DNA of 64,000 bases, taken from assembly GCF_902729405.1 (NCBI RefSeq), contig NZ_LR746496.1, positions 3,038,001-3,102,000 of the forward strand, written 5' to 3'. Made by a program: the position numbers and the translations under genes. The notes under the pieces were generated by a model that ran no database searches, was not told the origin of the DNA, and saw nothing but the letters and a program-made list of their open reading frames with translations. This stretch comes from Acididesulfobacillus acetoxydans (GTDB lineage Bacteria; Bacillota; Desulfitobacteriia; Desulfitobacteriales; Desulfitobacteriaceae). Each line of letters opens with the position of its first letter. Position 1 is the stretch's first letter. Positions 1 to 64,000 of the stretch are shown here, piece by piece.

Positions 1-1168
1 CCACTACCGTGTCCACTTCCAGTTCAAATTCCGAACCGGGGATGGGCACGGGAGAGCGTCTTCCGGAAGCATCCGGTTCACCCAATTCGTAGCGCAGGCA
101 AGTCATGCTCTTCACCCAGCCCTTTTCATCGCCGTGCAAAGCCACCGGGTTAGTCAGGAGGCGGAAATTGATCCCCTCTTCTTCCGCATGATGCGCTTCT
201 TCCGCCCGGGCCGGCATCTCCTCCCGGGAGCGGCGGTAAACGATGGACACCTCTTCCGCGCCCAGGCGCAGGGCTGTGCGCGCGCCGTCCATCGCGACGT
301 TCCCGGCTCCCAGAACCGCCACTTTCTTGCCCACCTTGATGGGCGTGGCATATTCGGGGAATTTATACCCTTTCATCAGGTTGGTTCGGGTGAGAAATTC
401 GTTGGCGGAGTAAACCCCGAGCAGGTTTTCCCCGGGAATTCCCATAAAATAGGGCAGCCCGGCGCCGGTACCAATGAAAACGGCGTCATAGCCGCCGCTC
501 GCCATCAGTTCGTCGACCGAGGTGATCTTGCCGACGACCTCGTTGGTCCGGATCTCCACGCCCATTTCTTTCAGGTTATTGATTTCCGTCTGAACGATCT
601 CTTTGGGCAGACGGAATTGGGGGATACCGTACATGAGCACGCCGCCCGCCACATGGAGGGCTTCAAATACAGTAACCCCATGTCCGGACTTGGCCAGATC
701 CCCGGCACAAGCCAGACCCGACGGACCGCCGCCGATGATGGCCACTTTTTTGCCGGTCGGGGCCGGTTTTTCCCCATGGCTTTCCCCGAACTTAATTTCA
801 TAGTCGGCCACAAAGCGCTCCAGCCGGCCGATGGCCACCGGTTCGCCTTTCTTGCCCAAGATGCACCGGCTTTCACACTGGGTTTCCTGCGGACAAACGC
901 GCCCGCAGATCGCGGGCAGGGAATTCTTCTCTTTCAGCGTCACCGCAGCGGCCAGAAAATCCCCTTCGGCCACTTGCTTAATAAAATCCGGAATCAAAAC
1001 CTCCACCGGACAGCCGGAACGGCAGGTCGGTTTTTTGCACTGCAGACAGCGTTTCGCTTCTTCTACCGCCATCTCTTCCGTATAGCCCAAGGCTACTTCG
1101 TCAAAGTTATGGGCCCTTACCGCCGGCTCCTGACACGGCATTTCGTGACGCGGAATCTTTAAAGCCAT
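1..1168 (-). CDS. nfnB: NADPH-dependent NfnB/GltA-type flavoprotein subunit, 3' end cut by window edge
   Basis: The minus strand is open from an ATG at 1168 to the window edge, so the C-terminus is missing. The N-terminal part has the cysteine-rich [4Fe-4S] domain of glutamate synthase small subunits (CLQCKKPTCRSGCPV, then CGRVCPQETQCE). It is followed by an FAD-binding GGGPSGLACAGDLA and an NAD(P)-binding GAGNVAMDGARTALRLG. This family includes GltA/GltD and NfnB (NfnL), the large subunit of NADH-dependent reduced ferredoxin:NADP+ oxidoreductase. The gene starts three bases after the nfnA stop, so the bifurcating NfnAB complex is the best reading. No large glutamate synthase subunit is visible, though it could lie beyond the edge. 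Confidence 0.85.
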   Translation of the reverse strand, partial: MALKIPRHEMPCQEPAVRAHNFDEVALGYTEEMAVEEAKRCLQCKKPTCRSGCPVEVLIPDFIKQVAEGDFLAAAVTLKEKNSLPAICGRVCPQETQCESRCILGKKGEPVAIGRLERFVADYEIKFGESHGEKPAPTGKKVAIIGGGPSGLACAGDLAKSGHGVTVFEALHVAGGVLMYGIPQFRLPKEIVQTEINNLKEMGVEIRTNEVVGKITSVDELMASGGYDAVFIGTGAGLPYFMGIPGENLLGVYSANEFLTRTNLMKGYKFPEYATPIKVGKKVAVLGAGNVAMDGARTALRLGAEEVSIVYRRSREEMPARAEEAHHAEEEGINFRLLTNPVALHGDEKGWVKSMTCLRYELGEPDASGRRSPVPIPGSEFELEVDTVV

Positions 1169-1171
1169 AAC

Positions 1172-2017
1172 TCAATGCCCTCCTTCTTGGCCGCAGGCAC
1201 CGTGTGCTTTGGCTCTGTTCTCTTCATCCTTATAAAAAGCCAAGCGCTGCATGGCCAGCTCAAAGTCGACCAAATGCCCGTCAAACTCCGGCCCGTCCAC
1301 GCAAGCAAACTTGGTCTCCTCGCCCACCTTGACCCGGCAAGCCCCGCACATCCCCGTGCCGTCGACCATAATCGGATTCATGCTGACGATCGTCTTAATT
1401 CCCAAGGTCTTCGTATACCTGGCCACGGCCCTCATCATCACCATCGGTCCGATAGCCCAGATGACCTCCACTTTATGTCCTTGGGCCAAGATCTGATCGA
1501 GCCCGGTACTGTGATATCCTTTAGTTCCCAAGCTGCCGTCATCCGTCACGATCACCACTTCATCGCTCACGGCTGCCATCTCTTCTCTCAGGATCAACAA
1601 ATCGGCAGTGCGGGCGCCCAGAATGGAAATGACATGGTTGCCGGCCTCTCGCAAAGCGCGCGCTATGGGGTAGATGGGGGCGATTCCCAGTCCGCCTCCC
1701 ATGCAGACCACAGTACCGTAATTCTCAATATCGGACGGAACACCCAAAGGACCCACAAAATCCAAGAAAGAACTTCCTTCCTGTAAATTGTTAATCATGC
1801 AAGAAGAATAACCCACGTCTTGAACCACGATGGTTATGGTGCCCCGCTCCCGGTTAAAATCCATAACCGTCAGAGGGATGCGTTCTGACTTTTCATCCAT
1901 CCGAACGATAACAAACTGACCCGGTTTGACTTTGGCGGCAACTCTCGGGGCTTCCACCTCGAAAAGGACAATGGCGGGAGCCAGTTGCCTTCTTTTCACT
2001 ACCTGGTACAAGTGCAC
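1172..2017 (-). CDS. nfnA: NfnA: ferredoxin-NADP+ oxidoreductase small subunit (FAD, [2Fe-2S])
   Basis: The 281-residue protein has the layout of the small NfnAB/SudAB subunit: an N-terminal FAD domain with RIPLTV near residue 46, an NAD-binding domain with GGGLGIAPIYP near 107, and a C-terminal [2Fe-2S] segment GTGMCGACRV with a following FACVDGPEFDG. In the family this subunit takes electrons from NADH and its partner reduces ferredoxin or NADP+ by bifurcation or confurcation. A GGAGGAG ribosome site precedes the start at 2017. Gene order, near-zero spacing to nfnB and length (about 280) all fit. A stand-alone dihydroorotate dehydrogenase electron-transfer subunit (PyrK) is related but lacks this partner. 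Confidence 0.88.
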   Translation of the reverse strand: MHLYQVVKRRQLAPAIVLFEVEAPRVAAKVKPGQFVIVRMDEKSERIPLTVMDFNRERGTITIVVQDVGYSSCMINNLQEGSSFLDFVGPLGVPSDIENYGTVVCMGGGLGIAPIYPIARALREAGNHVISILGARTADLLILREEMAAVSDEVVIVTDDGSLGTKGYHSTGLDQILAQGHKVEVIWAIGPMVMMRAVARYTKTLGIKTIVSMNPIMVDGTGMCGACRVKVGEETKFACVDGPEFDGHLVDFELAMQRLAFYKDEENRAKAHGACGQEGGH

Positions 2018-2245
2018 TCCTCCTCCTGAAAAAACTCAAACATATTACTATTCGTCACCCGTTGGACAAAATCCTTCTCACAAATCAGAGCATTGGGCAA
2101 AATACGAACCGTTTGACCACAAGAGCAGCGTGAACGCAGCTGACCTAACGTTTGGCCGCCCCAGTCACGTCAGTCCGAGTACGCACCGATGCCAAACGCG
2201 CCCGACCGGCGGTGCCGGCCATGAGGAAGACACCCAGGCAACCGG

Positions 2246-3190
2246 CTAGGTCGGAGACAGCGCCTGCTCGGCCAAGAAGGCCACTCCGATGGCGTTATCC
2301 CGGCTCCAAGCCGGTTCGGCCCAATAAAGCCTGACAGTCTGGGGCAGACGTCGGCTCAACTCACGGCGGATAAACTTGTTGGCGGCCACTCCGCCCACTA
2401 ACAAAACCTCCGTCAGGCCTGTTTGGGCACAGCCCGCCCGGATAAGCTTGCCCACGGTCCGGGCCAAGCATCCTTCCACGGCGCGCGCCACGTCGGGACG
2501 GGACACTCCCCGGTCGGCTAAACGCCGGGCCGCGCTTTCCACCCCGGAAAAGCTCACTTTTAACCCCTGTACCGACGAAGGAAGCAAAGACTCCGCGCCC
2601 GGGGAAGCTCCCTCAGCCAATTCCTCCAAACGCTTGCCGGCCGGAAATTCCAGGCCCAAGCGCACACCCACCCGATCGACAAACTGTCCGGCGTGCAGAT
2701 CGGTAGTCCCGCCCAGAAGATCCAAGTCGAACCTGCCCGCCTGCCCGCGCCGGACTTCGATGAGTTCCGTCGTGCCGCCGGAAAGATGCAGAAGCAAAAA
2801 ACGTGCCGTCTCGGGGCCCCCGGCGGAGACCAAACCGGCTGCCAGATGCCCTTCCTGATGGCTGGTCAGCCAAAGTCCGTTTTGACGGGCCGCCGCCAAG
2901 GAGCGGGCAAGGGCCAACCCGGCGGTGAAAACCGGCATATAAGAACCCCGGATCCGGCGGGGAGCACTGCTCACCCCGATACCGGCCAATCCCGCCTAGT
3001 AAGAGGACGGAACCTTTTGCACGAGCAGGGGAAGATTCTGCACATGCTGAAAAAAGGCCGCGGATTGAGCCAAACCCGTCTCCCCCTGGGGGACCTTCAA
3101 AACGAGCCTTTCTTCCCAAACGAGCCTATTGGCGCCGACGATGGCTAAAGAGGTCGTGTAAGCCGATGTGTCTATGCCTAAGTAATACAT
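2246..3190 (-). pseudogene. TsaD/Kae1-like protein interrupted by an in-frame TAG
   Basis: Two open stretches, 2996-3190 and 2246-2989, lie in the same frame and are separated only by a TAG codon at 2996-2998. Joined, they give about 314 residues with Kae1/TsaD hallmarks: LGIDTSAYTTS at the start, GSYMPVF, the metal-site SHQEGH, LHLSGGTTEL, VSFSGVE, LVGGVAANKF and RDNAIG. The usual LVSGGHTEL histidine is Thr, so this is probably the nusB-linked paralogue of clostridia rather than the essential t6A enzyme. The amber falls in a linker before the GVSSAP segment. It may be a nonsense mutation, a sequencing error, or a suppressed codon. A downstream restart within the second part would lack the first ATPase motif. 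Confidence 0.7.
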
Positions 3191-3192
3191 TT

Positions 3193-3600
3193 TTACTTCC
3201 GATCTTCGACCAACTTGTCCAAAACACCGTTGACAAATTTGGCGGAATCGTCCCCGCCAAAGAGTTTGGCCAGTTCAATCCCCTCGTTGAGGCTCACCGG
3301 CCGCGGAATATCGGGGCGGAACAGGATCTCAAAAGCCGCCAGGCGTAAAACATTGCGGTCGACGTTGGCCATACGCTCCAGATGCCAACCCGCCGCAATC
3401 CGCGCCAGTTTTTCGTCGATCTCCGTCCGGTGCGCCAAAGTTCCCTGAACCAGTTCCCGAGCGAAAGAAAGCGCCTCCGCCGGCACAGTGAATTCTTCCC
3501 CCCAGCGCTCAAGCACCGGCCCGGGATCCGCCCCCTCCCCAGTCATGTCAAGTTGGAACAATACTTGAAGCGCCGTCTCGCGCCCTCGTCTGCGACTCAT
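3193..3600 (-). CDS. nusB: Transcription antitermination protein NusB
   Basis: At 135 residues this matches NusB, the small all-helical protein that binds boxA RNA together with ribosomal protein S10 and helps antiterminate rRNA transcription. Diagnostic stretches are the N-terminal RRRGRETALQVLFQ, the central HLERMANVDRNVLRLAAFEI and the C-terminal KFVNGVLDKL. It sits in the standard Firmicute position downstream of accC and asp23 and is followed after two bases by the Kae1-like gene. The window shows no folD or xseA behind it, unlike Bacillus. Confidence 0.95.
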   Translation of the reverse strand: MSRRRGRETALQVLFQLDMTGEGADPGPVLERWGEEFTVPAEALSFARELVQGTLAHRTEIDEKLARIAAGWHLERMANVDRNVLRLAAFEILFRPDIPRPVSLNEGIELAKLFGGDDSAKFVNGVLDKLVEDRK

Positions 3601-3672
3601 ATTCTGTCGGCGACCCTTCGTTCCGAGAGGAAATCGCCGTCCTCCTTTCGCCGGGCCGCGGCCCTTCGAAGA

Positions 3673-3915
3673 TTATTTTTGAAAAAACCGGTTCAACCAA
3701 GCGCTCAGATCCCTGTGTTCGTCATAACGTTTTCCCAGTAAAAAACCCGCCGCAATGAATAGGAATAGGACCACGGCCCGCCAAAAACCCAAAATAACCA
3801 ATAAGAGTCCGAAAACAAAGCCGCCGGAGGTTCCGACCAGCTTTCCCGGGTGTTCGTTCCAGGACCAGGAAAAAAAGCGGGCCACAGCCTGCGCGAACTG
3901 CTCCTTGAAACTCAT
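3673..3915 (-). CDS. DUF2273 small membrane protein of the Asp23 module
   Basis: This 80-residue protein has two closely spaced hydrophobic segments (about residues 25-60) between an amphipathic N-terminus and a basic, charged tail. That is the DUF2273 pattern found next to amaP and asp23 in Firmicutes. It overlaps the amaP stop by four bases, indicating translational coupling. Its exact role is unknown; with AmaP it is thought to tether Asp23 to the cell membrane. Length and context fit well. Confidence 0.85.
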   Translation of the reverse strand: MSFKEQFAQAVARFFSWSWNEHPGKLVGTSGGFVFGLLLVILGFWRAVVLFLFIAAGFLLGKRYDEHRDLSAWLNRFFQK

Positions 3916-4424
3916 CGCACCCGTGCCGGGCGGGCGGAAAACATACCCCTCACCAGCACTTTCACCTCGGTTACCTTAATCCCGGTATACTGTTCCACAT
4001 CGCTTCTGACCGCATTCTGCAACTCCTCGGAAACCTGAGCCACGGCGACACCCGGCTGCAGCTGTCCGGACACCCTGACTTCCAATCCCTCCGGCCGCTG
4101 CCTGAGAGCGGATTCTACCTGTTGAACTCCGGAAATGCCCTGCGCGGCGCGGGCAATGATCTCCCGCAAGGCCTCTTCCGTAATCCGCACTTCACCCAGA
4201 CGGGAAGGCAACGCAAAAGACGGGGAGCTTTCACGCGGCCGCAGGAAAAAAAGCAAACCCACCAAGACCAGGAGTACCCCCGCGGCCATACTCTCCCAGG
4301 CATTTTCTCTCATATACCCAATCAGCTGACCCATCCAAAAATAGGGCAGAAACCACCCGCTGCCTACGGCCAAAACTACCAGACCGGCCAGGATGACGAT
4401 CAGTCCCAAAGCCAGGGCCGCCAA
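3912..4424 (-). CDS. amaP: AmaP: alkaline-shock membrane anchor protein
   Basis: The 170-residue protein has two N-terminal membrane helices (about residues 3-30 and 45-62) joined by a short loop. A soluble Asp23-like domain follows, starting at GEVRITEEALREII and ending with YTGIKVTEVKVLVRG. In the family AmaP anchors the abundant envelope-stress protein Asp23 to the membrane. The start is a TTG behind AAGGAGGTGG. It lies between asp23 and DUF2273, completing the three-gene module, although 300 bases separate it from asp23. Confidence 0.88.
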   Translation of the reverse strand: MAALALGLIVILAGLVVLAVGSGWFLPYFWMGQLIGYMRENAWESMAAGVLLVLVGLLFFLRPRESSPSFALPSRLGEVRITEEALREIIARAAQGISGVQQVESALRQRPEGLEVRVSGQLQPGVAVAQVSEELQNAVRSDVEQYTGIKVTEVKVLVRGMFSARPARVR

Positions 4425-4723
4425 TCTCCGCCACCTCCTTCAGAAGCCCCCCTGGCTTGCCAAGGGGGCCGATCTTCTTTTTCCGGGAGTTCCCTTCCCC
4501 GGCGCTCACCGTTCGCTTGCCTTATGTTCGGTTGGGTCGAACCGGGAATTTATCCAATCGTGAGACTACCGCCTCGACAAGTGGGGTCGTTCCCTGGACT
4601 CTGCTTCGCTGGGATTAGACTCAGCCTTTGGCCGTCCTTATCCAGCGGACAAGGACGCCTTCGCCGCGAAGTATCCTTTTGGGATCAGCGGCTTCCCTTT
4701 TGCGCTGCCGAGCGGAATCGGAA
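4425..4723 (-). other. Non-coding gap with hairpins between asp23 and amaP
   Basis: No gene is visible in this 299-base gap. It contains a GC-rich near-palindrome at 4446-4467 (CCCCCTTGGC on the minus strand with its complement) and a 10-bp stem at 4634-4656 with loop AGC. It also holds a copy of a dispersed element at 4550-4590 (TATCCAATCGTGAGACT). The hairpins could act as processing or attenuation points inside the asp23-amaP transcript; this is inference. Confidence 0.5.
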
Positions 4724-5119
4724 TCACTTGACCCGTATCTCTTCTTCCTTTACCTCCGGCGCGGCATGGAAATTGACACCCTGGATGTGCACATTCGTCT
4801 CAACGACCGTCAAGCCGGTCATGCTCTCAATGGCATCCTTCACGGCTTCCTGGACGCGCACCGCCACATCCGGGATTCTCACCCCATATTCAACGATGAT
4901 GTAAAGGTCAACCGCCGCCTCTTCCTGGCCGACCTCCACTTTGACCCCTTTGGCCAAATTCTTGTTGCGGGCCAGCATATGCGCCAGGTCGCCCACTAAG
5001 CCTCCGCTCATTCCGGCCACTCCCTCAACTTCCGAAGCGGCCATTCCGGCAATGATTTCCACAACCTCATCGGCAATTCGAATGGCACCAAGGGAGTTCG
5101 CCATCTCGGGTTTCTCCAT
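4724..5119 (-). CDS. Asp23/Gls24 family envelope stress protein
   Basis: The protein begins MEKPEMANSLGAIRIADEVVEIIAG and has the Asp23 core ASEVEGVAGMSGG, VDLYIIVEYGVRIPDVA and TVVETNVHIQGV. The ATG at 5119 is chosen over an upstream ATG at 5161 because GGAGAGGTGA lies directly before it and the Asp23 family starts there, giving 131 residues. Asp23 proteins are very abundant and gather at the cell envelope through AmaP, which is encoded downstream. A consensus promoter lies at 5179-5207. Confidence 0.9.
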   Translation of the reverse strand: MEKPEMANSLGAIRIADEVVEIIAGMAASEVEGVAGMSGGLVGDLAHMLARNKNLAKGVKVEVGQEEAAVDLYIIVEYGVRIPDVAVRVQEAVKDAIESMTGLTVVETNVHIQGVNFHAAPEVKEEEIRVK

Positions 5120-5178
5120 GTCGTCACCTCTCCAACCGTATTCAGCCACACTCTTCAACACTCTTCAGATTCCCTGTC

Positions 5179-5207
5179 ATTATAGCAGATTTCCATTTCG
5201 CTGGCAA
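5179..5207 (-). promoter_or_regulatory. SigA-type promoter of asp23 module
   Basis: Read on the minus strand, TTGCCA (5207-5202) is followed after exactly 17 bases by TATAAT (5184-5179). It lies 60 bases before the asp23 start and is the strongest promoter sequence in the accC-asp23 interval. It implies that asp23-amaP-DUF2273-nusB can be transcribed separately from accC. Confidence 0.75.
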
Positions 5208-5417
5208 AGGGCCGCCTTAGGCCTGTCCCCCTTCCTCAGCGCAAGTTCTTTTTACCGCCCGCACCGTCCATCACGAAGTAAGGCTTTCTCCGACAATGTC
5301 CGCCCACGAGCAAAAAACCCCGCTTACAGCCATGAAAACAAATTAGAGAACTCGCCCGGAGATTCCGCCACATGAGGCCTCGGAAGCCCTGACGGTTTCC
5401 GGGTTGACCCGGTTCAC

Positions 5418-6764
5418 TCACTCACCAAGAATCCGGCGCTGGATGAAGTTTGTATATACTTCCCCCCTGCGGAAGAAAGCGTTGTCCAAGACTTTGAGGT
5501 GAAAAGGAATCGTCGTCGCTACTCCTTCGATCACAAACTCTTCCAGCGCCCTTTTCATTCGCTGTACAGCCTCGTCCCGGTCGGAGCCCCAGACAATCAG
5601 CTTTCCGATCATAGAATCATAATATGGCGGTATGCTGTACCCCTGATAGGCCGCACTGTCGACCCGGACCCCCGGCCCTCCCGGAGCATGGTAAAGTTCT
5701 ATCGTCCCGGGACAAGGCATAAAGTTTTTCTCAGGATCTTCGGCATTGATCCGGCATTCCATCGCCCAGCCCCGCATCTGCACGTCTTCCTGACAGAGCC
5801 CCAGCGGCTCTCCCGCCGCCAGGCGAATCTGCTCTTTGACCAGGTCCAGGCCGGTGACGAACTCGGTCACCGGATGTTCCACTTGAATGCGAGTATTCAT
5901 CTCGATAAAGTAAAAGTTCTTGTGTTTGTCCAGCAAAAACTCGATCGTGCCGGCATTGGCATAGTTGGCGGCCTTAGCCGCTTCCACCGCCACCCGACCC
6001 ATGCCTAAGCGCAGCTCGGGGGTTATGGCGCTGGAGGGAGACTCTTCCAGCAATTTTTGATTGCGCCTCTGCAAAGAGCAGTCCCTTTCTCCCAAATGTA
6101 TGACGTCCCCGAACTTATCCGCCAAGATCTGAAACTCGATATGTCGCGGCTCCTCCACATACTTCTCCAGGTAGATCTCCGGGTTGCCAAAAGCCGCCTC
6201 AGCCTCCGCCCGCGCGGCCAGTATGGACTTTGACAGTTCTCTGGCGTTTTGGGCTACGCGCATGCCTTTGCCCCCGCCCCCGGCCGAAGCTTTGATGAGC
6301 ACCGGATAGCCGATTTTCCCGGCGATCTCCTCCGCTTGGGCCAGATCATCCACCGGCCCCGGAGACCCCGGAACAACCGGAACTCCGGCGGCTATCATGC
6401 TTTGGCGAGCTTTGGCTTTGTCACCCATATTCTCGATCGCCGCGGCCGCCGGTCCTATGAAAGTAATCCCGCAAGACTCGCAGATCTCCGCGAAGCGGGC
6501 ATTCTCGGCCAAAAAACCGTAGCCGGGATGGATGGCATCGACCCCGGTCAACTCCGCCGCACTAATAATGTTGGGAATGTGGAGATAGCTTTTGCCTGCG
6601 GCGGCGGGACCGATACAGACCGCCTCGTCGGCCGCTTTGACATGCAGGGACTCCCGATCGGCCTCGGAAAAAACAGCCACCGTCTCAATGTCCAGCTCGC
6701 GGCAGGCCCGGATAATTCTCAGGGCTATTTCGCCGCGGTTAGCGATAAGGATTCTCTTGAACAC
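5418..6764 (-). CDS. accC: Biotin carboxylase subunit AccC
   Basis: The 448-residue protein is a full-length biotin carboxylase: [17 protein letters not shown] at the N-terminus, the glycine-rich ATP loop [12 protein letters not shown] near 160, [23 protein letters not shown], and the catalytic [14 protein letters not shown] near 287. It carboxylates biotin on the carrier domain using bicarbonate and ATP. The start is a GTG at 6764, 12 bases after the PycB-AccB stop, so the two are co-translated. It may serve pyruvate carboxylase, acetyl-CoA carboxylase, or both. Confidence 0.95.
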
Positions 6765-6776
6765 ATCCCGCTCCCC

Positions 6777-8663
6777 TTACTCTTCAATTGCAAACAACTC
6801 TTGACCGAATTCGACAGGCTGACCGTTCTCCGCCAGGACTTGCACGATTTTGCCCTCGACCTCCGCCTCAATCTCGTTCATCAACTTCATAGCCTCAATA
6901 ATACAGACGGCTTGCCCGGCTTTTACCCTCTGGCCCACCTCGACAAAACTGGGTGCATCCGGAGCCGGGGCCCTGTAAAAGGTGCCCACCATAGGTGCTT
7001 TCACATAAGTATAGTTCTCCGGCCGGGCCTGCGCCTGCGCATACTTACCCGCCGCCGAGGCCAGGACCGGCATCGGTTCACCCGCGGACCCCATCTCCGC
7101 GGCCGGGCCCGATCCCTGCGATACCGCCGGGCTGAGCGGAGCCGAAGCCGACGCCGCGCCTGCGCCCCCTTTTTTAATGGAAATTCTGACTCCTTCACTT
7201 TCCAGGTTCAACTCTGTAATCGCCGTCTCGTCCAGTATACGAATAAGTTCTTTAATCTCGACCAAATTCAACTTTGCATCCTCCTTCGCGGCCGCGCCTT
7301 GCACCCGAGTCTCAGGAAGCCCCGCTTTGCCCCTTTGGGATCGCTCTCCAAAGAACTTGCGCGCCACTTGGGGAAAGAGCGCGTAGCTCAAGACATCTTC
7401 GGGTGACCCGGCCAACCCCCCCAGATCGCGCCTGGCCTTCTCCAGTCCCGGCGCCAGACTGTCGGCCGGTCGTGCCGTCATCGGGCTCTCGTCACCGATG
7501 ATTTTCTTTTGAATTTCCCGGGCCACCGGAGCCGGGGGACGGCCGTAAAGCCCGCGCACATAGGCTTTGACCTCACCGGGCACTAACTTATATCTTTCCC
7601 CGCTCAAAACGTTTAATACGGCCTGTGTACCTACGATTTGGCTGGTCGGAGTGACAAGGGGGGGATAGCCTAACTCCTCCCGCACCCGCGGAATTTCCGT
7701 CAAAACCTCATGGATGCGCTCCATTGCCTTTTGTTCCTCTAACTGCGAAATGAGGTTGGAGATCATTCCGCCCGGGACCTGGTGCTCAAAAACCCGCATG
7801 TCGCTGATACGGGTGAGCCCCCGGTCGAAACCGCGCTTTTTGCGCAGCTGTTCAAAGTACTCCGCAATCTTGAACAGATAGGCCAAATCCAGCCCTGTCG
7901 CGTACTCGGAGTCCTGCAAAGCCCTGACCACCGTCTCCACGGGAGGCTGGCTGGCTCCGAAGGCCAGGGGTACGCTGGCCGTATCGATCACATCGACCCC
8001 CGCCTCCGCCGCTTTCAAGTAGGCTCCCACGGCCATGCCGCCGATATAATGGCTGTGCAGCTGAACCATCACTCCGAGTTCTCGCTTGAGCAAACTCACC
8101 AATTCATAGGCCTTATACGGGGTCAGAAGTCCCGCCATGTCTTTGATGCACAAAGAATCCGCACCCTGCGCCACCAAGGCTCTTGCCGTCTCAAGGTAAT
8201 GGGATACCGTGTGCACCGGGCTCACGGTATAGGCGATGGCGGCTTGCACGTGGGCCCCGGCCTCTTTGGCCGCCTCGATCGGTACGTCCATATTGCGCAC
8301 ATCATTGAGCGCGTCAAAGATACGAATAATGTCAATCCCGTTCTTGACACTGAGAGTAACGAATTCCCGCACAATATCGTCGGGATAATGCTGATACCCC
8401 ACTAAAGATTGACCCCGCAGGAGCATCTGCAACGGGGTCTTACGCACATAACGCTTGATCAGCCGCAGCCGTTCCCAGGGATCCTCCCCCAAAAAACGCA
8501 GACAGACATCGAAAGTCGCTCCGCCCCAGACTTCCAGCGAGTGAAAGCCCGCTTCATCCAAATCGCCCAAAACCGGGAGCATGTCTTCCGTCCGCATCCT
8601 GGTCGCCCACAGGCTCTGGTGCGCATCGCGCAAAGTTGTATCCGTAATTCCTACCGCTTTCAC
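6777..8663 (-). CDS. PycB carboxyltransferase fused to an AccB-type biotin carrier
   Basis: The first 450 or so residues are a pyruvate carboxylase/oxaloacetate decarboxylase carboxyltransferase: [34 protein letters not shown], the catalytic-lysine [13 protein letters not shown] and the metal-site HSHYIGGMA. After a low-complexity Ala/Gly linker the C-terminus is a complete Acc[20 protein letters not shown], then the biotin site [14 protein letters not shown]. The GTG at 8663 is chosen because AGAGGAG precedes it; an in-frame ATG at 8720 lacks a site. AccB normally stands alone beside accC at this locus, so the fusion is notable. It could give pyruvate carboxylase, and the carrier may also be used for acetyl-CoA carboxylase. 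About 628 residues. Confidence 0.88.
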
Positions 8664-8702
8664 CGCTGCAACTCCTCTCAGACCCTTTCTCCTATCAGAA
8701 AA

Positions 8703-8724
8703 ATAGGTGAAGATTTTCACCTAT
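8703..8724. promoter_or_regulatory. Inverted repeat upstream of pycB-accB
   Basis: ATAGGTGAA (8703-8711) and its exact complement TTCACCTAT (8716-8724) flank GATT, 40 bases before the GTG start. It may be an operator or a short RNA hairpin in the leader; it does not match the BirA operator pattern. Confidence 0.45.
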
Positions 8725-8799
8725 CGCAGGATCCATGGTCTATTATATGGGGTCGCAGCTCAGCTTTGCAACACAAGCGCCTTAAGTATACAGTATTTG

Positions 8800-9165
8800 T
8801 CAAGGGCAGGTCAGATATTTGCAAACAACTTGCAGCAAATCGTCGGGACAAAAAGGCTTAACGATGAAATCCGAGGCGCCCCGGCGCATCGCTTCCTTCA
8901 GGATCACCCCCTGAGCCAGGGCACTGCACATGATCACGCATGCCGAAGCATCGAAAGTCAAGATTTCACTGAGGACCTGAAAGCCGTCCGCTTCCGGCAT
9001 GGTGATATCCAGGATGACCAAGTCCGGCCTTGCCTTCTTGTACAGTTCAATGGCTGTCAGCCCGTTTCCCGCTTCCACGATCTCAAAGCCGCCCCGGCGG
9101 ACGAGAATCTGCCGGATCATCAGCCTCATAAAGCTAGCATCGTCCGCCACCAGAACTCTGTTCAT
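8800..9165 (-). CDS. CheY-like single-domain response regulator
   Basis: The 121-residue protein is a lone receiver domain: the acidic pair in VLVADDASFMR, the phosphorylation site Asp in LVILDITMPEADGF (about residue 52), the switch Ser in IMCSALAQ and the conserved Lys in FIVKPF. It has no output domain, like CheY or Spo0F. It lies between spoIIIAG and pycB-accB on the same strand, where spoIIIAH is normally found, so it may take part in sporulation phosphorelay or motility. No chemotaxis gene is in the window. Its partner kinase is unknown. Confidence 0.9.
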   Translation of the reverse strand: MNRVLVADDASFMRLMIRQILVRRGGFEIVEAGNGLTAIELYKKARPDLVILDITMPEADGFQVLSEILTFDASACVIMCSALAQGVILKEAMRRGASDFIVKPFCPDDLLQVVCKYLTCP

Positions 9166-9274
9166 CTCGGGTATCTCTCTCCTCCGACCGGGCCTGATTC
9201 CGTCCTGCGGGGTGTACTCCTTTGATTGATTCGTGCTTTAGTTACGATTTCCTGCCGCTGCCCGCAAATTCTTA

Positions 9275-9526
9275 AAATCAGAAACAGTCCATAGCTTCGA
9301 CCGCTATTTTGGATCAGAAACCACCCGTGGCTTCGACAACCGCTTTGGATCAGAAACCACCCGTGGCTTCGACGACCACTTTGGATCAGAAACCGCCCAT
9401 GGCTTCGACGACCACTTTGGACCAGAAACCACCCATGGCTTCGACAACCGCTTTGGATCAGAAACCACCCATAGCTTCGACGACCACTTTGGATCAGAAA
9501 CCACCCATAGCTTCGACGACCACTTT
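9275..9526 (-). repeat. 36-bp tandem repeat made from the spoIIIAG 3' end
   Basis: Units begin GGATCAG or GGACCAG at 9311, 9347, 9383, 9419, 9455 and 9491, all 36 bases apart, with a degenerate copy at 9275. The unit at 9491 holds the last codons of spoIIIAG (KVVVEAMGGF) and its TGA. The others repeat the same sequence beyond the stop. Thirty-six is a multiple of three, so a TGA-losing mutation would add 12-residue blocks to the protein. Confidence 0.9.
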
Positions 9527-10303
9527 GGCAGCCGGGATATGCAGAAGCGTACAGACCGTAGTGTGTATTTCTTCCTGGACGGCGGGATCTTTGGCTCCTT
9601 CCGCCACCACCAGCACGCCTTCGATATTCGGGCTCTCCTGCATAATTATGACAGGTTGAGTTGAGCCGTTGGGGAGAACCAGGTTATCCGTTTCCGTCGT
9701 TTGCGTGGACTTGCGGGTGCCGCCGGTCTTATCCGTCTCTTCTGTCGTGCTTTTTGTCACGCTGGCGTTTTGGCCGTAATCGCTTTTTAGTCCCGTCCCC
9801 AGTGTCACCATCACTTTAACTTGCCCCACCCCGCTGATTTGGCTCAGGTTATCGGCCAGCCTGTTTTCCAAAGCCTGCTCCAGGGCGCCGATCTGAGTGC
9901 CGCCGGCGTTATTATCCTTAGCGGCGGGCAGCGTTTGAGCCACAGGTTTGAAAACCGGCGTGTCCGGCCCGCCCCCTTTACCCCAAAAGATCAGCCCGAC
10001 GGAAACCACTATCCCGGCCACCATGAGTTTGAGAAGATTGTCGTTGTGTAAGAAAGACTCAAACCAACCGCTCCCCCCACTCTTCGCCTTCCCTTCCCGG
10101 TTCGTGTTCATTCCTGCCCGGTTCATTCCCTCATGATTTTTTCCCCCACGACTCATTCCCTCCCGGTTCGCCTCCTCACGGCCCAGTCTCTTACGGTTCG
10201 TTCCCGCCCTCCCGAACTCCCGCTTCTCCTTGCGACCGTAACTGTCCTTATTTTTCAAACCCAATTCTTGCAGGCTCAAGCGTCGCTCAGGTTTCTCAAA
10301 CAT
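9494..10303 (-). CDS. spoIIIAG: Stage III sporulation protein AG
   Basis: The 269-residue protein has a long polar N-terminus with NREGMNRAG-like repeats (about residues 25-75), one membrane helix near 93-110 and a ring-building motif domain. The latter contains ALENRLADNLSQISGVGQVKVMVTL and ends GVLVVAEGAKDP and VVVEAMGGF. In the family SpoIIIAG forms a large ring in the SpoIIIA-SpoIIQ channel that feeds the forespore. AAGGAGG precedes the ATG at 10303. It is longer than the usual 200-230 residues because of the N-terminal repeat. It is the last spoIIIA gene here; spoIIIAH does not follow. Confidence 0.92.
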   Translation of the reverse strand: MFEKPERRLSLQELGLKNKDSYGRKEKREFGRAGTNRKRLGREEANREGMSRGGKNHEGMNRAGMNTNREGKAKSGGSGWFESFLHNDNLLKLMVAGIVVSVGLIFWGKGGGPDTPVFKPVAQTLPAAKDNNAGGTQIGALEQALENRLADNLSQISGVGQVKVMVTLGTGLKSDYGQNASVTKSTTEETDKTGGTRKSTQTTETDNLVLPNGSTQPVIIMQESPNIEGVLVVAEGAKDPAVQEEIHTTVCTLLHIPAAKVVVEAMGGF

Positions 10304-10411
10304 AAATTCTTCCTCCTTTGTAACAACTTGTCCTCATTTGTCCCCCTCCTCACGGTATTTGGCACGGTTTCCCTTATCCCTCCACCGTGTCGACCCAGTT
10401 TCTCAGTTCTC

Positions 10412-11017
10412 TCAGTTTGGTCCGGCTATTTCGACATCCACTTTAGCCGGGTCTATTTCCATCAAAGTCGACACCCTGTTTTGGACCTCTTGGACCAGCG
10501 GATTCCCCGCCGGGGCGTGAGGCGGCGCCGGCCTGCTGCCGTCGATGACGATAGGGCGAATCGGCCGGATGTTCGTAGTGGCGGTAAATAACGTGATACT
10601 CACTTTGGCCAGGGGCGGCTGCTCTATAAGTCCTCCCCCGTCATTGGCAAAATCAATGGTCACATTTGCTTTGTCCACCCCCTTGACGCCGAGAGCCAGC
10701 GCCTCGATTTGGTGTTGGAGAATTTGGCGATACTGAGCCAGCACGGCATCGCGCCCAAGTTTATTTCCCTGTCCTTCGGCCGCCAAGACCGGAACATCCT
10801 GGGGAGATGCGGCCGTCCAGGCGGGTATGTTCAGGGCCAAAGGCAAGTGCAGAAAATCTGCCAGCGGGTTGAGTATGGCAGAAATAACAAACAGGCCCAT
10901 GACCAGCCGGACATACCCTCGCATTGCTTTATTGGGCAGGAGCATCTCCAGAAATGTCGCAAGAAGAAGGATAATGGCCAGATTTCTTATTAAAGTTTGC
11001 AGGGCCTGCATCTTCAA
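10412..11017 (-). CDS. spoIIIAF: Stage III sporulation protein AF
   Basis: The 201-residue protein starts with two membrane helices (about residues 10-25 and 35-52), with the family signature LLPNKAMRGYVRLVMGLFVI between and within them. A soluble domain follows and ends near the C-terminus with MEIDPAKVDVEI. SpoIIIAF is a membrane part of the sporulation channel. The start is a TTG at 11017 behind GGAGGG, with an ATG two codons later as an alternative. It follows spoIIIAE after 24 bases. Confidence 0.92.
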   Translation of the reverse strand: MKMQALQTLIRNLAIILLLATFLEMLLPNKAMRGYVRLVMGLFVISAILNPLADFLHLPLALNIPAWTAASPQDVPVLAAEGQGNKLGRDAVLAQYRQILQHQIEALALGVKGVDKANVTIDFANDGGGLIEQPPLAKVSITLFTATTNIRPIRPIVIDGSRPAPPHAPAGNPLVQEVQNRVSTLMEIDPAKVDVEIAGPN

Positions 11018-11041
11018 TTTTTCCCTCCCCGGAGCCTGCGG

Positions 11042-12379
11042 TCAGTGCAGCATCAAGGCCAGGTTGCCTGAACTCACGACCACAACGATGGCGATAAAAA
11101 ACATTACGCCCACTGAGGCCAGCGCCGCAAAGATGTAAGTCAGGCTCTTGGCCATATCCTGTAAAGCGTTGGCCAGGGATTGCTCTCCCAAGGGTTCGAT
11201 CAGGGCAGCCGAAAGGCGAAAGACAAACATCATGGCCAGGATTTTGACCAAAGGGCCGAGGCAGATGATCAACAGGGCGATGAAGGCCACCACGCCCAAG
11301 GCGTTCCTAAGCAGCAGTCCCGAAGTCACAACCAATTCCACCGAATCCTTGAAGAACTTACCCACCACCGGAATGAGGTCCACCGAGTACTTGGCGGTAC
11401 GCAGGGTCACACCGTCCGCTACCCCTCCCGTCACGCCCTGAAGAGTCATCAGGGCGACAAACAAGGTCATAACCAACCCCAAACTGACTTTGCCTCCGAA
11501 TTCAATCAGTCCGGCCAGTTTATTCAGTTTAAACTGCTCCGATATCTGATTAAACAAGCGCAGCACGGCTGCCAGAAAGAACAAGGGCAGAACGATGTTC
11601 TTGAATAGAGTGGCCAGAAACGTCAGGCTGGCCATCACCATAGGCCGGAAAAGCGCCGCCGTGGCAAAGTTCCCCATAGCCAGGAGCAAAGTCAGCATGG
11701 CCGGAAAGAGGGCCTGCATCAGCCCGACCATTTGGTCAATGGCCCCGCGGGCGGTTTCCAGCACACTTTGGAAAGCGGCCATGGCCAAACTTAAAAGAAC
11801 CAGGTAGGATAGGAAGCGGGACAATTTGCCCACCGAACCGTCAAAGGCCTCCTGCAGCTGCTGCAGAACCGCCAACAAGACTGCGAGGACCAAGAATTTC
11901 CCGATTAAGGGGGCGGTTTTCAGAACTTCACCGGTGAGGAAAGCCAACAGGCTGCGCATGATGTCCTGCGGCTTAAGGTCCAGTTTCCCTTGCTTAAGCC
12001 CTTCCAATAGTCCGGTCAGGGAGAATCCGGGCAAAGAGGCCTGAGCCTCTTGGTCAATCCCCTGCAGGAAACCCTGCATTTTGCTTAAATCGACCTGCTG
12101 CGAGAGATCCGCACTCGGAGTCGGACTTTGACCTGTGCTTTGGCTCATACTTTGGCCCGCACTCGCGTCGGGAGTTTGAACCTGGCCTTGACCCGAGCTT
12201 TGAACCCAGTTTTGACCCGCACTTTGACCCGGGTCTTGACCCGAAATGTTCACGCCTGAGTTTTGAACCCAACCGGACGGGAGTGTACTCGGCCCCTTCT
12301 CCGCGGCCAGCAGGGAACGGGGAGTTGTCCCCAGCATCAGGAAAAAAAAGAAGAAGATTACGCCCAGTCTGACTTTCAA
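11042..12379 (-). CDS. spoIIIAE: Stage III sporulation protein AE
   Basis: The 445-residue protein has a signal-like N-terminus (VIFFFFFLMLGTTPRSLLAAE), a Gln/Ser-rich low-complexity stretch (about 30-95, many SGQ repeats) and then a polytopic membrane region of about seven helices. This ends in the conserved LGEQSLANALQDMAKSL segment. The family is the multipass core of the SpoIIIA complex. The start is a TTG behind GAGGTGATG. The SGQ-rich insert is longer than in most relatives and may be lineage-specific. Confidence 0.92.
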   Translation of the reverse strand: MKVRLGVIFFFFFLMLGTTPRSLLAAEKGPSTLPSGWVQNSGVNISGQDPGQSAGQNWVQSSGQGQVQTPDASAGQSMSQSTGQSPTPSADLSQQVDLSKMQGFLQGIDQEAQASLPGFSLTGLLEGLKQGKLDLKPQDIMRSLLAFLTGEVLKTAPLIGKFLVLAVLLAVLQQLQEAFDGSVGKLSRFLSYLVLLSLAMAAFQSVLETARGAIDQMVGLMQALFPAMLTLLLAMGNFATAALFRPMVMASLTFLATLFKNIVLPLFFLAAVLRLFNQISEQFKLNKLAGLIEFGGKVSLGLVMTLFVALMTLQGVTGGVADGVTLRTAKYSVDLIPVVGKFFKDSVELVVTSGLLLRNALGVVAFIALLIICLGPLVKILAMMFVFRLSAALIEPLGEQSLANALQDMAKSLTYIFAALASVGVMFFIAIVVVVSSGNLALMLH

Positions 12380-12390
12380 AGAGCATCACC

Positions 12391-12777
12391 TCACGGCAGC
12401 AGTCGCACCAGAGATTCTAAAATGGCGACGATAATGGGTATCGCCAAAATGAGCACTCCGATCTTAGCTGCAAGTTCCACTTTGAGGGCCAGGGCCCCCT
12501 CCCCCGCGTCCCGGCAGATTTGAGCCCCGAATTCTGCCAAGTAGGAGATGCCGACGATTTTCAGGACGATGATCAAGTAGTAGGAGCTGATGTTGGCCTG
12601 GTCTGCCAAATTCTGAAGCAGGTCGACGATCACCTTGATTTTCCCGAGAACAAGGAGAAAGATGGCTATGCCGGCCAATATGCTGAGTTGGACGGCAATC
12701 TCCGGTTGAATTTTCCTCAGTACCACGGCAATAATCGTCACAAGCAAGGCGACCCCGACAATTTGCCAGATTTCCAC
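12391..12777 (-). CDS. spoIIIAD: Stage III sporulation protein AD
   Basis: This is a 128-residue membrane protein with four predicted helices and family motifs KIQPEIAVQLSILAGIAIFL, ISSYYLIIVLKIVGISYLAEF and CRDAGEGALALKVELAAKIGVLILAIPI. SpoIIIAD and SpoIIIAC are related small membrane parts of the sporulation channel. The start is a GTG at 12777. It is followed by spoIIIAE after 11 bases. Confidence 0.93.
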   Translation of the reverse strand: MEIWQIVGVALLVTIIAVVLRKIQPEIAVQLSILAGIAIFLLVLGKIKVIVDLLQNLADQANISSYYLIIVLKIVGISYLAEFGAQICRDAGEGALALKVELAAKIGVLILAIPIIVAILESLVRLLP

Positions 12778-12796
12778 CTTCAGTCCTCCCCGTACA

Positions 12797-12994
12797 CTAG
12801 TACAATTGAAACACGCTTTTCACCAAGGCAAACAGTTGGGACATTGCTTGAAGAATACTGAAGAGGACTAAAATAATCCCTGCCACAGTCACAAATTGGG
12901 CAATTTCCTTTTTTCCCGCCTCATTCAGGAGGGTCACAAGGAAACCGACAAATATCCCGATTCCGGCTATTCTAAAGATCATGTTTAAGTCCAT
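12797..12994 (-). CDS. spoIIIAC: Stage III sporulation protein AC
   Basis: A 65-residue protein with two membrane helices, matching SpoIIIAC (MIFRIAGIGIFVGFLVTLL, then AQFVTVAGIILVLFSIL). The ATG at 12994 is preferred over the one at 13000 because GGAGGAG then lies about nine bases upstream instead of one. It is the shortest gene of the operon and precedes spoIIIAD by 19 bases. Confidence 0.92.
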   Translation of the reverse strand: MDLNMIFRIAGIGIFVGFLVTLLNEAGKKEIAQFVTVAGIILVLFSILQAMSQLFALVKSVFQLY

Positions 12995-13091
12995 CTTCAT
13001 ACTCCTCCCAATCCAGAGGCCGGAGGCCTGAGGCCCGAAGCCAGAATGTTCCAGTCGCCCGGCGGTCTGCTGTTATCCCCGGAGTCTGCTC

Positions 13092-13601
13092 TCAGATGAG
13101 GAAAATCGCGCCGGCACACCCTACGAGAAAACCCAAATAGGCCCACATCTTCGCTTGTTTCTCGGCCCAAACGACTGCTTGTTCCCGCAGCAAAGTCAAT
13201 TGTTTCTGGGCCAGTTCCAGTTGTTTATGCTGTTCCTGTTGGTCGGAGCGCCCCAAACCTTTTCCGATATCGAGGACGATCAGCCAGTCTTCGGGTTTGA
13301 GCGCAAAAGCGCCGGTCAGCCGGGCAATCGTTTCTTTCCAGGCGGGCCAAGCCGCCTCGCCCCTTTCAATCCGTTCTTTAACCTCAGTGAAAAAATTCCG
13401 CCAAGGGTCCTCCACCCTGTCGGCGATACCGGAAAACGCCTCCGGCAAAGGGGTGGCGCCCCAGTATATGTCCGTATCCAGCAGGGCCAAAGCGGTCAGC
13501 AAAACGCGGATTTCCTCGGGGCGGCGCCTGACTCTGGCCGCCAGCCAAAGCCCGATTCCTCCGAACGCCGCGATGAGTCCCATCGCTCCCAGAATAAGCA
13601 T
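13092..13601 (-). CDS. spoIIIAB: Stage III sporulation protein AB
   Basis: About 169 residues with a helix at each end (near 3-22 and 150-168) and the SpoIIIAB core RRRPEEIRVLLTALALLDTDI, ATPLPEAF and LIVLDIGKGLGRSDQQEQHK. The ATG at 13601 behind GAGGTGG is chosen; a longer frame to 13664 would overlap spoIIIAA. The cytosolic domain resembles type II secretion protein F, consistent with a secretion-like SpoIIIA machine. Confidence 0.9.
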   Translation of the reverse strand: MLILGAMGLIAAFGGIGLWLAARVRRRPEEIRVLLTALALLDTDIYWGATPLPEAFSGIADRVEDPWRNFFTEVKERIERGEAAWPAWKETIARLTGAFALKPEDWLIVLDIGKGLGRSDQQEQHKQLELAQKQLTLLREQAVVWAEKQAKMWAYLGFLVGCAGAIFLI

Positions 13602-13633
13602 TGTATTTCCCACCTCATTGTCATCGCTGAATT

Positions 13634-14692
13634 TTACATCTTCCGATTGGCAACCCGAGCCCAAGGCCTTACTTCCTGCCCCCGGGCAAGATCCAAAACG
13701 CTTTCCACCGTTCCGGGGCCTCGCCGCCTGCTGAGAAGAACCGCCCGCTCAAAAATCCCACCGGCCAGCAAATCCCTTAAGATAGGGCGGCAGCGCGCTT
13801 CTTCCAGGGAGCCGGCGTGAGCCGTGCTGAGTATGCTGACACCGCTGCGCAGGGCCTCCGCTATAGCCGCAACATCCTCCGCGTGTCCCACTTCATCGAC
13901 GGCCACCACCTCGGGCCCCATGGACCGGATCAGCATCCCCATACCCAGCGCTTTCGGGCAGGAATCCAGAACGTCTGTACGGCAGCCCAAATCATACGCC
14001 GGTACTCCCTGCCACAGTCCGGCCAATTCCCCGCGCTCATCGACAACGCCCACCGCCTGTCCGGGAAGGCCCAACTCCGGCACCCCGTTGCTCAACCAAC
14101 GGATTAATGCTCTGAGCAGGGTCGTTTTTCCCGCTCTGGGTGCGGAAAGGATGAGCGTATGGTAAAGCCGCCTTTCCGAGGAGATGAGATGCGGCAGAAG
14201 GTCCAGCCCCAACGCCCGGATATCCTGGGCTAGGCGGAAGTTCAACCCCGTGATGTGTTTAATCGTCTGTAAGCTTCCTTGCTTCATAATGGCCTCTCCC
14301 GTGATCCCCACCCGGTGCCCTCCCGGCAGTGTGAGAAAGCCCTGGCGCAGATTTTCCGCGGCGGCATAGAGCGAGCTTTGGGTCAGGCGATCCATGGTTT
14401 CGGCCAGGTCCGGCAGTTCCACCCTGTAAGCCTCTTCGGCCGGGGCGGGCTGTCCGGTTCGGTCCAAAAAAACGTCCTCGCCGGCCAAGCGGAGCAAGAG
14501 CGGCTGGTTAACCCGCAAGCGAATTTCCTCCACCCGACCGGGGACTATCTCCGTCTGGGCCAAAATCCGTCCCAGACGCCGGCCAAACCAGCCCAGAAAC
14601 TCGTCCCAGCCCACCTTCGCTTCTCCATCTTCCCCGGCCCGGACAGGAACGGGCAGGGCCGGTTTGCGAGAGTTAACATAGTGAAGCGGCAC
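13634..14692 (-). CDS. spoIIIAA: Stage III sporulation ATPase SpoIIIAA
   Basis: The 352-residue protein is the AAA-type secretion ATPase of the SpoIIIA complex. Visible motifs are VEEIRLRVNQPLLLR near the N-terminus, LTLPGGHRVGITGEAI, the Walker A loop SAPRAGKTTLLRALIR (about residue 185), VVDERGELAG and the Walker B-like VVAVDEVGHAEDV. The start is a GTG at 14692 with AAGGAGGG upstream. It opens the operon after a 220-base gap from efp that holds a dispersed hairpin. Confidence 0.94.
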   Translation of the reverse strand: MPLHYVNSRKPALPVPVRAGEDGEAKVGWDEFLGWFGRRLGRILAQTEIVPGRVEEIRLRVNQPLLLRLAGEDVFLDRTGQPAPAEEAYRVELPDLAETMDRLTQSSLYAAAENLRQGFLTLPGGHRVGITGEAIMKQGSLQTIKHITGLNFRLAQDIRALGLDLLPHLISSERRLYHTLILSAPRAGKTTLLRALIRWLSNGVPELGLPGQAVGVVDERGELAGLWQGVPAYDLGCRTDVLDSCPKALGMGMLIRSMGPEVVAVDEVGHAEDVAAIAEALRSGVSILSTAHAGSLEEARCRPILRDLLAGGIFERAVLLSRRRGPGTVESVLDLARGQEVRPWARVANRKM

Positions 14693-14741
14693 GTTCTGTC
14701 CCTCCTTGATAGAAGGTATGTCCGCGCCGCTGTTTTTAGAC

Positions 14742-14801
14742 TAAGAAAACCCGGCTTCTGCCCAGCTTTAGCGAAGGTAGCTGGCGCAAGTTTTCTTATC
14801 C
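14742..14801. repeat. Dispersed hairpin element, single copy
   Basis: TAAGAAAAC at the left and GCAAGTTTTCTTA at the right pair around a GC-rich centre with AGCTT/AGCTGG. The same ends and the same ACGCAAGTTTTCTTA-type right arm occur in the three tandem units at 55737-55973. It lies between efp and spoIIIAA and could be a terminator or a small mobile palindrome. Confidence 0.6.
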
Positions 14802-14912
14802 CGCAAAACCAAAAAGAGCACCCCGCTCTTGCGAGATGCCCAACCTGAAAGATCCTTGCCGGCTTCACCCGATCCGTCCTTATCTCTTTGACCCTTCTCC
14901 GCCTTTGGGAAG

Positions 14913-15470
14913 CTAGGCTCGCTGCACATAGCTGCCGGTACGCGTATCAATGATCAGCACGTCCCCTTCATTAACAAAAAAAGGTACCTGCACGATGGCC
15001 CCGGTCTCCAGCGTCGCCGGCTTGGTGCCGCCGGTTGCCGTGTCCCCTTTAACACCCGGTTCAGTCGCAACCACCGCCAGCTGAACGCTGTTGGGAATGT
15101 CGACTCCGATCACATCGCTGCCGAAAAAGAGCACCCCTAAATTCATGTTCTCTTTGAGCCATTTGACCTGGTCCCCTATTTGATCCGCTGTGAGAGACAT
15201 CTGCTCATAGTTTTCATTGTCCATCACCACGTAATGTTCGCCGTCTTTATAGAGGTACTGCATTTCCCTCCGTTCCACGTGGGCCCTCGGAACTTTTTCA
15301 CCGGCATTGAATTTGCGTTCCACCACTCCGCCGGTTCGTACGTTTTTGAGCTTTGTCCGGACAAAAGCCGCACCTTTGCCCGGCTTCACGTGTTGAAACT
15401 CAACAATTGTGTAAACGTCCCCGTCTACTTCGATCGTCACACCCGTCTTAAAATCATTTGAAGAAATCAT
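14913..15470 (-). CDS. efp: Elongation factor P
   Basis: The 185-residue protein (from the ATG at 15470 behind GGGGGAA) has the three EF-P barrels. The loop [16 protein letters not shown] carries the conserved Lys that is modified in many bacteria, and the C-terminus is [20 protein letters not shown] relieves ribosome stalling at proline runs. It follows pepP, as in Bacillus, but after a 410-base gap, and precedes spoIIIAA. Confidence 0.95.
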
Positions 15471-15880
15471 TTGCCATATTCCCCCTAATATCATGGTCGC
15501 CCCAGTGCACGTACCCTTTAACGCCGGCCTGATAGAGCCGATTGACTTGGGCTCCGCCTTGGCCGCGCTCTCATCTTAGCTTATCCGCTTTTTTTGTTTT
15601 GTACAATTCCAATTGTACAATTCTCAACTTCGCAAAAAAACAAAGCTCACCGCCGGGACCGCCGTCTATGGATTCCCGGGCCGCTCGAGGATATCCCAGC
15701 ATGGCCGGAATCCTTCCCCCCCACGGGCTTAGCGCGCTCCGCAAGCAGCCTGCTCAGGACACGTATTGACTTTGACTTGTTCATAGCCGCTGGCGAAGCA
15801 AATAGCGTGCCCGAAAGAAAGCGGCCTGAGCAGTGGTACCCAGAAAACGGGACCGATCCTTGCGCCAAATACCGGTCTCT
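15471..15880. other. Gap between pepP and efp
   Basis: I see no convincing gene in these 410 bases. The only clear structure is the palindrome at 15599-15620, next to an A-rich tract on the minus strand. It probably holds the efp promoter, but no good -35/-10 pair was found. Confidence 0.5.
15599..15620. promoter_or_regulatory. Perfect 10-bp inverted repeat upstream of efp
   Basis: TTGTACAATT and its exact complement flank CC. The element lies 129 bases before efp on the minus strand and 260 bases beyond the pepP stop. A perfect AT-rich palindrome of this size in a 55% GC genome is typical of a repressor site. The regulator is unknown. Confidence 0.55.
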
Positions 15881-16957
15881 CTACTGAATAATGATCAGAT
15901 CCTTGGGAGCCTGGGTCAGGATCTCGCATCCCTCTTCCGTGACGACGACCATATCCTCTATCCGCACGCCACCCCAGCCGGGAATATAAATGCCCGGTTC
16001 TACCGTGACCACGTTCCCCGGCTGCAGAAGCCGTTCCTCCCGCGTGTTCAGGTTCGGCCCTTCATGGATGGCCAAGCCCACAGAATGTCCCAAGCCGTGC
16101 CCGAAATACTCACCGTAGCCTGCCTCCGCGATGATCCCGCGAGCCACCGCATCCACATCCCGGCCCGTGACCCCGGGCTTCACCGCCCGGATGCCCGCAA
16201 GTTGGGCCTTGAGAACCACTTCGTAAATCTCCCTCTGTTTCTCATCCGGCTCCCCGAAAACAACGGTTCGCGTAATGTCAGAACAATACCCCGCCAGGAC
16301 GGCTCCGAAATCAAGGGTTAAAAACTCTCCCTGTTCGACCCGCTTGGAGCTGGCGGTTCCGTGCGGCAGAGCCCCCCTCGGACCGGACGCCACAATGAAA
16401 TCAAAGGAACGGCCGCTGGCGCCCGCGCGGCGCATAGCAAATTCCAATTCCAAGGATATCTCTTCTTCCTTCTGGCCCACGGCGAGTTTGGCCAAGATCG
16501 CGTCAAAGGCTTGATCAGCCGCCCGTACAGCCCGGCGGATCCGACCGATTTCCTCCTCATCCTTAACCGCACGAAGATCGTTGATCAACTCCGGCCGGGA
16601 CATGAGTTCGCACTGAGGCAAGTGCTCCGCCAGCTTAAGATAGGTGTCATGGGTGACAAAATCCCCTTCGAAGCCGACCCGCTTGGCCCCCTGTCCCAGG
16701 TCCGTCAACGGAGCGAACGGATCCGCCGCCACCCTTACAATCTCAAACCCCGGGGCTTCACCGGACGCCTGTTCTATGTAGCGAAAATCGGTCAAGAGAT
16801 AAGTACGGTCCGGCAGGATGAGCACTGTCCCTTCCCCCCCGGAAAATCCGCTCAGATAGCGAAGATTTTCCGGCCGCACGCTCACAAATCCCTCAAGCCC
16901 CTCTATCTCCATCCTTTTGCGCAGCTTATCCAGGCGGCTTTCTGTCACAAGTTCCAT
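15881..16957 (-). CDS. pepP: M24 family Xaa-Pro aminopeptidase
   Basis: From the ATG at 16957 (behind AAAGGAG) the protein has 358 residues: a creatinase-like N-terminal domain (VRPENLRYLSGFSGGEG) and the pita-bread metallopeptidase domain. Metal ligands are seen in TLDFGAVLAGYCSDITRTV, GHGLGHSVGLAIHEGP, VTVEPGIYIPGWGGVRIED. It removes N-terminal residues before proline. The position upstream of efp is conserved in Firmicutes. A longer frame to 17008 lacks a ribosome site. Confidence 0.92.
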   Translation of the reverse strand: MELVTESRLDKLRKRMEIEGLEGFVSVRPENLRYLSGFSGGEGTVLILPDRTYLLTDFRYIEQASGEAPGFEIVRVAADPFAPLTDLGQGAKRVGFEGDFVTHDTYLKLAEHLPQCELMSRPELINDLRAVKDEEEIGRIRRAVRAADQAFDAILAKLAVGQKEEEISLELEFAMRRAGASGRSFDFIVASGPRGALPHGTASSKRVEQGEFLTLDFGAVLAGYCSDITRTVVFGEPDEKQREIYEVVLKAQLAGIRAVKPGVTGRDVDAVARGIIAEAGYGEYFGHGLGHSVGLAIHEGPNLNTREERLLQPGNVVTVEPGIYIPGWGGVRIEDMVVVTEEGCEILTQAPKDLIIIQ

Positions 16958-17494
16958 AGCTGTGAACTCCTTTCTACTGACGTACATTTCCGGGCTTGTC
17001 ACCCACAAGATTTTACCACAATTTTTCGGCCAAGGATAGGGGACGAGCAGGCGAAACCGGGATCACCACCCTGCCCGTGCGCAATTGTATGGAAGCAATC
17101 CGCGCTCCGCCGTCTTGCACCGCCATTTTCTTTCTCGCAACTAAAGCCCGTGTGCTTACCGCAACCCTGCCCGAACGGATCGTCGATGACTGTTTTTCTC
17201 GTATACCGTCCTGTTCGCCTATCGTATATTTTTAAGAGCAAAATTGTATAACAATAGTGTCGAAAAAAAGTCTGCTGTTTTGTAAAACTTCTTGCCAAAC
17301 CCTGTTCCCTTTTGTCGCAAGACGGTGTATAATCAATTCAAAATATAGAATTATCGCGAACAACTTGAATTACCCAGTTTATTAAACCCCTTTCCTTTAT
17401 TAAAATCCCAGCCCGTATTAATACAATGTTCTATTCCAGAAGTAGAAGTTGTATTATTAAAAAAAATCCAAAAAAGGAAGAGAGGTGGATTGCT
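16958..17494. other. Divergent intergenic region between pepP and an APC permease
   Basis: No gene is supported here. The half next to pepP is GC-rich; the half next to the permease is AT-rich. A TATAAT at 17328-17333 on the plus strand could be the -10 of the permease promoter, although no good -35 stands 17 bases before it. Confidence 0.45.
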
Positions 17495-19108
17495 TTGTCC
17501 GCCAAGGCGGGACAAAGCGCGCGCATGAGGCAAGGACTCAAAAGGGAACTCGGTCTGCTCGATTTAACGATGATGGGTTTGGGTGCCATCATCGGCTCCG
17601 GCTGGCTGCTCGGCTCCCAGAAAGCCGGCAATATTGCCGGTCCGGCCGCAATTTTCTCCTGGGTAATCGGTGGTGTTATGGTTCTGTTCATTGCCTTGGT
17701 CTACGCGGAGTTAGGATCCATGTTACCGGAATCCGGAGGACTCGTTCGTTATTCCCAGTATTCCCACGGGAGTTTCGTCAGCTACATCATGGCCTTTGCT
17801 CTTATCCTTGCCGATTCCATGGTAATCGCGATTGAAGCGGAAGCAGCTGTTCAGTATGCCAGTTATTATGCCCCGTGGCTCTTTAACAGCACGACCAATG
17901 CAATGACCGGGATCGGCTGGATTGTCGGGGCTCTACTATGTGTCATATTTTTCTTCCTGAATTATCTCAGCGTTAAGGCTTTCGCCCGCAGCAACACCCT
18001 GATCACGGCCCTAAAATTTCTTACCCCGGTCTTAACTCTCATCGTTCTCTTCACCCAGTTTCAGCCCGGCAACCTCAGCTCACACGGATTTGCTCCCTTT
18101 GGTTTGCCCGGTGTTTTCGCCGCTATCTCTTCCGGTGGCGTTGTCTTTTCCTATTTTGGCTTCAGGCAAGCCGTGGTCATGTCCGGCGAAGCCAAAAATC
18201 CCCAGCGGGACATTCCTTTAGCCATAGGTATGGCCATCGGCATCGGCATCGTGCTTTACATTTTGTTGCAGACCGTGTTCATCGGTGCCTTGCCAGCCCA
18301 GATTATGGCAAAAGGCTGGGGCCACATCAACTTCAGCTCCCCATTTGCTGAAATAGCCCTATTGCTTAGCTTCAACTGGCTGGCTGCTATCATCTTTGCA
18401 GATGCGGTCATATCGCCTTTCGGAACCGGAAACATTTATATGGGGACCACTTCCCGTCTGGTCATGGCCCAATCCGAAAATGGTTTTTGGTGGAAAGTAT
18501 TTAAAAAAGTGGATCCCAGAGCCGGAGTACCCCGTGCCGCTCTCTGGTTCACCTTAGTGCTCGCTATTGTTTGGACCGCTCCCTTTCCTTCCTGGGGCAA
18601 ATTAGTCGGAGTGCTTTCCAATGCCGTGGTTTTCACTTATATGATCGGACCGGTCAGCGTCATGGCTCTGCGGCGCACGGCGCCCAAACTGCACCGTCCC
18701 TTCGCTCTGAAAGCATTGCCGCTCGTGGCCGGCATCGCTTTCGTAGTCGGTACCCTTGTCATTTATTGGAGCAGCTGGTCAGCAGTTTCGGTGGTTATGC
18801 TTTGTAATCTCTTCGGGCTCATTATTTTTGCCGGTTTCTTGATTGCACGGCCCGAGTTGCGCAAAGGCATGAGTAAGAATATCAAAGCCGGCGTCTGGCT
18901 AATCGTTTACATGCTGTTCATACTGGCTCTCAGCCGTTTGGGCAGCGCGAAATTTGGCGGAACGGATGTTATTAAGTATCCCATGGACCAATTGGTGTGC
19001 GTGGTCGGTGGCGTCATCTTCTTTCTCTGGGCTAATGCCAGTGCCTACTCTACTCCGGAAATCCAAGAAATTGTCGCCGAGCAAGGCGGCAAACAAGTGG
19101 CGCGCTGA
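17495..19108 (+). CDS. APC superfamily amino acid permease
   Basis: About 537 residues with twelve or more membrane helices. The first contains the APC signature LDLTMMGLGAIIGSGWLLG, followed by YAELGSMLPESGGLVRYSQYSHG. The start is a TTG at 17495 behind GAGAGGTGG; an upstream ATG in the same frame at 17426 has no site. The family imports amino acids with protons or by exchange. The substrate cannot be told from sequence. It stands alone, with a strong terminator at 19208-19237. Confidence 0.88.
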   Translation: MSAKAGQSARMRQGLKRELGLLDLTMMGLGAIIGSGWLLGSQKAGNIAGPAAIFSWVIGGVMVLFIALVYAELGSMLPESGGLVRYSQYSHGSFVSYIMAFALILADSMVIAIEAEAAVQYASYYAPWLFNSTTNAMTGIGWIVGALLCVIFFFLNYLSVKAFARSNTLITALKFLTPVLTLIVLFTQFQPGNLSSHGFAPFGLPGVFAAISSGGVVFSYFGFRQAVVMSGEAKNPQRDIPLAIGMAIGIGIVLYILLQTVFIGALPAQIMAKGWGHINFSSPFAEIALLLSFNWLAAIIFADAVISPFGTGNIYMGTTSRLVMAQSENGFWWKVFKKVDPRAGVPRAALWFTLVLAIVWTAPFPSWGKLVGVLSNAVVFTYMIGPVSVMALRRTAPKLHRPFALKALPLVAGIAFVVGTLVIYWSSWSAVSVVMLCNLFGLIIFAGFLIARPELRKGMSKNIKAGVWLIVYMLFILALSRLGSAKFGGTDVIKYPMDQLVCVVGGVIFFLWANASAYSTPEIQEIVAEQGGKQVAR

Positions 19109-19207
19109 GCCGCACACGGACTCCCTCGCTACGCCGGACGTCAGGAGAGAAAACTTGAGATCACAACGGATTGATTAAGAACGAGTCGGGGAAGAAAAAG
19201 CCTCGGG

Positions 19208-19237
19208 AAAGCCTGGCGCTCACCTGAGGCTTTCCCT
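19208..19237 (+). terminator. Terminator after the APC permease
   Basis: GGGAAAGCCT pairs perfectly with AGGCTTTCCC around a 12-base loop, followed by TTTA. It lies about 100 bases after the permease stop and before the convergent gtrA gene. Confidence 0.7.
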
Positions 19238-19284
19238 TTATCCAAAGCGTAAGACTCCCACTTCTACAAGTGGGAGTCTTACGT
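19238..19284. repeat. Dispersed GTGAGACTCCC-type hairpin, best copy
   Basis: After TTATCCAAAGC, a perfect 15-bp stem (GTAAGACTCCCACTT and complement) closes on CTAC. Related copies start TATCCAATCGTGAGAC at 4551 and TATCCAAGCGTGAGACTCCC at 55303, and a left half only is on the minus strand at 58091-58105. The common TATCCAA(G)CGTGAGACT head shows one dispersed family. Such hairpins occur at ends of IS200/IS605-type elements, but no transposase is nearby. Confidence 0.65.
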
Positions 19285-19333
19285 ACCCCGCTTCCAACCT
19301 CACCTAAATTTCCGCCCCCTAAAATTCCCGAGC

Positions 19334-19879
19334 CTATGGTTTCTTCACCCGGCGCCCGGAACGGCGAAAAACCCAATACTTCATGAAGAGAAAACTGGCC
19401 GTGGAAGGAATCGCCATGGCCAAAGCTTTTGCCGCATTCTGCACAACCCAGTTGGGCAAATCCAGAGCTGTGAGTTCATGGAAAGCCGTAAGAAAGGTGA
19501 AATTGCTGAGAAACAAACTGATTCCCGCTTGGATCAGGAAATAAGCTTTTTCCCGGATATCCTGACGGGCGTGCTGGCGGAAAGTGATCCGGGAATTCCA
19601 GATATAACTGTTCAGAATCGCTAAAGTATAGGCGAAAGTGTTAAATAGGATTAAAAGTCCGTCATTGGTCGTCGGCCAAATGTAGAGGATCAAATCCAAC
19701 ATTCCGATGTCGATGACGGCGTTCAGCCCTCCCACCACCAGAAATTGGACAATCTGCCCGGGATAATATTTAAAAGTCCTTTTTGTTGACGCCGGCCACA
19801 CGGCCGGCCAACGGTTTTTCCGCACACCCGACTCCATTTCCGCCTCTAGATTTTCATTCCCGGTTAATGCGGACGACAT
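19334..19879 (-). CDS. GtrA family membrane protein
   Basis: About 181 residues with four membrane helices and the GtrA signature QIVQFLVVGGLNAVIDIGMLDLILY, then AYTLAILNSYIWNSRITF and FLFMKYWVF at the end. GtrA-like proteins are thought to move lipid-linked sugars across the membrane for cell-surface glycosylation. The ATG at 19879 (after GAAAGGATG) is preferred to an upstream ATG at 20038 whose extra residues are not GtrA-like. No glycosyltransferase is adjacent. Confidence 0.85.
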   Translation of the reverse strand: MSSALTGNENLEAEMESGVRKNRWPAVWPASTKRTFKYYPGQIVQFLVVGGLNAVIDIGMLDLILYIWPTTNDGLLILFNTFAYTLAILNSYIWNSRITFRQHARQDIREKAYFLIQAGISLFLSNFTFLTAFHELTALDLPNWVVQNAAKALAMAIPSTASFLFMKYWVFRRSGRRVKKP

Positions 19880-20038
19880 CGCCGACATCCTTTCAGAAGA
19901 TCTTCTCCGTCTTAATTGTAACCGAAACTTTTTAGCACCTGACCAAAAAACCGTGAAGATCTTATGTTGATTTTCAATGTCTGCCGGACGATCCCCAGGC
20001 CGACTCGAATCTTTATCTTCATTATAGCACATCTGCAA

Positions 20039-20348
20039 CCCAACTTAATCTTTTCGTGATGTCCTCGCGGGGAAACGTTACCAGCCCACTTACCTTCTTT
20101 GCGCTTCTCGGCGTTCTTAGGTCAACAGGCGGCTTTGCAGTACACGCTCGTTAAAGAGTAACTTTGAAACATCGCCTATCCCGGGCTCGCCATGGTCCGC
20201 CCGGCCGGACTTTCACCGACAGGCTCTGCTGCTGCCGGCGCAGTGAACCGTGCCGCCTTGCCGGGGAATAAGCGGAGGGCCACCAGCCTCCGAGACCGAT
20301 GGCCCTCCCGTGGGCAATACCCGGTTAAGCCGCTTCAGGATACACTTG
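20039..20348. other. Gap downstream of the secreted repeat protein, with a terminator-like hairpin
   Basis: No gene is seen. GGAGGGCCA (20274-20282) and TGGCCCTCC (20300-20308) form a 9-bp GC stem 41-75 bases beyond the stop of the gene at 20349-21143 and may end its transcript, although no U tract follows. Confidence 0.45.
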
Positions 20349-21143
20349 TCAGGAGTTCCTTCTCCCACTGTGCTCCCCGGTCACCATCATTTTCACCCAC
20401 TGCGGTAAGTCCGCCTTCACCTGGGCGGCTGCTTCAGGCGACAGTTTTCCGTCTCTTACAGCTTGGTCAAGGTTGGCAGAGAGCGTTTCCCGGATCTTGC
20501 TTTCCAAAGTTTTCTGCGCTATCCCTTTCTCCTGGGCCAGCTGAGCCAAAGACTTCCCACCCTCTAAAGCCGCTTTAAGTTGGACGGAATCCAGCCCGAG
20601 AAGACTTTGCACCTGGTCGCGCATTCCCCGGAACATCCCGGCATGCCTGGCCGCAGAAAACGGAGTCCTTTGAGCTTGAGAGGACCCGGTCCCCTTGCAC
20701 TCCCATGGTTTTGAGATGACAGACTCAATCCTTGCGGACAGCTTGGCTTTAGTGGCCTCCGCTTTTTGCGCTTCGAGCCTGCCGCTCTTGACCGCAGAGT
20801 CTATCTTCTCGGCCCAGGCCGCCTGTAATTTCCCGGCCAGGGTTGCCGAATCCATGCCCTTGGCGGCAGCCACATCCTTCAGGCTCTTGCCGCCCTGTAA
20901 TTCCGTCTTTAGTTCCTGAGGCTGTACCCCGAGAATTCCGGCGACTGCCCCCAGAACGAAAGGACAATCGCGCTTGAAATGTTGGCTTTTCTGGGGTCCC
21001 GCATGAACGACAGGCGGACTCACCGAAGCCGCGTTTTGCCCGGGTAGATTCGGCACACCTGTGGAAGCGGCGGCCACCCCGGCCGCAGCAACGGTTACTG
21101 CCAGTGTGAGGACACCGACCAGTGCAAATCTCGGCAACTTCAT
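20349..21143 (-). CDS. Secreted protein with two copies of a helical GKSL repeat
   Basis: A signal peptide (ALVGVLTLAVTVAAAGVAAAS) is followed by a mature part with two related units. Each has the pattern LG-x-L-x(2)-GGKSL-x(2)-(V/L)A-x-KG, at about residues 72-100 and 190-220, and each is followed by a helix rich in Lys and Ala. The ATG at 21143 sits behind AAAGGGGGAA; 264 residues. The pattern is like the DUF2680 helical repeats of clostridial secreted proteins, but I do not recognise a function. It is likely extracellular or wall-associated. Confidence 0.75.
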   Translation of the reverse strand: MKLPRFALVGVLTLAVTVAAAGVAAASTGVPNLPGQNAASVSPPVVHAGPQKSQHFKRDCPFVLGAVAGILGVQPQELKTELQGGKSLKDVAAAKGMDSATLAGKLQAAWAEKIDSAVKSGRLEAQKAEATKAKLSARIESVISKPWECKGTGSSQAQRTPFSAARHAGMFRGMRDQVQSLLGLDSVQLKAALEGGKSLAQLAQEKGIAQKTLESKIRETLSANLDQAVRDGKLSPEAAAQVKADLPQWVKMMVTGEHSGRRNS

Positions 21144-21388
21144 GCCAGCAATTCCCCCTTTAACATTTTTTTGTGGCCACGCTAGCATTATAACCACCTG
21201 TTCTTAAAGGAATGCAAGCAAAGTCTTAAGATTTGATGGATAAGCACTTGCACACACTTCGGTCAGGAGTTAGTGCAACCGCGTACGTTAGTACCTTCAT
21301 CAGTCGGTGTAACCACAGTTAGTGTAACCACGCGAGCTTGCGTAAACACACGAGTTTACTGCAAGCACACGAGCCGGCGCGAACATCT

Positions 21389-21421
21389 GAAGCCCCTTTA
21401 CTCAAAAAGCAAAGGGGCTTC
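21389..21421 (-). terminator. Hairpin terminator after tRNA-Gln
   Basis: GAAGCCCCTTT pairs perfectly with AAAGGGGCTTC (11 bp) around an 11-base loop, about 110 bases downstream of the tRNA. On neither strand is there a long U run, so efficiency is uncertain. Confidence 0.6.
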
Positions 21422-21531
21422 TCCGGTTTCGACTCCCACAGCCTGATATAAACCTCTAACAGCCTCAGGCAGGTCCCAAGCATAAGACCCTGCCGGCACA
21501 TCCTCTTGCGGCAAAAAACAGCAATAAAATT

Positions 21532-21607
21532 TGGCTGGGGTGGCTGGATTCGAACCAACGAAATGCCAGAGTCAGAGTCTGGTGCCTTACCGCTTGGCGA
21601 CACCCCA
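21532..21607 (-). tRNA. tRNA-Gln (anticodon CTG)
   Basis: The minus strand folds as a full tRNA. Acceptor arms TGGGGTG and CACCCCA, a D-arm GCCAAGCGGTAAGGC, anticodon stem CCAGA/TCTGG with loop CTCTGAC, T-arm GTTGG-TTCGAAT-CCAGC, discriminator G and encoded CCA. The anticodon CTG reads CAG (Gln). Being one base from the amber anticodon CTA, it is the most likely source of weak UAG reading in this window. Confidence 0.95.
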
Positions 21608-21621
21608 TTACCGACGTTATT

Positions 21622-21650
21622 ATCATACCCGAAGCGGATGCAGTTGTCAA
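21622..21650 (-). promoter_or_regulatory. SigA-type promoter of tRNA-Gln
   Basis: On the minus strand TTGACA (21650-21645) and TATGAT (21627-21622) are 17 bases apart, with the tRNA beginning 14 bases further on. It is a near-consensus stable-RNA promoter. Confidence 0.8.
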
Positions 21651-21880
21651 ACCCCAAATACACCATTTGCAATGACTGCTTTGTGACCCTTTAGGGGTTA
21701 AAAACTCCTGAGAATGGCGAGTTCTTTAGCCCGCTTGCTTAGCCGGCCCGACAACTGACTCTCGGTAAATCGGCCGGGATTGTGATATAATGAGAGGGTC
21801 CCGCAATGGATGAAACAATATTCGCCGTAAGCCCCTTGTTTGGGGGCAATAAGACAAATTTCTTACATTGGAGTTTAGAC

Positions 21881-23137
21881 ATGAGAACCGGCCGAAAACC
21901 CCTCTCCCGCCGTTTGTTGCGGCTCATGGCTCTCGCTTGTGCGCTCTCGGTGGCTAATCTTTATTACAGCCAGCCCCTCTTGGCCGACATGGCGGTCTCC
22001 CTCCACGTCTCAGCGCGCGCTATCGGCGGAATTCCCGTGCTCACTCAAATGGGCTATGCCTTGGGGCTTTTTCTCTTTGTCCCCTTAGGAGACCTGATGG
22101 AAAGGCGTTTCCTCATTGTCGCACTGCTCCTGGTCGTTACTCTGGCCCTGATCGGAGTTGCGGCGGCGCCGAATCTCACCCTTCTCAGCCTTATGAGTTT
22201 TCTTCTCGGGGCCACGACGGTTGTTCCGCAACTCATCGTCCCCTTCGCGGTCCAGCTGGCAGCTCCCGGCGAACAGGGCACAGTCGTGGGAACAGTAATG
22301 AGCGGCCTTCTCTTCGGCATTCTCCTGGCCCGCACCGTCAGCGGTCTGGTCGGAGAGCATCTTAATTGGAGAGCCATGTATATCATCGGTGCCGGCCTCA
22401 TGTTCGGCCTGGCCCTCTTTCTGCGCCTGGGCCTGCCGCAAAGCAAACCTTCCGTCTCTCTGAGCTATTCCCAACTCTTCCGCTCTTTTCGCAATTTGAT
22501 CTTAGCCGAACCCGTCTTGCGTGAAGCCTCTGTAATGGGAGGCCTGCTTTTTGGCGCTTTCAGCGCTTTTTGGACAACCTTGGTCTTCCTCCTCAGACAA
22601 CCCCCTTATCATCTGGGAGCCCAGGCCGCCGGGCTCTTCGGTCTGGCAGGTGTCACCGGAGCAGCCGCCGCACCCTTAGCCGGCCGTTTGGCTGACAAAA
22701 AACCGGGGTCATCCCGCCGCTCCCGGGCGCGGCCGGAAAGCGACAGCGCCCGCCGGGTGGCAGGGATGTCCGCCTTGATCACCCTCCTGGCTTTTGTCGT
22801 TTTTTCCCTGGCGGGCAAGGAGATTTGGGGGTTGATTCTGGGCGTGATTCTCCTCGATCTGGGTGTACAGTCCGCCCAGATCTCTAACCAGGCCCGCATC
22901 TACCGTTTGCTCCCGGAAGCGAAAAACCGGCTCAATACGGTTTATATGGTGACTTACTTCCTCGGCGGAGCCCTGGGGTCATGGCTGGGAGCCTTCGCCT
23001 GGAGCACTTGGCAATGGCCGGGGGTCAGCGCGGCCGGGAGCGCCATGGTTCTCCTCAGTCTGGCGGTCTGGGCTCTCGGCTTGCCCCCCAGACTCCCTAA
23101 CCCGGCCCCTAAACACCTCCGTTCCCAGGATTCCTGA
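21881..23137 (+). CDS. MFS transporter (drug/sugar efflux type)
   Basis: About 418 residues with twelve membrane helices. The first helix is LMALACALSVANLYYSQPLLADMA, and the loop between helices 2 and 3 has GDLMERRF, the MFS motif A. The ATG at 21881 behind TTGGAG matches family starts. An alternative ATG at 21806 also has a purine-rich site (GAGAGGG) and would add 25 residues. The fold suggests a proton-coupled exporter. The substrate is unknown. It stands alone on the plus strand. Confidence 0.85.
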   Translation: MRTGRKPLSRRLLRLMALACALSVANLYYSQPLLADMAVSLHVSARAIGGIPVLTQMGYALGLFLFVPLGDLMERRFLIVALLLVVTLALIGVAAAPNLTLLSLMSFLLGATTVVPQLIVPFAVQLAAPGEQGTVVGTVMSGLLFGILLARTVSGLVGEHLNWRAMYIIGAGLMFGLALFLRLGLPQSKPSVSLSYSQLFRSFRNLILAEPVLREASVMGGLLFGAFSAFWTTLVFLLRQPPYHLGAQAAGLFGLAGVTGAAAAPLAGRLADKKPGSSRRSRARPESDSARRVAGMSALITLLAFVVFSLAGKEIWGLILGVILLDLGVQSAQISNQARIYRLLPEAKNRLNTVYMVTYFLGGALGSWLGAFAWSTWQWPGVSAAGSAMVLLSLAVWALGLPPRLPNPAPKHLRSQDS

Positions 23138-23293
23138 AGAGCATGACGCGCTCCAAGACCCGCTATTTCAGGAACAGATGGTACCTATCCGGGGGTAGTG
23201 TCACTGCCGGAGCCTGAAAATGATTGCCAGGCTGCAACTTACCGGTCAAAAATTCGGAGTATAACTCTTGGCGGAAAGAAGGATATTATTTTT

Positions 23294-24733
23294 ATGGACT
23301 ATGACGTCATCGTGGTGGGAGCAGGCCCCGCCGGGATCTTTACTTGTTACGAACTCAGCCAAAAAGCCCCTCAATTATCCGTTCTGCTGATCGAAAAAGG
23401 GCGCGACATCTATCACCGCAACTGTCCCATTCTCAAAAAGACCCTTGCCAAGTGCCCCCCGCCCAACAAACTGAAAGAAGCAGCGGGCTGTTCGCCTGCC
23501 TGTTCGATCACGAACGGATTTGGGGGAGCCGGCGCTTATTCGGACGGCAAATTCAACATCACGACGGAGTTTGGGGGCTGGTTGACCGAATACAGGTCTC
23601 CTTCCGAAGTTCTCAGCCTGATCAAATATGTCGATGACATCAACCTGAAACACGGGGCCAGCGCTCCTTTGACCGACCCTACCACTCAGGCGGTCAAAGA
23701 AATCGAACGCCGGGGATTGGCCGCGGGGCTTAAGCTCCTGCGCGCCCAAGTGAGACATCTGGGCACTGAGCAAAACCTGGAAATTCAAAAGGATATTTAC
23801 GAATTTCTCAAACCCAAGGTCGACATGATCTTTGAGACGACCGTCACCGACCTCCTGGTCGGGGACGAAGAAGGGACCCTCAGGATCAAAGGAGTTTCAA
23901 CCGTCGGGGGAAACTCTTTCTATGCGCCCTGTGTTGTCGCCGTGCCCGGCCGGGACGGCTCCGAATGGCTGGCCGCCGCTCTGAGAAAATACGGCCTGGA
24001 AATGACCAGCAATCAGGTGGACGTCGGGGTGCGGATCGAAACCCTGGATACCATCATGGAAGACATCAACGAGAACCTCTACGAGGGCAAGTTCATCTAC
24101 CGCACTTCCGTGGGCACCACCGTGCGCAGTTTCTGCAGTAACCCTTCCGGCCACGTGGTGATCGAGAACCACAGCGGAGTCATGTTGGCCAACGGCCATG
24201 CTTACCGAGATAAGAACCTTGGCAGCACCAATACCAATTTTGCCTTGCTCGTCTCCCATCATTTTTCCTATCCCTTTAACAAGCCAACCGAATATGCCAA
24301 ATTCATTTCCCGTTTGGCCAATGACCTCTCCAACGGCAGCGTGCTGCTCCAGCGCTATGGCGACATTCTCAAGGGCCGGCGCTCCACCGAAAAACGCATC
24401 GCTGAGGGCTTTATCGAGCCAACCCTCAAAGAAGCGGTTCCCGGCAATTTGAGCCTGGTCTTGCCCTACTCCACCATGAAAAGTATTATAGAGATGATCG
24501 AGGCTTTAGACAAAGTGACGCCGGGAATCGCCTCCGAGCATACCCTCCTTTACGGTGTGGAAGCCAAATTCTACTCTTCACGGCCTAAGCTTACGAGCGC
24601 GTTCGAAAGCGAGATCGCCGGGCTCTATGCGGGAGGAGACGGAGCGGGCATCACGCGCGGCCTGGCTCAGGCCAGTGCCTGCGGTGTCGCCATCGCCAGA
24701 GAAATCATCCGCTCACACCCAAAGGCGAGGTAG
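23294..24733 (+). CDS. FAD-dependent protein of the COG2509 type
   Basis: The 479-residue flavoprotein begins with the dinucleotide fold DYDVIVVGAGPAGIFTCYEL. A Cys motif and NGFGGAGAYSDGKFN follow near residue 75-95, and the C-terminus has the second FAD motif LYAGGDGAGITRGLAQASACGVAIA. These are the marks of the uncharacterised COG2509 NAD(P)/FAD-dependent oxidoreductases. The ATG at 23294 (after AGAAGGA) is chosen since the Rossmann fold starts there. The reaction is unknown. Confidence 0.85.
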   Translation: MDYDVIVVGAGPAGIFTCYELSQKAPQLSVLLIEKGRDIYHRNCPILKKTLAKCPPPNKLKEAAGCSPACSITNGFGGAGAYSDGKFNITTEFGGWLTEYRSPSEVLSLIKYVDDINLKHGASAPLTDPTTQAVKEIERRGLAAGLKLLRAQVRHLGTEQNLEIQKDIYEFLKPKVDMIFETTVTDLLVGDEEGTLRIKGVSTVGGNSFYAPCVVAVPGRDGSEWLAAALRKYGLEMTSNQVDVGVRIETLDTIMEDINENLYEGKFIYRTSVGTTVRSFCSNPSGHVVIENHSGVMLANGHAYRDKNLGSTNTNFALLVSHHFSYPFNKPTEYAKFISRLANDLSNGSVLLQRYGDILKGRRSTEKRIAEGFIEPTLKEAVPGNLSLVLPYSTMKSIIEMIEALDKVTPGIASEHTLLYGVEAKFYSSRPKLTSAFESEIAGLYAGGDGAGITRGLAQASACGVAIAREIIRSHPKAR

Positions 24734-24911
24734 CGCGTTCACCCCAGGTTTCGGCGAAACTAGGCTCCGGCAAGCAGAACATGCGTAGCCGTTGGCGCGG
24801 CCCATGCCAACCCGGTCTGCGTAGTCTCAAGACGAACCCCGCCTCAGCACGGAAGTACCCCGGAAACCTGCCCGCCCGGTATCGGCACTCGCAGGTATTC
24901 CAACAGTCCAT

Positions 24912-24977
24912 TATAGGTCATGTATAGGTCATGTATAGGTCATGTATAGGTCATGTATAGGTCATGCATAGGTTATG
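24912..24977 (+). repeat. 11-bp tandem repeat upstream of nitroreductase
   Basis: TATAGGTCATG is repeated perfectly five times (24912-24966), with a sixth changed copy to 24977. The period is close to one DNA turn, so each copy faces the same side of the helix. It lies 52 bases before the nitroreductase ATG, where it could bind an array of regulator molecules or shift promoter spacing. Confidence 0.9.
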
Positions 24978-25028
24978 CACAATTTATGCCTATCAAAGAT
25001 TTGCTCAAAAGGAAAGGAGTCGATCATC

Positions 25029-25553
25029 ATGGATTTTCTGCAACTCGCCAAAACGCGCTGTTCGGTCCGCAAATACCTGCCCCGGAAAGTCGAAAGGGAA
25101 AAACTGCTTAAGATTCTCGAAGCCGGCAGGATCGCACCCACTGCCGCCAATATGCAGCCTCAGCGGTTGCTCGTGGTGGAGGAAGAAGACGGTCTGGCCA
25201 AACTGCGCAAGGCCGCCAATATTTATGACGCCCCTCTGGCCCTTATCATTTGCTCCGACCGCCAAATCGCCTGGAAAAGGCCTTTTGACGGCAAGACTAC
25301 GGTCGAGATCGATGCCGCCATCGTCACGGCCCACATGATGCTGGAAGCTACGGAGCTTGGTTTGGGTACGGTTTGGGTCGGTTACTTTAAGCCTGATGTG
25401 ATTGTCGAGGAATTCCACCTGCCCGGCAGCGTTGAACCGATCGCTGTCTTACCCATCGGATATCCCGCAGGCGAAACAGCACCGCCCGACCGACATGAAC
25501 GTGACCGCAAGCCCCTCTCGCATCTCGTTTCTTACGAGACCTATCAGGCTTGA
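25029..25553 (+). CDS. Nitroreductase family protein
   Basis: This 174-residue protein has the FMN nitroreductase pattern: LAKTRCSVRKYLPRKVE at the start, AGRIAPTAANMQPQRLLVV, and LEATELGLGTVWVGYF near 110-125. It probably uses FMN and NAD(P)H to reduce nitro compounds or quinones, or acts in an anaerobic side path. A strong AAAGGAG precedes the ATG at 25029. It is shorter than the usual 190-220 residues. A bidirectional terminator follows at 25826. Confidence 0.88.
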   Translation: MDFLQLAKTRCSVRKYLPRKVEREKLLKILEAGRIAPTAANMQPQRLLVVEEEDGLAKLRKAANIYDAPLALIICSDRQIAWKRPFDGKTTVEIDAAIVTAHMMLEATELGLGTVWVGYFKPDVIVEEFHLPGSVEPIAVLPIGYPAGETAPPDRHERDRKPLSHLVSYETYQA

Positions 25554-25825
25554 TTCGGCGGTGACGCCGCAACCCTCCGCCCGGCGGTTCGCAAAGTGCA
25601 ACCCGATGAAACGGGTCAGGGCCGGGGGAACATTTCCCAGCCGGACCCCATGCGGCTGAGGCGGCACTGTCGGAGCCTGAACACGGCCGCGGGAGCCGGG
25701 GCGTTTTGACCGGCTGTCAACGGCGTCGGACTGTCGTCTCGCGCTTGACAGGTCACGGCGCACTGTCTATAATTATTTTGAGCTGACATCGCAAGGGCGC
25801 CGCCAGGCGCCCTACCCAACACCTT
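25554..25825. other. Gap after nitroreductase
   Basis: I see no gene. The stretch is GC-rich and contains several short inverted repeats such as GGCGCCGCCAGGCGCC near 25797, just before the terminator. Confidence 0.4.
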
Positions 25826-25860
25826 AAACCACCTGTTTATGGACGACAGGTGGTTTTGTC
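25826..25860. terminator. Bidirectional terminator between nitroreductase and aspartate kinase
   Basis: AAACCACCTGT pairs perfectly with ACAGGTGGTTT around a nine-base loop; TTTTG follows on the plus strand and the left side offers AAGG. It lies 12 bases beyond the aspartate kinase stop and serves both convergent genes. Confidence 0.8.
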
Positions 25861-25871
25861 TGAGGACATTG

Positions 25872-27257
25872 TCATGCTTCCAGGCACAAATCCTCATTCA
25901 AGTGGATGATGGCCTTGGCATACATTTCCCGATCTATCACAAACTGCATATTCACTTGCCGCAAAGACTGAGAGACACAGTTGATGTTGATATCATGTTT
26001 AGCCAGAGTGTTGGAGGCCCGGGCCAGAATCTTTGGCATGGCAATATTCGAACCAATAACACAAACGATCGCCGCCTTTTTAACCCGCACCGCCTGGTAG
26101 TTTGCTTCGAGTTCCGCCACTAAAGGGTCGCTGAGGTCCGTTTCCCAAATCACCAGCGAAATGCTGTTGGCATTCGTAGCTTTCATGATATAACTTATTT
26201 TATAATGTTGAAAAATCTTCATAATCTCCAGGTCAAAACCAATCTCTCCGACCATGGAGGTGTCGTGGATCTCCACTACCACGATTTTGTCAGAGCCGGC
26301 AATGATTTCAATCTTCGCTTGCGGACCGATATAATCCTTGGAAATAACGGTTCCCGGGTGTTCCGGCTCGAACGTATTCTTGACCCGGAGGTTAATCCCG
26401 GCCATCTCCAGCGGCTTAGAGGCATTAGGGTGAATTGCCTCCATCCCGATATCGGCCAATTGATCGGCCACATCATAGTTGGTCCGACCCACTGGGACGG
26501 CTTTGTCCACCCCCACGATTTTCGGGTCGGCCGATGACAAATGGTATTCTTTGTGGATGATGGCTTCATCCGCCCGCAGGTAAGTGGCAATGCGCGAAAA
26601 GGTTATTTCGGAATAACCTCGGTCAAATTGGCGCATGATCCCCTCTTTGCCTTTCGTGTAGCCGGTAGCGACTATCAGGGTCTGGGCGGGATCGACATAG
26701 CGAAAAGATTCTCTGATGCGCTCCTCAATCGTAAGCTGCTTCGGATCCCGGAAACCCGTGAGATCGACCAGTTTGGCCCTAATCCCCCTGTTTTGCAGGA
26801 CATTCACCGTATTGAAAGCGGAATGCGCTTCCCCGATGGAAGCCAAGAGTTCCCGCGCCGCGGAGAAGATGCTCTCCCGGCCCACGTAACCCGAAGCCAG
26901 AATGTCCTCCATGCTGCCCAGATAAGCCTCCGCCTGCATCACCCGGTCCAGGAGAAACTCACGGCAAGTATGAAAGTTAAGGCCCAGGGCTGTCATCTCC
27001 TCGTTCAGGGCCAGCAATCTTGTCAACAATTCCTCCAGTGCCGCGCTATAATCCTCTCCCCGTACAAAATATTGATAAATTCCGGGGTCGCCGCTCTTTT
27101 TATCTTCAAGCAGCATATCGGTGACACCGGCATAGGCGGACACGACAAAGACCCGTCCGTAACGGAACTTAGCCGAGTCCGGAGCGCCGATGATGTTACT
27201 GAGGACGTCCCCGAACTGAGACATTGAAGTTCCTCCGATTTTTTCCACCGTCAGCAA
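25872..27257 (-). CDS. Aspartate kinase
   Basis: 461 residues: the substrate-binding VEKIGGTSM at the start, FVVSAYAGVTDMLL, GYTKGKEGI and SEITFSRIATYLRADEAIIHKEYH in the kinase domain, and two C-terminal ACT-like regions. The start TTG at 27257 is chosen because GGAGGTG lies eight bases before it. It makes aspartyl phosphate for lysine, threonine and methionine. The sequence style (VEKIGGTSM, long mid-helices) resembles the Ask_Ect group, but no ectoine genes are near. A promoter is seen at 27278-27306. Confidence 0.9.
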   Translation of the reverse strand: MLTVEKIGGTSMSQFGDVLSNIIGAPDSAKFRYGRVFVVSAYAGVTDMLLEDKKSGDPGIYQYFVRGEDYSAALEELLTRLLALNEEMTALGLNFHTCREFLLDRVMQAEAYLGSMEDILASGYVGRESIFSAARELLASIGEAHSAFNTVNVLQNRGIRAKLVDLTGFRDPKQLTIEERIRESFRYVDPAQTLIVATGYTKGKEGIMRQFDRGYSEITFSRIATYLRADEAIIHKEYHLSSADPKIVGVDKAVPVGRTNYDVADQLADIGMEAIHPNASKPLEMAGINLRVKNTFEPEHPGTVISKDYIGPQAKIEIIAGSDKIVVVEIHDTSMVGEIGFDLEIMKIFQHYKISYIMKATNANSISLVIWETDLSDPLVAELEANYQAVRVKKAAIVCVIGSNIAMPKILARASNTLAKHDININCVSQSLRQVNMQFVIDREMYAKAIIHLNEDLCLEA

Positions 27258-27585
27258 ACAACACACCTCCGTTTCTAATTAAAGCATGTTTGGTGTGTCG
27301 ATACAAGTAGAGAAAACTCGGTTTGTGCTACGATCGCTCCGGTAGCCCAGTTGGGCTGGAGCAGAAACCGATTCCTGCTTGAAACGGGTCAACCCGTTAT
27401 AGACGGGAACCTTTCCGTCCAGCCGTTTAATAAACTGCTTTAGCTTTCGGATCATCCCGTTTCCTTCCCCAGGTAAAGAATTTGCCTTCTGGATTAGCTT
27501 TTCTCTTACGGCTTGGATCTTTTGCCGCAACTTTTTGCTGGTTTGCTCTTTAAATCCAAGCGCCCGGCCGGGCGATAATCCTTTC
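27258..27585. other. Gap between dinB and aspartate kinase
   Basis: Apart from the promoter at 27278-27306, this 328-base gap holds an open minus-strand frame rich in Lys and Gln with no ribosome site and no family I can name. It also holds a perfect AACGGGT-CA-ACCCGTT palindrome at about 27386-27401. It may be remnant coding sequence. Confidence 0.4.
27278..27306 (-). promoter_or_regulatory. SigA-type promoter of aspartate kinase
   Basis: On the minus strand TTGTAT (27306-27301), a 17-base spacer and TTTAAT (27283-27278) precede the GGAGGTG site. The leader would be very short, leaving no room for a lysine riboswitch. Confidence 0.65.
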
Positions 27586-28887
27586 TCACTCTCTCCCCGT
27601 CGCTGCCGAACCGCCGCTTGGACTCTTCCGTTCGCTTCCGTTGCCGGGCCGCTCCCTTGGCTTCCCCGGCACACCGGGAGCGTCGTCTGCCTGGTTTTTC
27701 CCCGTCGGACTGAGAAGTCTCGCCCGCATGATACTCTGGGCCCCGTATTTCTCTCTGACCTCATCGATCACCCGCGCTAAATTCTCTCGCTCCTCCCGGT
27801 CATCGGCAAACAAAGAGAGTTGGCCCTCCTCCTGTTTGGCCAGCTGGTGTACAGACACTCCGATTAGCCGGAGCGGCTGTTTAAGCGCGACTGCGCGGAA
27901 TAAACGACAGGTTTCACGATAGATAACGTCGTCCAGATTAGTCCCCTCGGCCAAAGTGCAGGAGCGGGCCAAGGTGCGAAAATCCTGATAGCGAACCTTG
28001 AGTGTGATCGTTCTCCCTTTGAGCTTCTCCCTGCGCAAGCCCTGACCTACATCACAGCTAAGTTCCAGCAGCACACCCTCCAGAAAATCCCGGTCCCCCA
28101 CATCCGCGCCAAAAGTAGTCTCCCGTCCGATCGACTTCGTTTCCCGCTCGTTTTCCACCGGCCTCTCATCCCGGCCGCGCGCCAGCTCGTAGAGTTGTCC
28201 GCCCAGAACCCCAAAGAGTTGCTTGAGATAACTCGCGTCCAGCCGGCGCAAATCCCGCACGGTTTTTACGTTCAGCCCGTGCAGACGCTCCGCTGTTTTT
28301 TGCCCGACTCCCCAAATCCTTTCCACCGGTAAGGGGTCAAGAAACTCCTGCACCCCCTCGGCCGGAACAACCACAAAACCGTCAGGCTTGCGCAAATCCG
28401 AAGCCAGCTTAGCCAGAAACTTGTTGCCGGCCACTCCCACGGAAGCAGTCAAGCCGAGTTCGTCCCGGATGCGCTCCTTTATTATATGCCCAATCGAAGC
28501 CGCCGGACCGAAGATAGCGCTCGAGGCTGTCACATCCAAAAAAGCCTCATCCAACGACAACGGCTCGACCAGCGGGGTATAGGTGAGAAAAATCTGCCGG
28601 ATCTGACCTGATACCTCCCGGTACTTGCGGCCGTTGACCGGGAGAAAAATCCCCTGAGGGCAGCGACGCCAAGCCTCCGCCAAGGGCATGGCAGAGTGAA
28701 CCCCGGCCTTGCGCGCTTCATAGGAGGCTGTGGACACCACGCCGCGGCTGTTGGGCTTGCCCCCCACGATGACCGGCTTACCCTGCAGGGAAGGATCGTC
28801 CCTCTGCTCCACGGAAGCGTAAAAGGCGTCCATGTCGACATGGACTATTTGGCGTTCAGCCACTTGTTTGGCCACTTGTTCAGCCAC
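27586..28887 (-). CDS. dinB: DNA polymerase IV (Y-family)
   Basis: 433 residues with the Y-family motifs HVDMDAFYASVEQRDD, SYEARKAGVHSAMP, LSLDEAFLDVT (catalytic Asp-Glu) and VGVAGNKFLAKLASDLRKPDG. It carries out error-prone lesion bypass. EGQLSLF near residue 370 is a sliding-clamp binding motif. The last 50 residues after MRARLL are a basic low-complexity tail. The start is a GTG at 28887; the first codons hold a 12-base repeat (AEQVAKQVAE). Confidence 0.94.
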   Translation of the reverse strand: MAEQVAKQVAERQIVHVDMDAFYASVEQRDDPSLQGKPVIVGGKPNSRGVVSTASYEARKAGVHSAMPLAEAWRRCPQGIFLPVNGRKYREVSGQIRQIFLTYTPLVEPLSLDEAFLDVTASSAIFGPAASIGHIIKERIRDELGLTASVGVAGNKFLAKLASDLRKPDGFVVVPAEGVQEFLDPLPVERIWGVGQKTAERLHGLNVKTVRDLRRLDASYLKQLFGVLGGQLYELARGRDERPVENERETKSIGRETTFGADVGDRDFLEGVLLELSCDVGQGLRREKLKGRTITLKVRYQDFRTLARSCTLAEGTNLDDVIYRETCRLFRAVALKQPLRLIGVSVHQLAKQEEGQLSLFADDREERENLARVIDEVREKYGAQSIMRARLLSPTGKNQADDAPGVPGKPRERPGNGSERKSPSGGSAATGRE

Positions 28888-28960
28888 TTGCGTTCACCTT
28901 ACCCCGAACAATAACCTGCCTCTGGCAATGACAATGTAAGTATAGCACAAAGGGTACCTA

Positions 28961-29148
28961 AGCCAAATATCCCCTCATTGGTCAAGATTGGCCTTAAGCA
29001 GTCTCGCACAGATTCCGGTTCACCCAGACGCGCGCCGACAAGGTAGGACTGCAAAGGCTCCAACAACGGTTCGGAGCTCAAGGCCCCAGTCATCCACTCC
29101 CAAGAGATAACGGCACCGTCCGGCAAGCACCAGAGGAATGTAGGTCAA
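28961..29148 (-). pseudogene. Frameshifted remnant like a mannitol/polyol dehydrogenase C-terminus
   Basis: One minus-strand frame (from 29148) reads TYIPLVLAGRCRYLLGVDDWG, and a second frame continues with EPLLEPLQSYLVGARLGEPE and LRPILTNEGIFG to 28961. Together they resemble the C-terminal domain of long-chain polyol dehydrogenases (mannitol/fructuronate type), split by a frameshift and lacking both ends. No start or ribosome site fits. It fills the gap between dinB and the MFS gene. Recognition is from memory of the family, so it is tentative. Confidence 0.5.
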
Positions 29149-29187
29149 GCCCGCAGAGAAAACTGCCGTAAACCGTAGTTGATCATT

Positions 29188-30579
29188 CTAAACCTGCTCC
29201 ACCCTTTGCCCTCGTGCCAACAACACAAACGAAGTTAGGAGCAGCGCCACCCCTGAGAAAAGATAAGCCCTGTTGACTCCAATCTTATTGGCCAGAAAAG
29301 AAAGCACCGCCACGGATACCAAGAAGGCTGCCCTGGTCGTAGCAAAACGCGCGCTGAAAACCCTCCCTCGCATCGAAGGCTTAGTTTCCTCCTGGAAGAT
29401 GCTTTGGATGGGAATAAGAAAGAGAGAGTTGGACACGCCGCTGAAGAAGAAGCAAACCAGAGCCAGGGGATACCAGGGATAAAGCCCCAAGGCGGAAATG
29501 GTCACCCCGGAGAGAAAAAAGCCGGCCAGCATCAGCCCTCTCTTGGAAAAACGTCCACCCCAGGCTACAAGTGCGAAACTGCCAAAAGTAATCCCCACGG
29601 CCATGGTCGCCTCCAAAACCCCCAGCCCCACCGGTGACACTCCCAAAGCCTGAAGGGCATAGACGAAAACAAGGGGATTGAACCCACTGAAGAAAACCAG
29701 GACTATACAATAGGTCAGCAGGGTGTCGGCAAGAATCCTGGTTTTCATTATGTAGACCAGTCCCGCCAGAATATCCTGCCAAACGTGACCCGCGCCGGAC
29801 TCTTCGCCGGCGACTTCCCCCATACCTTCCTCATCTGCCGTGTCTTTTATGCCCCCTTCGTCCGCCGTCTCTTTCCCGGCGTCCCCTTTAGCTGACGCTT
29901 TTTCCCGGGCCGCCGCCTCTTCTCTGACGGACGCTTCGCCTTCCGTCGACCTCCTAACGTCTTCTTCACCGGCGCCACCGATCTTCTCAAATTTAAAACC
30001 CATCAGGAAAATCGTGAACGCCGACACCAAAAACGTAAGGGCGTCCAGAAAGAAGACATGTTCAATCTGTATCAACACGGTCACAATACCCGCCAAGGCG
30101 AAGCCGAGCACTTCCGTGATATTCTGGGCCGACTCATCCAGGGATGTGGCCGTAAGAATATCCCCTTTCTTAAAAATGGCGGGAATAACAGCCATTCTGG
30201 CCGGACTGAAAAACAAGTTCGCCGTGGTACAGAGAAAAGATATAAGGTAGACTAAATTGAGCGAGTACCCAATAACAAAGGGAATGAGACTCACTAAGAA
30301 CGCCCGGCTCAGGTCCGCCGCAATCATGGTCTTTTTTTTATCCCAACGATCCACATAGGCTCCCGCTATCAAACCAAACAGCAGATAGGGAAGAAATGTG
30401 GCCAGGGTCACCTTGCCCACGTCCAGGGCGCTGCCTGTCAGACGATAGACTAAAACTCCCAGAGCTACGTAATGAAGTTTGTCTCCGAGAGCCGAAACAA
30501 ATTGACCCGTCAACAAGAGGCTGAAATCTCTCTCTTTCAACAGTGTCCAAGGTTTGGGCGGACTCGCTTCCACTGCCAA
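29188..30579 (-). CDS. MFS transporter with charged central loop
   Basis: 463 residues with twelve membrane helices in two halves: LLLTGQFVSALGDKLHYVALG at helix 1 and GAYVDRWDKKK as motif A. The centre, about residues 200-265, is a long charged loop of Glu, Lys, Ala and Gly repeats. The start is the TTG at 30579 behind GGAGGGGG; a longer frame reaches 30666 without a site. Such EntS/bacilysin-type MFS proteins export small molecules. Substrate unknown. Confidence 0.83.
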   Translation of the reverse strand: MAVEASPPKPWTLLKERDFSLLLTGQFVSALGDKLHYVALGVLVYRLTGSALDVGKVTLATFLPYLLFGLIAGAYVDRWDKKKTMIAADLSRAFLVSLIPFVIGYSLNLVYLISFLCTTANLFFSPARMAVIPAIFKKGDILTATSLDESAQNITEVLGFALAGIVTVLIQIEHVFFLDALTFLVSAFTIFLMGFKFEKIGGAGEEDVRRSTEGEASVREEAAAREKASAKGDAGKETADEGGIKDTADEEGMGEVAGEESGAGHVWQDILAGLVYIMKTRILADTLLTYCIVLVFFSGFNPLVFVYALQALGVSPVGLGVLEATMAVGITFGSFALVAWGGRFSKRGLMLAGFFLSGVTISALGLYPWYPLALVCFFFSGVSNSLFLIPIQSIFQEETKPSMRGRVFSARFATTRAAFLVSVAVLSFLANKIGVNRAYLFSGVALLLTSFVLLARGQRVEQV

Positions 30580-30707
30580 CTCTACATCCCCCTCCGAATC
30601 TCTTCTGTTCAAGAATTGCCAAAAGGCAAAATCTTTCTGCAACCTAAATTCGCTAAATCCGTACAAATTCCTGCCGCGTTTAAAATTTTTTAATGAGTGA
30701 CCAAGAG

Positions 30708-30752
30708 GCTTAGCCGTATGCCCCTGGCTTTAGCCGGCTTTAGCCATGGGGA
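30708..30752. repeat. Left copy of a repeat flanking the XRE gene
   Basis: CTTAGCCGTATGCCCCTG at 30709-30726 is followed by GGCTTTAGCC and GCCATGGG. A related copy, CTTAGCTGTATGCCCCTG with GCCATGGG, lies at 31408-31439. The two direct copies bracket the small regulator gene, as if it had moved as a cassette. The CCATGGCTAAAGCC arms (minus strand) resemble IS200/IS605 end hairpins. Confidence 0.55.
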
Positions 30753-30862
30753 GATTCAGATCTGTTTTCTTATCCTGCGGAAAAGTCATCCTTTCTGATA
30801 GGGAACAAAGCAGGCACCCCCGCACATGGGTGCCTGCGTCCTCAGTAGATATTCAAACCGAT

Positions 30863-30903
30863 GTGTCACATATACTGTACCATTAGTACCTTATATGTTA
30901 CAC
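30863..30903. promoter_or_regulatory. Palindromic operator upstream of the XRE regulator
   Basis: GTGTCACATATA (30863-30874) and TATATGTTACAC (30892-30903) are inverted copies with 11 of 12 matches and 17 bases between. The site ends 20 bases before the regulator's ATG, the usual place for autorepression. A GTACC direct repeat lies in the spacer. Confidence 0.65.
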
Positions 30904-30923
30904 TACGTTTGGGTGATGATGGT

Positions 30924-31136
30924 ATGGGGAAAAATCTGCGGCTCAAAGCTGCAAGAGCCGCCAAGGACATGTCTCAAAAAGAACTTGCTGAAATTACTAA
31001 GGTCACGAGACAAACGATCAATGCTATTGAGAACGGCGACTTTAACCCATCGATAAGATTGTGCAGGTCAATCTGTAAGGCGCTTAACAAAACCCTAGAC
31101 GAAATCTTTTGGGAGGATGAAGCTGATGTTGAATGA
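30924..31136 (+). CDS. Small XRE-family HTH regulator
   Basis: A 70-residue protein that is almost entirely one helix-turn-helix domain: LKAARAAKDMSQKELAEITKVTRQTINAIENGDFNPS, then LCRSICKALNKTLDEIFW. This matches the clostridial YozG/Xre-like regulators that usually sit before a small membrane protein of the NERDER type. The ATG at 30924 begins the conserved part; GGTGATGAT is a modest ribosome site. The partner gene seems truncated (31117-31176). Confidence 0.88.
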   Translation: MGKNLRLKAARAAKDMSQKELAEITKVTRQTINAIENGDFNPSIRLCRSICKALNKTLDEIFWEDEADVE

Positions 31137-31176
31137 AAGGGATCCGAAGCCGCACGGATATTTCGATGAGAGATAA
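31117..31176 (+). pseudogene. Truncated partner of the XRE regulator (19 codons)
   Basis: An ATG at 31117 overlaps the end of the XRE gene, behind GGGAGG, and reads MKLMLNERDPKPHGYFDER before TAA. In many clostridia the gene after this regulator starts M-K-x(3)-NERDER and encodes a small membrane protein. Only the first residues are kept here, so it seems a relic. This is inference from context. Confidence 0.4.
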
Positions 31177-31468
31177 GGTCATAATCGTTCTTCGCACGAT
31201 TTCCAAACGGATGACTGACAAAAGGGACGAGTGATACAAGGATAAAGGGGAAGCGCTGTTTCCGAAAAAGGGAGCAAGAGTTCCTCCAGGGAACCACTTG
31301 CTCCTAAATTCTACCTTGCACATTTTGCGTCTTATCTGCGGACCGTAGCGCCTAAAGCACGCGCTAGCGGCCGCACTTCCCGCTTGCAGACTCCTTTTGA
31401 CAAAAGTCTTAGCTGTATGCCCCTGTCACCGGCCATGGGATAAGGCAGCGGAAATACCCGAATCCCTC
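31177..31468. other. Gap between the XRE gene and tnaA, with a hairpin
   Basis: No gene is visible. GGAGCAAG near 31270 pairs with CTTGCTCC near 31298, with an inner TTCC/GGAA pair, and may end transcripts from the XRE side. The right copy of the flanking repeat lies at 31408-31439. Confidence 0.45.
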
Positions 31469-32848
31469 TTAGTCGACGGGTTTCAAGCGGCAAAGGAAGT
31501 GGCGTAAGACCTTAGGCTCGTACGTGAACTCCAGCCCCTTCACTTGATCCCGGCGTTCCCAAATCTTGACCAGGGCGTCCACCACGACATCCATATGCCG
31601 GTCCGTGTAGACCCGGCGCGGGATCGTCAGGCGCATGAAGTCAACACCGGCTTTCTTTTGCTCTCCGGTCTCCGGATCCCGCCCGAGCAGCAGGGAACCG
31701 ACTTCCACCGCCCGCACGCCGGATTCAATATAGAGCTCGTTGGTCAGGGCTTGGGCCGGGAACTGTTCGGGCGGAATGTGCGGCAGGAATTTGCCGGCGT
31801 CAACAAAAACCGCATGTCCGCCCACCGGCCATTGAATCGGAATTCCCCGCTGGCGCAGCTCCTCACCCAGATATTCTACCTGGCCGATTCTGCTTTCCAG
31901 GTAGTCCACGTCAAGTCCTTCCTGGAGCCCGACGGCCAAGGCTTCCATATCGCGCCCCGAGAGCCCGCCGTAGGTGACGAATCCTTCCATCGGCACGCAG
32001 GTCGAGCTGGCGGCCTGATAAAGCGCCTGGTCGGATTTAATGCCGATCAAACCGCCCATGTTGACGATGGCATCTTTTTTGGCGCTCATGGTGAAGCAGT
32101 CACCCATGGCGTACATTTCCCGGACAATCTCTTTGATGCTCTTGTTCTCATATCCGGCTTCCCTTTTCTTAATGAAATAGGCGTTTTCGGCAAAACGAGC
32201 GGAATCAAAATTTACCACGATCCCGTATTTGTCAGCGATGCGCCTAACTTCACGCACATTTTCCATGGAGACAGGCTGGCCGCCGGCGGAGTTGCAGGTC
32301 ACGGTAATGATGATAAAGGCGATGTTTTCCGGGCCTTTTTCCTCGATAAAACTTTCCAATTTGTTTATGTCGAAATTTCCTTTAAACGGGTGGGGAGTCT
32401 GCGTGTCGTAGGCCTCATCTATGACGAGGTTGACCGGAATGGCCCCATTCAGCTCAATCCAGGCCATGGTCGTGTCAAAGTGCATGTTGCCCAAAACGTA
32501 TTGCCCTTTGCGCTTAATCAGATGCGGGAAGAGGACCTGCTCCGCACCCCGGCCTTGGTGAGTAGGGAGAACATACTCATAACCGAAGATGTCTTGGACA
32601 GCATCTTTAATTTTGAAGAAAGATTTGCTGCCGGCATAGGCCTCATCACCCAGCATCAAGGCAGCCCACTGGTGGTCGCTCATGGCCCCGGTGCCGCTGT
32701 CCGTCAGGAGATCGATATAGACGTCCTTGGACTTGAGCGAAAACGGATTATATCCCGCTTCCTGCAAGGCTTTAATTCGGTCCTCACGGGAAATCATGCT
32801 AATGGATTCAACCATTTTGATTCGGAAGGGTTCGGCTTTTCTGCTCAT
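31469..32848 (-). CDS. tnaA: Tryptophanase (tryptophan indole-lyase)
   Basis: 459 residues of the tryptophanase/tyrosine phenol-lyase family: [20 protein letters not shown] at the start, [22 protein letters not shown], and the PLP lysine in [13 protein letters not shown]. Residues that separate the two enzymes point to tryptophanase: Asp in HFDTT (Thr in phenol-lyases) and Val in VRAVEVGS (Arg in phenol-lyases). It cleaves tryptophan to indole, pyruvate and ammonia. GGAGGAAAC precedes the ATG at 32848. A sigma-54 promoter lies 54 bases upstream, and a TyrR-type activator is encoded 1.2 kb away. No TnaC leader peptide is seen. Confidence 0.93.
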
Positions 32849-32901
32849 GGATGTTTCCTCCTTTGCCGATGTGGCAAGCATAATCATATGCGGTATTCAT
32901 C

Positions 32902-32919
32902 ATGCAACTCTTATGCCAA
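32902..32919 (-). promoter_or_regulatory. Sigma-54 promoter of tnaA
   Basis: On the minus strand TTGGCATAAGAGTTGCAT has GG and GC exactly ten bases apart, matching the -24/-12 consensus (TGGCAC-N5-TTGCA) with one mismatch. It lies 54 bases before the tnaA start. Confidence 0.75.
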
Positions 32920-33023
32920 TAGATTTTTTCCACAAGTGCCACTTTTATCCCCCTTAAAAAGCAACCCTTTCCATCCTGATGTGTTTGCTTGTCAAATATT
33001 CTTATCACAGGTCAGACAACTTG

Positions 33024-33125
33024 CTGCGGATAGGCCTCATCACCCAGCATCAAGGCAGCCCACCGGTGGTCACTCATGGCCCCGGTGCCCGCTTCTTGCA
33101 AGGTTTTTTAATTCGTTCTTCAACC
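33024..33125 (-). pseudogene. Remnant of a second tnaA copy
   Basis: The stretch GGATAGGCCTCATCACCCAG, continuing with CATCAAGGCAGCCCAC, repeats tnaA codons at about 32633-32700 nearly base for base and in the same orientation. It then jumps, with about 80 bases missing, to the segment GCTTCTTGCAAGG, matching 32758-32775. The rest of this copy is gone. It shows a tandem duplication of tnaA that has mostly been lost. Confidence 0.8.
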
Positions 33126-33158
33126 GCCAGAGAAAGCACTCCCACTAAGGAGAACGTG

Positions 33159-33218
33159 ATGATAGAGCCCCCCCGGCCTAAATGGAATTTGGTCCGTTTA
33201 ATGATCTCCATTACTTAA
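33159..33218 (+). other. 19-codon open frame with strong ribosome site
   Basis: TAAGGAGAACGTG precedes an ATG at 33159; the peptide MIEPPRPKWNLVRLMISIT ends at TAA 33218. I recognise no family. It lies 82 bases before the broken nuclease gene and could be a leader peptide or a start left over from a deleted gene. Confidence 0.3.
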
Positions 33219-33299
33219 AGAGTCAGTCAAGGAAAGTCCGACGGACTCTTTGCATATTCCCAGAAATAGGGTAAGATAGAAAAAGGGGGATGTAATGAT

Positions 33300-33980
33300 T
33301 TGGGGGCTGAATCCGTGAAGAAAAGAATCGCCATTAACCAGAACATCTCCATGGGCGACGTCGAGAAAAATGACCAAAACGTCTGGAGTTTTCTGCTTTT
33401 TACCGGTTATCTCAAGCCTATCAGCCGGGAAATCGTCGACGGAGAGATGGTCTGCAGTCTGGCGATACCGAATCGGGAAGTTCAGACGATTTATCGCGCG
33501 ATCGTAAAATCCTGGTTTAGTGATTCTGTCCATTCAGAGTTTCTGAAGACTATGTTGAAAAGCTTGATCCGTGGGCAGATCGAAATCTTTGCCAGTCACT
33601 TCCGGGAATATGTGGAAAGCAGCTTTAGCTACTTCGATACGGGCGGAAAAGTGCCGGAGAAAATCTACCATGCCTTTGTACTGGGCCTCCTGGTAGGATT
33701 GCGTCCTGATTATGAAATCAAGTCCAACCGCGAGGGCGGGTATGGGCGTTATGATGTCATGGTCATCCCCCGGGACAGAAACTAGGCGGGCCTCATTATT
33801 GAGTTTAAGAGTGTCGAGCCGGAGGAAGTCAAGGATCTGGAACCGATTGCAGAGCTCGCCTTACAGCAGATCGAAGCGAAGGGCTATCAGCAGGAACTGC
33901 TTGAGCGGGGAATCCATAAGGTCATCAATCTGGGTATTGTCTTTCGGGGGAAAGAGGTATTGGTGAAGGCCAAGGACTAA
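33300..33980 (+). pseudogene. PD-(D/E)XK nuclease domain of an AAA-ATPase-like protein, truncated and with in-frame TAG
   Basis: The frame encodes the C-terminal part of the common AAA-ATPase/PD-(D/E)XK family (DUF1703 type): ISMGDVEKNDQNVWSFLLFT, GYLKPISREIVDG, PNREVQTIYRAIV, then GYGRYDVMVIPRDRN and, after TAG at 33783-33785, AGLIIEFKSVEPEE to TAA at 33980. The catalytic Asp and E-x-K are split by the stop; most relatives have Lys or a similar residue there. The whole N-terminal ATPase (about 300 residues) is absent. Truncation plus nonsense codon indicate a decayed gene. Confidence 0.82.
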
Positions 33981-34020
33981 GGGGGGCGATTAAATAATCT
34001 GTTACTTCTTATATGCCAGG

Positions 34021-35697
34021 TCAGTGAATTCCATAAGCCCGCATCTTATTTAACACAGTAGTATTCGACACACCCAAAACCTGCCCCGCCAGGCGGGAAG
34101 ATGGATAACGCTCCAGAACACGGGTAATCACTTCCTTTTCCACCTGGGCCACGATTTCTTTTAGCGGCGGCCATTCTCCCTGTTTCGGTATTTCCACATG
34201 CAAAACGTCTTCGCGCGCGTCCCGCACGTCTAACGTCCCACCTCCGTTTCGGACTCCTTGTCTCTCTCCCTGTTTACTTCCGTCTCCGTTTCCGGCTGCG
34301 GCCCTGGCTTTCTCTTTCCCGATATCCGTCCAGGCGTAAAGGTGCTCCGGCAGGATTTCCGCGGCGTCCACCAGATTGACCAGCCGTTCCAGCGCGTTCT
34401 CCAGCTGGCGGACATTACCGGGCCAATCCTGGGCAGACAGAATTTCAACCGTTTCCCGAGTCAGGCGCACTTCGTCTTTGCCCAGGCGGGCGCAAATCTT
34501 ACGCAGCAAATGCTGAGCGATCAGGGGAATGTCTTCCCTCCGCTCTCTCAAGGGCGGAATTTGCAGGGGAATGACGTTGAGACGGTAGTAGAGATCCTCA
34601 CGGAATTCGCCCTTCCGGATCATCTCCTCTAAATTACGGTTTGTGGCGGCCACGACCCGGACATCGACCGGAATCTCGCCGCCGCCCCCTACCCGCCGCA
34701 CCGCTCCCCCTTGGAGCACGCGCAAGAGCCTGACCTGAACCTGGGGGGATATTTCCCCTATCTCATCGAGAAAAAGCGTACCGCCCTTGGCCTGCTCAAA
34801 CAAGCCTTTGCGGCCTCCCTTCGCCGCACCGGTAAAAGCCCCCTCTTCATAGCCGAAGAGTTCGCTCTCCAGCAGGGAATCCGGCAGAGCGCCGCAATTG
34901 ATGGCCACAAACGGCCCCTTGCGTCTTGGACTCTCAACGTGAATCGCAGTCGCGAAAAGCTCTTTCCCGGTACCGCTCTCACCCCGAAGGAGAACGGTGG
35001 AACTCCCTTTAGCCACCATGCGTGCCGCCCCGACCAGCCCTACCATCTCTTCGCTTTGACAAATGATGTCCTCAAACGTGGTCAAGCGCCGGCCCTTGTC
35101 CATTTTAGAGAGGATCTCCTGCACCTGGCGGAAGTCCTTGATCGTGGCCACTGCCCCGATAATCTGCCCTTTTTTATTGAGAACCGGAACCCCGCTCGTC
35201 ATAAAATGGATCAAATGCCCGTTGCGCCTTATCTTGCGCTCCATCAGACTGTAGCTGCGTCCTGTCGCCAGGGTCTCGACCAAGGGTGGATTCCCCGTAA
35301 ACAGGTCATCGGCCGTCAAGTTCAGTGCCTCCTTTTCCGTCACATGGAAAAGCCCGCAGGCAACCTCGTTAATGTGCGTAATCTTACGATCCCGATTGAC
35401 GGCCACAATTCCCTCGCTGACCGAGTTCAAGATCGTTTTCAGTTCATGCTCCCGTTCTTCATAGGGCATCTGCTCCCTGAAACGCACGGTAAGGACTCCG
35501 CTCAAGGAGGCGAGGTCCGAAAGCAAAGGTTCCCCCGACTGCCCCTCAGCTAAACGGAATTTGATCATCATCCCGTCCACAGATCCTACTTCCATGGCAA
35601 TTTTGTCAATGCCATGTTTTTCAAACACTTCGAAAACATCATAGCCCAGACGGGGCCGGTCTTCAAAATCAATTTGAACGATGAATTCCCGCATCAC
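34021..35697 (-). CDS. Sigma-54-dependent activator of TyrR type
   Basis: 558 residues: an ACT-like N-terminal domain (about 1-75), a PAS domain (about 85-190), the sigma-54 AAA+ domain with Walker [17 protein letters not shown] and the loop [17 protein letters not shown], and a C-terminal TyrR-style helix-turn-helix. The ACT-PAS-AAA-HTH order is that of TyrR/PhhR, which sense aromatic amino acids. GAFTGA is intact, so it can activate sigma-54. The tnaA sigma-54 promoter nearby is the likely target. A variable Gly/Lys/Glu linker precedes the HTH. The GTG at 35697 follows AAAGGA; an ATG one codon later is possible. It overlaps the antiporter gene by 29 bases. Confidence 0.92.
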
Positions 35698-36937
35698 CGC
35701 AGCCGTCCTTTCTTTCTTCCAAATGCAACAAGCGGGCGACGAATTGCGCTGAGGTCGCCTGCAAGATCAAAGTGAGAAAAATGGCTGTAAAAGTTACCGC
35801 CGAGATGACCTCAGCCCGCGGCATCCGCTCAGAGATAAGAGTGCCGGCCAGAGCCGCCGGTATCACCCCAGTCTCCCTCGTCCACATCAGATAGAGGACT
35901 TCACGCGCCTTCCACCGGGCCTTGCGATCCCAGAGGACGGTGGAGAGGACGGTCAGAGGCCGCGCCACAAAGATAAAGAGGAGAACAACCAGGAGAACTC
36001 CCCAGCCGGACTCAAAAAGCACCCCGAAATTCACCTGAGTGCCAAGGATAATAAAAATCATAATCCGCAAAATTCTTACCAGGATGTCCTTAAAACTCAC
36101 ATGTTCGGCCTGGGCATCGCCGTCGATACTCAGCTTGAACAGGGAGCCATTGCCATGTATGATGCCCACGGTGAAGACGGCCATAAAGCCGCTGAACCCT
36201 AAATCCCCGGCGATGAAATAAGCTCCGGCGACGGCAGCCAACGCGATCTCGGCATTGTGACCGTCCAAGAACCCTAAGGTGTGTTCTGAGACGAGCAAAA
36301 GAGATAAGTAGCCGACAAGAGCCCCCACGGCAATGCCGCCGGCGGCCGTCTTGACCAACTCGAAAACACCCTGCGCCAAAGAAAATGAACCCCCGCCTAT
36401 GATTCCCATCAGTGCGAAAGTCATGATGGCCGCGGCCGCATCGTTGAAGGCCGATTCCGAGATGATCGTCTGTTTGAGTTTAGGACTGATGCTCATCTTC
36501 TTGAAAAGCGGAACCAGAACAGACGGGTCCGTTGACGCGATCACTGTACCCAGCAGCAAGGCGGACAAAAAATCCAAATGCAAAAAGAGTTGGCTGAAAT
36601 ATCTCGTGACCAAAGCAGAGATGATAACACCCAGAGTTGCCAAGAGAGCCACGGAAATTTTTACTTGATTCAATACTTTTAAGTGAATTTCCCGGCCGCC
36701 GTCATAAAGGATATAAGCCGCGCCGAAAGTCAGGATGAATTGGGCGCCGGCCCGGAATTGCTGAAGATTAACCACGCCTAAGAGCGCCGGTCCCACGACA
36801 ACCCCAATCAGGATAAACAGAACCGTATCCGGCACTTTGATCTTCTGACTGAGCTTCACGGCAATGATACCGCTGACGATGGCTATGGCTAAGGATGCCA
36901 TCATCTGGTCTGTCAACAATGTTAAGTTTCCACCCAT
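35669..36937 (-). CDS. CPA1-type sodium/proton antiporter (NhaP-like)
   Basis: 422 residues with about twelve membrane helices and the CPA1 ion-site motifs [12 protein letters not shown] and [12 protein letters not shown]. It exchanges sodium or potassium for protons across the membrane. The ATG at 36937 stands behind AGAGGAG. It overlaps the activator gene at its 3' end, so the two form one transcript; whether the antiporter is tied to amino-acid breakdown (pH stress from ammonia) is inference. Confidence 0.88.
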
Positions 36938-37356
36938 ATACGTTTCTCCTCTCCGCAGAACCCGCAACTATGAAAAATAAACACGAGCATACCTGTTCGA
37001 TATGCCCGCAGAAGTCTACACTATTCACGAAAGGTTACTTTAAGCGGCATAGCAATTAAAAGGGGTGTCTTTCACCTCCGTCGATATTGCCACGCCCGAT
37101 ATTCTGTTCCAGACCTGCGCCACCTCAAAAACGCCGGTCATCACAAACAGTTCCTTTCGTTTCAGCAAAGTATGAAAAAGTCATCGCAGAAAATACTTAA
37201 GTTTAGTATACCATCTCTTCCCCCAAAAATCACGGTCCCCCCGAACAAAACAGACAGCGGATTGACGGGCTGACCAAGAGGCTTACTGCCCCGACAGGAC
37301 AGGCCAAGGAAGCTTTGGCTGCCGGGGCTCGGCCGGCACCCAGCCTGCGATTCGCT
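36938..37356. other. Gap between symporter and antiporter genes
   Basis: A 33-codon minus-strand frame at 37040-37141 is the only candidate gene. Nearer the symporter, GCCCCGGCAG and CTGTCGGGGC (about 37283-37323, minus strand) form a nine-of-ten base-pair stem that may terminate the symporter transcript. Confidence 0.4.
37040..37141 (-). CDS. Possible 33-residue peptide
   Basis: The frame MTGVFEVAQVWNRISGVAIS continues to YAA and TAA. GAAAGGA stands about 10 bases before a GTG-ATG pair. I do not recognise it. The ISGVAIST stretch faintly recalls the N-terminus of threonine dehydratases, so it may be a relic rather than a functional peptide. Confidence 0.3.
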   Translation of the reverse strand: MTGVFEVAQVWNRISGVAISTEVKDTPFNCYAA

Positions 37357-38784
37357 CTATTCAGCCGTCTTAACCAGTTCCAGCAAAGCCGGAATGCGCG
37401 CGGCTCGTTTATCCGCCAGGGCGACGAGGAGGAAGGTTGCGATGGCAACAGGCCAAGCGAGATAGATGGGATGGGGAACAATATGGGTGGCGGGGACGAA
37501 TTCCCAGACTGCCAGATAGAGGATACCGGTGAGGATGGTCCAGAAGGCGCTTGATCTCCGGCACAACCCGGGCACAAACATCGTGAAAAGGAGAACCACG
37601 GTATAGGCGGAAGTCAGAGTCAGCCCAATAGTCAAGGTGTTAAGAATCCCCGAAACAGTGGTTGCGAGCAAATAAGTGATCACGCTCACCGCCAGGACAA
37701 TGATCCGGGAAGCGGCCATGCGCTCTTTATCACTGATAGCCGGTCTGAAGTAGCGCTTCCAGACATCCTCGATTACCAAGGTAGAGCTGCCCAGCAAGAG
37801 CCCGGAAGCGGAAGAGACATCCGCGGCCCAGAGCCCGGACAGCGTGATCCCGGCCACAATGGGATTCAGGGAGAGCACGACTTTGGGCAAAGCGCTGCTG
37901 GAGACGATGCCGGGGAACTTGGCGGCCGCGATGATGCCCATAATAGCAGACAGAAAACCCATGGGCATGATCAGTAGGCCTCCAACGACAAACCCGCGCC
38001 GGGCCGCCTTTTCATTGCGGGCGGAAAAAGCGATCTGCACGATGGCCTGAGTGGAGAAGGCTTGTGTGATCATGACGGCAAACCAAGCTGCGACAATCAT
38101 CACTCCCACTCCGGCGAGGGGTTTAAACCATGGTCCCTGGGCCGGCAGGGACATTTGAATTGCTTGAAAACCGCCAAAGTGTGATAAGCCGGCTAAGGTG
38201 CCGACGATGATGCCTACGTAAATAACAATTACGTTGACCACATGCGTCAAGCCTACTCCCCACATCCCGCCTATAAGTGTAATGCCGACAAAGACGATGG
38301 CCGTCGTCAGCATTCCCGTATGGGGATTAAAAACCCCAGGCAAGAGGGCGGTCAAGATCGCTCCCCCGGCAACATATTGCAAAGATGTGATCGTGATTTG
38401 CACCAGCAGCTGGCCGATGACGGCGATGGTCCTTCCGGCCGAACTGTAATACTTCTCAAATAACTCCGGGATAGTCGCTATCTTCATTTTGCGGTAACGC
38501 CCGGCAACTGTCAGCCCGACCAGAATACCCCCCGCGGCCCAGGCCACGTTGTACCACCCGGCCGATATCCCGGCCGTATAGGCGTTCTGGGCCACCCCAA
38601 TCGTGGAAGAACCCCCGATGGCAAGCCCTGCCAGGTTTACCGCCACCAAAATCATGGGCATGTTGCGTCCGGCAAGCAGATATCCTTCTGCCCCGTCTCT
38701 CTTAGCCAGGCTCTTGGAAAACCAGGAAACCGCAAAGAGCAAGATGATATAACCCATGACAATTATTAAAGGCACAAGGTGCAT
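37357..38784 (-). CDS. Sodium:solute symporter (SSS family)
   Basis: 475 residues with about thirteen membrane helices; SSS marks are YLLAGRNMPMILVAVNLAGLAIGGSSTIGVA near the start and the central GLWAADVSSASGLLLGSSTLVIEDVWKRY. The ATG at 38784 follows GGAAAGGAA. The family moves carboxylates, sugars or amino acids with sodium. Lying downstream of larA on the same strand, it may import the LarA substrate (a 2-hydroxy acid), but an IscB relic separates them. Substrate unknown. Confidence 0.88.
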   Translation of the reverse strand: MHLVPLIIVMGYIILLFAVSWFSKSLAKRDGAEGYLLAGRNMPMILVAVNLAGLAIGGSSTIGVAQNAYTAGISAGWYNVAWAAGGILVGLTVAGRYRKMKIATIPELFEKYYSSAGRTIAVIGQLLVQITITSLQYVAGGAILTALLPGVFNPHTGMLTTAIVFVGITLIGGMWGVGLTHVVNVIVIYVGIIVGTLAGLSHFGGFQAIQMSLPAQGPWFKPLAGVGVMIVAAWFAVMITQAFSTQAIVQIAFSARNEKAARRGFVVGGLLIMPMGFLSAIMGIIAAAKFPGIVSSSALPKVVLSLNPIVAGITLSGLWAADVSSASGLLLGSSTLVIEDVWKRYFRPAISDKERMAASRIIVLAVSVITYLLATTVSGILNTLTIGLTLTSAYTVVLLFTMFVPGLCRRSSAFWTILTGILYLAVWEFVPATHIVPHPIYLAWPVAIATFLLVALADKRAARIPALLELVKTAE

Positions 38785-38931
38785 ACCTATCCCGTTCCTT
38801 TCCTTTTCTCGTAATCGGAATGCGATTCCGGGGATGAGAGCGCTTCCCTCAAGAACTTCATGCATATGGTCAATATCCATGGTATAACAAAACTGTGCAT
38901 AAATTCGGGAATACCCGACGTGCAACTTACT

Positions 38932-39054
38932 TTACAAGCTATCACATAGTACCAACTTGTGAACCAATGCCTTGTCTTTCTGTAACATTTGCCTGGCACG
39001 CTTCTCCGAGCATGGCATGAGAGGTTTTTTGTGCATGTCTAAGACAAATACCAT
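38932..39054 (-). pseudogene. IscB N-terminal (PLMP domain) relic
   Basis: From the ATG at 39054, behind TAGGAGGAGAG, the frame reads MVFVLDMHKKPLMPCSEKRA and continues RQMLQKDKALVHKL before diverging and ending in TAA at 38932. This is the start of IscB, the RNA-guided nuclease of IS200/IS605-like ISC elements and ancestor of Cas9, including its name-giving PLMP motif. The RuvC, bridge-helix and HNH parts are all gone: only 40 of some 400-500 residues remain. No TnpA is present. Confidence 0.8.
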
Positions 39055-39215
39055 GTCTCTCCTCCTAACGGAGTCTACGTAAGGGGCCGGTAACGCAGAA
39101 TAAATCCTGTCTCTCCTCGCCAATGTTATGAAAGCTTGAATGTGTTCCCGCCACTGGCTTAACCCTTGTACACCTGGAATTACTCCCTACAAGCCCTTGC
39201 CCTTAGGAGCCTTTA
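39055..39215 (-). ncRNA. Candidate omega-RNA region upstream of the IscB relic
   Basis: In ISC loci the guide omega-RNA is encoded just upstream of iscB. The minus strand from about 39215 to 39055 is non-coding, rich in paired G/C blocks (GGCGAGGAGAGACAGG, GGATTTATTC, CCGGCCCCTTACG) and runs straight into the IscB ribosome site. Its upstream edge (ACCACCCCATGCCTAAAGGC) looks like an IS200/605 left-end subterminal hairpin and lies inside the last codons of larA. Sequence type and position support it; folding was not computed. Confidence 0.45.
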
Positions 39216-40515
39216 GGCATGGGGTGGTTGACCCGCTGACTTCACCCGATTGAAACAGCGGGATCGTGGCTCCGCCGTATGGCATCACAATCGTCTCTTG
39301 TTTCCGTCCAATCCCCGCTGACTCTAAGGCGTCTTCAAGGTTATTAACGCCGAGAATGCCCATGGGCTTAACCGATTCCGGGTCTATCGCAGAGAGGAGA
39401 ACCACCCTGGCCTTACGTGCCGCCTCGACAGCCGCGTAAAAAATGTATCCGGGAATGGTAAAGTTCTTGCGCAGTTCGGGGTCGAGGCGTCCCGCCTTTA
39501 AGGGACCGCTCCAGCCGAAAAACTCATCGGCCCCCGCTCCTTCCCGGCACTCGGCCAGCATCAGAACGGTGCCGCCTTCCTTCACGGCCAGTGAGGCATT
39601 GAACAACGTCTTCGTTCCTTGATATAAAGAGATGTCTTTCGGGTAGCCGCCGCAACTCGCAACGACCAAATCGGCCTTTCGCTCAATAGGTACTCCGTAT
39701 TTTTCATCCGCCCAGCGACAGCCCTCTTCCCAGGCGCTAAGCCAGTCTCCCGCCACCAGCCTGGCGAGCTTGCCATTCGTGTGAACAATGGAATTAATCA
39801 AGAAAGCCGGCTTCACTAGGCGGGCGCAATCCACCATGTCCTCATGCAGGGGATTTCCCGCTAAAGCCCCAACCCCGATCAAAGGATTGGAGCGCTCCGC
39901 CTCTGGATCCAAGGCATGCAAGTGGTTTTCGGCAATGGTCCGGCGGCTGGACACACCAGGAACGATCGACTTGCGTCCACCCCCGAAACCAGCCATCAGA
40001 TGATGGACAATGGCACCCGTGAGGATCACCTTGCGCTCAACTGCCAACCTGTTGACGTCGACTCTGGTTCCCCTCGGAGTGGTGCCTGCATAAACCATTT
40101 CCGAACGGTCGCAATCATGGTCCACAACCGCTAAGCGCCGGAAGAGTTCAGGGCCAAGGATTTTCTCTTTTTCTGCCACCGTCTGGGCCCGATGCGTTCC
40201 CGTGGCAATCAAAACCAGGATATCCCCGTCGGGGATTCCCAAACGATTCAGCCTATCTACGAGCGTCGGTAAATACTCCGACAACAGAACCTGCCTAGTG
40301 ATGTCGCTGACAACAATGGTGACTTTGTCCCCTCTTTCGAACAATTCGTCGAAAGGTTTGGAGTCAACGGGGTGATCCAAGACATGGTTCACCTCTGACG
40401 GTACATCGTCAATGGTCTCAATCTCCCGGGCCTCAAGCACCTGGATCACATTTCCTTCCTGCAAAGGCAAATCCAAAAATCCGTCCCCGTACTTAAAGTG
40501 ATAAAATCTTTCCAT
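39187..40515 (-). CDS. larA: LarA-family nickel-dependent racemase/epimerase
   Basis: 442 residues with the LarA catalytic elements: ATGTHRAQT (first catalytic His), GAIVHHLMAGFGGGRKSIVPG (second His, and the Lys that carries the nickel-pincer cofactor) and ENHLHALDP. LarA enzymes interconvert D- and L-2-hydroxy acids; this could act on lactate or a relative. No larB, larC or larE is in the window, so the cofactor must be made elsewhere. The C-terminus after MPYGGATIP runs about 20 residues longer than usual, into an IS-like end, so the native end was probably replaced. The ATG at 40515 overlaps the stop of the repeat frame upstream (TGATG). Confidence 0.87.
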   Translation of the reverse strand: MERFYHFKYGDGFLDLPLQEGNVIQVLEAREIETIDDVPSEVNHVLDHPVDSKPFDELFERGDKVTIVVSDITRQVLLSEYLPTLVDRLNRLGIPDGDILVLIATGTHRAQTVAEKEKILGPELFRRLAVVDHDCDRSEMVYAGTTPRGTRVDVNRLAVERKVILTGAIVHHLMAGFGGGRKSIVPGVSSRRTIAENHLHALDPEAERSNPLIGVGALAGNPLHEDMVDCARLVKPAFLINSIVHTNGKLARLVAGDWLSAWEEGCRWADEKYGVPIERKADLVVASCGGYPKDISLYQGTKTLFNASLAVKEGGTVLMLAECREGAGADEFFGWSGPLKAGRLDPELRKNFTIPGYIFYAAVEAARKARVVLLSAIDPESVKPMGILGVNNLEDALESAGIGRKQETIVMPYGGATIPLFQSGEVSGSTTPCLKAPKGKGL

Positions 40516-40982
40516 CAATAAAATCCCCCCGAAATAAGTTCCCCCGAAATAACTTCTCCTGAAATAAGTTCCCCTGAATTAAGTTCCCCTAAAATGAGTT
40601 CCCCTGAATTGAGTTCCCCTGAATTGAGTTCCCCTGAATTGAGTTCCCCTGAATTAAGTTCCCCTGAATTAAGTTCCCCTGAATTGAGTTCCCCTGAATT
40701 GAGTTCCCCTGAATTAAGTTCCCCTGAATTGAGTTCCCCTGAATTGAGTTCCCCTGAATTAAGTTCCCCTGAATTGAGTTCCCCTGAATTAAGTTCCCCT
40801 GAATTGAGTTCCCCTGAATTGAGTTCCCCTGAATTGAGTTCCCCTGAATTAAGTTCCCCTAAAATAAGTTCCCCTAAAAAAAGTTCCCCTAAAAAAAGAC
40901 ACCCCGAAGGGGTGCCCGTTACTCTACACCTCCCTGCCGTCCTACCCATTTTCACTTGTTCGGGATCTCCGGAACTGGTCAC
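40515..40982 (-). CDS. Low-complexity LNSGE-repeat open frame coupled to larA
   Basis: The frame is open for 155 codons and is mainly a run of the five-residue unit LNSGE, with variants LFLGE, LILGE and LISGE. It ends ISGGFY at TGA, which overlaps the larA ATG, so if translated it would couple to larA. No convincing ribosome site precedes its possible starts. A terminator hairpin lies inside its 5' part. The opposite strand is equally open (SSPEL repeat), so it may simply be a minisatellite. Not a standard pentapeptide-repeat protein (A[DN]LXX). Confidence 0.35.
   Translation of the reverse strand: MTSSGDPEQVKMGRTAGRCRVTGTPSGCLFLGELFLGELILGELNSGELNSGELNSGELNSGELNSGELNSGELNSGELNSGELNSGELNSGELNSGELNSGELNSGELNSGELNSGELNSGELNSGELILGELNSGELISGEVISGELISGGFY
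40528..40892. repeat. 15-bp minisatellite, about 24 copies
   Basis: The unit is TTCCCCTGAATTGAG (plus strand), alternating with ...TTAAG; the outer copies at both ends are more divergent, as expected for a tract that grows from the inside. The copies nearest the terminator read TTCCCCTAAAAAAAG and grade into its U tract, suggesting that the array began there. Confidence 0.93.
40889..40915 (-). terminator. Terminator/attenuator in the larA leader
   Basis: On the minus strand GGGCACCCC-TTCG-GGGTGTC is followed by seven T residues: a classical intrinsic terminator with a stable tetraloop. It lies about 375 bases upstream of larA in the same direction and no gene on this strand ends just before it, so it probably controls read-through into larA. 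Confidence 0.75.
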
Positions 40983-41023
40983 CCTGCCGGATTAAGAGGC
41001 GGCCGCCCAAATACCGCTCCCCC

Positions 41024-41101
41024 ACCACAGGACTCGCGCTATAATACACACCACAGGATTTGCGCTATAATACACACCACAGATTTTGCGCCATAATACA
41101 C
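41024..41101. repeat. Three 26-bp tandem repeats carrying -10-like boxes
   Basis: Units begin ACCACAG at 41024, 41050 and 41076. Each holds GCGCTATAATACAC (the third has one change), so the plus strand carries two TATAAT and one CATAAT boxes and the minus strand TATTATA. They lie between larA's leader and yihY and may multiply promoter or operator sites. Confidence 0.85.
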
Positions 41102-41221
41102 TGTTAAGAAACCGCATCTGATATACAACTCTTTTCATTCAGTCTAGTTGATCAAACACATCCTGTCAATAACCTCAGCTCTCCGCCTTTTTGCTTTCCG
41201 GGGTCTCATGTGACCAGTCGC

Positions 41222-42145
41222 TCAGCGGGCCTTTTCCGGACCCGTCCGCTCCGGCCCGCTCTGTCCGGACCCCAGCACCGCATTCAGGGCCACGGCCGCC
41301 TCAGCCCCCAACAGGACGATAATACTCACAATGTAGGCCCAGAGAGTAAAAAGCATAATGAAAGTCAGGCTGCCGTAGATCATCTCGTACACTCCCAAGT
41401 GGCCCGTGTACCAAACGAACGCCTCCCGGGACAGATAGATGCCCAAAGTCGAAATTAAGGAGCCTGTCACCAGGCAGGAATTCTTCAGCTGGTGGCTGGG
41501 CAAAATGCGAAAGCAGAAATAACAAGTAAGAAAGAGGAGAAGGGGAAACAAGACATACGAGGCCGTTTGGAAGAAATCCAAGCGGAGAAAAACCGCTTTC
41601 AGCCCCACCCTGCCCAACGAATGGGTGAGAGAGAGAGTCGAGGTCAGGGAGGAGAGAAGGGTCAGAAATAGCAATACACCAAGCATAATAAAACCCACCA
41701 AATACTGTTTTAAGAACGAGCGCGGTTCCCGCACCTCCCAAATAGCGTCTAAGATTCTTTGCAAAGAGACAAATCCTCCCAGCGTCGTCCATAACAGCCC
41801 GACGCCCCCGATGATTCCGATTCTATCGTTCATTAAAGCCAAGTGGGTAATGTTCTCCGTCAGATATAATTTTCCCTGCGGCAGTGTGGGGACATAGGAT
41901 TCCACGACGTTAAGGAGAAAATTCAGGATAACGCCGTGTTGAACGAAAAAGAGCGAAGCCCCGTAGACGAGAAGAAGAGCCAAAGGAATCATGGCCGAGA
42001 AACCAAAAAAAGCCATCACAGCGGCATAAGCGCCGATGTTGTGTTTCATGATTCCACTTACCAGATGGCGAAAAAACTGCCCCGCACCTTTTAAGACCAT
42101 GTTGCCAGCCATTTCCTTCCCAATAGTATCCGACCGCGGCATCAT
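41222..42145 (-). CDS. YihY/BrkB family membrane protein
   Basis: 307 residues with six or more membrane helices and the family pattern: NIGAYAAVMAFFGFSAMIPLALLL early, IGIIGGVGLLWTTLGGFVSLQRILDAIW in the middle, and GSLTFIMLFTLWAYIVSIIVLLGAEAAVALN near the end. It was once called ribonuclease BN, but that activity belongs to another protein; its true function is unclear (perhaps transport). GAGAGGG precedes the ATG at 42145. Confidence 0.88.
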   Translation of the reverse strand: MMPRSDTIGKEMAGNMVLKGAGQFFRHLVSGIMKHNIGAYAAVMAFFGFSAMIPLALLLVYGASLFFVQHGVILNFLLNVVESYVPTLPQGKLYLTENITHLALMNDRIGIIGGVGLLWTTLGGFVSLQRILDAIWEVREPRSFLKQYLVGFIMLGVLLFLTLLSSLTSTLSLTHSLGRVGLKAVFLRLDFFQTASYVLFPLLLFLTCYFCFRILPSHQLKNSCLVTGSLISTLGIYLSREAFVWYTGHLGVYEMIYGSLTFIMLFTLWAYIVSIIVLLGAEAAVALNAVLGSGQSGPERTGPEKAR

Positions 42146-42297
42146 GCCGCAACCCTCTCTCTGCAGTCACCTTCGTTCCTTTACTATATGCGCAGGTTTC
42201 CCCCCATCTATGCGGACTGTCCCAACACTTTGCAAAAAGTCATAAATCAACGCGCGCCGCCGCTTGATGCGGAAAACAGCTCGCGCTCACTCAACAA

Positions 42298-42314
42298 GGT
42301 CAGTAAAGGTCAGA
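42298..42314 (+). promoter_or_regulatory. CtsR-like box 1 upstream of hsp20
   Basis: GGTCAGTAAAGGTCAGA holds two GGTCA half-sites ten bases apart. This resembles the CtsR consensus (GGTCAAA-N-A-N-GGTCAAA) with three differences. It lies nine bases upstream of the -35 box. Confidence 0.5.
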
Positions 42315-42322
42315 TTTCGCCC

Positions 42323-42351
42323 TTGCCCGCAGGTCTCCGTTATCGTATATT
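42323..42351 (+). promoter_or_regulatory. SigA-type promoter of hsp20
   Basis: TTGCCC, a spacer of exactly 17 bases and TATATT, about 97 bases before the hsp20 start. It sits between the two CtsR-like boxes. Confidence 0.65.
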
Positions 42352-42353
42352 AA

Positions 42354-42370
42354 GGTCAGGAAAGGTCAGA
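42354..42370 (+). promoter_or_regulatory. CtsR-like box 2 upstream of hsp20
   Basis: GGTCAGGAAAGGTCAGA is the same direct-repeat pattern as box 1 (one base different) and lies right after the -10 box, at the likely transcription start, where a repressor would block initiation. Confidence 0.5.
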
Positions 42371-42447
42371 GGGCGGGCCCGGGACTTCCGGGGCGCGGCC
42401 CTGACCCGTACCAAAAAAAACCAAAAGAATTTTCGGAGGTGGCAAAT

Positions 42448-42891
42448 ATGTTTGGCCTTACACCTTATCGCCGCGGCGCGATCCAAGTACCGGAAAATCT
42501 CCTCCCTGTAGAAAGCCTTTTTGCCAATTTCTTCAGCGACCCCTTCTTCTCAAGCATCCCTTGGGGAATGAGCGGGATGAAAGTCGACATTAAGGACACG
42601 GAAAAAGCCTATGTACTGGAAGCGGATATTCCGGGCATTAAGAAAGAAGATTTGCGTCTTGAATTCGATAACGGCTGCTTGAGCATTGCCGTAGAGCGCG
42701 CTGAAGACACAAAATCCGAGCAAGACAAGTACTTGCGTCAAGAGCGCCGCTTCACCTCGGCAGCGCGGACCTTCGCCTTTGACGATGTCGAGCCCGAGCA
42801 AATCAGTGCTCATTACGAAAACGGAGTTCTCCGGGTTACCCTGCCGAAGAAAGACGTTTCCGCCAAAGCGCAGCAGATTCAGATATCCTGA
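42448..42891 (+). CDS. Hsp20 family small heat-shock protein
   Basis: 147 residues with an alpha-crystallin domain: MKVDIKDTEKAYVLEADIPGIKKEDLRLEF, then SAARTFAFDDVEPEQISAHYENGVLRVTLPKK, the last being the A-x-x-x-n-GVL signature. It binds unfolding proteins without ATP. The ATG at 42448 is chosen because GGAGGTGG lies seven bases upstream; an in-frame GTG at 42439 overlaps that site. Two CtsR-like boxes suggest heat-shock control. A strong terminator follows. Confidence 0.94.
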   Translation: MFGLTPYRRGAIQVPENLLPVESLFANFFSDPFFSSIPWGMSGMKVDIKDTEKAYVLEADIPGIKKEDLRLEFDNGCLSIAVERAEDTKSEQDKYLRQERRFTSAARTFAFDDVEPEQISAHYENGVLRVTLPKKDVSAKAQQIQIS

Positions 42892-43039
42892 CCACACCCG
42901 GCATGTCTGCCCGTCGTTCAGGCCGCTGACCGGAACTTGCCTTTCGGGGGCTCCCAGGCCGGATCACGTTTTAGCGCCTGGTACCGCGCGCAGCTTAAGA
43001 CAGTCTGGCGAACCGTTTCGGTTGCGAGACTGACGCTAA

Positions 43040-43080
43040 AACCCTACCGGCCTCTGGCCGGTAGGGTTAAACGTTTTTAA
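43040..43080 (+). terminator. Terminator after hsp20
   Basis: AACCCTACCGGCC pairs with GGCCGGTAGGGTT (13 bp) around TCT, followed by AAACGTTTTT. It lies 150 bases after hsp20 and could also end the convergent opp operon. Confidence 0.8.
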
Positions 43081-43179
43081 AAAAGTTTTTTAACGTCAGC
43101 CCTTGTTTGATTACCCGGGAAACTTACCGTCATTTTCGCCAGCCGGGGTTTAACTTGCCCGGTCGCCGCCCTCTCTGCC

Positions 43180-44199
43180 TTATTTAGCCAAGTGACACGC
43201 TGCCAGGTGACCGTTGCCCAGATCCTTTAGAGCCGGGACCTCCCGGCTGCAGACCTCCTGAGCGAACCTGCAGCGGGTGTGAAAATGGCAGCCCGCCGGC
43301 GGGTTGATGGGACTTGGCACATCTCCCTGAAGGAGGATGCGCTGCTTTTTCATCCCGCTGACCTGCGGCTCCGGAATGGCGGACAGCAGGGCCTGGGTGT
43401 AGGGATGCTTGGGCTCAGCGTAAAGCGCACTTGAGACCGCGACCTCAACGATTCTTCCCAAGTACATCACCGCCACCCGATCGCTGATGTGCTTGACCAC
43501 GCTCAGGTCGTGAGCAATAAAAATATACGAAAGATGCAGTTCGTTTTGCAGATCCTCCAGCAGGTTTATGATCTGAGCCTGGATGGAAACGTCAAGGGCC
43601 GATACCGGCTCATCGCAGATGACCAGCTCCGGCTCGACAGCCAAGGCCCGTGCCACCCCGATCCTCTGGCGTTGACCCCCCGAAAATTCGTGCGGATAGC
43701 GTTTAGCGTGTTTGCGGTTCAAACCGACCAGATCCAGCAGTTCATAAACTCGCTTGTCCACACCTTTCCCTTCAGCCAAGTGATGAATCTTGATAGGTTC
43801 GGAAATGATATCATAAACCAGCATCCTAGGATTTAAGGAAGAGTACGGATCCTGGAAAATAATCTGCATCTCCCGGCGAAAAGGACGCATGCCCCGGGGC
43901 GATAACTTTTCCAGGTGCTGTCCCTTGTAAATGATTTCTCCGCTCGTCGGTTCGGTCAATTTCAGGATACTTCTCCCGGTTGTCGTTTTGCCGCAGCCGC
44001 TCTCCCCGACCAAACCCAGCGTTTCACCGGGGAACACCCGGAAACTCACGCCGTCCACAGCCTTAACCTGACCCACAACTTGCTGGAGCACGCCTTTCTT
44101 GACCGGAAAGTACTGTTTTAAATTCCGTACATCCAGGAGGACATTTTCTCCGTCCTTTTTTGCCTTGCCCTCGCTTTTATCCTCGATCGAAATAGCCAT
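43180..44199 (-). CDS. oppF: Oligopeptide ABC transporter ATP-binding protein OppF
   Basis: 339 residues: Walker [16 protein letters not shown], the ABC signature [17 protein letters not shown], Walker [20 protein letters not shown]. The C-terminal oligopeptide-type extension holds a Cys-rich cluster ([15 protein letters not shown]). It is one of the two ATPases that drive peptide import. It follows oppD by 12 bases and ends the operon. Confidence 0.93.
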
Positions 44200-44211
44200 C
44201 TCTTTCTCCCC

Positions 44212-45189
44212 CTATGCCTCATAAAGGTGGCAGCGCACGAAATGCCCCGGGTTCAGCCACTTTCCGGCTGGTTCCTGTCGCTCGCAAACGGGCTTTTTAT
44301 GGGGACAGCGCGGCGCGAAGGCGCAGCCCTCCGGCAGATTGCCCAGGTCCGGCGGCATGCCGTCAATAGGGGTCAGCCGCTGCTTCTCCGAGGCATTCAG
44401 CTTCGGCAGGGAAGACAAAAGGCCCCAGGTATACGGATGTTTGGGCTGTTCCAAAACAGTCGTGACATCAGAGTACTCCACTGGCTGTCCGGCATACATG
44501 ACCATTACATTTTTGCATACTTCGGCGACCACTCCCAGGTCATGCGTGATCATGATCGTGGCCGTCTCAAAATCTTTCTGCAGCAAACGGATCAGATCCA
44601 GGATCTGTGCCTGAATCGTTACATCCAGGGCGGTGGTCGGCTCGTCCGCGATCAGCACCTTGGGGTTACAGGAGAGTGCGATGGCGATCATCACTCTCTG
44701 TCTCATTCCGCCCGACATCTCGTGCGGAAAGCGCCGGATCCTGTCCTCGGCCTCGGGAATACCGACCTTTTTCAGCATCTCCAGGGCCACATTCCAGCCC
44801 TCTTTTCTCTTCACCTTACGGTGGAGTACAACCGCTTCGGCGATTTGCTCCCCGACTCGGAGGACGGGATTGAGGGAGGTCATCGGATCCTGGAAGATCA
44901 TGGCAATATCATTGCCCCTGATTTTCTCCAATTCCTTGCGGCTCTTCTTCAGCAGATTCTGGCCTTGAAGCAGGATCTCACCTGAGACGACCTTGCCGGG
45001 CGGCTTAATCAAGCCCATGACCGAAAGGGCAGTGATGCTCTTGCCCGAACCGGACTCGCCCACAACCCCGAGAGACTGCCCTTTTTCCAAGCGAAAATTA
45101 ACGCCGTTCACGGCTTTGACGATTCCGGCCTCCGTGTAAAAGTAGGTGCGTAAGTCCTTGACTTCTAAAATAGGTTCCGCCACCTTCAC
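44212..45189 (-). CDS. oppD: Oligopeptide ABC transporter ATP-binding protein OppD
   Basis: 325 residues: Walker A GESGSGKSITALSVMG, IFQDPMTSLNPVLRVGEQI, signature HEMSGGMRQRVMIAIAL, Walker B VLIADEPTTALDVTIQAQI, and a Cys cluster GCAFAPRCPHKKPVC. It is the second ATPase of the peptide importer. The start ATG is at 45189, with GGAGG upstream, 115 bases after oppB. Confidence 0.93.
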   Translation of the reverse strand: MKVAEPILEVKDLRTYFYTEAGIVKAVNGVNFRLEKGQSLGVVGESGSGKSITALSVMGLIKPPGKVVSGEILLQGQNLLKKSRKELEKIRGNDIAMIFQDPMTSLNPVLRVGEQIAEAVVLHRKVKRKEGWNVALEMLKKVGIPEAEDRIRRFPHEMSGGMRQRVMIAIALSCNPKVLIADEPTTALDVTIQAQILDLIRLLQKDFETATIMITHDLGVVAEVCKNVMVMYAGQPVEYSDVTTVLEQPKHPYTWGLLSSLPKLNASEKQRLTPIDGMPPDLGNLPEGCAFAPRCPHKKPVCERQEPAGKWLNPGHFVRCHLYEA

Positions 45190-45304
45190 TCCTCCTAATC
45201 TCTCTCATAGCGACAAAGGCGCAGACTCGACGCCGGCCGCTGCGAACCAGCAACGGACGAACGCTGTCCGCAGCGGCAGCCGACCCCAGACACTCCTCAA
45301 TGAC

Positions 45305-46222
45305 TCAATACGAAATCCTCGGGTCCACCAGCGCGTAGATAATGTCCACCACAAAATTGGCGATGACAACAGCCACCGCAGCGACCAAGACCACACCCAT
45401 GATCGTCGGCATGTCCTGGTAATTGATCGCCGTCACGGCCATCTGGCCGATCCCGGGCCAGCCGAAGATGCCCTCGGTCACGATTAAGCCTCCCATCAGA
45501 GTTCCCAAATCCATGCCCGCGTAAGTGATAAGCGGAATCACGGAACTGCGGAAGGCGTGTTTTAAAATCACGGTGGACTGTGACAACCCCTTGGCCTCCG
45601 CCGTGCGTACATAATCCGTCCCCAGGACTTCGAGCATACTCGTCCGCACCACCCGGACGTAACCGGCTGCTGAAGCCAAAGAGACGGTCAGCGCAGGCAA
45701 GATAACGTGGCTTATCCCCCCATAACCCCCAATCGGCAGCAGGCTCAGCTTGTAACCAACGATGAAAAGGAGAATGTACCCGATCCAGAAGGTTGGGGCC
45801 GAAGTCCCCACCAAGCTGCTGATGAGTATGACGTGGTCCATAAACTTGCTGCGCTTGATGGCCGCGTAGATACCGGTCGGCACCCCGATTAAGACGTTGA
45901 GAAAAAATACGCTGAAGCCCAAATACATGGTTTTAGGGAAAGCTGTCCGCAACTCGCTGTTTACGGTCTCATTCGTACGGTAAGATATCCCCAGATCACC
46001 GTGCAATAAATTAACGAAATAGTGCTCGAACTGCACGTAGACCGGCTTGTTCAAGTCGTACTTTTCCTCAATCGCTTTAATCACTTCCGGAGACGCTTTG
46101 GGACCGGCGATGGTGCGGGCCGGATTGCCCGGAACGACGAAGTTAATCACAAACGCAATCAAGACAATGAAAAAGAGCGTTATGATCATCCAGAATGTCC
46201 TCCGTATAAGGTAACTGAGCAT
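45305..46222 (-). CDS. oppB: Oligopeptide ABC transporter permease OppB
   Basis: 305 residues with six membrane helices, the usual N-terminal MLSYLIRRTFWMIITLFFIV and the ATPase-contact loop EAKGLSQSTVILKHAFRSSVIPLITY. Its C-terminus is VVDIIYALVDPRISY, typical for OppB/DppB. It lies after oppA behind an intergenic stretch with a hairpin. Confidence 0.93.
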   Translation of the reverse strand: MLSYLIRRTFWMIITLFFIVLIAFVINFVVPGNPARTIAGPKASPEVIKAIEEKYDLNKPVYVQFEHYFVNLLHGDLGISYRTNETVNSELRTAFPKTMYLGFSVFFLNVLIGVPTGIYAAIKRSKFMDHVILISSLVGTSAPTFWIGYILLFIVGYKLSLLPIGGYGGISHVILPALTVSLASAAGYVRVVRTSMLEVLGTDYVRTAEAKGLSQSTVILKHAFRSSVIPLITYAGMDLGTLMGGLIVTEGIFGWPGIGQMAVTAINYQDMPTIMGVVLVAAVAVVIANFVVDIIYALVDPRISY

Positions 46223-46607
46223 GCTATCCCCTCTTTTCAGCCGAACAGCACATTCGGCTCATCTTTATTAAAAACAGCACTTGGTCTGCCCGACCCGGTC
46301 AAGGCGTTTCCGTCTCCAAACACATCTATCCGCACAGTCCTCAGAGGAGCTTTGATCGCTCCATCCGATTTCTGATTATTGACGACTCCCTTTCCCGCTC
46401 CCGGTATCGCCTGATTCCCTGGGCGCCCGCTTCTCTTCCCCGGCTAATCGACCTTCTTGGGGCGGCCTCCCATTCAGCCTGCCGGCACCCTCTACCGGGA
46501 AACGGTGCTCCTAGAGACCTAGGGGCACCGCTCTCTTTCGCAATACCGGGGTTATTCACTCGGTGACCTTAGTCACACCGCAGGCTGCTCACTTACCGGC
46601 CGTTTGC
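46223..46607 (-). other. oppA-oppB intercistronic region with hairpin
   Basis: No gene is seen in 385 bases. CGGTGCTCCTAG (46503-46514) pairs with CTAGGGGCACCG (46519-46530), a 12-bp stem with one G-U and a four-base loop, about 80 bases after the oppA stop. Such a hairpin may protect the oppA message and lower transcription of the genes behind it, giving more binding protein than permease. Confidence 0.6.
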
Positions 46608-48302
46608 TCAGCCTTTAGTGGCGGCTTGCTCGGCCTTCTGGTCGATCCACATAGTCCAATAGTAGAAGTAAGGATAGACGGGATGCAGCTGTGAATTATG
46701 CACCCAAGGTTGAATGAGATAAGCTTCCTTGTCATGATAGAGCGGGACGATCGCCGCGTCATCGAGAATCTGCTTTTCCACCGCCTGATAGCCCGGAATC
46801 GCTTTCTGCAGATCCGTCACACTGGCCAGTTGGTTGAGTTGTTTGTCCACAGCGGGATTGCTGTAGCCCACATTGTTATTGGAAGGAATCTGGTTGCTGT
46901 TGAAGAGAATGTTGAGGAAGTCGTCAGGGTCGGGATAGTCCTGCATCCAGCCCCCGTAAACCATATCTTCCTGTCCTTTCGTCACCACATCCAGGTATTT
47001 CGGGAAAGGAACGCCATCGAGACTGATCTTGATGCCGACCGCCGCCAGCTGAGCTTGGATGTTGGCCGCCAAGACGTCACGGATGTCATTCTTGACATAG
47101 ACCATCGGGTGCACACCGGGAAGCCCGTTGGGGTAGCCGGCTTGCTTAAGGAGTTCCTTGGCCTTGGCCGGATCATACTTGTAACCCGACGGATTCTCCT
47201 GATACCCGGGCATGTTGGGAGGCAGGATGCTCCAGGCTGGGACAATTCTCTTGTTGTAAAGTTTGACTAAAGCATCCTTGTCAATGGCATATTCCATAGC
47301 CTGTCTGACCAGCTTATTGTTCCAAGGCGCTTTCTTGATGTTGCCGCCGATATAGAAGTAGTCATTCTCGACCAGGCTTGTGATATCATTCTTCATGTTC
47401 GGATCGTTCAGTGTGCTTACATAGTCCGAGGTAGGAATCAAGGAGAAATCCTGCTTTTTGTCTTTAAATTTAAGGTAAGCCACGGAATTCCCGTAACCGA
47501 GCGTCCAGGTGATGCCATCCATGTAAGGCAGCTGCCTGCCCTGTGCGTCTTTCAGGAAATAATGGGGATTGCGCACCAGTTTAATGACCTGTCCCTTTTT
47601 CCATTCCTTGAACATGAAGGGACCGGTGCCGATCGGATGCAGAGAGAGATCTCCCTGATTTGGCAAAGCAGAGGTATACTTCTTGTCCACGATGAAGGCA
47701 TAGGGCATAGCCAGGACGTCCAGGAAAGTGCGGGTCGGCTGGGTTAAGTCGAACTCAACCGTATACTTGCCTTTCTCAACCACGCCGGAAACTGTGGCAG
47801 CCTTACCGGCAAAGACATCGTCCATCCCTTTGATCATGGAGAAGTAGGATTCTCCCGGCGAAGCGATACTCTTCGAGGCCTCACGGTTAAAGGAATACAC
47901 AACATCGGCAGCCGTGAAGGGATCGCCGTTCTGGAAGGTGACACCTTGGCGCAGCTGGAAGGTGTAAGTCTTACCTCCGTTCGTGATCGTGGGCAGAGCC
48001 GTCGCCAGATCGGGCACGATCTCTTTGCCGGATTTATCCCACATTACCAAGCCGTCATAGATGTTCTGTTGGATATCGTAGGAATCAGTATCCCCGCAGT
48101 CGGTCGGATCCAGAGATTTGGGATCATACTGTTTCCAGGTGCGGAGCACCCCGCCCATCTGAGGAGTGGCACTGCTGCTCGCTGATTGCTGTTGAGCCTG
48201 TGGGGCAGTGGTTTGGCCACACCCGCTCAAGACAGAGACAATCAACAGGGACGCGGCCAGAACCCCGGCCACCGCTGATTTCTTGGTTCCAAGCTTTTTC
48301 AA
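46608..48302 (-). CDS. oppA: Oligopeptide ABC transporter substrate-binding lipoprotein OppA
   Basis: 564 residues from the TTG at 48302 (behind AGGGGGAAA). A lipoprotein signal peptide ends in SVLSGC, so Cys near residue 27 is lipid-modified. The mature part is a class C binding protein: GGVLRTWKQYDPKSLDPTDC, the family motif VTFQNGDPFTAADVVYSFNR and WKKGQVIKLVRNPHYF. It catches peptides outside the cell. A much longer frame to 48518 lacks these features upstream. It is placed between oppC and oppB. Confidence 0.92.
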   Translation of the reverse strand: MKKLGTKKSAVAGVLAASLLIVSVLSGCGQTTAPQAQQQSASSSATPQMGGVLRTWKQYDPKSLDPTDCGDTDSYDIQQNIYDGLVMWDKSGKEIVPDLATALPTITNGGKTYTFQLRQGVTFQNGDPFTAADVVYSFNREASKSIASPGESYFSMIKGMDDVFAGKAATVSGVVEKGKYTVEFDLTQPTRTFLDVLAMPYAFIVDKKYTSALPNQGDLSLHPIGTGPFMFKEWKKGQVIKLVRNPHYFLKDAQGRQLPYMDGITWTLGYGNSVAYLKFKDKKQDFSLIPTSDYVSTLNDPNMKNDITSLVENDYFYIGGNIKKAPWNNKLVRQAMEYAIDKDALVKLYNKRIVPAWSILPPNMPGYQENPSGYKYDPAKAKELLKQAGYPNGLPGVHPMVYVKNDIRDVLAANIQAQLAAVGIKISLDGVPFPKYLDVVTKGQEDMVYGGWMQDYPDPDDFLNILFNSNQIPSNNNVGYSNPAVDKQLNQLASVTDLQKAIPGYQAVEKQILDDAAIVPLYHDKEAYLIQPWVHNSQLHPVYPYFYYWTMWIDQKAEQAATKG

Positions 48303-48524
48303 TCCTGTTTCCCCCTTATGTTCTTTGAGGCATCGGTACATTGTTAACACGCGTAATATGCGGGCACTATAGTCTTCCGGCCGCTCCCCTCCTTCACTCG
48401 ATTCTTTATGGCTCGTGGCGCAACGGTCCCTCCCTCCGCCGTTCGGTCCCGGACAGGCTTGGCCTCGGCCGGGTGCGCCCACAGGCGCCCGGCACACGGG
48501 TCCCCCGGGGCAGGCCAACCGGGA

Positions 48525-49403
48525 CTAACGCCGCAGATGGGGATCCAGGGCGTCACGCAATCCATCTCCCAGTAAATTGAACCCCAACACAGTAATCAAC
48601 AACAGGATGCCGGGATAGATGACCAGCCAGGGTGCGGACGTAATCCAGGAAGCGCCGGTTTCAATCATCGTTCCCCAACTGGCGGTCGGGGCTTGAATCC
48701 CCAAACCGAGAAAACTCACAGTCGCTTCCCCCATGATAGCCCAGGAGACACCCAGAGCAAAGAGAGCGATAATCGGGGCGATGACGTTGGGTAAAATGTG
48801 CTGGAAAATGATCCGGGGAGTCGACACCCCCAAGGCGCGGGCCGCCTGGACATACTCCATTTCTTTGACACTCAAGACCTGGCCTCGCACGAGCCGGGCA
48901 TACTGAGCCCAGCCGACCAGGACAAAGCCGATGATGATGGATTCCATGCCGGGGGACAAAACCGCCAGCAAGGCAATCATGAGGAGCAGGAAGGGAAAGG
49001 CCAGCACAATGTCCGTCAGGCGCATAACCAGCGTATCCACGAATTTGCCGAAATACCCGGAAATAACGCCCAGGAAAATACCAATCACCGCGTTGAGAGA
49101 ATTAATCACAACCCCTAAGGTTAAAGAAATCCGGGCACCCCAAATCATCCGGCTCAGCAAGTCGCGCCCGTTTTGATCGGTTCCCAGAAGGAAAAAGGAA
49201 CTCGGTCCCACCGGGGCTCCCATTGAAGTCAGTCCCCTGTTCATGTACTGATGGTTCGGATTATGGGGTGCTATGACCGGTGCTAAGACAGCCATCAGAG
49301 TCATCAGCGCAACGATCACCAAACCCGCCATAGCCACCGGATTCTTGCGCAGCCTGCGCCAGGCGTCTCCCCATAATCCCACTGATTTTTTTTCTTCTTC
49401 CAT
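48525..49403 (-). CDS. oppC: Oligopeptide ABC transporter permease OppC
   Basis: 292 residues with six membrane helices; N-terminal WRRLRKNPVAMAGLVIVAL, PVGPSSFFLLGTDQNGRDLLSRMIWGARISL, and the ATPase loop ARALGVSTPRIIFQHILPN, as in OppC/DppC. It is the first gene of the operon, 222 bases before oppA. The start at 49403 lies behind GGAGGGGAA. Confidence 0.93.
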   Translation of the reverse strand: MEEEKKSVGLWGDAWRRLRKNPVAMAGLVIVALMTLMAVLAPVIAPHNPNHQYMNRGLTSMGAPVGPSSFFLLGTDQNGRDLLSRMIWGARISLTLGVVINSLNAVIGIFLGVISGYFGKFVDTLVMRLTDIVLAFPFLLLMIALLAVLSPGMESIIIGFVLVGWAQYARLVRGQVLSVKEMEYVQAARALGVSTPRIIFQHILPNVIAPIIALFALGVSWAIMGEATVSFLGLGIQAPTASWGTMIETGASWITSAPWLVIYPGILLLITVLGFNLLGDGLRDALDPHLRR

Positions 49404-50060
49404 AGTTCCCCTCCGCCCAGTTTCTATTCGCTGATTTTGTCGAATTATTGAGTCTCGTCAAAAATTAACTCTTCCCACGCTTAACCTTATTTCTCCCTGC
49501 CCGACACTTCCCGACGCATTCCGACACTTCCCGAAATACTGCCTTCTCCAACCTAATGATTCCTAATGATTCCGTATACAGTATTATACCGAACTTTGAA
49601 ACATCTTGGCTAGATACAATTGTACTCAATGAACCCCGTTCTGTCCATATGTAAATTCAAATTTTTATTTCTTCGGGTTTCAATTAGAATTCCCTTAAAA
49701 TGGCTGAGATTTCTCTTGGAACTGCTTACCAAAAATATCATAAAATGTGGAAGGATGGGTGGACCCGAACGCAATGGGCAACTCTCCCCGCACAGCGGAT
49801 TTTAAGGTCTCATGTTAAAGCGTTAATGCTATCCAAAATGCCCCGGAAGAAGTTCAGTCCTTGGGTTTTAAGTTTCTCATAATTCAAATTGAAGCATCAA
49901 GGTCATTATCAAGGTCATTAATGTATAAAAACCGATAGCTCGGACTGCGGTGAACAGCTTGGCGGAGGAAATTTCCGGCAAGGATGAATTCTATTGGGCA
50001 AAAATACGAAGACTAAAAATCAACTCGCTTGAGAAAAAAGATCACCTTGCGGAGGGAAAC
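49404..50060. other. Divergent region between oppC and a permease gene
   Basis: The minus strand has a TATAAT at about 49584-49589 that may be the opp promoter -10. Next to oppC is a short imperfect repeat of CCGACACTTCCCGA (about 49500-49535). A 60-codon plus-strand frame at 49700-49882 (MAEISLGTAYQKYHKMW) has no ribosome site and no known relative. I do not call it a gene. Confidence 0.45.
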
Positions 50061-51491
50061 ATGGAAAAGAACAAAAACCGAGCTTTAATCACAAACCCCG
50101 CCCGAAAGACAACAACCCGAGCTCAAGCCCGGGCAAATAAGAACAGTCCCAGAGGTCGGCTTGACGTTTTGGGTCTGACCATGCTGGGGATAGGCGGTGC
50201 CGTCGGCTCCGGCATTTTCGTGGCCAGCGGCATGGCTGTCAACCAAGCCGGACCGGCCATTATCCTGTCATTTATAGTGGGCGGAATCCTCTCGACCTTG
50301 GTCATGATCATGCTGGGAGAAATGAGCGTGCACGAGCCCACCAGCGGCTCCTTCAGCGTTTACGCGGGGGAATATTTAGGCCCGGCTTTAGGCTTTATCT
50401 CCGGCTGGATTTACTGGCTGGCCGGTATTCTGACCTTGTCCACAGAAATGGTGGCGGCCGCTCTAACCGTCCGCTTCTGGCTGCCGGCCTGGCCCGTTTG
50501 GCTCATCAGCCTGATTATTGCCGCCCTTATCATCGGTGTCGGCCTGTTGAATGTGCGGGCTTTTGCCCGGGTCGAAGAAATCCTCTCCTTCATCAAGGTG
50601 GGAGTTCTCCTCATCATCATTATCATGGGGGCCATCATCCTGAGCGACCTCTGGCCCGGCATCAAATCTCCGGGGGTGACCAATTTTCTGGGGCACGGCG
50701 GTCTGTTTCCCCACGGTTTCACCGGAGTCTTGACTTCCCTCCTGCTCGTCCTCTACGCCTACGCCGGGGAACAAGTCATCGGGCCGGCTACCGGTGACAC
50801 CCGCCATCCCGTCAATACCATTCCCGAAGCCATCGGCGCCATCAACATTATCCTGGCCGTCTTATACCTGGGTTCCATCACCGTCCTGGTCGGACTCGTT
50901 CCCTGGGCTCGGGTACCCCAAAAAGCCAGCGGCTTCGTCTTCCTCTTCCGGTATCTGGGTATGTACGCCATCACCGGCATCATCAATGCCGTGATCCTGA
51001 TCGCCATCCTCTCGGCCATGAATTCCAACATGTACGGTGTGCCTCGCATGCTGAAATCCCTGGCCGAGCGCCACGATGCCCCCTCCTTCCTGGCAAAAAA
51101 CAACCGGGCGGACGTTCCGCTTCCGGCTGTTCTCGCGTCCAGCGTTTGTCTGCTGATCGTGGTCGGGGTCTCTTATCTCCTGCCGCAAAACATTTTTGCT
51201 TATATTGCCAGTGCCAGCGGGGTCACCCTCTTGTTAAACTGGCTGATCATAGCCATCACCCATATCCGCTTCCGCCTTAAGACTGCTCACGACCCGAAAA
51301 TTCGGCGACCGAAAGCGAGCGGCTTTCCCTACAAGGCCGCCGCGGCCATCGTTCTCTTGCTCGTGATTCTGGGCACGGCCGCCCTGAGCGTCAACCAGTT
51401 GGTGGGACTGGCGGTGAGCCTCATCCTTACCCTGGTGTTTGCCGGCTTCTATTTTTTTCTTATCCGCAAGCGACATCCCGCCGGAACCTAG
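50061..51491 (+). CDS. APC superfamily amino acid permease
   Basis: 476 residues with about twelve membrane helices: LDVLGLTMLGIGGAVGSGIFVASG at helix 1 and LGEMSVHEPTSGSFSVYAGEYLGPALGFISGWIYW in helices 2-3, as in the amino acid transporter (AAT) subgroup that includes GABA, lysine and proline permeases. The ATG at 50061 stands behind GGAGGGAAAC; a longer frame from 49950 lacks a site. It is unrelated in detail to the permease at 17495. Substrate unknown. Confidence 0.88.
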   Translation: MEKNKNRALITNPARKTTTRAQARANKNSPRGRLDVLGLTMLGIGGAVGSGIFVASGMAVNQAGPAIILSFIVGGILSTLVMIMLGEMSVHEPTSGSFSVYAGEYLGPALGFISGWIYWLAGILTLSTEMVAAALTVRFWLPAWPVWLISLIIAALIIGVGLLNVRAFARVEEILSFIKVGVLLIIIIMGAIILSDLWPGIKSPGVTNFLGHGGLFPHGFTGVLTSLLLVLYAYAGEQVIGPATGDTRHPVNTIPEAIGAINIILAVLYLGSITVLVGLVPWARVPQKASGFVFLFRYLGMYAITGIINAVILIAILSAMNSNMYGVPRMLKSLAERHDAPSFLAKNNRADVPLPAVLASSVCLLIVVGVSYLLPQNIFAYIASASGVTLLLNWLIIAITHIRFRLKTAHDPKIRRPKASGFPYKAAAAIVLLLVILGTAALSVNQLVGLAVSLILTLVFAGFYFFLIRKRHPAGT

Positions 51492-51535
51492 ACTCCGGGG
51501 GCTGGGGCACCCTCCCCTGCTGTTCGCGGGCCTGC

Positions 51536-53152
51536 CTACTGTGGCAATACTTTGGCGCCGTCCGCCAGGAACGCCTTTTCCCAATTTTCAACGTAAACCC
51601 CTGTTGCCCATTCGGCCATGACAACGCTTTCCCCTGTCCTCAAGCTGATTCTGGCCTCGGGGCTGCCGCTCAGCTGACCTTCTTGCATGGCATAGACGTA
51701 AAGCTTGCTTTTTGTGAGGATGAGAGCCAGATTTCGGTTGGGGGAAGTGAAAGCATCCACCGCATCCGGCACCCGGTCTTTGACCTTCTGCCAACTCAAA
51801 TAAAGCGTATCGTAAAAGATAAGTTTGCCCGGAGGAATCAAGTTTACATTAAAGTCCATATGTGCAGGTTTTCCTTGCCCCCGGTAGTTGATTCTTCCCT
51901 GAAAATACCAATGCCCATTGCGGCGAATTAAACCAAAATCCTGCTCAAAGGGGTCTGCCTCTTGGTCGGAAAAGCCTTCCCGGCTGAGAAGCCGGCTGGC
52001 TTGGGCCCGGGCCGCACTAAAGACGGCCGCACCGCGCTTTCCCGCTAAGTCCGACAGTTTGATGCCGACAGACGAGGAAATTTTGTCAACCGGAAGCAGC
52101 TGCAGATCCTGTTTTGTCCAAGTTCCTCCGCCCTTGGTCCAGGTGCCTTCGCCGTCATTTTCTACCGCAACGTAGTCATTGCCCACGTAATCGATTTTTC
52201 TTTGCAGCGTACCCGCCCTGTCGCTCCACCAGCCGGAATCAAGGGCCGGCTTTTCCTTGCCGGGGGTCTTGGTGGCAACATCATAAGCCAGAAAGACGTC
52301 CTCAGTCCTCGCCGCTTCTTCAACCCAGCGTACCTCCAACTGCCAGAACCCGCTCCGGCGAGGGAAAAAAATGTCCTGACGCTGTAAAACGGGACGAAGT
52401 TTTCCCGCGCCGGACGCGAGCCAGAGAGTGCGATAAACATACTGCCGGCTGGGTTTGCCGTTAAGCATGGCCGTCACGGGCGCACGCAATCCCAACAGAA
52501 CTCCCGATGAAGCGGATGAACTTCCCTCCACAGCCAGGGGGCCCCCGCCGGCTATGGCCGCTATGAGCGGCAAATCCACTTGCGGCGACACTTTTTTCAG
52601 GTAAAGGGCCCTATTCTGGATGAAAGCAATTGCATGGGAAGGATCAATCTCCATGACCTCGACCAGAAAGTTTTCGGCGCTGGACAAGGTAATGACATAG
52701 ACTTCCCGTCCGTTTGGCACCATGGGACTGGAGAGATTGAGATATTTGGACATGAGATAATCCGTGGAGTTGACCCGCTTGATTTTATAGTCGGGATTGT
52801 GCCAGACATATTCACCCAGGGCCGCCACATCCGGCGCGAATTGAGCCGTTTTTCCCACCCAGGTTTGACTGCCGCCTTCTTGCCGGCGGCCGGTCTCCAA
52901 TTCCCGCTTGACGATCCATTCCCCTTGCAGCGGAGACCTGTTATTCGCCGGAGGAACGATTTTCCCGGCTCCTGCCCAGGAAGAGTCCGAACAGCCGCTC
53001 AGCAGAAGTATAGTCACGAGCAGGCCAAGGAGCAGCTTTGTTGGGGCCGGCGTTCGCCTGGCGCGGGATACCTTAAATGCTCCGGCGATCCGACGCTTCC
53101 TCCCGGGGTATACTGATGACGACTTTTGTTCCTGCCGCGAGTTGACTGGCAA
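51536..53152 (-). CDS. Large lipoprotein of unknown function linked to a two-component system
   Basis: Up to 538 residues. A hydrophobic segment LLLGLLVTILLLSGC ends in a lipobox Cys near residue 54. The rest is soluble, mostly beta-rich, with no family I recognise. The start is uncertain: the first possible TTG (53152) lies inside the end of the kinase gene and no better site was found, so translation may be coupled. It probably sits outside the membrane, and the kinase upstream may sense its state or control its amount. Confidence 0.65.
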   Translation of the reverse strand: MPVNSRQEQKSSSVYPGRKRRIAGAFKVSRARRTPAPTKLLLGLLVTILLLSGCSDSSWAGAGKIVPPANNRSPLQGEWIVKRELETGRRQEGGSQTWVGKTAQFAPDVAALGEYVWHNPDYKIKRVNSTDYLMSKYLNLSSPMVPNGREVYVITLSSAENFLVEVMEIDPSHAIAFIQNRALYLKKVSPQVDLPLIAAIAGGGPLAVEGSSSASSGVLLGLRAPVTAMLNGKPSRQYVYRTLWLASGAGKLRPVLQRQDIFFPRRSGFWQLEVRWVEEAARTEDVFLAYDVATKTPGKEKPALDSGWWSDRAGTLQRKIDYVGNDYVAVENDGEGTWTKGGGTWTKQDLQLLPVDKISSSVGIKLSDLAGKRGAAVFSAARAQASRLLSREGFSDQEADPFEQDFGLIRRNGHWYFQGRINYRGQGKPAHMDFNVNLIPPGKLIFYDTLYLSWQKVKDRVPDAVDAFTSPNRNLALILTKSKLYVYAMQEGQLSGSPEARISLRTGESVVMAEWATGVYVENWEKAFLADGAKVLPQ

Positions 53153-54476
53153 TTTCCAATCTGCCTCCCATCAGAGTGACTATTTCCTGACAAATGGAAA
53201 GCCCAATGCCGTTCTTGGAACCCGAACCCCTGCCTTTATAGAATTTCTCTTTAACTTTGGGGAGTTCGTCCACCGCTATCCCGCACCCGGTGTCAGTCAC
53301 GGTGAAGATAAATTCACCTGCCTCCGCTGCCACGCTCAAGGCAACCTGTCCGCCTGCCGGGGTAAAATTAAAGGCGTTGTCCAAGACATTAATGAATACC
53401 TGTTTGAGCCGGTTGGCATCTGTATATAGAACGGGCAAATCTTCCGGATAGCTGACCATAAAGTCTATATTCTCACGGGCCGCCCGGGGCGTCAACTGCT
53501 TCTTGAGGTGTTCCAAGAAATAGGTCATCTCCGTCTCGGTCTTTTGCAGTTTGACCCGGCCGGAGACAAATTTCGAAAAATCCAGGAGTTCCTCCACCAT
53601 AAGGGTAAGGCGCTCACTCTCTTTGGCAATAATACCCAGGCCGTCGTTGAGCGTCTCCTTACCCTGGAAATTCTCGTTCTGCAGGGTGATGGCCCAGCCC
53701 AAGATCGAGGTCAACGGCGTACGCAGTTCATGGGAAACGGAGGAAATAAAGTCGTTTTTAAGTTGTTCTTTCTTAACGATCTCCTGTGCCATGTAGTCGA
53801 GTGTCTCCGAGAGTTTACCTATCTCATCTGAGCGGACTTTCCTGCTCCGGATGCTAAAGTCGCCGGCCGCCATTTTGCGTGCCGCTTCGGTAACTTCTTT
53901 GAGCGGCACAACAATGGTGTTGGCCAGGAAAACACTGATCAGGCCGGCTATCATAATCACGACTAACCCGATGCCGATAAAGACGGAAGCGGTATTTTCC
54001 ACATCTTTATCCACTTCGCGCAATGAGCTGATAAAACGTAAGGCCCCGACGATATTCGGGCCTTCTCGCAGCGGATAAGAAACCGCAACGACCTTTTGCC
54101 CGTTCAAAGTCCCAATCCAGGACCCCGTCCCGCCTTTAAGAGCTTCGCCGATATCCCTGTCCATCACTTTCCCCTGTGGAATCATGCCCAGCGAATCCAT
54201 CACAATCGTCCCGGATTTGTCGACTATCTCTACCTCCGCATTGCTTTGGTTCCAGAAAGCATCGACATTGTAGAGCACGTTCTCTTGCAATGAATTGTCC
54301 GAGAAGTATTTGGCGTAGAGATCGGCGGAAATCTTAATCTGGTTTGTCAGGCTGCTTTCCAGACTTCCGTAAAAGTTCTGGCGCACGGCGTAGATCAACA
54401 GAATTTCCAGGATGGTCACCGTGATGATGATAATGAACATGAAATTGGCAGTCAGCCTCGCCCTGATTCCGTTCAT
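53073..54476 (-). CDS. Membrane sensor histidine kinase
   Basis: 467 residues: membrane helix 1 near 12-32, an extracellular part to about 165, helix 2 near 168-190, HAMP (VPLKEVTEAARKMAAGDFSIR), the phosphorylated His in FISSVSHELRTPLTS near 255, and the ATPase domain with N-box INVLDNAFNF, VTDTGCGIA and GIGLSI. The layout is that of PhoR/ResE-like kinases with a PAS-less outer sensor. It begins directly at the stop codon of the response regulator. Confidence 0.93.
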   Translation of the reverse strand: MNGIRARLTANFMFIIIITVTILEILLIYAVRQNFYGSLESSLTNQIKISADLYAKYFSDNSLQENVLYNVDAFWNQSNAEVEIVDKSGTIVMDSLGMIPQGKVMDRDIGEALKGGTGSWIGTLNGQKVVAVSYPLREGPNIVGALRFISSLREVDKDVENTASVFIGIGLVVIMIAGLISVFLANTIVVPLKEVTEAARKMAAGDFSIRSRKVRSDEIGKLSETLDYMAQEIVKKEQLKNDFISSVSHELRTPLTSILGWAITLQNENFQGKETLNDGLGIIAKESERLTLMVEELLDFSKFVSGRVKLQKTETEMTYFLEHLKKQLTPRAARENIDFMVSYPEDLPVLYTDANRLKQVFINVLDNAFNFTPAGGQVALSVAAEAGEFIFTVTDTGCGIAVDELPKVKEKFYKGRGSGSKNGIGLSICQEIVTLMGGRLEIASQLAAGTKVVISIPREEASDRRSI

Positions 54477-55175
54477 CTATAGCTCCTGCTGCCAGCGGTA
54501 ACCGGAACCCCAAACGGTTTTAATGCGGCAGGGCCGGGAAGGATTGTCTTCAATCTTTTCCCGCAGGCGGCGGATGTGAACATCCAAAGTTTTGGTATCG
54601 CCGAAATAATCCTCACCCCAGACAGAATTTAGCATTTCCTCCCTTTTCAGGGCCTTGCCGGGATTCTCCATAAACACCCTGAGCAAAGAAAACTCGATGG
54701 GCGTCAGGTCGATCTCCAGATCCTCTTTAAAAACTTTGTTGGCCGGGATATTCAAACGGATATTTCCGCACACAAGGATGTCTCCGCCTTCCTTGGCACC
54801 CGCAGTGCGCCGCAAAATGGCCTTGATCCTGGCGATAAGTTCAAGTGGGTTGAAGGGTTTGACCATATAATCGTCAGCCCCAAGTTCTAAGCCCAGAATC
54901 TTGTCGGTATCTAAACCCTTGGCCGTGAGCACGAGCACAAAGATATCCGAAAATGCCTCGCGAATCTTTTGACAAACCTCTAAGCCGCCTATTCCCGGCA
55001 GCATGAGATCGAGCACGACCACTTTCGGCTGAAAACTGTCCAGCAGACGCAAGGCCTCTTCCCCGCTGCCGGCCTCGCTTACCGTAAACCCTGCCGCATT
55101 CAGATTCAGCGTTATGAACCGGCGAATGGGCTCTTCATCCTCAACGACCAGAATCCTGGGCTTGAATTCCCTCAT
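54477..55175 (-). CDS. OmpR/PhoB-type response regulator
   Basis: 232 residues: receiver domain with acidic pocket VVEDEEPIRRF, phospho-Asp in VVVLDLMLPG and Lys in YMVKPFNP, and a winged-helix DNA-binding domain with LTPIEFSLLRVFMENPGKALKREEML and VDVHIRRLREKI-like DVHIRRLREKIED. The ATG at 55175 is chosen with GGAGGT six bases before it. Its gene is the first of a regulator-kinase-lipoprotein operon. Confidence 0.94.
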   Translation of the reverse strand: MREFKPRILVVEDEEPIRRFITLNLNAAGFTVSEAGSGEEALRLLDSFQPKVVVLDLMLPGIGGLEVCQKIREAFSDIFVLVLTAKGLDTDKILGLELGADDYMVKPFNPLELIARIKAILRRTAGAKEGGDILVCGNIRLNIPANKVFKEDLEIDLTPIEFSLLRVFMENPGKALKREEMLNSVWGEDYFGDTKTLDVHIRRLREKIEDNPSRPCRIKTVWGSGYRWQQEL

Positions 55176-55302
55176 CAAATACCTCCACCTTCCCAGATAG
55201 TGAACATGTCATAGCTGACGGCGGTCATCTGTTGGCCGCTGCAATTATCCAGCTTCTATTGTAAGCCATGGAGAGCATTTTGCGGGAATTTGTTTGCGGA
55301 TG

Positions 55303-55343
55303 TATCCAAGCGTGAGACTCCCGGTTCTGCAAGTGGGAGCAAG
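55303..55343. repeat. Dispersed GTGAGACTCCC-type hairpin, second copy
   Basis: TATCCAAGCGTGAGACTCCC followed by GGTTCTGCAAGTGGGAG: the same head and stem as at 19238-19284 but the outer part of the right arm has changed. Confidence 0.6.
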
Positions 55344-55349
55344 TGTTAT

Positions 55350-55478
55350 TCACGGCGCCTTTTCCAAGGATACCCTGACCCCGTCTTCGTCTCTCCTTTT
55401 CGAGGCCATAATAATGTAGCACAGTCCGTAGCCCAACAAAGAAAATAAAGAAGCGGTGAGAAAAAATCCAAGGCTCAT
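55350..55478 (-). CDS. 42-residue membrane protein upstream of the two-component operon
   Basis: The frame MSLGFFLTASLFSLLGYGLC continues through YIIMASKRRDEDG to a TGA. It has one membrane helix (about residues 3-24) and a charged tail (KRRDED), a typical single-span small protein. No strong ribosome site is visible (GGGTG ten bases upstream). It lies 175 bases before the response regulator on the same strand and could modulate the kinase or a transporter, as many small membrane proteins do; this is inference. Confidence 0.45.
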   Translation of the reverse strand: MSLGFFLTASLFSLLGYGLCYIIMASKRRDEDGVRVSLEKAP

Positions 55479-55736
55479 AACGGCACCCGGCCTTTAGACA
55501 GATAAAGCGGTAAAAACACCGGACTTACAGGCTCTTATGGGCTGTACCGCCGCCCTGCTCCCAGAGCTGTCCCTCCGATCCCTTACGGCTCCGCTGCCGC
55601 CAACCGGGCTTTTCACTCCTTTCTTCTTCGAAGCTCAGGAATTGATCTTCCTTCCAACCGGTTTTCGTCATCCTTAGAATACACCGAAAACCTTAAGAAT
55701 TTTTTACAGAATGCTTAAATAAAGGTTACAAAAATA
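55479..55736. other. Gap between small membrane gene and tandem hairpins
   Basis: No gene is seen. The part next to the repeat array is AT-rich (TTAAGAATTTTTTACAG and similar). Confidence 0.4.
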
Positions 55737-55973
55737 TTAAAGAAAACTCGGCAGGCCCGAAGGGGCTGACGCAAGTTTTCTTAATCCTACGGAACATCTG
55801 CACTGTTATGGAGGATTAAAGAAAACTCGGCAGGCCCGAAGGGGCTGACGCAAGTTTTCTTAATCCTACGGAACATCTGCACTGTTATGGAGGGTTAAAG
55901 AAAACTCGGCAGGCCCGAAGGGGCTGACGCAAGTTTTCTTAATCCTACGGAACATCTGCACTGTTATGGAGGA
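55737..55973. repeat. Three tandem 79-bp hairpin units
   Basis: Units start TTAAAGAAAACTCGG at 55737, 55816 and 55895 and are nearly identical (one base differs in unit 2). In each, AAGAAAACT pairs with AGTTTTCTT, and an inner GGCCCGAAGGGGC forms a second stem. A related single hairpin lies at 14742-14801. The array is downstream of htrA on the minus strand and may serve as a stacked terminator. Confidence 0.92.
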
Positions 55974-56047
55974 TTAAAAGAAAAAGAAAGGGCCAACCTC
56001 ACTGGGGCCGGCCCCTCACTCATTTAGACCCGTCTTATCACTTAGAG

Positions 56048-57883
56048 TTAACCTTGCCCATTGGAGCTGATTTGACCCAGAGTCACTTGAGCCTGTTTCG
56101 TCTGCCCGTTGCGAATGAAGGTTACCGTCACCCTGTCTCCAACCTTATATTGATAGAGGTCGTGTACGAGATCCGCCGAATTCTGCACAGGCGCGTTGTT
56201 GACCTTGGTAATCACATCTCCGCGTTTAAGGCCGGCTTTTGCCGCCGGGCCATTGGCGCTGACCCCGGCAATGTAGGCCCCCTGAGGCAGGTTGTTGCTT
56301 TGGGCATAACTGTCATACTGATCATTGATGGTTACCAGGAGAGCGGGATGGGTCGCAACCCCCGTCTTAATCAATTGCTCGATCGTGGGCAAGGCGTCGG
56401 AAATCGGAATCGCAAAGCCCATACCTTCGAAGCCCGGCTGAGCGTATTTGGCAGAGTTAATCCCGATCACCTTCCCTTGATAATCCACCAAGGGGCCGCC
56501 GCTGTTGCCCGGATTGATGGCCGCGTCCGTTTGAATTAAGTTAAAGCTGTCTTCACCCTGAAGGTTAAGCACCCGATTCGTGGCCGAAACCACTCCGGTA
56601 GTAACGGAACGGGCAAATTCATTCCCGCCGGGATTGCCAATCGCCACAACCGGTTCTCCCACCTGCAGTTTCGAGGAATCCCCCAGGCGAACGGCCGTCA
56701 GACCCTTGGCAGCCGGAATCTGCAGCACGGCCAAATCTGTACGCGGATCAGCCCCAACCACCCTGGCCACAAGGTTCTTGCCATTGCTCAGACTGACAAC
56801 AATTTTCTGCGCCCCGGCAATCACGTGATTGTTGGTCACGATGTACCCTTTCTGAGCATTGATAATAAATCCTGATCCGCTGCCTATTTCTTGCAAGCCT
56901 GAACTGGAATTACCGAAATAATTCTGACTGGCCTGGTAGTTCGCTATCCCGACGACTGCGGGAGCTAGGTTTTTTGCGATCTGCTCTACGGGGAAACTAG
57001 TTTGACCGGGGTTAACGACCGGCGTCACTTGTGCCGAAGACTGAGCTGTCAAAGGCAGGTCACCGCCGTTAAACCCGGAAGTAAAAAGCAGGGCTGCCGC
57101 TCCGCCCCCCATGGCGCTGAGGAGGCAAAGACCCGCCACCACGGCGACGATCCGTTTGCCGGATCCCTTCTTAGTCCGGGGCCGCACCGTTCCCCCACCA
57201 CCGGGCACTGCAGCGGCCGGGTTCGGAGAGGCTTGTCCCGCTCCCGACCCACCGGCACCTGCCCAGGCGGAACCGCTTCCCGGGGCGTTACTCCAACCCG
57301 CCGGCGCAGGACCGCTTCCGGGATCGGTACCCTGACTTTCCGGCGGAAAACCGCTGCCCAAGGCCTTACTCCAACTTTCCGCAGCGGAACTGCTTCCCGG
57401 AGCGCTACTTTGACCTTCCGGCGCGGCTTTGCTTCTGGAGCCGGTACTCTGACTTGCAGCCGCGGGCGCTTGTTCTCCCGACATGCCTGGGACGTCGGAG
57501 CGAACCACTCCATATCCCTGACCCACTAACGTTTGGTTTAAGTCTTCCGGCTGCGGCCCGCCAGTGTTCATAGGAAACCCAGGGCTGGTGTTCTCCCCTA
57601 TGGAAGTCCCCTCTGACGGCGCCGCCCCTCCGTTCTGTGGATACCCTCCGTTCTGCGCATACCCTCCGCTCTCCGGATACCCTCCGTTCTGCGAAGACCC
57701 CCCATTCTGCGAAGACCCCCCGCTCTCTGGATACCCTCCGTTCGCCGGCCGCTGCGACGGCGCGAAACCGGGCGAGAACTCTCCCGGCCGCTCCTGTTCC
57801 CCGCCAATCCGCTCTTGTTCCCCGCCAATCCCTTTCTTCTCACTCGTATCATTGGCCGGGGTCAAGTTCATTTCGTTATCCAT
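56048..57883 (-). CDS. HtrA/DegP-like membrane serine protease with PDZ domain
   Basis: 611 residues. The first 260 are cytoplasmic and disordered, with many GGYPESGG/GGSSQNGG repeats and then Ser/Ala/Gly/Pro-rich sequence. A membrane helix follows (VAVVAGLCLLSAMGGGAAALLF). The outer trypsin-like domain has His in VTNNHVIAG, Asp in DPRTDLAVLQI and Ser in PGNSGGPL. A C-terminal PDZ domain (GAYIAGVSANGPAAKAGLKRGDVI) binds substrates. It degrades misfolded proteins at the cell surface. TAGGAGGT precedes the ATG at 57883. The N-terminal extension is far longer than the 50-100 residues usual in HtrA. Confidence 0.93.
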   Translation of the reverse strand: MDNEMNLTPANDTSEKKGIGGEQERIGGEQERPGEFSPGFAPSQRPANGGYPESGGSSQNGGSSQNGGYPESGGYAQNGGYPQNGGAAPSEGTSIGENTSPGFPMNTGGPQPEDLNQTLVGQGYGVVRSDVPGMSGEQAPAAASQSTGSRSKAAPEGQSSAPGSSSAAESWSKALGSGFPPESQGTDPGSGPAPAGWSNAPGSGSAWAGAGGSGAGQASPNPAAAVPGGGGTVRPRTKKGSGKRIVAVVAGLCLLSAMGGGAAALLFTSGFNGGDLPLTAQSSAQVTPVVNPGQTSFPVEQIAKNLAPAVVGIANYQASQNYFGNSSSGLQEIGSGSGFIINAQKGYIVTNNHVIAGAQKIVVSLSNGKNLVARVVGADPRTDLAVLQIPAAKGLTAVRLGDSSKLQVGEPVVAIGNPGGNEFARSVTTGVVSATNRVLNLQGEDSFNLIQTDAAINPGNSGGPLVDYQGKVIGINSAKYAQPGFEGMGFAIPISDALPTIEQLIKTGVATHPALLVTINDQYDSYAQSNNLPQGAYIAGVSANGPAAKAGLKRGDVITKVNNAPVQNSADLVHDLYQYKVGDRVTVTFIRNGQTKQAQVTLGQISSNGQG

Positions 57884-58294
57884 AACCTAACCTCCTATGC
57901 GAAATTTCTTCAGCCATTAATGCGGCTGTGCTTTAATTGATACAATAAGGATAACGAAAATTTGTGGCCTTAGCAGGTGTTTTCTGTGAAAATTTTTTGA
58001 GGTTTTTGCTAAAAATCACGACCTGACTCCATGATTCTGGGATCCTCCGAACACGAAGGCCAAACGCTGTTCCAGGTTTTCAGCAGCAGAGGGAGTCTCA
58101 CGCTTGCATGAAGTACAGGATATAAGTCAAGAGGACTGCCCGTCCTCAGCAGTCCTCTTGTATTTCCGTGTTCCAGATTCGGCACCGTGTCTCGGGTATC
58201 GTGTTTCAGTAACCGTGCGTATTTCGGTTAACCGTATTTCAGTAATCGTGCCCCTAAACGAGTGCATTTTTAAAATGATCGTATCGTTTCCTTT
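57884..58294. other. Gap between acs and htrA
   Basis: It holds the acs terminator (58128-58160), a half copy of the GTGAGACTCCC element on the minus strand (58091-58105) and a short degenerate repeat of GTATTTC(A/G)G near 58190-58250. No gene is seen. Confidence 0.5.
58128..58160 (-). terminator. Hairpin terminator after the acyl-CoA synthetase gene
   Basis: CAAGAGGACTGC and GCAGTCCTCTTG form a perfect 12-bp stem with a nine-base loop, 135 bases after the stop codon. No long U tract follows. Confidence 0.6.
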
Positions 58295-59953
58295 CTACTG
58301 AGATGAAGAGGCGGGGCGCTTATATCCTTCCCATTCTCTTCTTCTCAGCTCCACCCTGCGAATCTTGCCGCTTACCGTTTTAGGCAGGGCGCTCACGAAC
58401 TCAATTTTGCGCGGATACTTGTACGGTGCGGTGACGTGCTTGACATATTCCTGAAGTTCTTTTTTCAGCTCTTCACTGGCTTCATAGCCGGGAGCCAGGA
58501 TGACAAAGGCTTTCACGACCTCCCCCCGAAGGTCGTCGGGGCTGGAGACAACTGCCGACTCGGCAACGGCGGGGTGCTCCAAAATGGCGCTTTCCACCTC
58601 AAACGGCCCAATCCGGTAACCCGAGGTTAAAATGACATCATCGGAACGCCCGACAAACCAGAAGTATCCGTCCCGATCACGGTAAGCCCGGTCCCCGGTT
58701 AGGTACCAGTCGCCGCGATAGGTGGACGCGGTCCGCTCCGGGTCGCCAAAATACTCTTTAAAGAGACCGACCGGGCGAACAGGCTTCACCCGAATGGCCA
58801 CGTCACCCTCTTCGTCCGCCGCGGCTATATTCCCTTCCCGGTCAACAACCTGCACATCGAATCCCGGCGTCGGCTTGCCCATGGAGCCGAAGCGGGGCTC
58901 GAAATAGGGGAAATTGCCCAGAACCAAAACCGTTTCCGTTTGCCCATAACCGTCTCTGATGACGAGGCCGGTCGCCTCCCGCCAAACCTTGATCACTTCG
59001 GGGTTTAAAGGCTCACCCGCTCCGACACAGTGACGAAGCGCGGGGAATTTATATTGCTTTAAATCTTCCAGCACCAGCATACGGTAGTTCGTCGGCGCTC
59101 CGCAGAGGGTTGTAATGGGGTACTGTTGCAAAAGTTCCAACGTCTTCTTGGGATCAAAGCGGCTGGAATGATGAACAAAGATAGCCGCGCCCATGTTCCA
59201 GGGGCCAAAAATGCTGCTCCAGGCGGCTTTGGCCCAGCCGGTATCGCTCAGGTTCCAGTGCACATCGTTCGGACCCAGATCAAGCCAGTATTTTCCTGTC
59301 ACCAGGTGGCCGTAAGGATAAGAAGCGTGGGTATGGACGGTCATCTTCGGATAACCCACGGTCCCAGACGTAAAATACATGAGGGCGTTTTCGTCACTCC
59401 GGGTATTTGCCGCTTCAAACTCAGAAGAAGCTACGGCCAAAGCCTCGTCGTAATTCACCCAGCCTTCGCGCCGGGCGGCCACAATCACTTTCACCCGCAG
59501 CGAAGGGCAGTCGGCCAAAACCTCTTCCAGTTTGGGCGCGTTCTCTTCGTCGGTAATGAAAGCCGCGGCCTGGGACGCTTGCACCCTAAATTGGATATCT
59601 TTCGCCGTCAGCTGGGTGGTACCCGGAGCAATCACGGCGCCCAGGCGCAGGGCACCGATAAAGATCTCCCACCACTCCGCATAGCGGGGCAAGATAACCA
59701 TCATGATCTCCCCCCGCTGAATCCCCATAGCCTGCATCGCGCTGGCAAAGCGCTTGGAATTCTCGCTGATCTCCCGGAAAGTCTTTTTCACTTCCCTGCC
59801 GGCATCGTCAACCCACCAGAGTGCCAGTTTCTCCGGTGTTTCAGCCCAGTGATCGATCACGTCACGGGCAAAATTAAAATACTCACCCACATCCCATTTG
59901 AAATCCCGGTGCACCTCTTCATAGGTCGGGCCAGACTGCGAATCCTCCGCCAC
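58295..59953 (-). CDS. AMP-forming acyl-CoA synthetase (medium-chain/AcsM type)
   Basis: 552 residues from the GTG at 59953, which has GAAGGAGGG seven bases upstream; a longer frame to 60022 has no site. ANL-superfamily motifs are YFTSGTVGYPKMTVHTHAS (AMP-binding P-loop), IRDGYGQTETV, WYLTGDRAYRDRDGYFWFVGRSDDVILTSGYRIGPFEVE and the C-terminal catalytic Lys in PKTVSGKIRRVELR. It couples ATP cleavage to formation of an acyl-CoA, probably from medium-chain or aryl acids. It stands alone. Confidence 0.9.
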   Translation of the reverse strand: MAEDSQSGPTYEEVHRDFKWDVGEYFNFARDVIDHWAETPEKLALWWVDDAGREVKKTFREISENSKRFASAMQAMGIQRGEIMMVILPRYAEWWEIFIGALRLGAVIAPGTTQLTAKDIQFRVQASQAAAFITDEENAPKLEEVLADCPSLRVKVIVAARREGWVNYDEALAVASSEFEAANTRSDENALMYFTSGTVGYPKMTVHTHASYPYGHLVTGKYWLDLGPNDVHWNLSDTGWAKAAWSSIFGPWNMGAAIFVHHSSRFDPKKTLELLQQYPITTLCGAPTNYRMLVLEDLKQYKFPALRHCVGAGEPLNPEVIKVWREATGLVIRDGYGQTETVLVLGNFPYFEPRFGSMGKPTPGFDVQVVDREGNIAAADEEGDVAIRVKPVRPVGLFKEYFGDPERTASTYRGDWYLTGDRAYRDRDGYFWFVGRSDDVILTSGYRIGPFEVESAILEHPAVAESAVVSSPDDLRGEVVKAFVILAPGYEASEELKKELQEYVKHVTAPYKYPRKIEFVSALPKTVSGKIRRVELRRREWEGYKRPASSSQ

Positions 59954-60121
59954 CGGACATCCCTCCTTCACTTTCCGCATCTTAGTCTCGAACAGCCTTT
60001 GCCGATGTTGCATTCGCTCCATTTAGTATTCGCCGGGCGCGAAGGAATTCCTGCTAATATTGCGATTCTTGCCACTCTTCTCTACTCTTGGGCCAGGCTC
60101 ACCGGACCGCCGGACCCGGTC

Positions 60122-60150
60122 TTGACAAGAAAGTTTTCTCCCACTATACT
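60122..60150 (+). promoter_or_regulatory. SigA-type promoter of the metA leader
   Basis: TTGACA, exactly 17 bases, TATACT: almost consensus. Transcription would begin about 60158, some 65 bases before the S-box aptamer. Confidence 0.85.
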
Positions 60151-60222
60151 ATTCCTGTTGCACATACACTTGGACCTCAGTGTCAAGTGTTCTATAAAAG
60201 AGGAAAGTTAAATTCATAGATC

Positions 60223-60324
60223 CTCATCAAGAGCGGCTGAGGGACTGGCCCGATGAAGCCCGGCAACCGGCAGATTCACTGCGGAGGTGCCAATTCCTGC
60301 AAGGCACTGTCCTTGAGAGATGAG
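60223..60324 (+). ncRNA. S-box (SAM-I) riboswitch aptamer
   Basis: P1 arms CTCATC and GATGAG enclose the S-box core: AAGAGCGGCTGAGGGACTGG, CCCGATGAAGCCCGGCAACC and GGTGCCAATTCCTGC. It binds S-adenosylmethionine and lowers expression of methionine genes; metA follows. The expected anti-terminator/terminator pair is not obvious downstream (see the long hairpin at 60342). Confidence 0.95.
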
Positions 60325-60341
60325 AGAGGCGTATCCGCTAT

Positions 60342-60383
60342 GCGTAAAGAAAATCTCTTCTCTCGAAGAGATTTTCTTTACGC
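60342..60383 (+). repeat. 19-bp perfect inverted repeat between S-box and metA
   Basis: GCGTAAAGAAAATCTCTTC and its exact complement surround TCTC. It stands where the riboswitch terminator is normally found, but the 3' arm is U-rich itself and no U tract follows. It may be the terminator in unusual form or an inserted palindrome. Confidence 0.8.
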
Positions 60384-60523
60384 TTTCGCCGCCCGGCGGT
60401 AACTTGCCTGAGCCTGAAAATTGCCGCCACCCCGCCACGGAGCGAACCGTGTGGGGCAGCAAAAACCGAGGTTCCGAAAATTACGGGAAGATTTTCAAAT
60501 AGAGTAGAACGGGGGTAAAAGAC

Positions 60524-61480
60524 ATGCCAATCACCGTACCGGATCATTTGCCGGCCATGGAAATCTTGCAGAGAGAAAACATCTTTGTCATGGGGGAGAG
60601 CCGGGCCTTCCACCAGGATATCCGGCCCTTGCGCCTTGTTATATTAAACCTCATGCCCGCCAAGGAAGCCACCGAGACCCATCTGCTCCGCCTCCTCGGC
60701 AACACTCCCTTGCAAGTGGAAATTACCCTTTTGCACCCCATGACCCATGAATCTCAACACACTTCTCAGGAGCACCTCAATGCCTTCTATAAGACCTTTG
60801 CCGAAATCCGCAGCCGCCGTTATGACGGCATGATCATTACCGGCGCCCCCATCGAACACCTGCCGTTTGAAGAGGTCAACTATTGGCGGGAACTGCAGGA
60901 CATCCTGGACTGGACCGTCACCCACGTCACCTCGACCTTTCACATCTGCTGGGGAGCACAGGCCGGTCTCTACCATCATTACGGCATTCCTAAGTATTCC
61001 CTGAAGCACAAAATGTTCGGCGTCTTTCCCCACCGGGCCAATAAGTCCGGCCTCAATGGCATGACCCTCTTGCGCGGGTTTGACGATGTCTTTTACGTAC
61101 CGCATTCCCGCCACACGGAAGTACGCAAGCCGGACATCGAACGGGTGCCGGACCTGGAAATCTTAGCTGAATCCGAGGAGGCCGGTATTTACATCGTCTC
61201 TTCCCGGGATGGGCGGCAAATCTATGTCACTGGACATTCCGAGTATGACCGCGGCACCCTAAAGGCAGAGTACGAGCGTGATCGCGCCAAAGGTCTGGAA
61301 CAAGCACCGCCGCAGAACTACTTCCCCCAGGATGACCCCAGACGCCAACCGCTTCAGACCTGGCGTTCCCACGCCAACCTCCTTTATTCCAACTGGCTCA
61401 ATTATTACGTTTACCAAGTGACCCCGTACGACCTGGATACGGCGAAGCAGCCATCTGAAACCCCGGACGCCGAAAGCTGA
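60524..61480 (+). CDS. metA: Homoserine O-acetyltransferase (MetA family)
   Basis: 318 residues: [26 protein letters not shown], the catalytic Cys in [27 protein letters not shown] and the C-terminal [19 protein letters not shown]. It acylates homoserine at the start of methionine synthesis. The position that selects the acyl donor is Glu ([14 protein letters not shown]), which in MetA proteins goes with acetyl-CoA; Gly there goes with succinyl-CoA. The gene is under the S-box riboswitch. Confidence 0.93.
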
Positions 61481-61530
61481 GAAAAAAGTACCATCAGAGC
61501 AGGAAAACGGTGTCTGCGCCCTTCTGCCGG

Positions 61531-62421
61531 CTACCTTCGGGACAGCAAAAGACCCGGCGCCTCCGGGCAGTGCCTCGTCAGGTTCCGCCGGCCGTCGGCG
61601 AGCGAACCCGCATAGCAATAGATGCAACCATGACGGCAGGTCCCGTAAGCCCCAATATCTTTACTCCGCACACAGGAGCAGCCCGGGCGCTGCCCTTTAT
61701 CTTTGGGCCAAGACAGGTTCAGCCCGAAAACCCGGCGTATGTACTCTCCGTCAATGCAGGCCCCCGGTCGCACTCCGTAAGGCAGCCAATCACTTCCCTC
61801 GGCGCAGCTCGTCACCTCCAAACCCGCTTCCCGGGCGATCCCTGCCAATTCCCCCAGAGTCATACCTAACTCCTCAGCCGGGACTCGGGTGCGCACCTCA
61901 ATCCCCCTGCGGGCCAAGTCTTTGAAGCGGCAGGGTGTTTGACGGTAAGCGTCGACTATGCTCAGCACGACCCTCCGCGTCGCAGGGGCCAGTTGTTCAG
62001 TCAAACGGGCAAAATTCCGTACATGATAGGCGGCATCTGTGACATTGCTGAGCACGATCGGATCGTAGCGCCAAATAACTCTCTCCGGACCGACGATGCG
62101 GGCCAACTTACGAAAAGAAGCAACAGCAACCTCCGCAGAAGGCGCCAGGGGTTCAAAGATCGGGCCATAGCCCGTGATTGTAAATTGAAAGTAGTACCTG
62201 AAACCTCGGCGCTCTATTTCCGGCAAATGGGTCAGAAGAGGGCGCGGATCCCGGGTCCAAAAAACAATGACATCCACGTCCTCAGGCAGCAGAGAGACCC
62301 GGCTTACTTGCTTGCTGTTAAAAGGGTTGGTAACCGTGCAGCAGCCCGCCCGCAGCCGGCCCATAAACCAGGGACTGAAAAACGCCGGCAGATCCGTCCG
62401 CCGGCTGGCCGATATAATCAT
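61531..62421 (-). CDS. DUF1848 family protein with Cys-rich cluster
   Basis: 296 residues beginning IISASRRTDLPAFFSPWFM, with VDVIVFWTRDPRPLL, FQFTITGYG and VIWRYDPI, the hallmarks of DUF1848. Near the C-terminus PGCSCVRSKDIGAYGTCRHG and the following CIYCYA resemble an iron-sulfur site and end like a radical-SAM CxxCY motif. Function unknown; the fold is thought to be a TIM barrel. A start ATG at 62421 lies behind GGAAGGAT. Confidence 0.88.
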   Translation of the reverse strand: MIISASRRTDLPAFFSPWFMGRLRAGCCTVTNPFNSKQVSRVSLLPEDVDVIVFWTRDPRPLLTHLPEIERRGFRYYFQFTITGYGPIFEPLAPSAEVAVASFRKLARIVGPERVIWRYDPIVLSNVTDAAYHVRNFARLTEQLAPATRRVVLSIVDAYRQTPCRFKDLARRGIEVRTRVPAEELGMTLGELAGIAREAGLEVTSCAEGSDWLPYGVRPGACIDGEYIRRVFGLNLSWPKDKGQRPGCSCVRSKDIGAYGTCRHGCIYCYAGSLADGRRNLTRHCPEAPGLLLSRR

Positions 62422-62607
62422 CTGAAAACAATCCTTCCTCCGGGCCGTCTGTACCCGCCTGCTCCCTAAACCCGGCCATCCCGGATCTGTCCCAAGTAAT
62501 CCTCCAAGCTCCTCCGCCCCTAAAACTCCTCTGTGCTCTTCCGAGTTTCAGCGAAAACCCACCGGGGCCTTCGCGCACACGTCCGGTTCACGGACCGCAA
62601 GAGTGCT

Positions 62608-63909
62608 CTAATCTCTCAGCTGTTTCAGATCTTTCACACCTTGATAGACGAGTTCAAATAACTGCGCCAGGTCCTCCTTGGCGACAGAGGAGAAAGCGAT
62701 GCGCAGGTCAGAATCCCCCAGGGAAATCACTCCCACCCCATAATGCTGCAGAAGATGGCGCCGCAAGGTTTCTGCCTTCACGCTCTTGAGCCTCAGGCAC
62801 ATGAAATAGCCTGAATTAAAGGGGTAGGGCTCCCAGACCTCGGCAAATTTGTCTGCGGCCAGGATCTTTTTTACTTCCAAGGCCCGTTCTTTCAAAAGGA
62901 GATATTTCTCCTCCTTCTCCTGCCTGAAAGCAGGCGACTTGAGAGCGTGCAAAACAAAGGATTGGGAGGGGTGAGTCACACTGGAAACCGTTCCCCGGAT
63001 ACACCCCATGGCTTTATTCTCCAAAGCTCGGTGAACTTCCGGATGCCCGGCGGAAAATGTCAGAAAGCCAACGCGGAAACCCCAGACATACTCCTCTTTA
63101 GTGGCTCCGTCCACCTTAACGGCCAAAACTCGGGGATGAATCTGGGCGATCCGGCCAAAAAGGGATTCTTTCAGCGTGTCTTCATAGAATAGACCGAAAT
63201 AAGCGTCATCCGTGACCACGACCAGGTTGATCCCCGCTTCCGCGGCTTCCCGCACGGCTTCAACAATCCCCGCGGCCTCGCGCTCGCCCGGGGTATAACC
63301 GGTAGGATTGTTGGGAAAGTTGAGGAGCAAAATCGCTTTCTTACGCGTTCTTTGCTTGAGGAGGGTTTCTCGCAAGCCCCGGACGTTAAATAAGCCCTCG
63401 GAGGAAAAGAACGGAAACGTCTTCATCCCGGCTCCACGCCGCACGGAAAATATCAAGTTATAATTGCCCCACAGTTTATCCGGCAAAATGACGGCATCCC
63501 CGGCCTCGGCAAACATGTCGGCGACGATACTCAAACCGTGGGTCAAAGCACTGGTCACGACCGGTTGGCTGAATGACTTATCCCGTAATGACGGGTTTTC
63601 CCTCAGCATTTTCTCCCGCCAGGCTTGTCTGAGTTCCGGCTTTCCCGCCGCCGGAGCATAGGGATAAAGTTCCTTCGGTTCGTAGTCAGACAAAGTCTCT
63701 TGAATCAGGGGCAAATAGAGAGGTTGACCGTTCTCGGTCGCAATTCCAATCGTGGCATCAAAACGATACGCTTGTTCTTTGGCTTCAGCCGACTGGGTCA
63801 GAATACCCCTGGGAAAATAAAGCTCCCGCCCGAGCCCGGAAAGTAGTTCGTAGACATATGGATTTCCCCGGCGTATTTTTCCGTTTAAGTCCTCAACAAT
63901 GGCGTTCAT
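62608..63909 (-). CDS. PLP-dependent class I/II aminotransferase
   Basis: 433 residues: NPYVYELLSGLGRELYFPRGI at the start, LNFPNNPTGYTPGERE, VVTDDAYFGLFYEDT, and the PLP lysine in VKVDGATKEEYVWGFRVGF. This is the aspartate/aromatic aminotransferase fold, of the group with a GxTKE active site. Substrate unknown; amino-acid breakdown is plausible in this organism. The ATG is at 63909, with GAATTAAT rather than a strong ribosome site upstream; an upstream start is not visible before the window end. Confidence 0.88.
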   Translation of the reverse strand: MNAIVEDLNGKIRRGNPYVYELLSGLGRELYFPRGILTQSAEAKEQAYRFDATIGIATENGQPLYLPLIQETLSDYEPKELYPYAPAAGKPELRQAWREKMLRENPSLRDKSFSQPVVTSALTHGLSIVADMFAEAGDAVILPDKLWGNYNLIFSVRRGAGMKTFPFFSSEGLFNVRGLRETLLKQRTRKKAILLLNFPNNPTGYTPGEREAAGIVEAVREAAEAGINLVVVTDDAYFGLFYEDTLKESLFGRIAQIHPRVLAVKVDGATKEEYVWGFRVGFLTFSAGHPEVHRALENKAMGCIRGTVSSVTHPSQSFVLHALKSPAFRQEKEEKYLLLKERALEVKKILAADKFAEVWEPYPFNSGYFMCLRLKSVKAETLRRHLLQHYGVGVISLGDSDLRIAFSSVAKEDLAQLFELVYQGVKDLKQLRD

Positions 63910-64000
63910 TAATTCGCAGGCGACCCCATGCCTTCCGCACCGGCAAAGGAAACCGCCCTTCCTCCTTTCGTTCGGCTCAACTTCAGCCCACCCCGCGGCC

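Follow-up and report, generated by a model that had tools for sequence, protein, structure and literature searches.

Within the stretch of Acididesulfobacillus acetoxydans DNA that was analysed (64,000 nucleotides, the window), a larA-type gene is preceded by an intergenic region, bounded on its far side by yihY, that contains a tandem repeat. The features of this locus, in window coordinates, are:

37357-38925, minus strand: sodium:solute symporter gene downstream of larA (PF00474, E 6.8e-31)
39187-40515, minus strand: larA-type gene, LarAH10 family (NF052525 540.5 bits, cut-off 540; Lar_N and LarA_C)
40515-40982, minus strand: 155-codon repeat ORF with GTG start, probably not a gene (ORF list, CEB3 comparison, start energies)
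40524-40530, minus strand: Shine-Dalgarno sequence of larA, GGGGGGA, within the last repeat (-11.4 kcal/mol with the anti-Shine-Dalgarno sequence)
40526-40897, minus strand: 15-bp tandem array, from T tract to ribosome site (repeat scan and repeat analysis)
40891-40897, minus strand: T7 tract of the terminator, which doubles as the opening T stretch of the array (read from the sequence)
40898-40917, minus strand: intrinsic terminator hairpin GGGCACCCCTTCGGGGTGTC (terminator scans)
40922-40949, minus strand: 28-nt island ATGGGTAGGACGGCAGGGAGGTGTAGAG, with a NAG-rich motif and the 5′ strand of a possible antiterminator (identical in CEB3)
41023-41101, minus strand: 26-bp repeat, 3.0 copies, in the leader (repeat scan; TRF finds none in the CEB3 leader)
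41140-41173, minus strand: promoter island, TTGACA-17-TAGACT (32 of 34 positions identical in CEB3)

The assignment of the larA product to LarAH10 only just reaches the NCBIfam cut-off. The closest solved structure is that of the malate racemase Mar2, and larA of Peptococcaceae bacterium CEB3, the nearest species compared, is 86-87% identical. The gene is predicted to encode a racemase of hydrophobic 2-hydroxy acids (3-phenyllactate). LarAH10 acts on 3-phenyllactate and 4-hydroxyphenyllactate; in the same report native substrates are described as partly open, indole-3-lactate being suggested for LarAH52 and D-gluconate for LarAH10 (PMC11770544). Substrates of the phenyllactate type would fit control together with aromatic genes, but D-gluconate has been argued for LarAH10 itself. 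Elsewhere in the host genome (G000:C1:2781132-2781839, locus L139) a LarC (Ni_insertion) match within a frame of 245 aa spans 235 of 375 profile positions and may reflect a split larC.

Most of the intergenic region cannot be aligned with that of CEB3, with the exception of two islands. The promoter island is 94% identical and scores 53.6 bits, and a 51-column block comprising the 28-nt motif and the hairpin is 90% identical at 67.1 bits; the best of 100 shuffles reached 27.4 bits. Array-like matches come next, at 31.0 bits and below. The conserved site at 41169-41141 is the sole sigma-70-type promoter-like site between yihY and larA (40510-41222, in a scan confined to this promoter type), and the matching site is likewise the sole one in the stretch of CEB3 scanned. 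Because the terminator and the array lie downstream of this promoter, transcription of larA from it must cross the terminator. That terminator and array lie in the larA leader, as in the original prediction, is borne out. The 26-bp repeat at 41023-41101 bears TATAAT-like text on the plus strand. A riboswitch aptamer in the upstream leader was considered and rejected, the stretch between promoter and 28-nt island having neither a significant match in CEB3 nor a relevant match in Rfam. A stretch GTGAACTCGTTC...GCTGAACATCG of the CEB3 larA leader recurs, by eye, in a further genome of the family (L042, around 2690-2815; L015, upstream of a larA-type gene) and may be a dispersed mobile element.

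The hairpin had been described as a TTCG-loop terminator with seven T residues. The terminator and its T7 tract are found at 40917-40891; the loop needs correction, since the best register gives a 3-nt loop and not a UUCG tetraloop. Judged by sequence, an intrinsic terminator lies between promoter and start codon, the arrangement of an attenuator leader. A terminator of the same CACCC..GGGTG form precedes 5 of the 15 larA orthologs compared and is absent, by script, from the other 10; in genome G008 a bulged version about 25 nt away was read by eye. None of 274 terminator-like sites in 800 kb of the genome has this form. In the larA leader, pairing is possible between AGGG-A-GGUGU, towards the 3′ end of the island, and GCACCCCUU, in the 5′ arm of the terminator. 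A competing antiterminator helix of this kind folds in four of eight leaders (the host's own larA, aroF and hutP, and hutP of G012); no clear one was found in the other four folded (larA of CEB3 and G007, trpX of G012 and hisC of G037).

A covariance model (R1) was built from the three clearest larA leaders, those of the window, CEB3 and G007; the 28-nt island, which is partly common to the G007 leader, is included in it and in its successor R2. On 968 kb of sequence, including 800 kb of genome background, the training sites scored 71-84 bits, and nothing else exceeded 16. Applied to whole genomes of the order, R1 picked out 29 sites at E ≤ 0.01, spread over 20 of 73 genomes. The strongest new sites precede a DAHP synthase gene (aroF), trpX, a gene of hisC type, and one for a small protein that is followed by a chorismate-mutase-like gene; among them is a second site in the host genome. 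That a model trained on larA leaders only should reach aro and trp leaders was counted in favour of a shared aromatic RNA family. The retrained model R2 rests on 18 sites and omits L150, a discarded hit that overlaps a TPP riboswitch; three rows of alignment A4 were dropped from A5, these being a reverse hit of 18 nt in L140, the larA site of G008 and a second L158 site.

With R2, 58 of the 82 genomes of the class, among them 44 of the 45 in the host's family, yielded a total of 115 hits (E ≤ 0.01). Targets were assigned to 93 of these (all 85 at E ≤ 1e-3 and 8 hand-picked from the 30 weaker ones) as the longest ORF of at least 80 aa starting within 600 nt downstream, and grouped by BLAST. At E ≤ 1e-3, 83 of 85 sites lie before 35 aroF, 22 trpX, 8 hutP, 7 hisC, 3 larA, 3 tnaA-type, 2 binding protein, 2 lactate permease and 1 aroE genes, the remaining 2 preceding others; these are orthologous sites in related species and not independent events, while the gene classes are separate. 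The eight weaker annotated hits comprise three before hutP and five before nothing related. Outside the training set, all 53 sites at E ≤ 1e-4 fall in the target classes (28 aroF, 17 trpX, 4 hisC, 2 tnaA-type, 1 hutP, 1 binding protein). Class names rest on one representative each. The host's aroF scores 515.5 with NF006421 (cut-off 335), and the tnaA-type class is of the tryptophanase/tyrosine-phenol-lyase type, its representative scoring 589 with the tryptophanase subfamily model NF009709 (cut-off 285); the trpX representative reaches 341.6 with NF041285, below the cut-off of 390. HutP, shikimate dehydrogenase, the periplasmic binding proteins and lactate permease were named by Pfam. The G037 hisC product lies above the cut-off for histidinol-phosphate transaminase (TIGR01141, 355.5 against 276.55), so that histidine may be involved at the hisC sites. 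In B. subtilis, hisC sits with the trp genes and serves aromatic synthesis too. Taken by these target assignments, the leader RNA family sits mostly before genes for aromatic amino acid synthesis, import or breakdown. Two further observations concern its distribution. The lactate-permease-type genes preceded by the element (L231 and L233, genomes G027 and G036; PF02652 for the G036 protein) perhaps serve uptake of 2-hydroxy acids. Second, mostly weaker copies stand beside another element at G036:C155:30775-30922 (two), L251:18523-18571 (the host's aroF leader) and L158:1347-1390, perhaps as tandem control sites.

The family shows shared sequence and a shared hairpin above chance, in a consistent place before genes. 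AGNANRGNAG occurs in 72 of the 85 sites tested, but in only 4 of 10 hutP sites; this is a description rather than proof, since the model that picked out the sites already contained the motif. A narrower form of it occurs 32 times in the 800-kb background, twice followed by a terminator-like hairpin. The hairpin of the 18-site alignment has 100% standard pairs, with changes on both sides at 4 of 7 pairs, in an alignment fitted to the hairpin and among related sites. Rfam 15 gave no relevant match, to T-box or other family, at the 14 accepted sites covered. Among the ten closest larA orthologs of the family the element exceeds the threshold in only three, the G008 site being a weak fourth (12.4 bits). 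As for simpler searches, an exact sequence pattern matched 3 of 398 genomes, its reversed control also giving 3 matches, and the third match (L138), which falls within long ORFs, was set aside as chance; a fixed-spacing pattern, whose spacing was wrong, returned background only and did no better than its control. Descent from a T-box was also rejected. Among 16 loci scanned T-boxes occur only in the distant L049, L050 and L051, and only that of L049 lies just upstream of larA; this T-box (L049:2597-2808, 139 bits), about 190 nt 5′ of a larA-type gene of Geosporobacter ferrireducens, is a different amino-acid-linked leader.

The array itself, at 40526-40890 on the minus strand, has 24.3 copies with 93% matches (score 548, tandem-repeat scan of the window), as expected from the roughly 24 copies of a 15-bp unit first noted. 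Its minus-strand unit is GGGGAACTYAATTCA. Searched with up to three mismatches through the 4.52-Mb genome, the unit gave 22 matches, all inside this array. The genome is rich in repeats (a sample of 864 kb, window included, has 146 arrays per Mb), and by score the array ranks third among the 126 distinct arrays of that sample. The window also holds a 79-bp repeat of 3.1 copies with 98% matches (55736-55984, outside long ORFs by script) and an 11-bp repeat of six copies, TATAGGTCATG (24912-24977). The repeats had been said to grade into the T tract of the terminator, and they do: the tract merges into the first repeats, its T7 being also their first T stretch. Each repeat combines a T-rich portion with an AGGGG portion, and the ribosome site is the last copy.

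The distance from the terminator stem to the larA ATG is 381 nt in the window, 131 in CEB3, 28 in G007, 25 in G024 and 21 in L047. In the last three, with their short spacers, a T-rich run passes directly into the Shine-Dalgarno sequence. CEB3 too carries an array, now decayed: when two forms of the window unit were compared with its corresponding segment the scores were 74 and 89, higher than 200 of 200 shuffles each, and the segment's self-similarity peaks at 17 bp. We infer that the minisatellite grew by tandem copying of a short segment, T tract plus Shine-Dalgarno sequence, which in relatives forms the spacer between terminator and start. The repeat shows no significant similarity to the single-copy segments of G007, G008, G024 and L047, which are too short for that. 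Arrays as a general trait of larA leaders were rejected: a score of at least 50 was found in two of 14 other upstream regions (G008 and G011), with unrelated sequences, and two are unremarkable given the array density of the genome. These are a 17-bp repeat of 3.1 copies at L052:2911-2963 (G011) and a 22-bp repeat of 2.6 copies at L044:2716-2774 (G008), both just 5′ of larA in genera other than the host's. Most probably the striking 15-base repeat is an expansion, not translated, that separates the putative switch from the gene.

A candidate for the factor acting at the sites is encoded by the host. A 141-aa gene (G000:C1:2964643-2965065, minus strand) behind a weaker copy of the element heads hutP-aroH-trpEGD. 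The copy scores 24.9 bits (E 1.6e-4) in a search of 106 kb only, and it is not among the two R2 hits of the host in the whole-genome search; the CEB3 hutP site has E 0.0077. Behind hutP lie a chorismate mutase gene (TIGR01796, 145.6, cut-off 82), a trpE-like gene (TIGR00564, 419.9, below the cut-off of 517.7), trpG (TIGR00566, 203.7, cut-off 121.05) and trpD (TIGR01245, 374.4, cut-off 199.05). Pfam HutP (PF09021) aligns along the length of the 141-aa protein with 173.5 bits (cut-off 25). Its AlphaFold model has a mean pLDDT of 79.4 and a pTM of 0.79, and all six PDB fold matches at E ≤ 0.001 are HutP, with a moderate TM-score of 0.57-0.66 by query; sequence searches of the PDB with the protein found no HutP. 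By profile and by fold, then, the genome encodes a protein of the HutP family. The NAG spacing for B. subtilis HutP is about 7 nt; it is 8 nt in the larA leader. None of the 93 annotated targets, aromatic for the most part and seven of them of hisC type (biosynthesis), was recognised as a histidine-utilisation gene, and the element was not classed as a hut system. The HutP homologue is the candidate for a factor that would bind the NAG sites.

Our preferred explanation, which we hold to be probable, is that a protein-dependent attenuator in an untranslated leader ties a LarAH10-type racemase to an aromatic regulon, with a HutP-family factor most likely and the array left untranslated. The predicted promoter lies upstream of the terminator, the NAG-rich motif directly upstream of it, and motif and terminator together belong to one RNA family. 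A NAG-binding regulator, most likely the HutP homologue of hutP-aroH-trpEGD, would sense an amino acid or related metabolite, bind the NAG motif and shift the RNA between terminator and antiterminator (AGGG-A-GGUGU with GCACCCCUU), so that the racemase would be expressed with the aromatic regulon. After read-through the ribosome would load at the last repeat, and the array would lengthen the 5′ UTR and not be translated.

It is very improbable, in our judgement, that the repeat frame is instead translated through the terminator and coupled at TGATG to larA, the number of copies setting its expression. The frame on which the original prediction built this idea is present, 155 codons long (40515-40982, minus strand) and ending in a TGATG whose TGA shares its A with the larA ATG; it matches Pfam Pentapeptide_2 (E 3.9e-21), which we read as a by-product of the GELNS repeat. 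An open frame carries little information, however, because nearly any 15-bp unit leaves one open: of 20,000 15-mers obtained by shuffling, with composition unchanged, 99.8% leave one or more frames of a strand open. The CEB3 frame that ends at TGATG has only 25 open codons, stopping short of the terminator, and it cannot be kept there because the unit is 17 bp (repeat period about 17 bp). The in-frame starts are weak: their ribosome sites pair with the anti-Shine-Dalgarno sequence at -1.1, -4.1 and -6.6 kcal/mol, that of larA at -11.4. A strong Shine-Dalgarno-like sequence GGGAGGTG (-14.8 kcal/mol) does precede the hairpin, and at its place CEB3 has an 8-codon GTG ORF and G007 an 18-codon TTG ORF, but the window has no ATG, GTG or TTG between this sequence and the hairpin. 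Translation and coupling are thus unsupported: the original prediction had itself named a frame broken in sister strains as telling against them, and the frame is broken in the sister species CEB3. On the same grounds (frame loss in CEB3, the expectation from shuffling and weak starts) a repeat-encoded protein was rejected, as was a translated pentapeptide-repeat gene, whose frame is not conserved in CEB3, the one relative compared. Also improbable, if slightly less so, is that a small RNA transcribed from the conserved promoter simply stops at the terminator, with larA read from elsewhere and the array a product of neutral slippage. The density of arrays in the genome would suit such slippage, and neutral growth as such is compatible with the attenuator as well; against the small RNA stand the lack of another sigma-70-like promoter up to the larA start and the recurrence of the element before start codons of other genes.

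That TRAP (MtrB) rather than HutP acts at these sites, the leaders being TRAP-type attenuators, we consider unlikely, though less remote than either of these. A TRAP gene was found in 9 of 73 genomes (the host, CEB3 and seven others), and the sites are rich in UAG and GAG and stand before trp genes. Many element-bearing genomes have no TRAP hit, however, among them G004, G007, G012, G016 and G018, so that mtrB does not accompany the element throughout; these five have a HutP-like gene behind one of their elements (the G007 site being weak, E 0.0058), which makes HutP the better candidate. The core of the element, moreover, has two NAGs plus a single NRG, spaced at a period of 8 nt, while stable TRAP binding is reported to take at least seven repeats (PMC4027176).

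More tentatively, and short of an even chance in our estimate, a HutP-family protein may have been re-specialised in the host's family of anaerobes (relatives of Desulfosporosinus and Desulfitobacterium) to an aromatic regulon of synthesis, import and breakdown through one leader RNA family, which the LarAH10 racemase joined, the minisatellite then growing in the host species. If true, this would give the HutP family a second class of targets, supply a one-element aromatic regulon for a bacterial family whose searched genomes mostly lack a TRAP hit, and point to the physiological role for racemases of the LarAH10 group. Neither this element nor an aromatic HutP regulon was found in titles and abstract openings of the open PMC literature, which is weak evidence, as subscription literature lies mostly outside it.

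Comparison with known systems can be made at several levels. The racemase resembles the hydrophobic 2-hydroxyacid racemases LarAH10, LarAH52 and LarAH66 in its family assignment, their reported substrates including 3-phenyllactate (PMC11770544); it differs in that its activity is a prediction, with a score just at the cut-off. The array lies just before its gene like the repeats upstream of M. tuberculosis fpg1, where longer arrays are reported to go with higher mRNA; that array, situated between rnc and fpg1, differs from strain to strain, whereas the larA array lies between an apparent attenuator and the ribosome site (PMC2734929). Like mycobacterial MIRU elements, it is a repeat with an ORF overlapping a start codon, but MIRUs are described as dispersed, with an overlap of -4 nt, while the larA array was found at a single place in the genome, with an overlap of -1 nt and a frame not kept in CEB3 (PMC12548453). 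With the TRAP-controlled trp attenuation of B. subtilis the leader family has in common its NAG triplets, a possible choice between antiterminator and terminator, and aromatic targets (PMC4027176, PMC7430163); unlike the 11 triplets of TRAP, its element is a short motif and occurs in genomes with no TRAP hit. A further comparison is with HutP antitermination at B. subtilis hut, in which HutP is reported to bind clusters of three NAG repeats and prevent terminator formation; both have a HutP-family protein and a NAG-rich site adjoining an intrinsic terminator (PMC7430163). The predicted fold of the host's homologue matches the HutP entries 1vea, 1wpv, 1wmq, 4h4l and 1wrn. Differences lie in an identity of 21-23%, in the NAG period of 8, and in a gene neighbourhood and targets that are for the most part aromatic and not concerned with histidine use.
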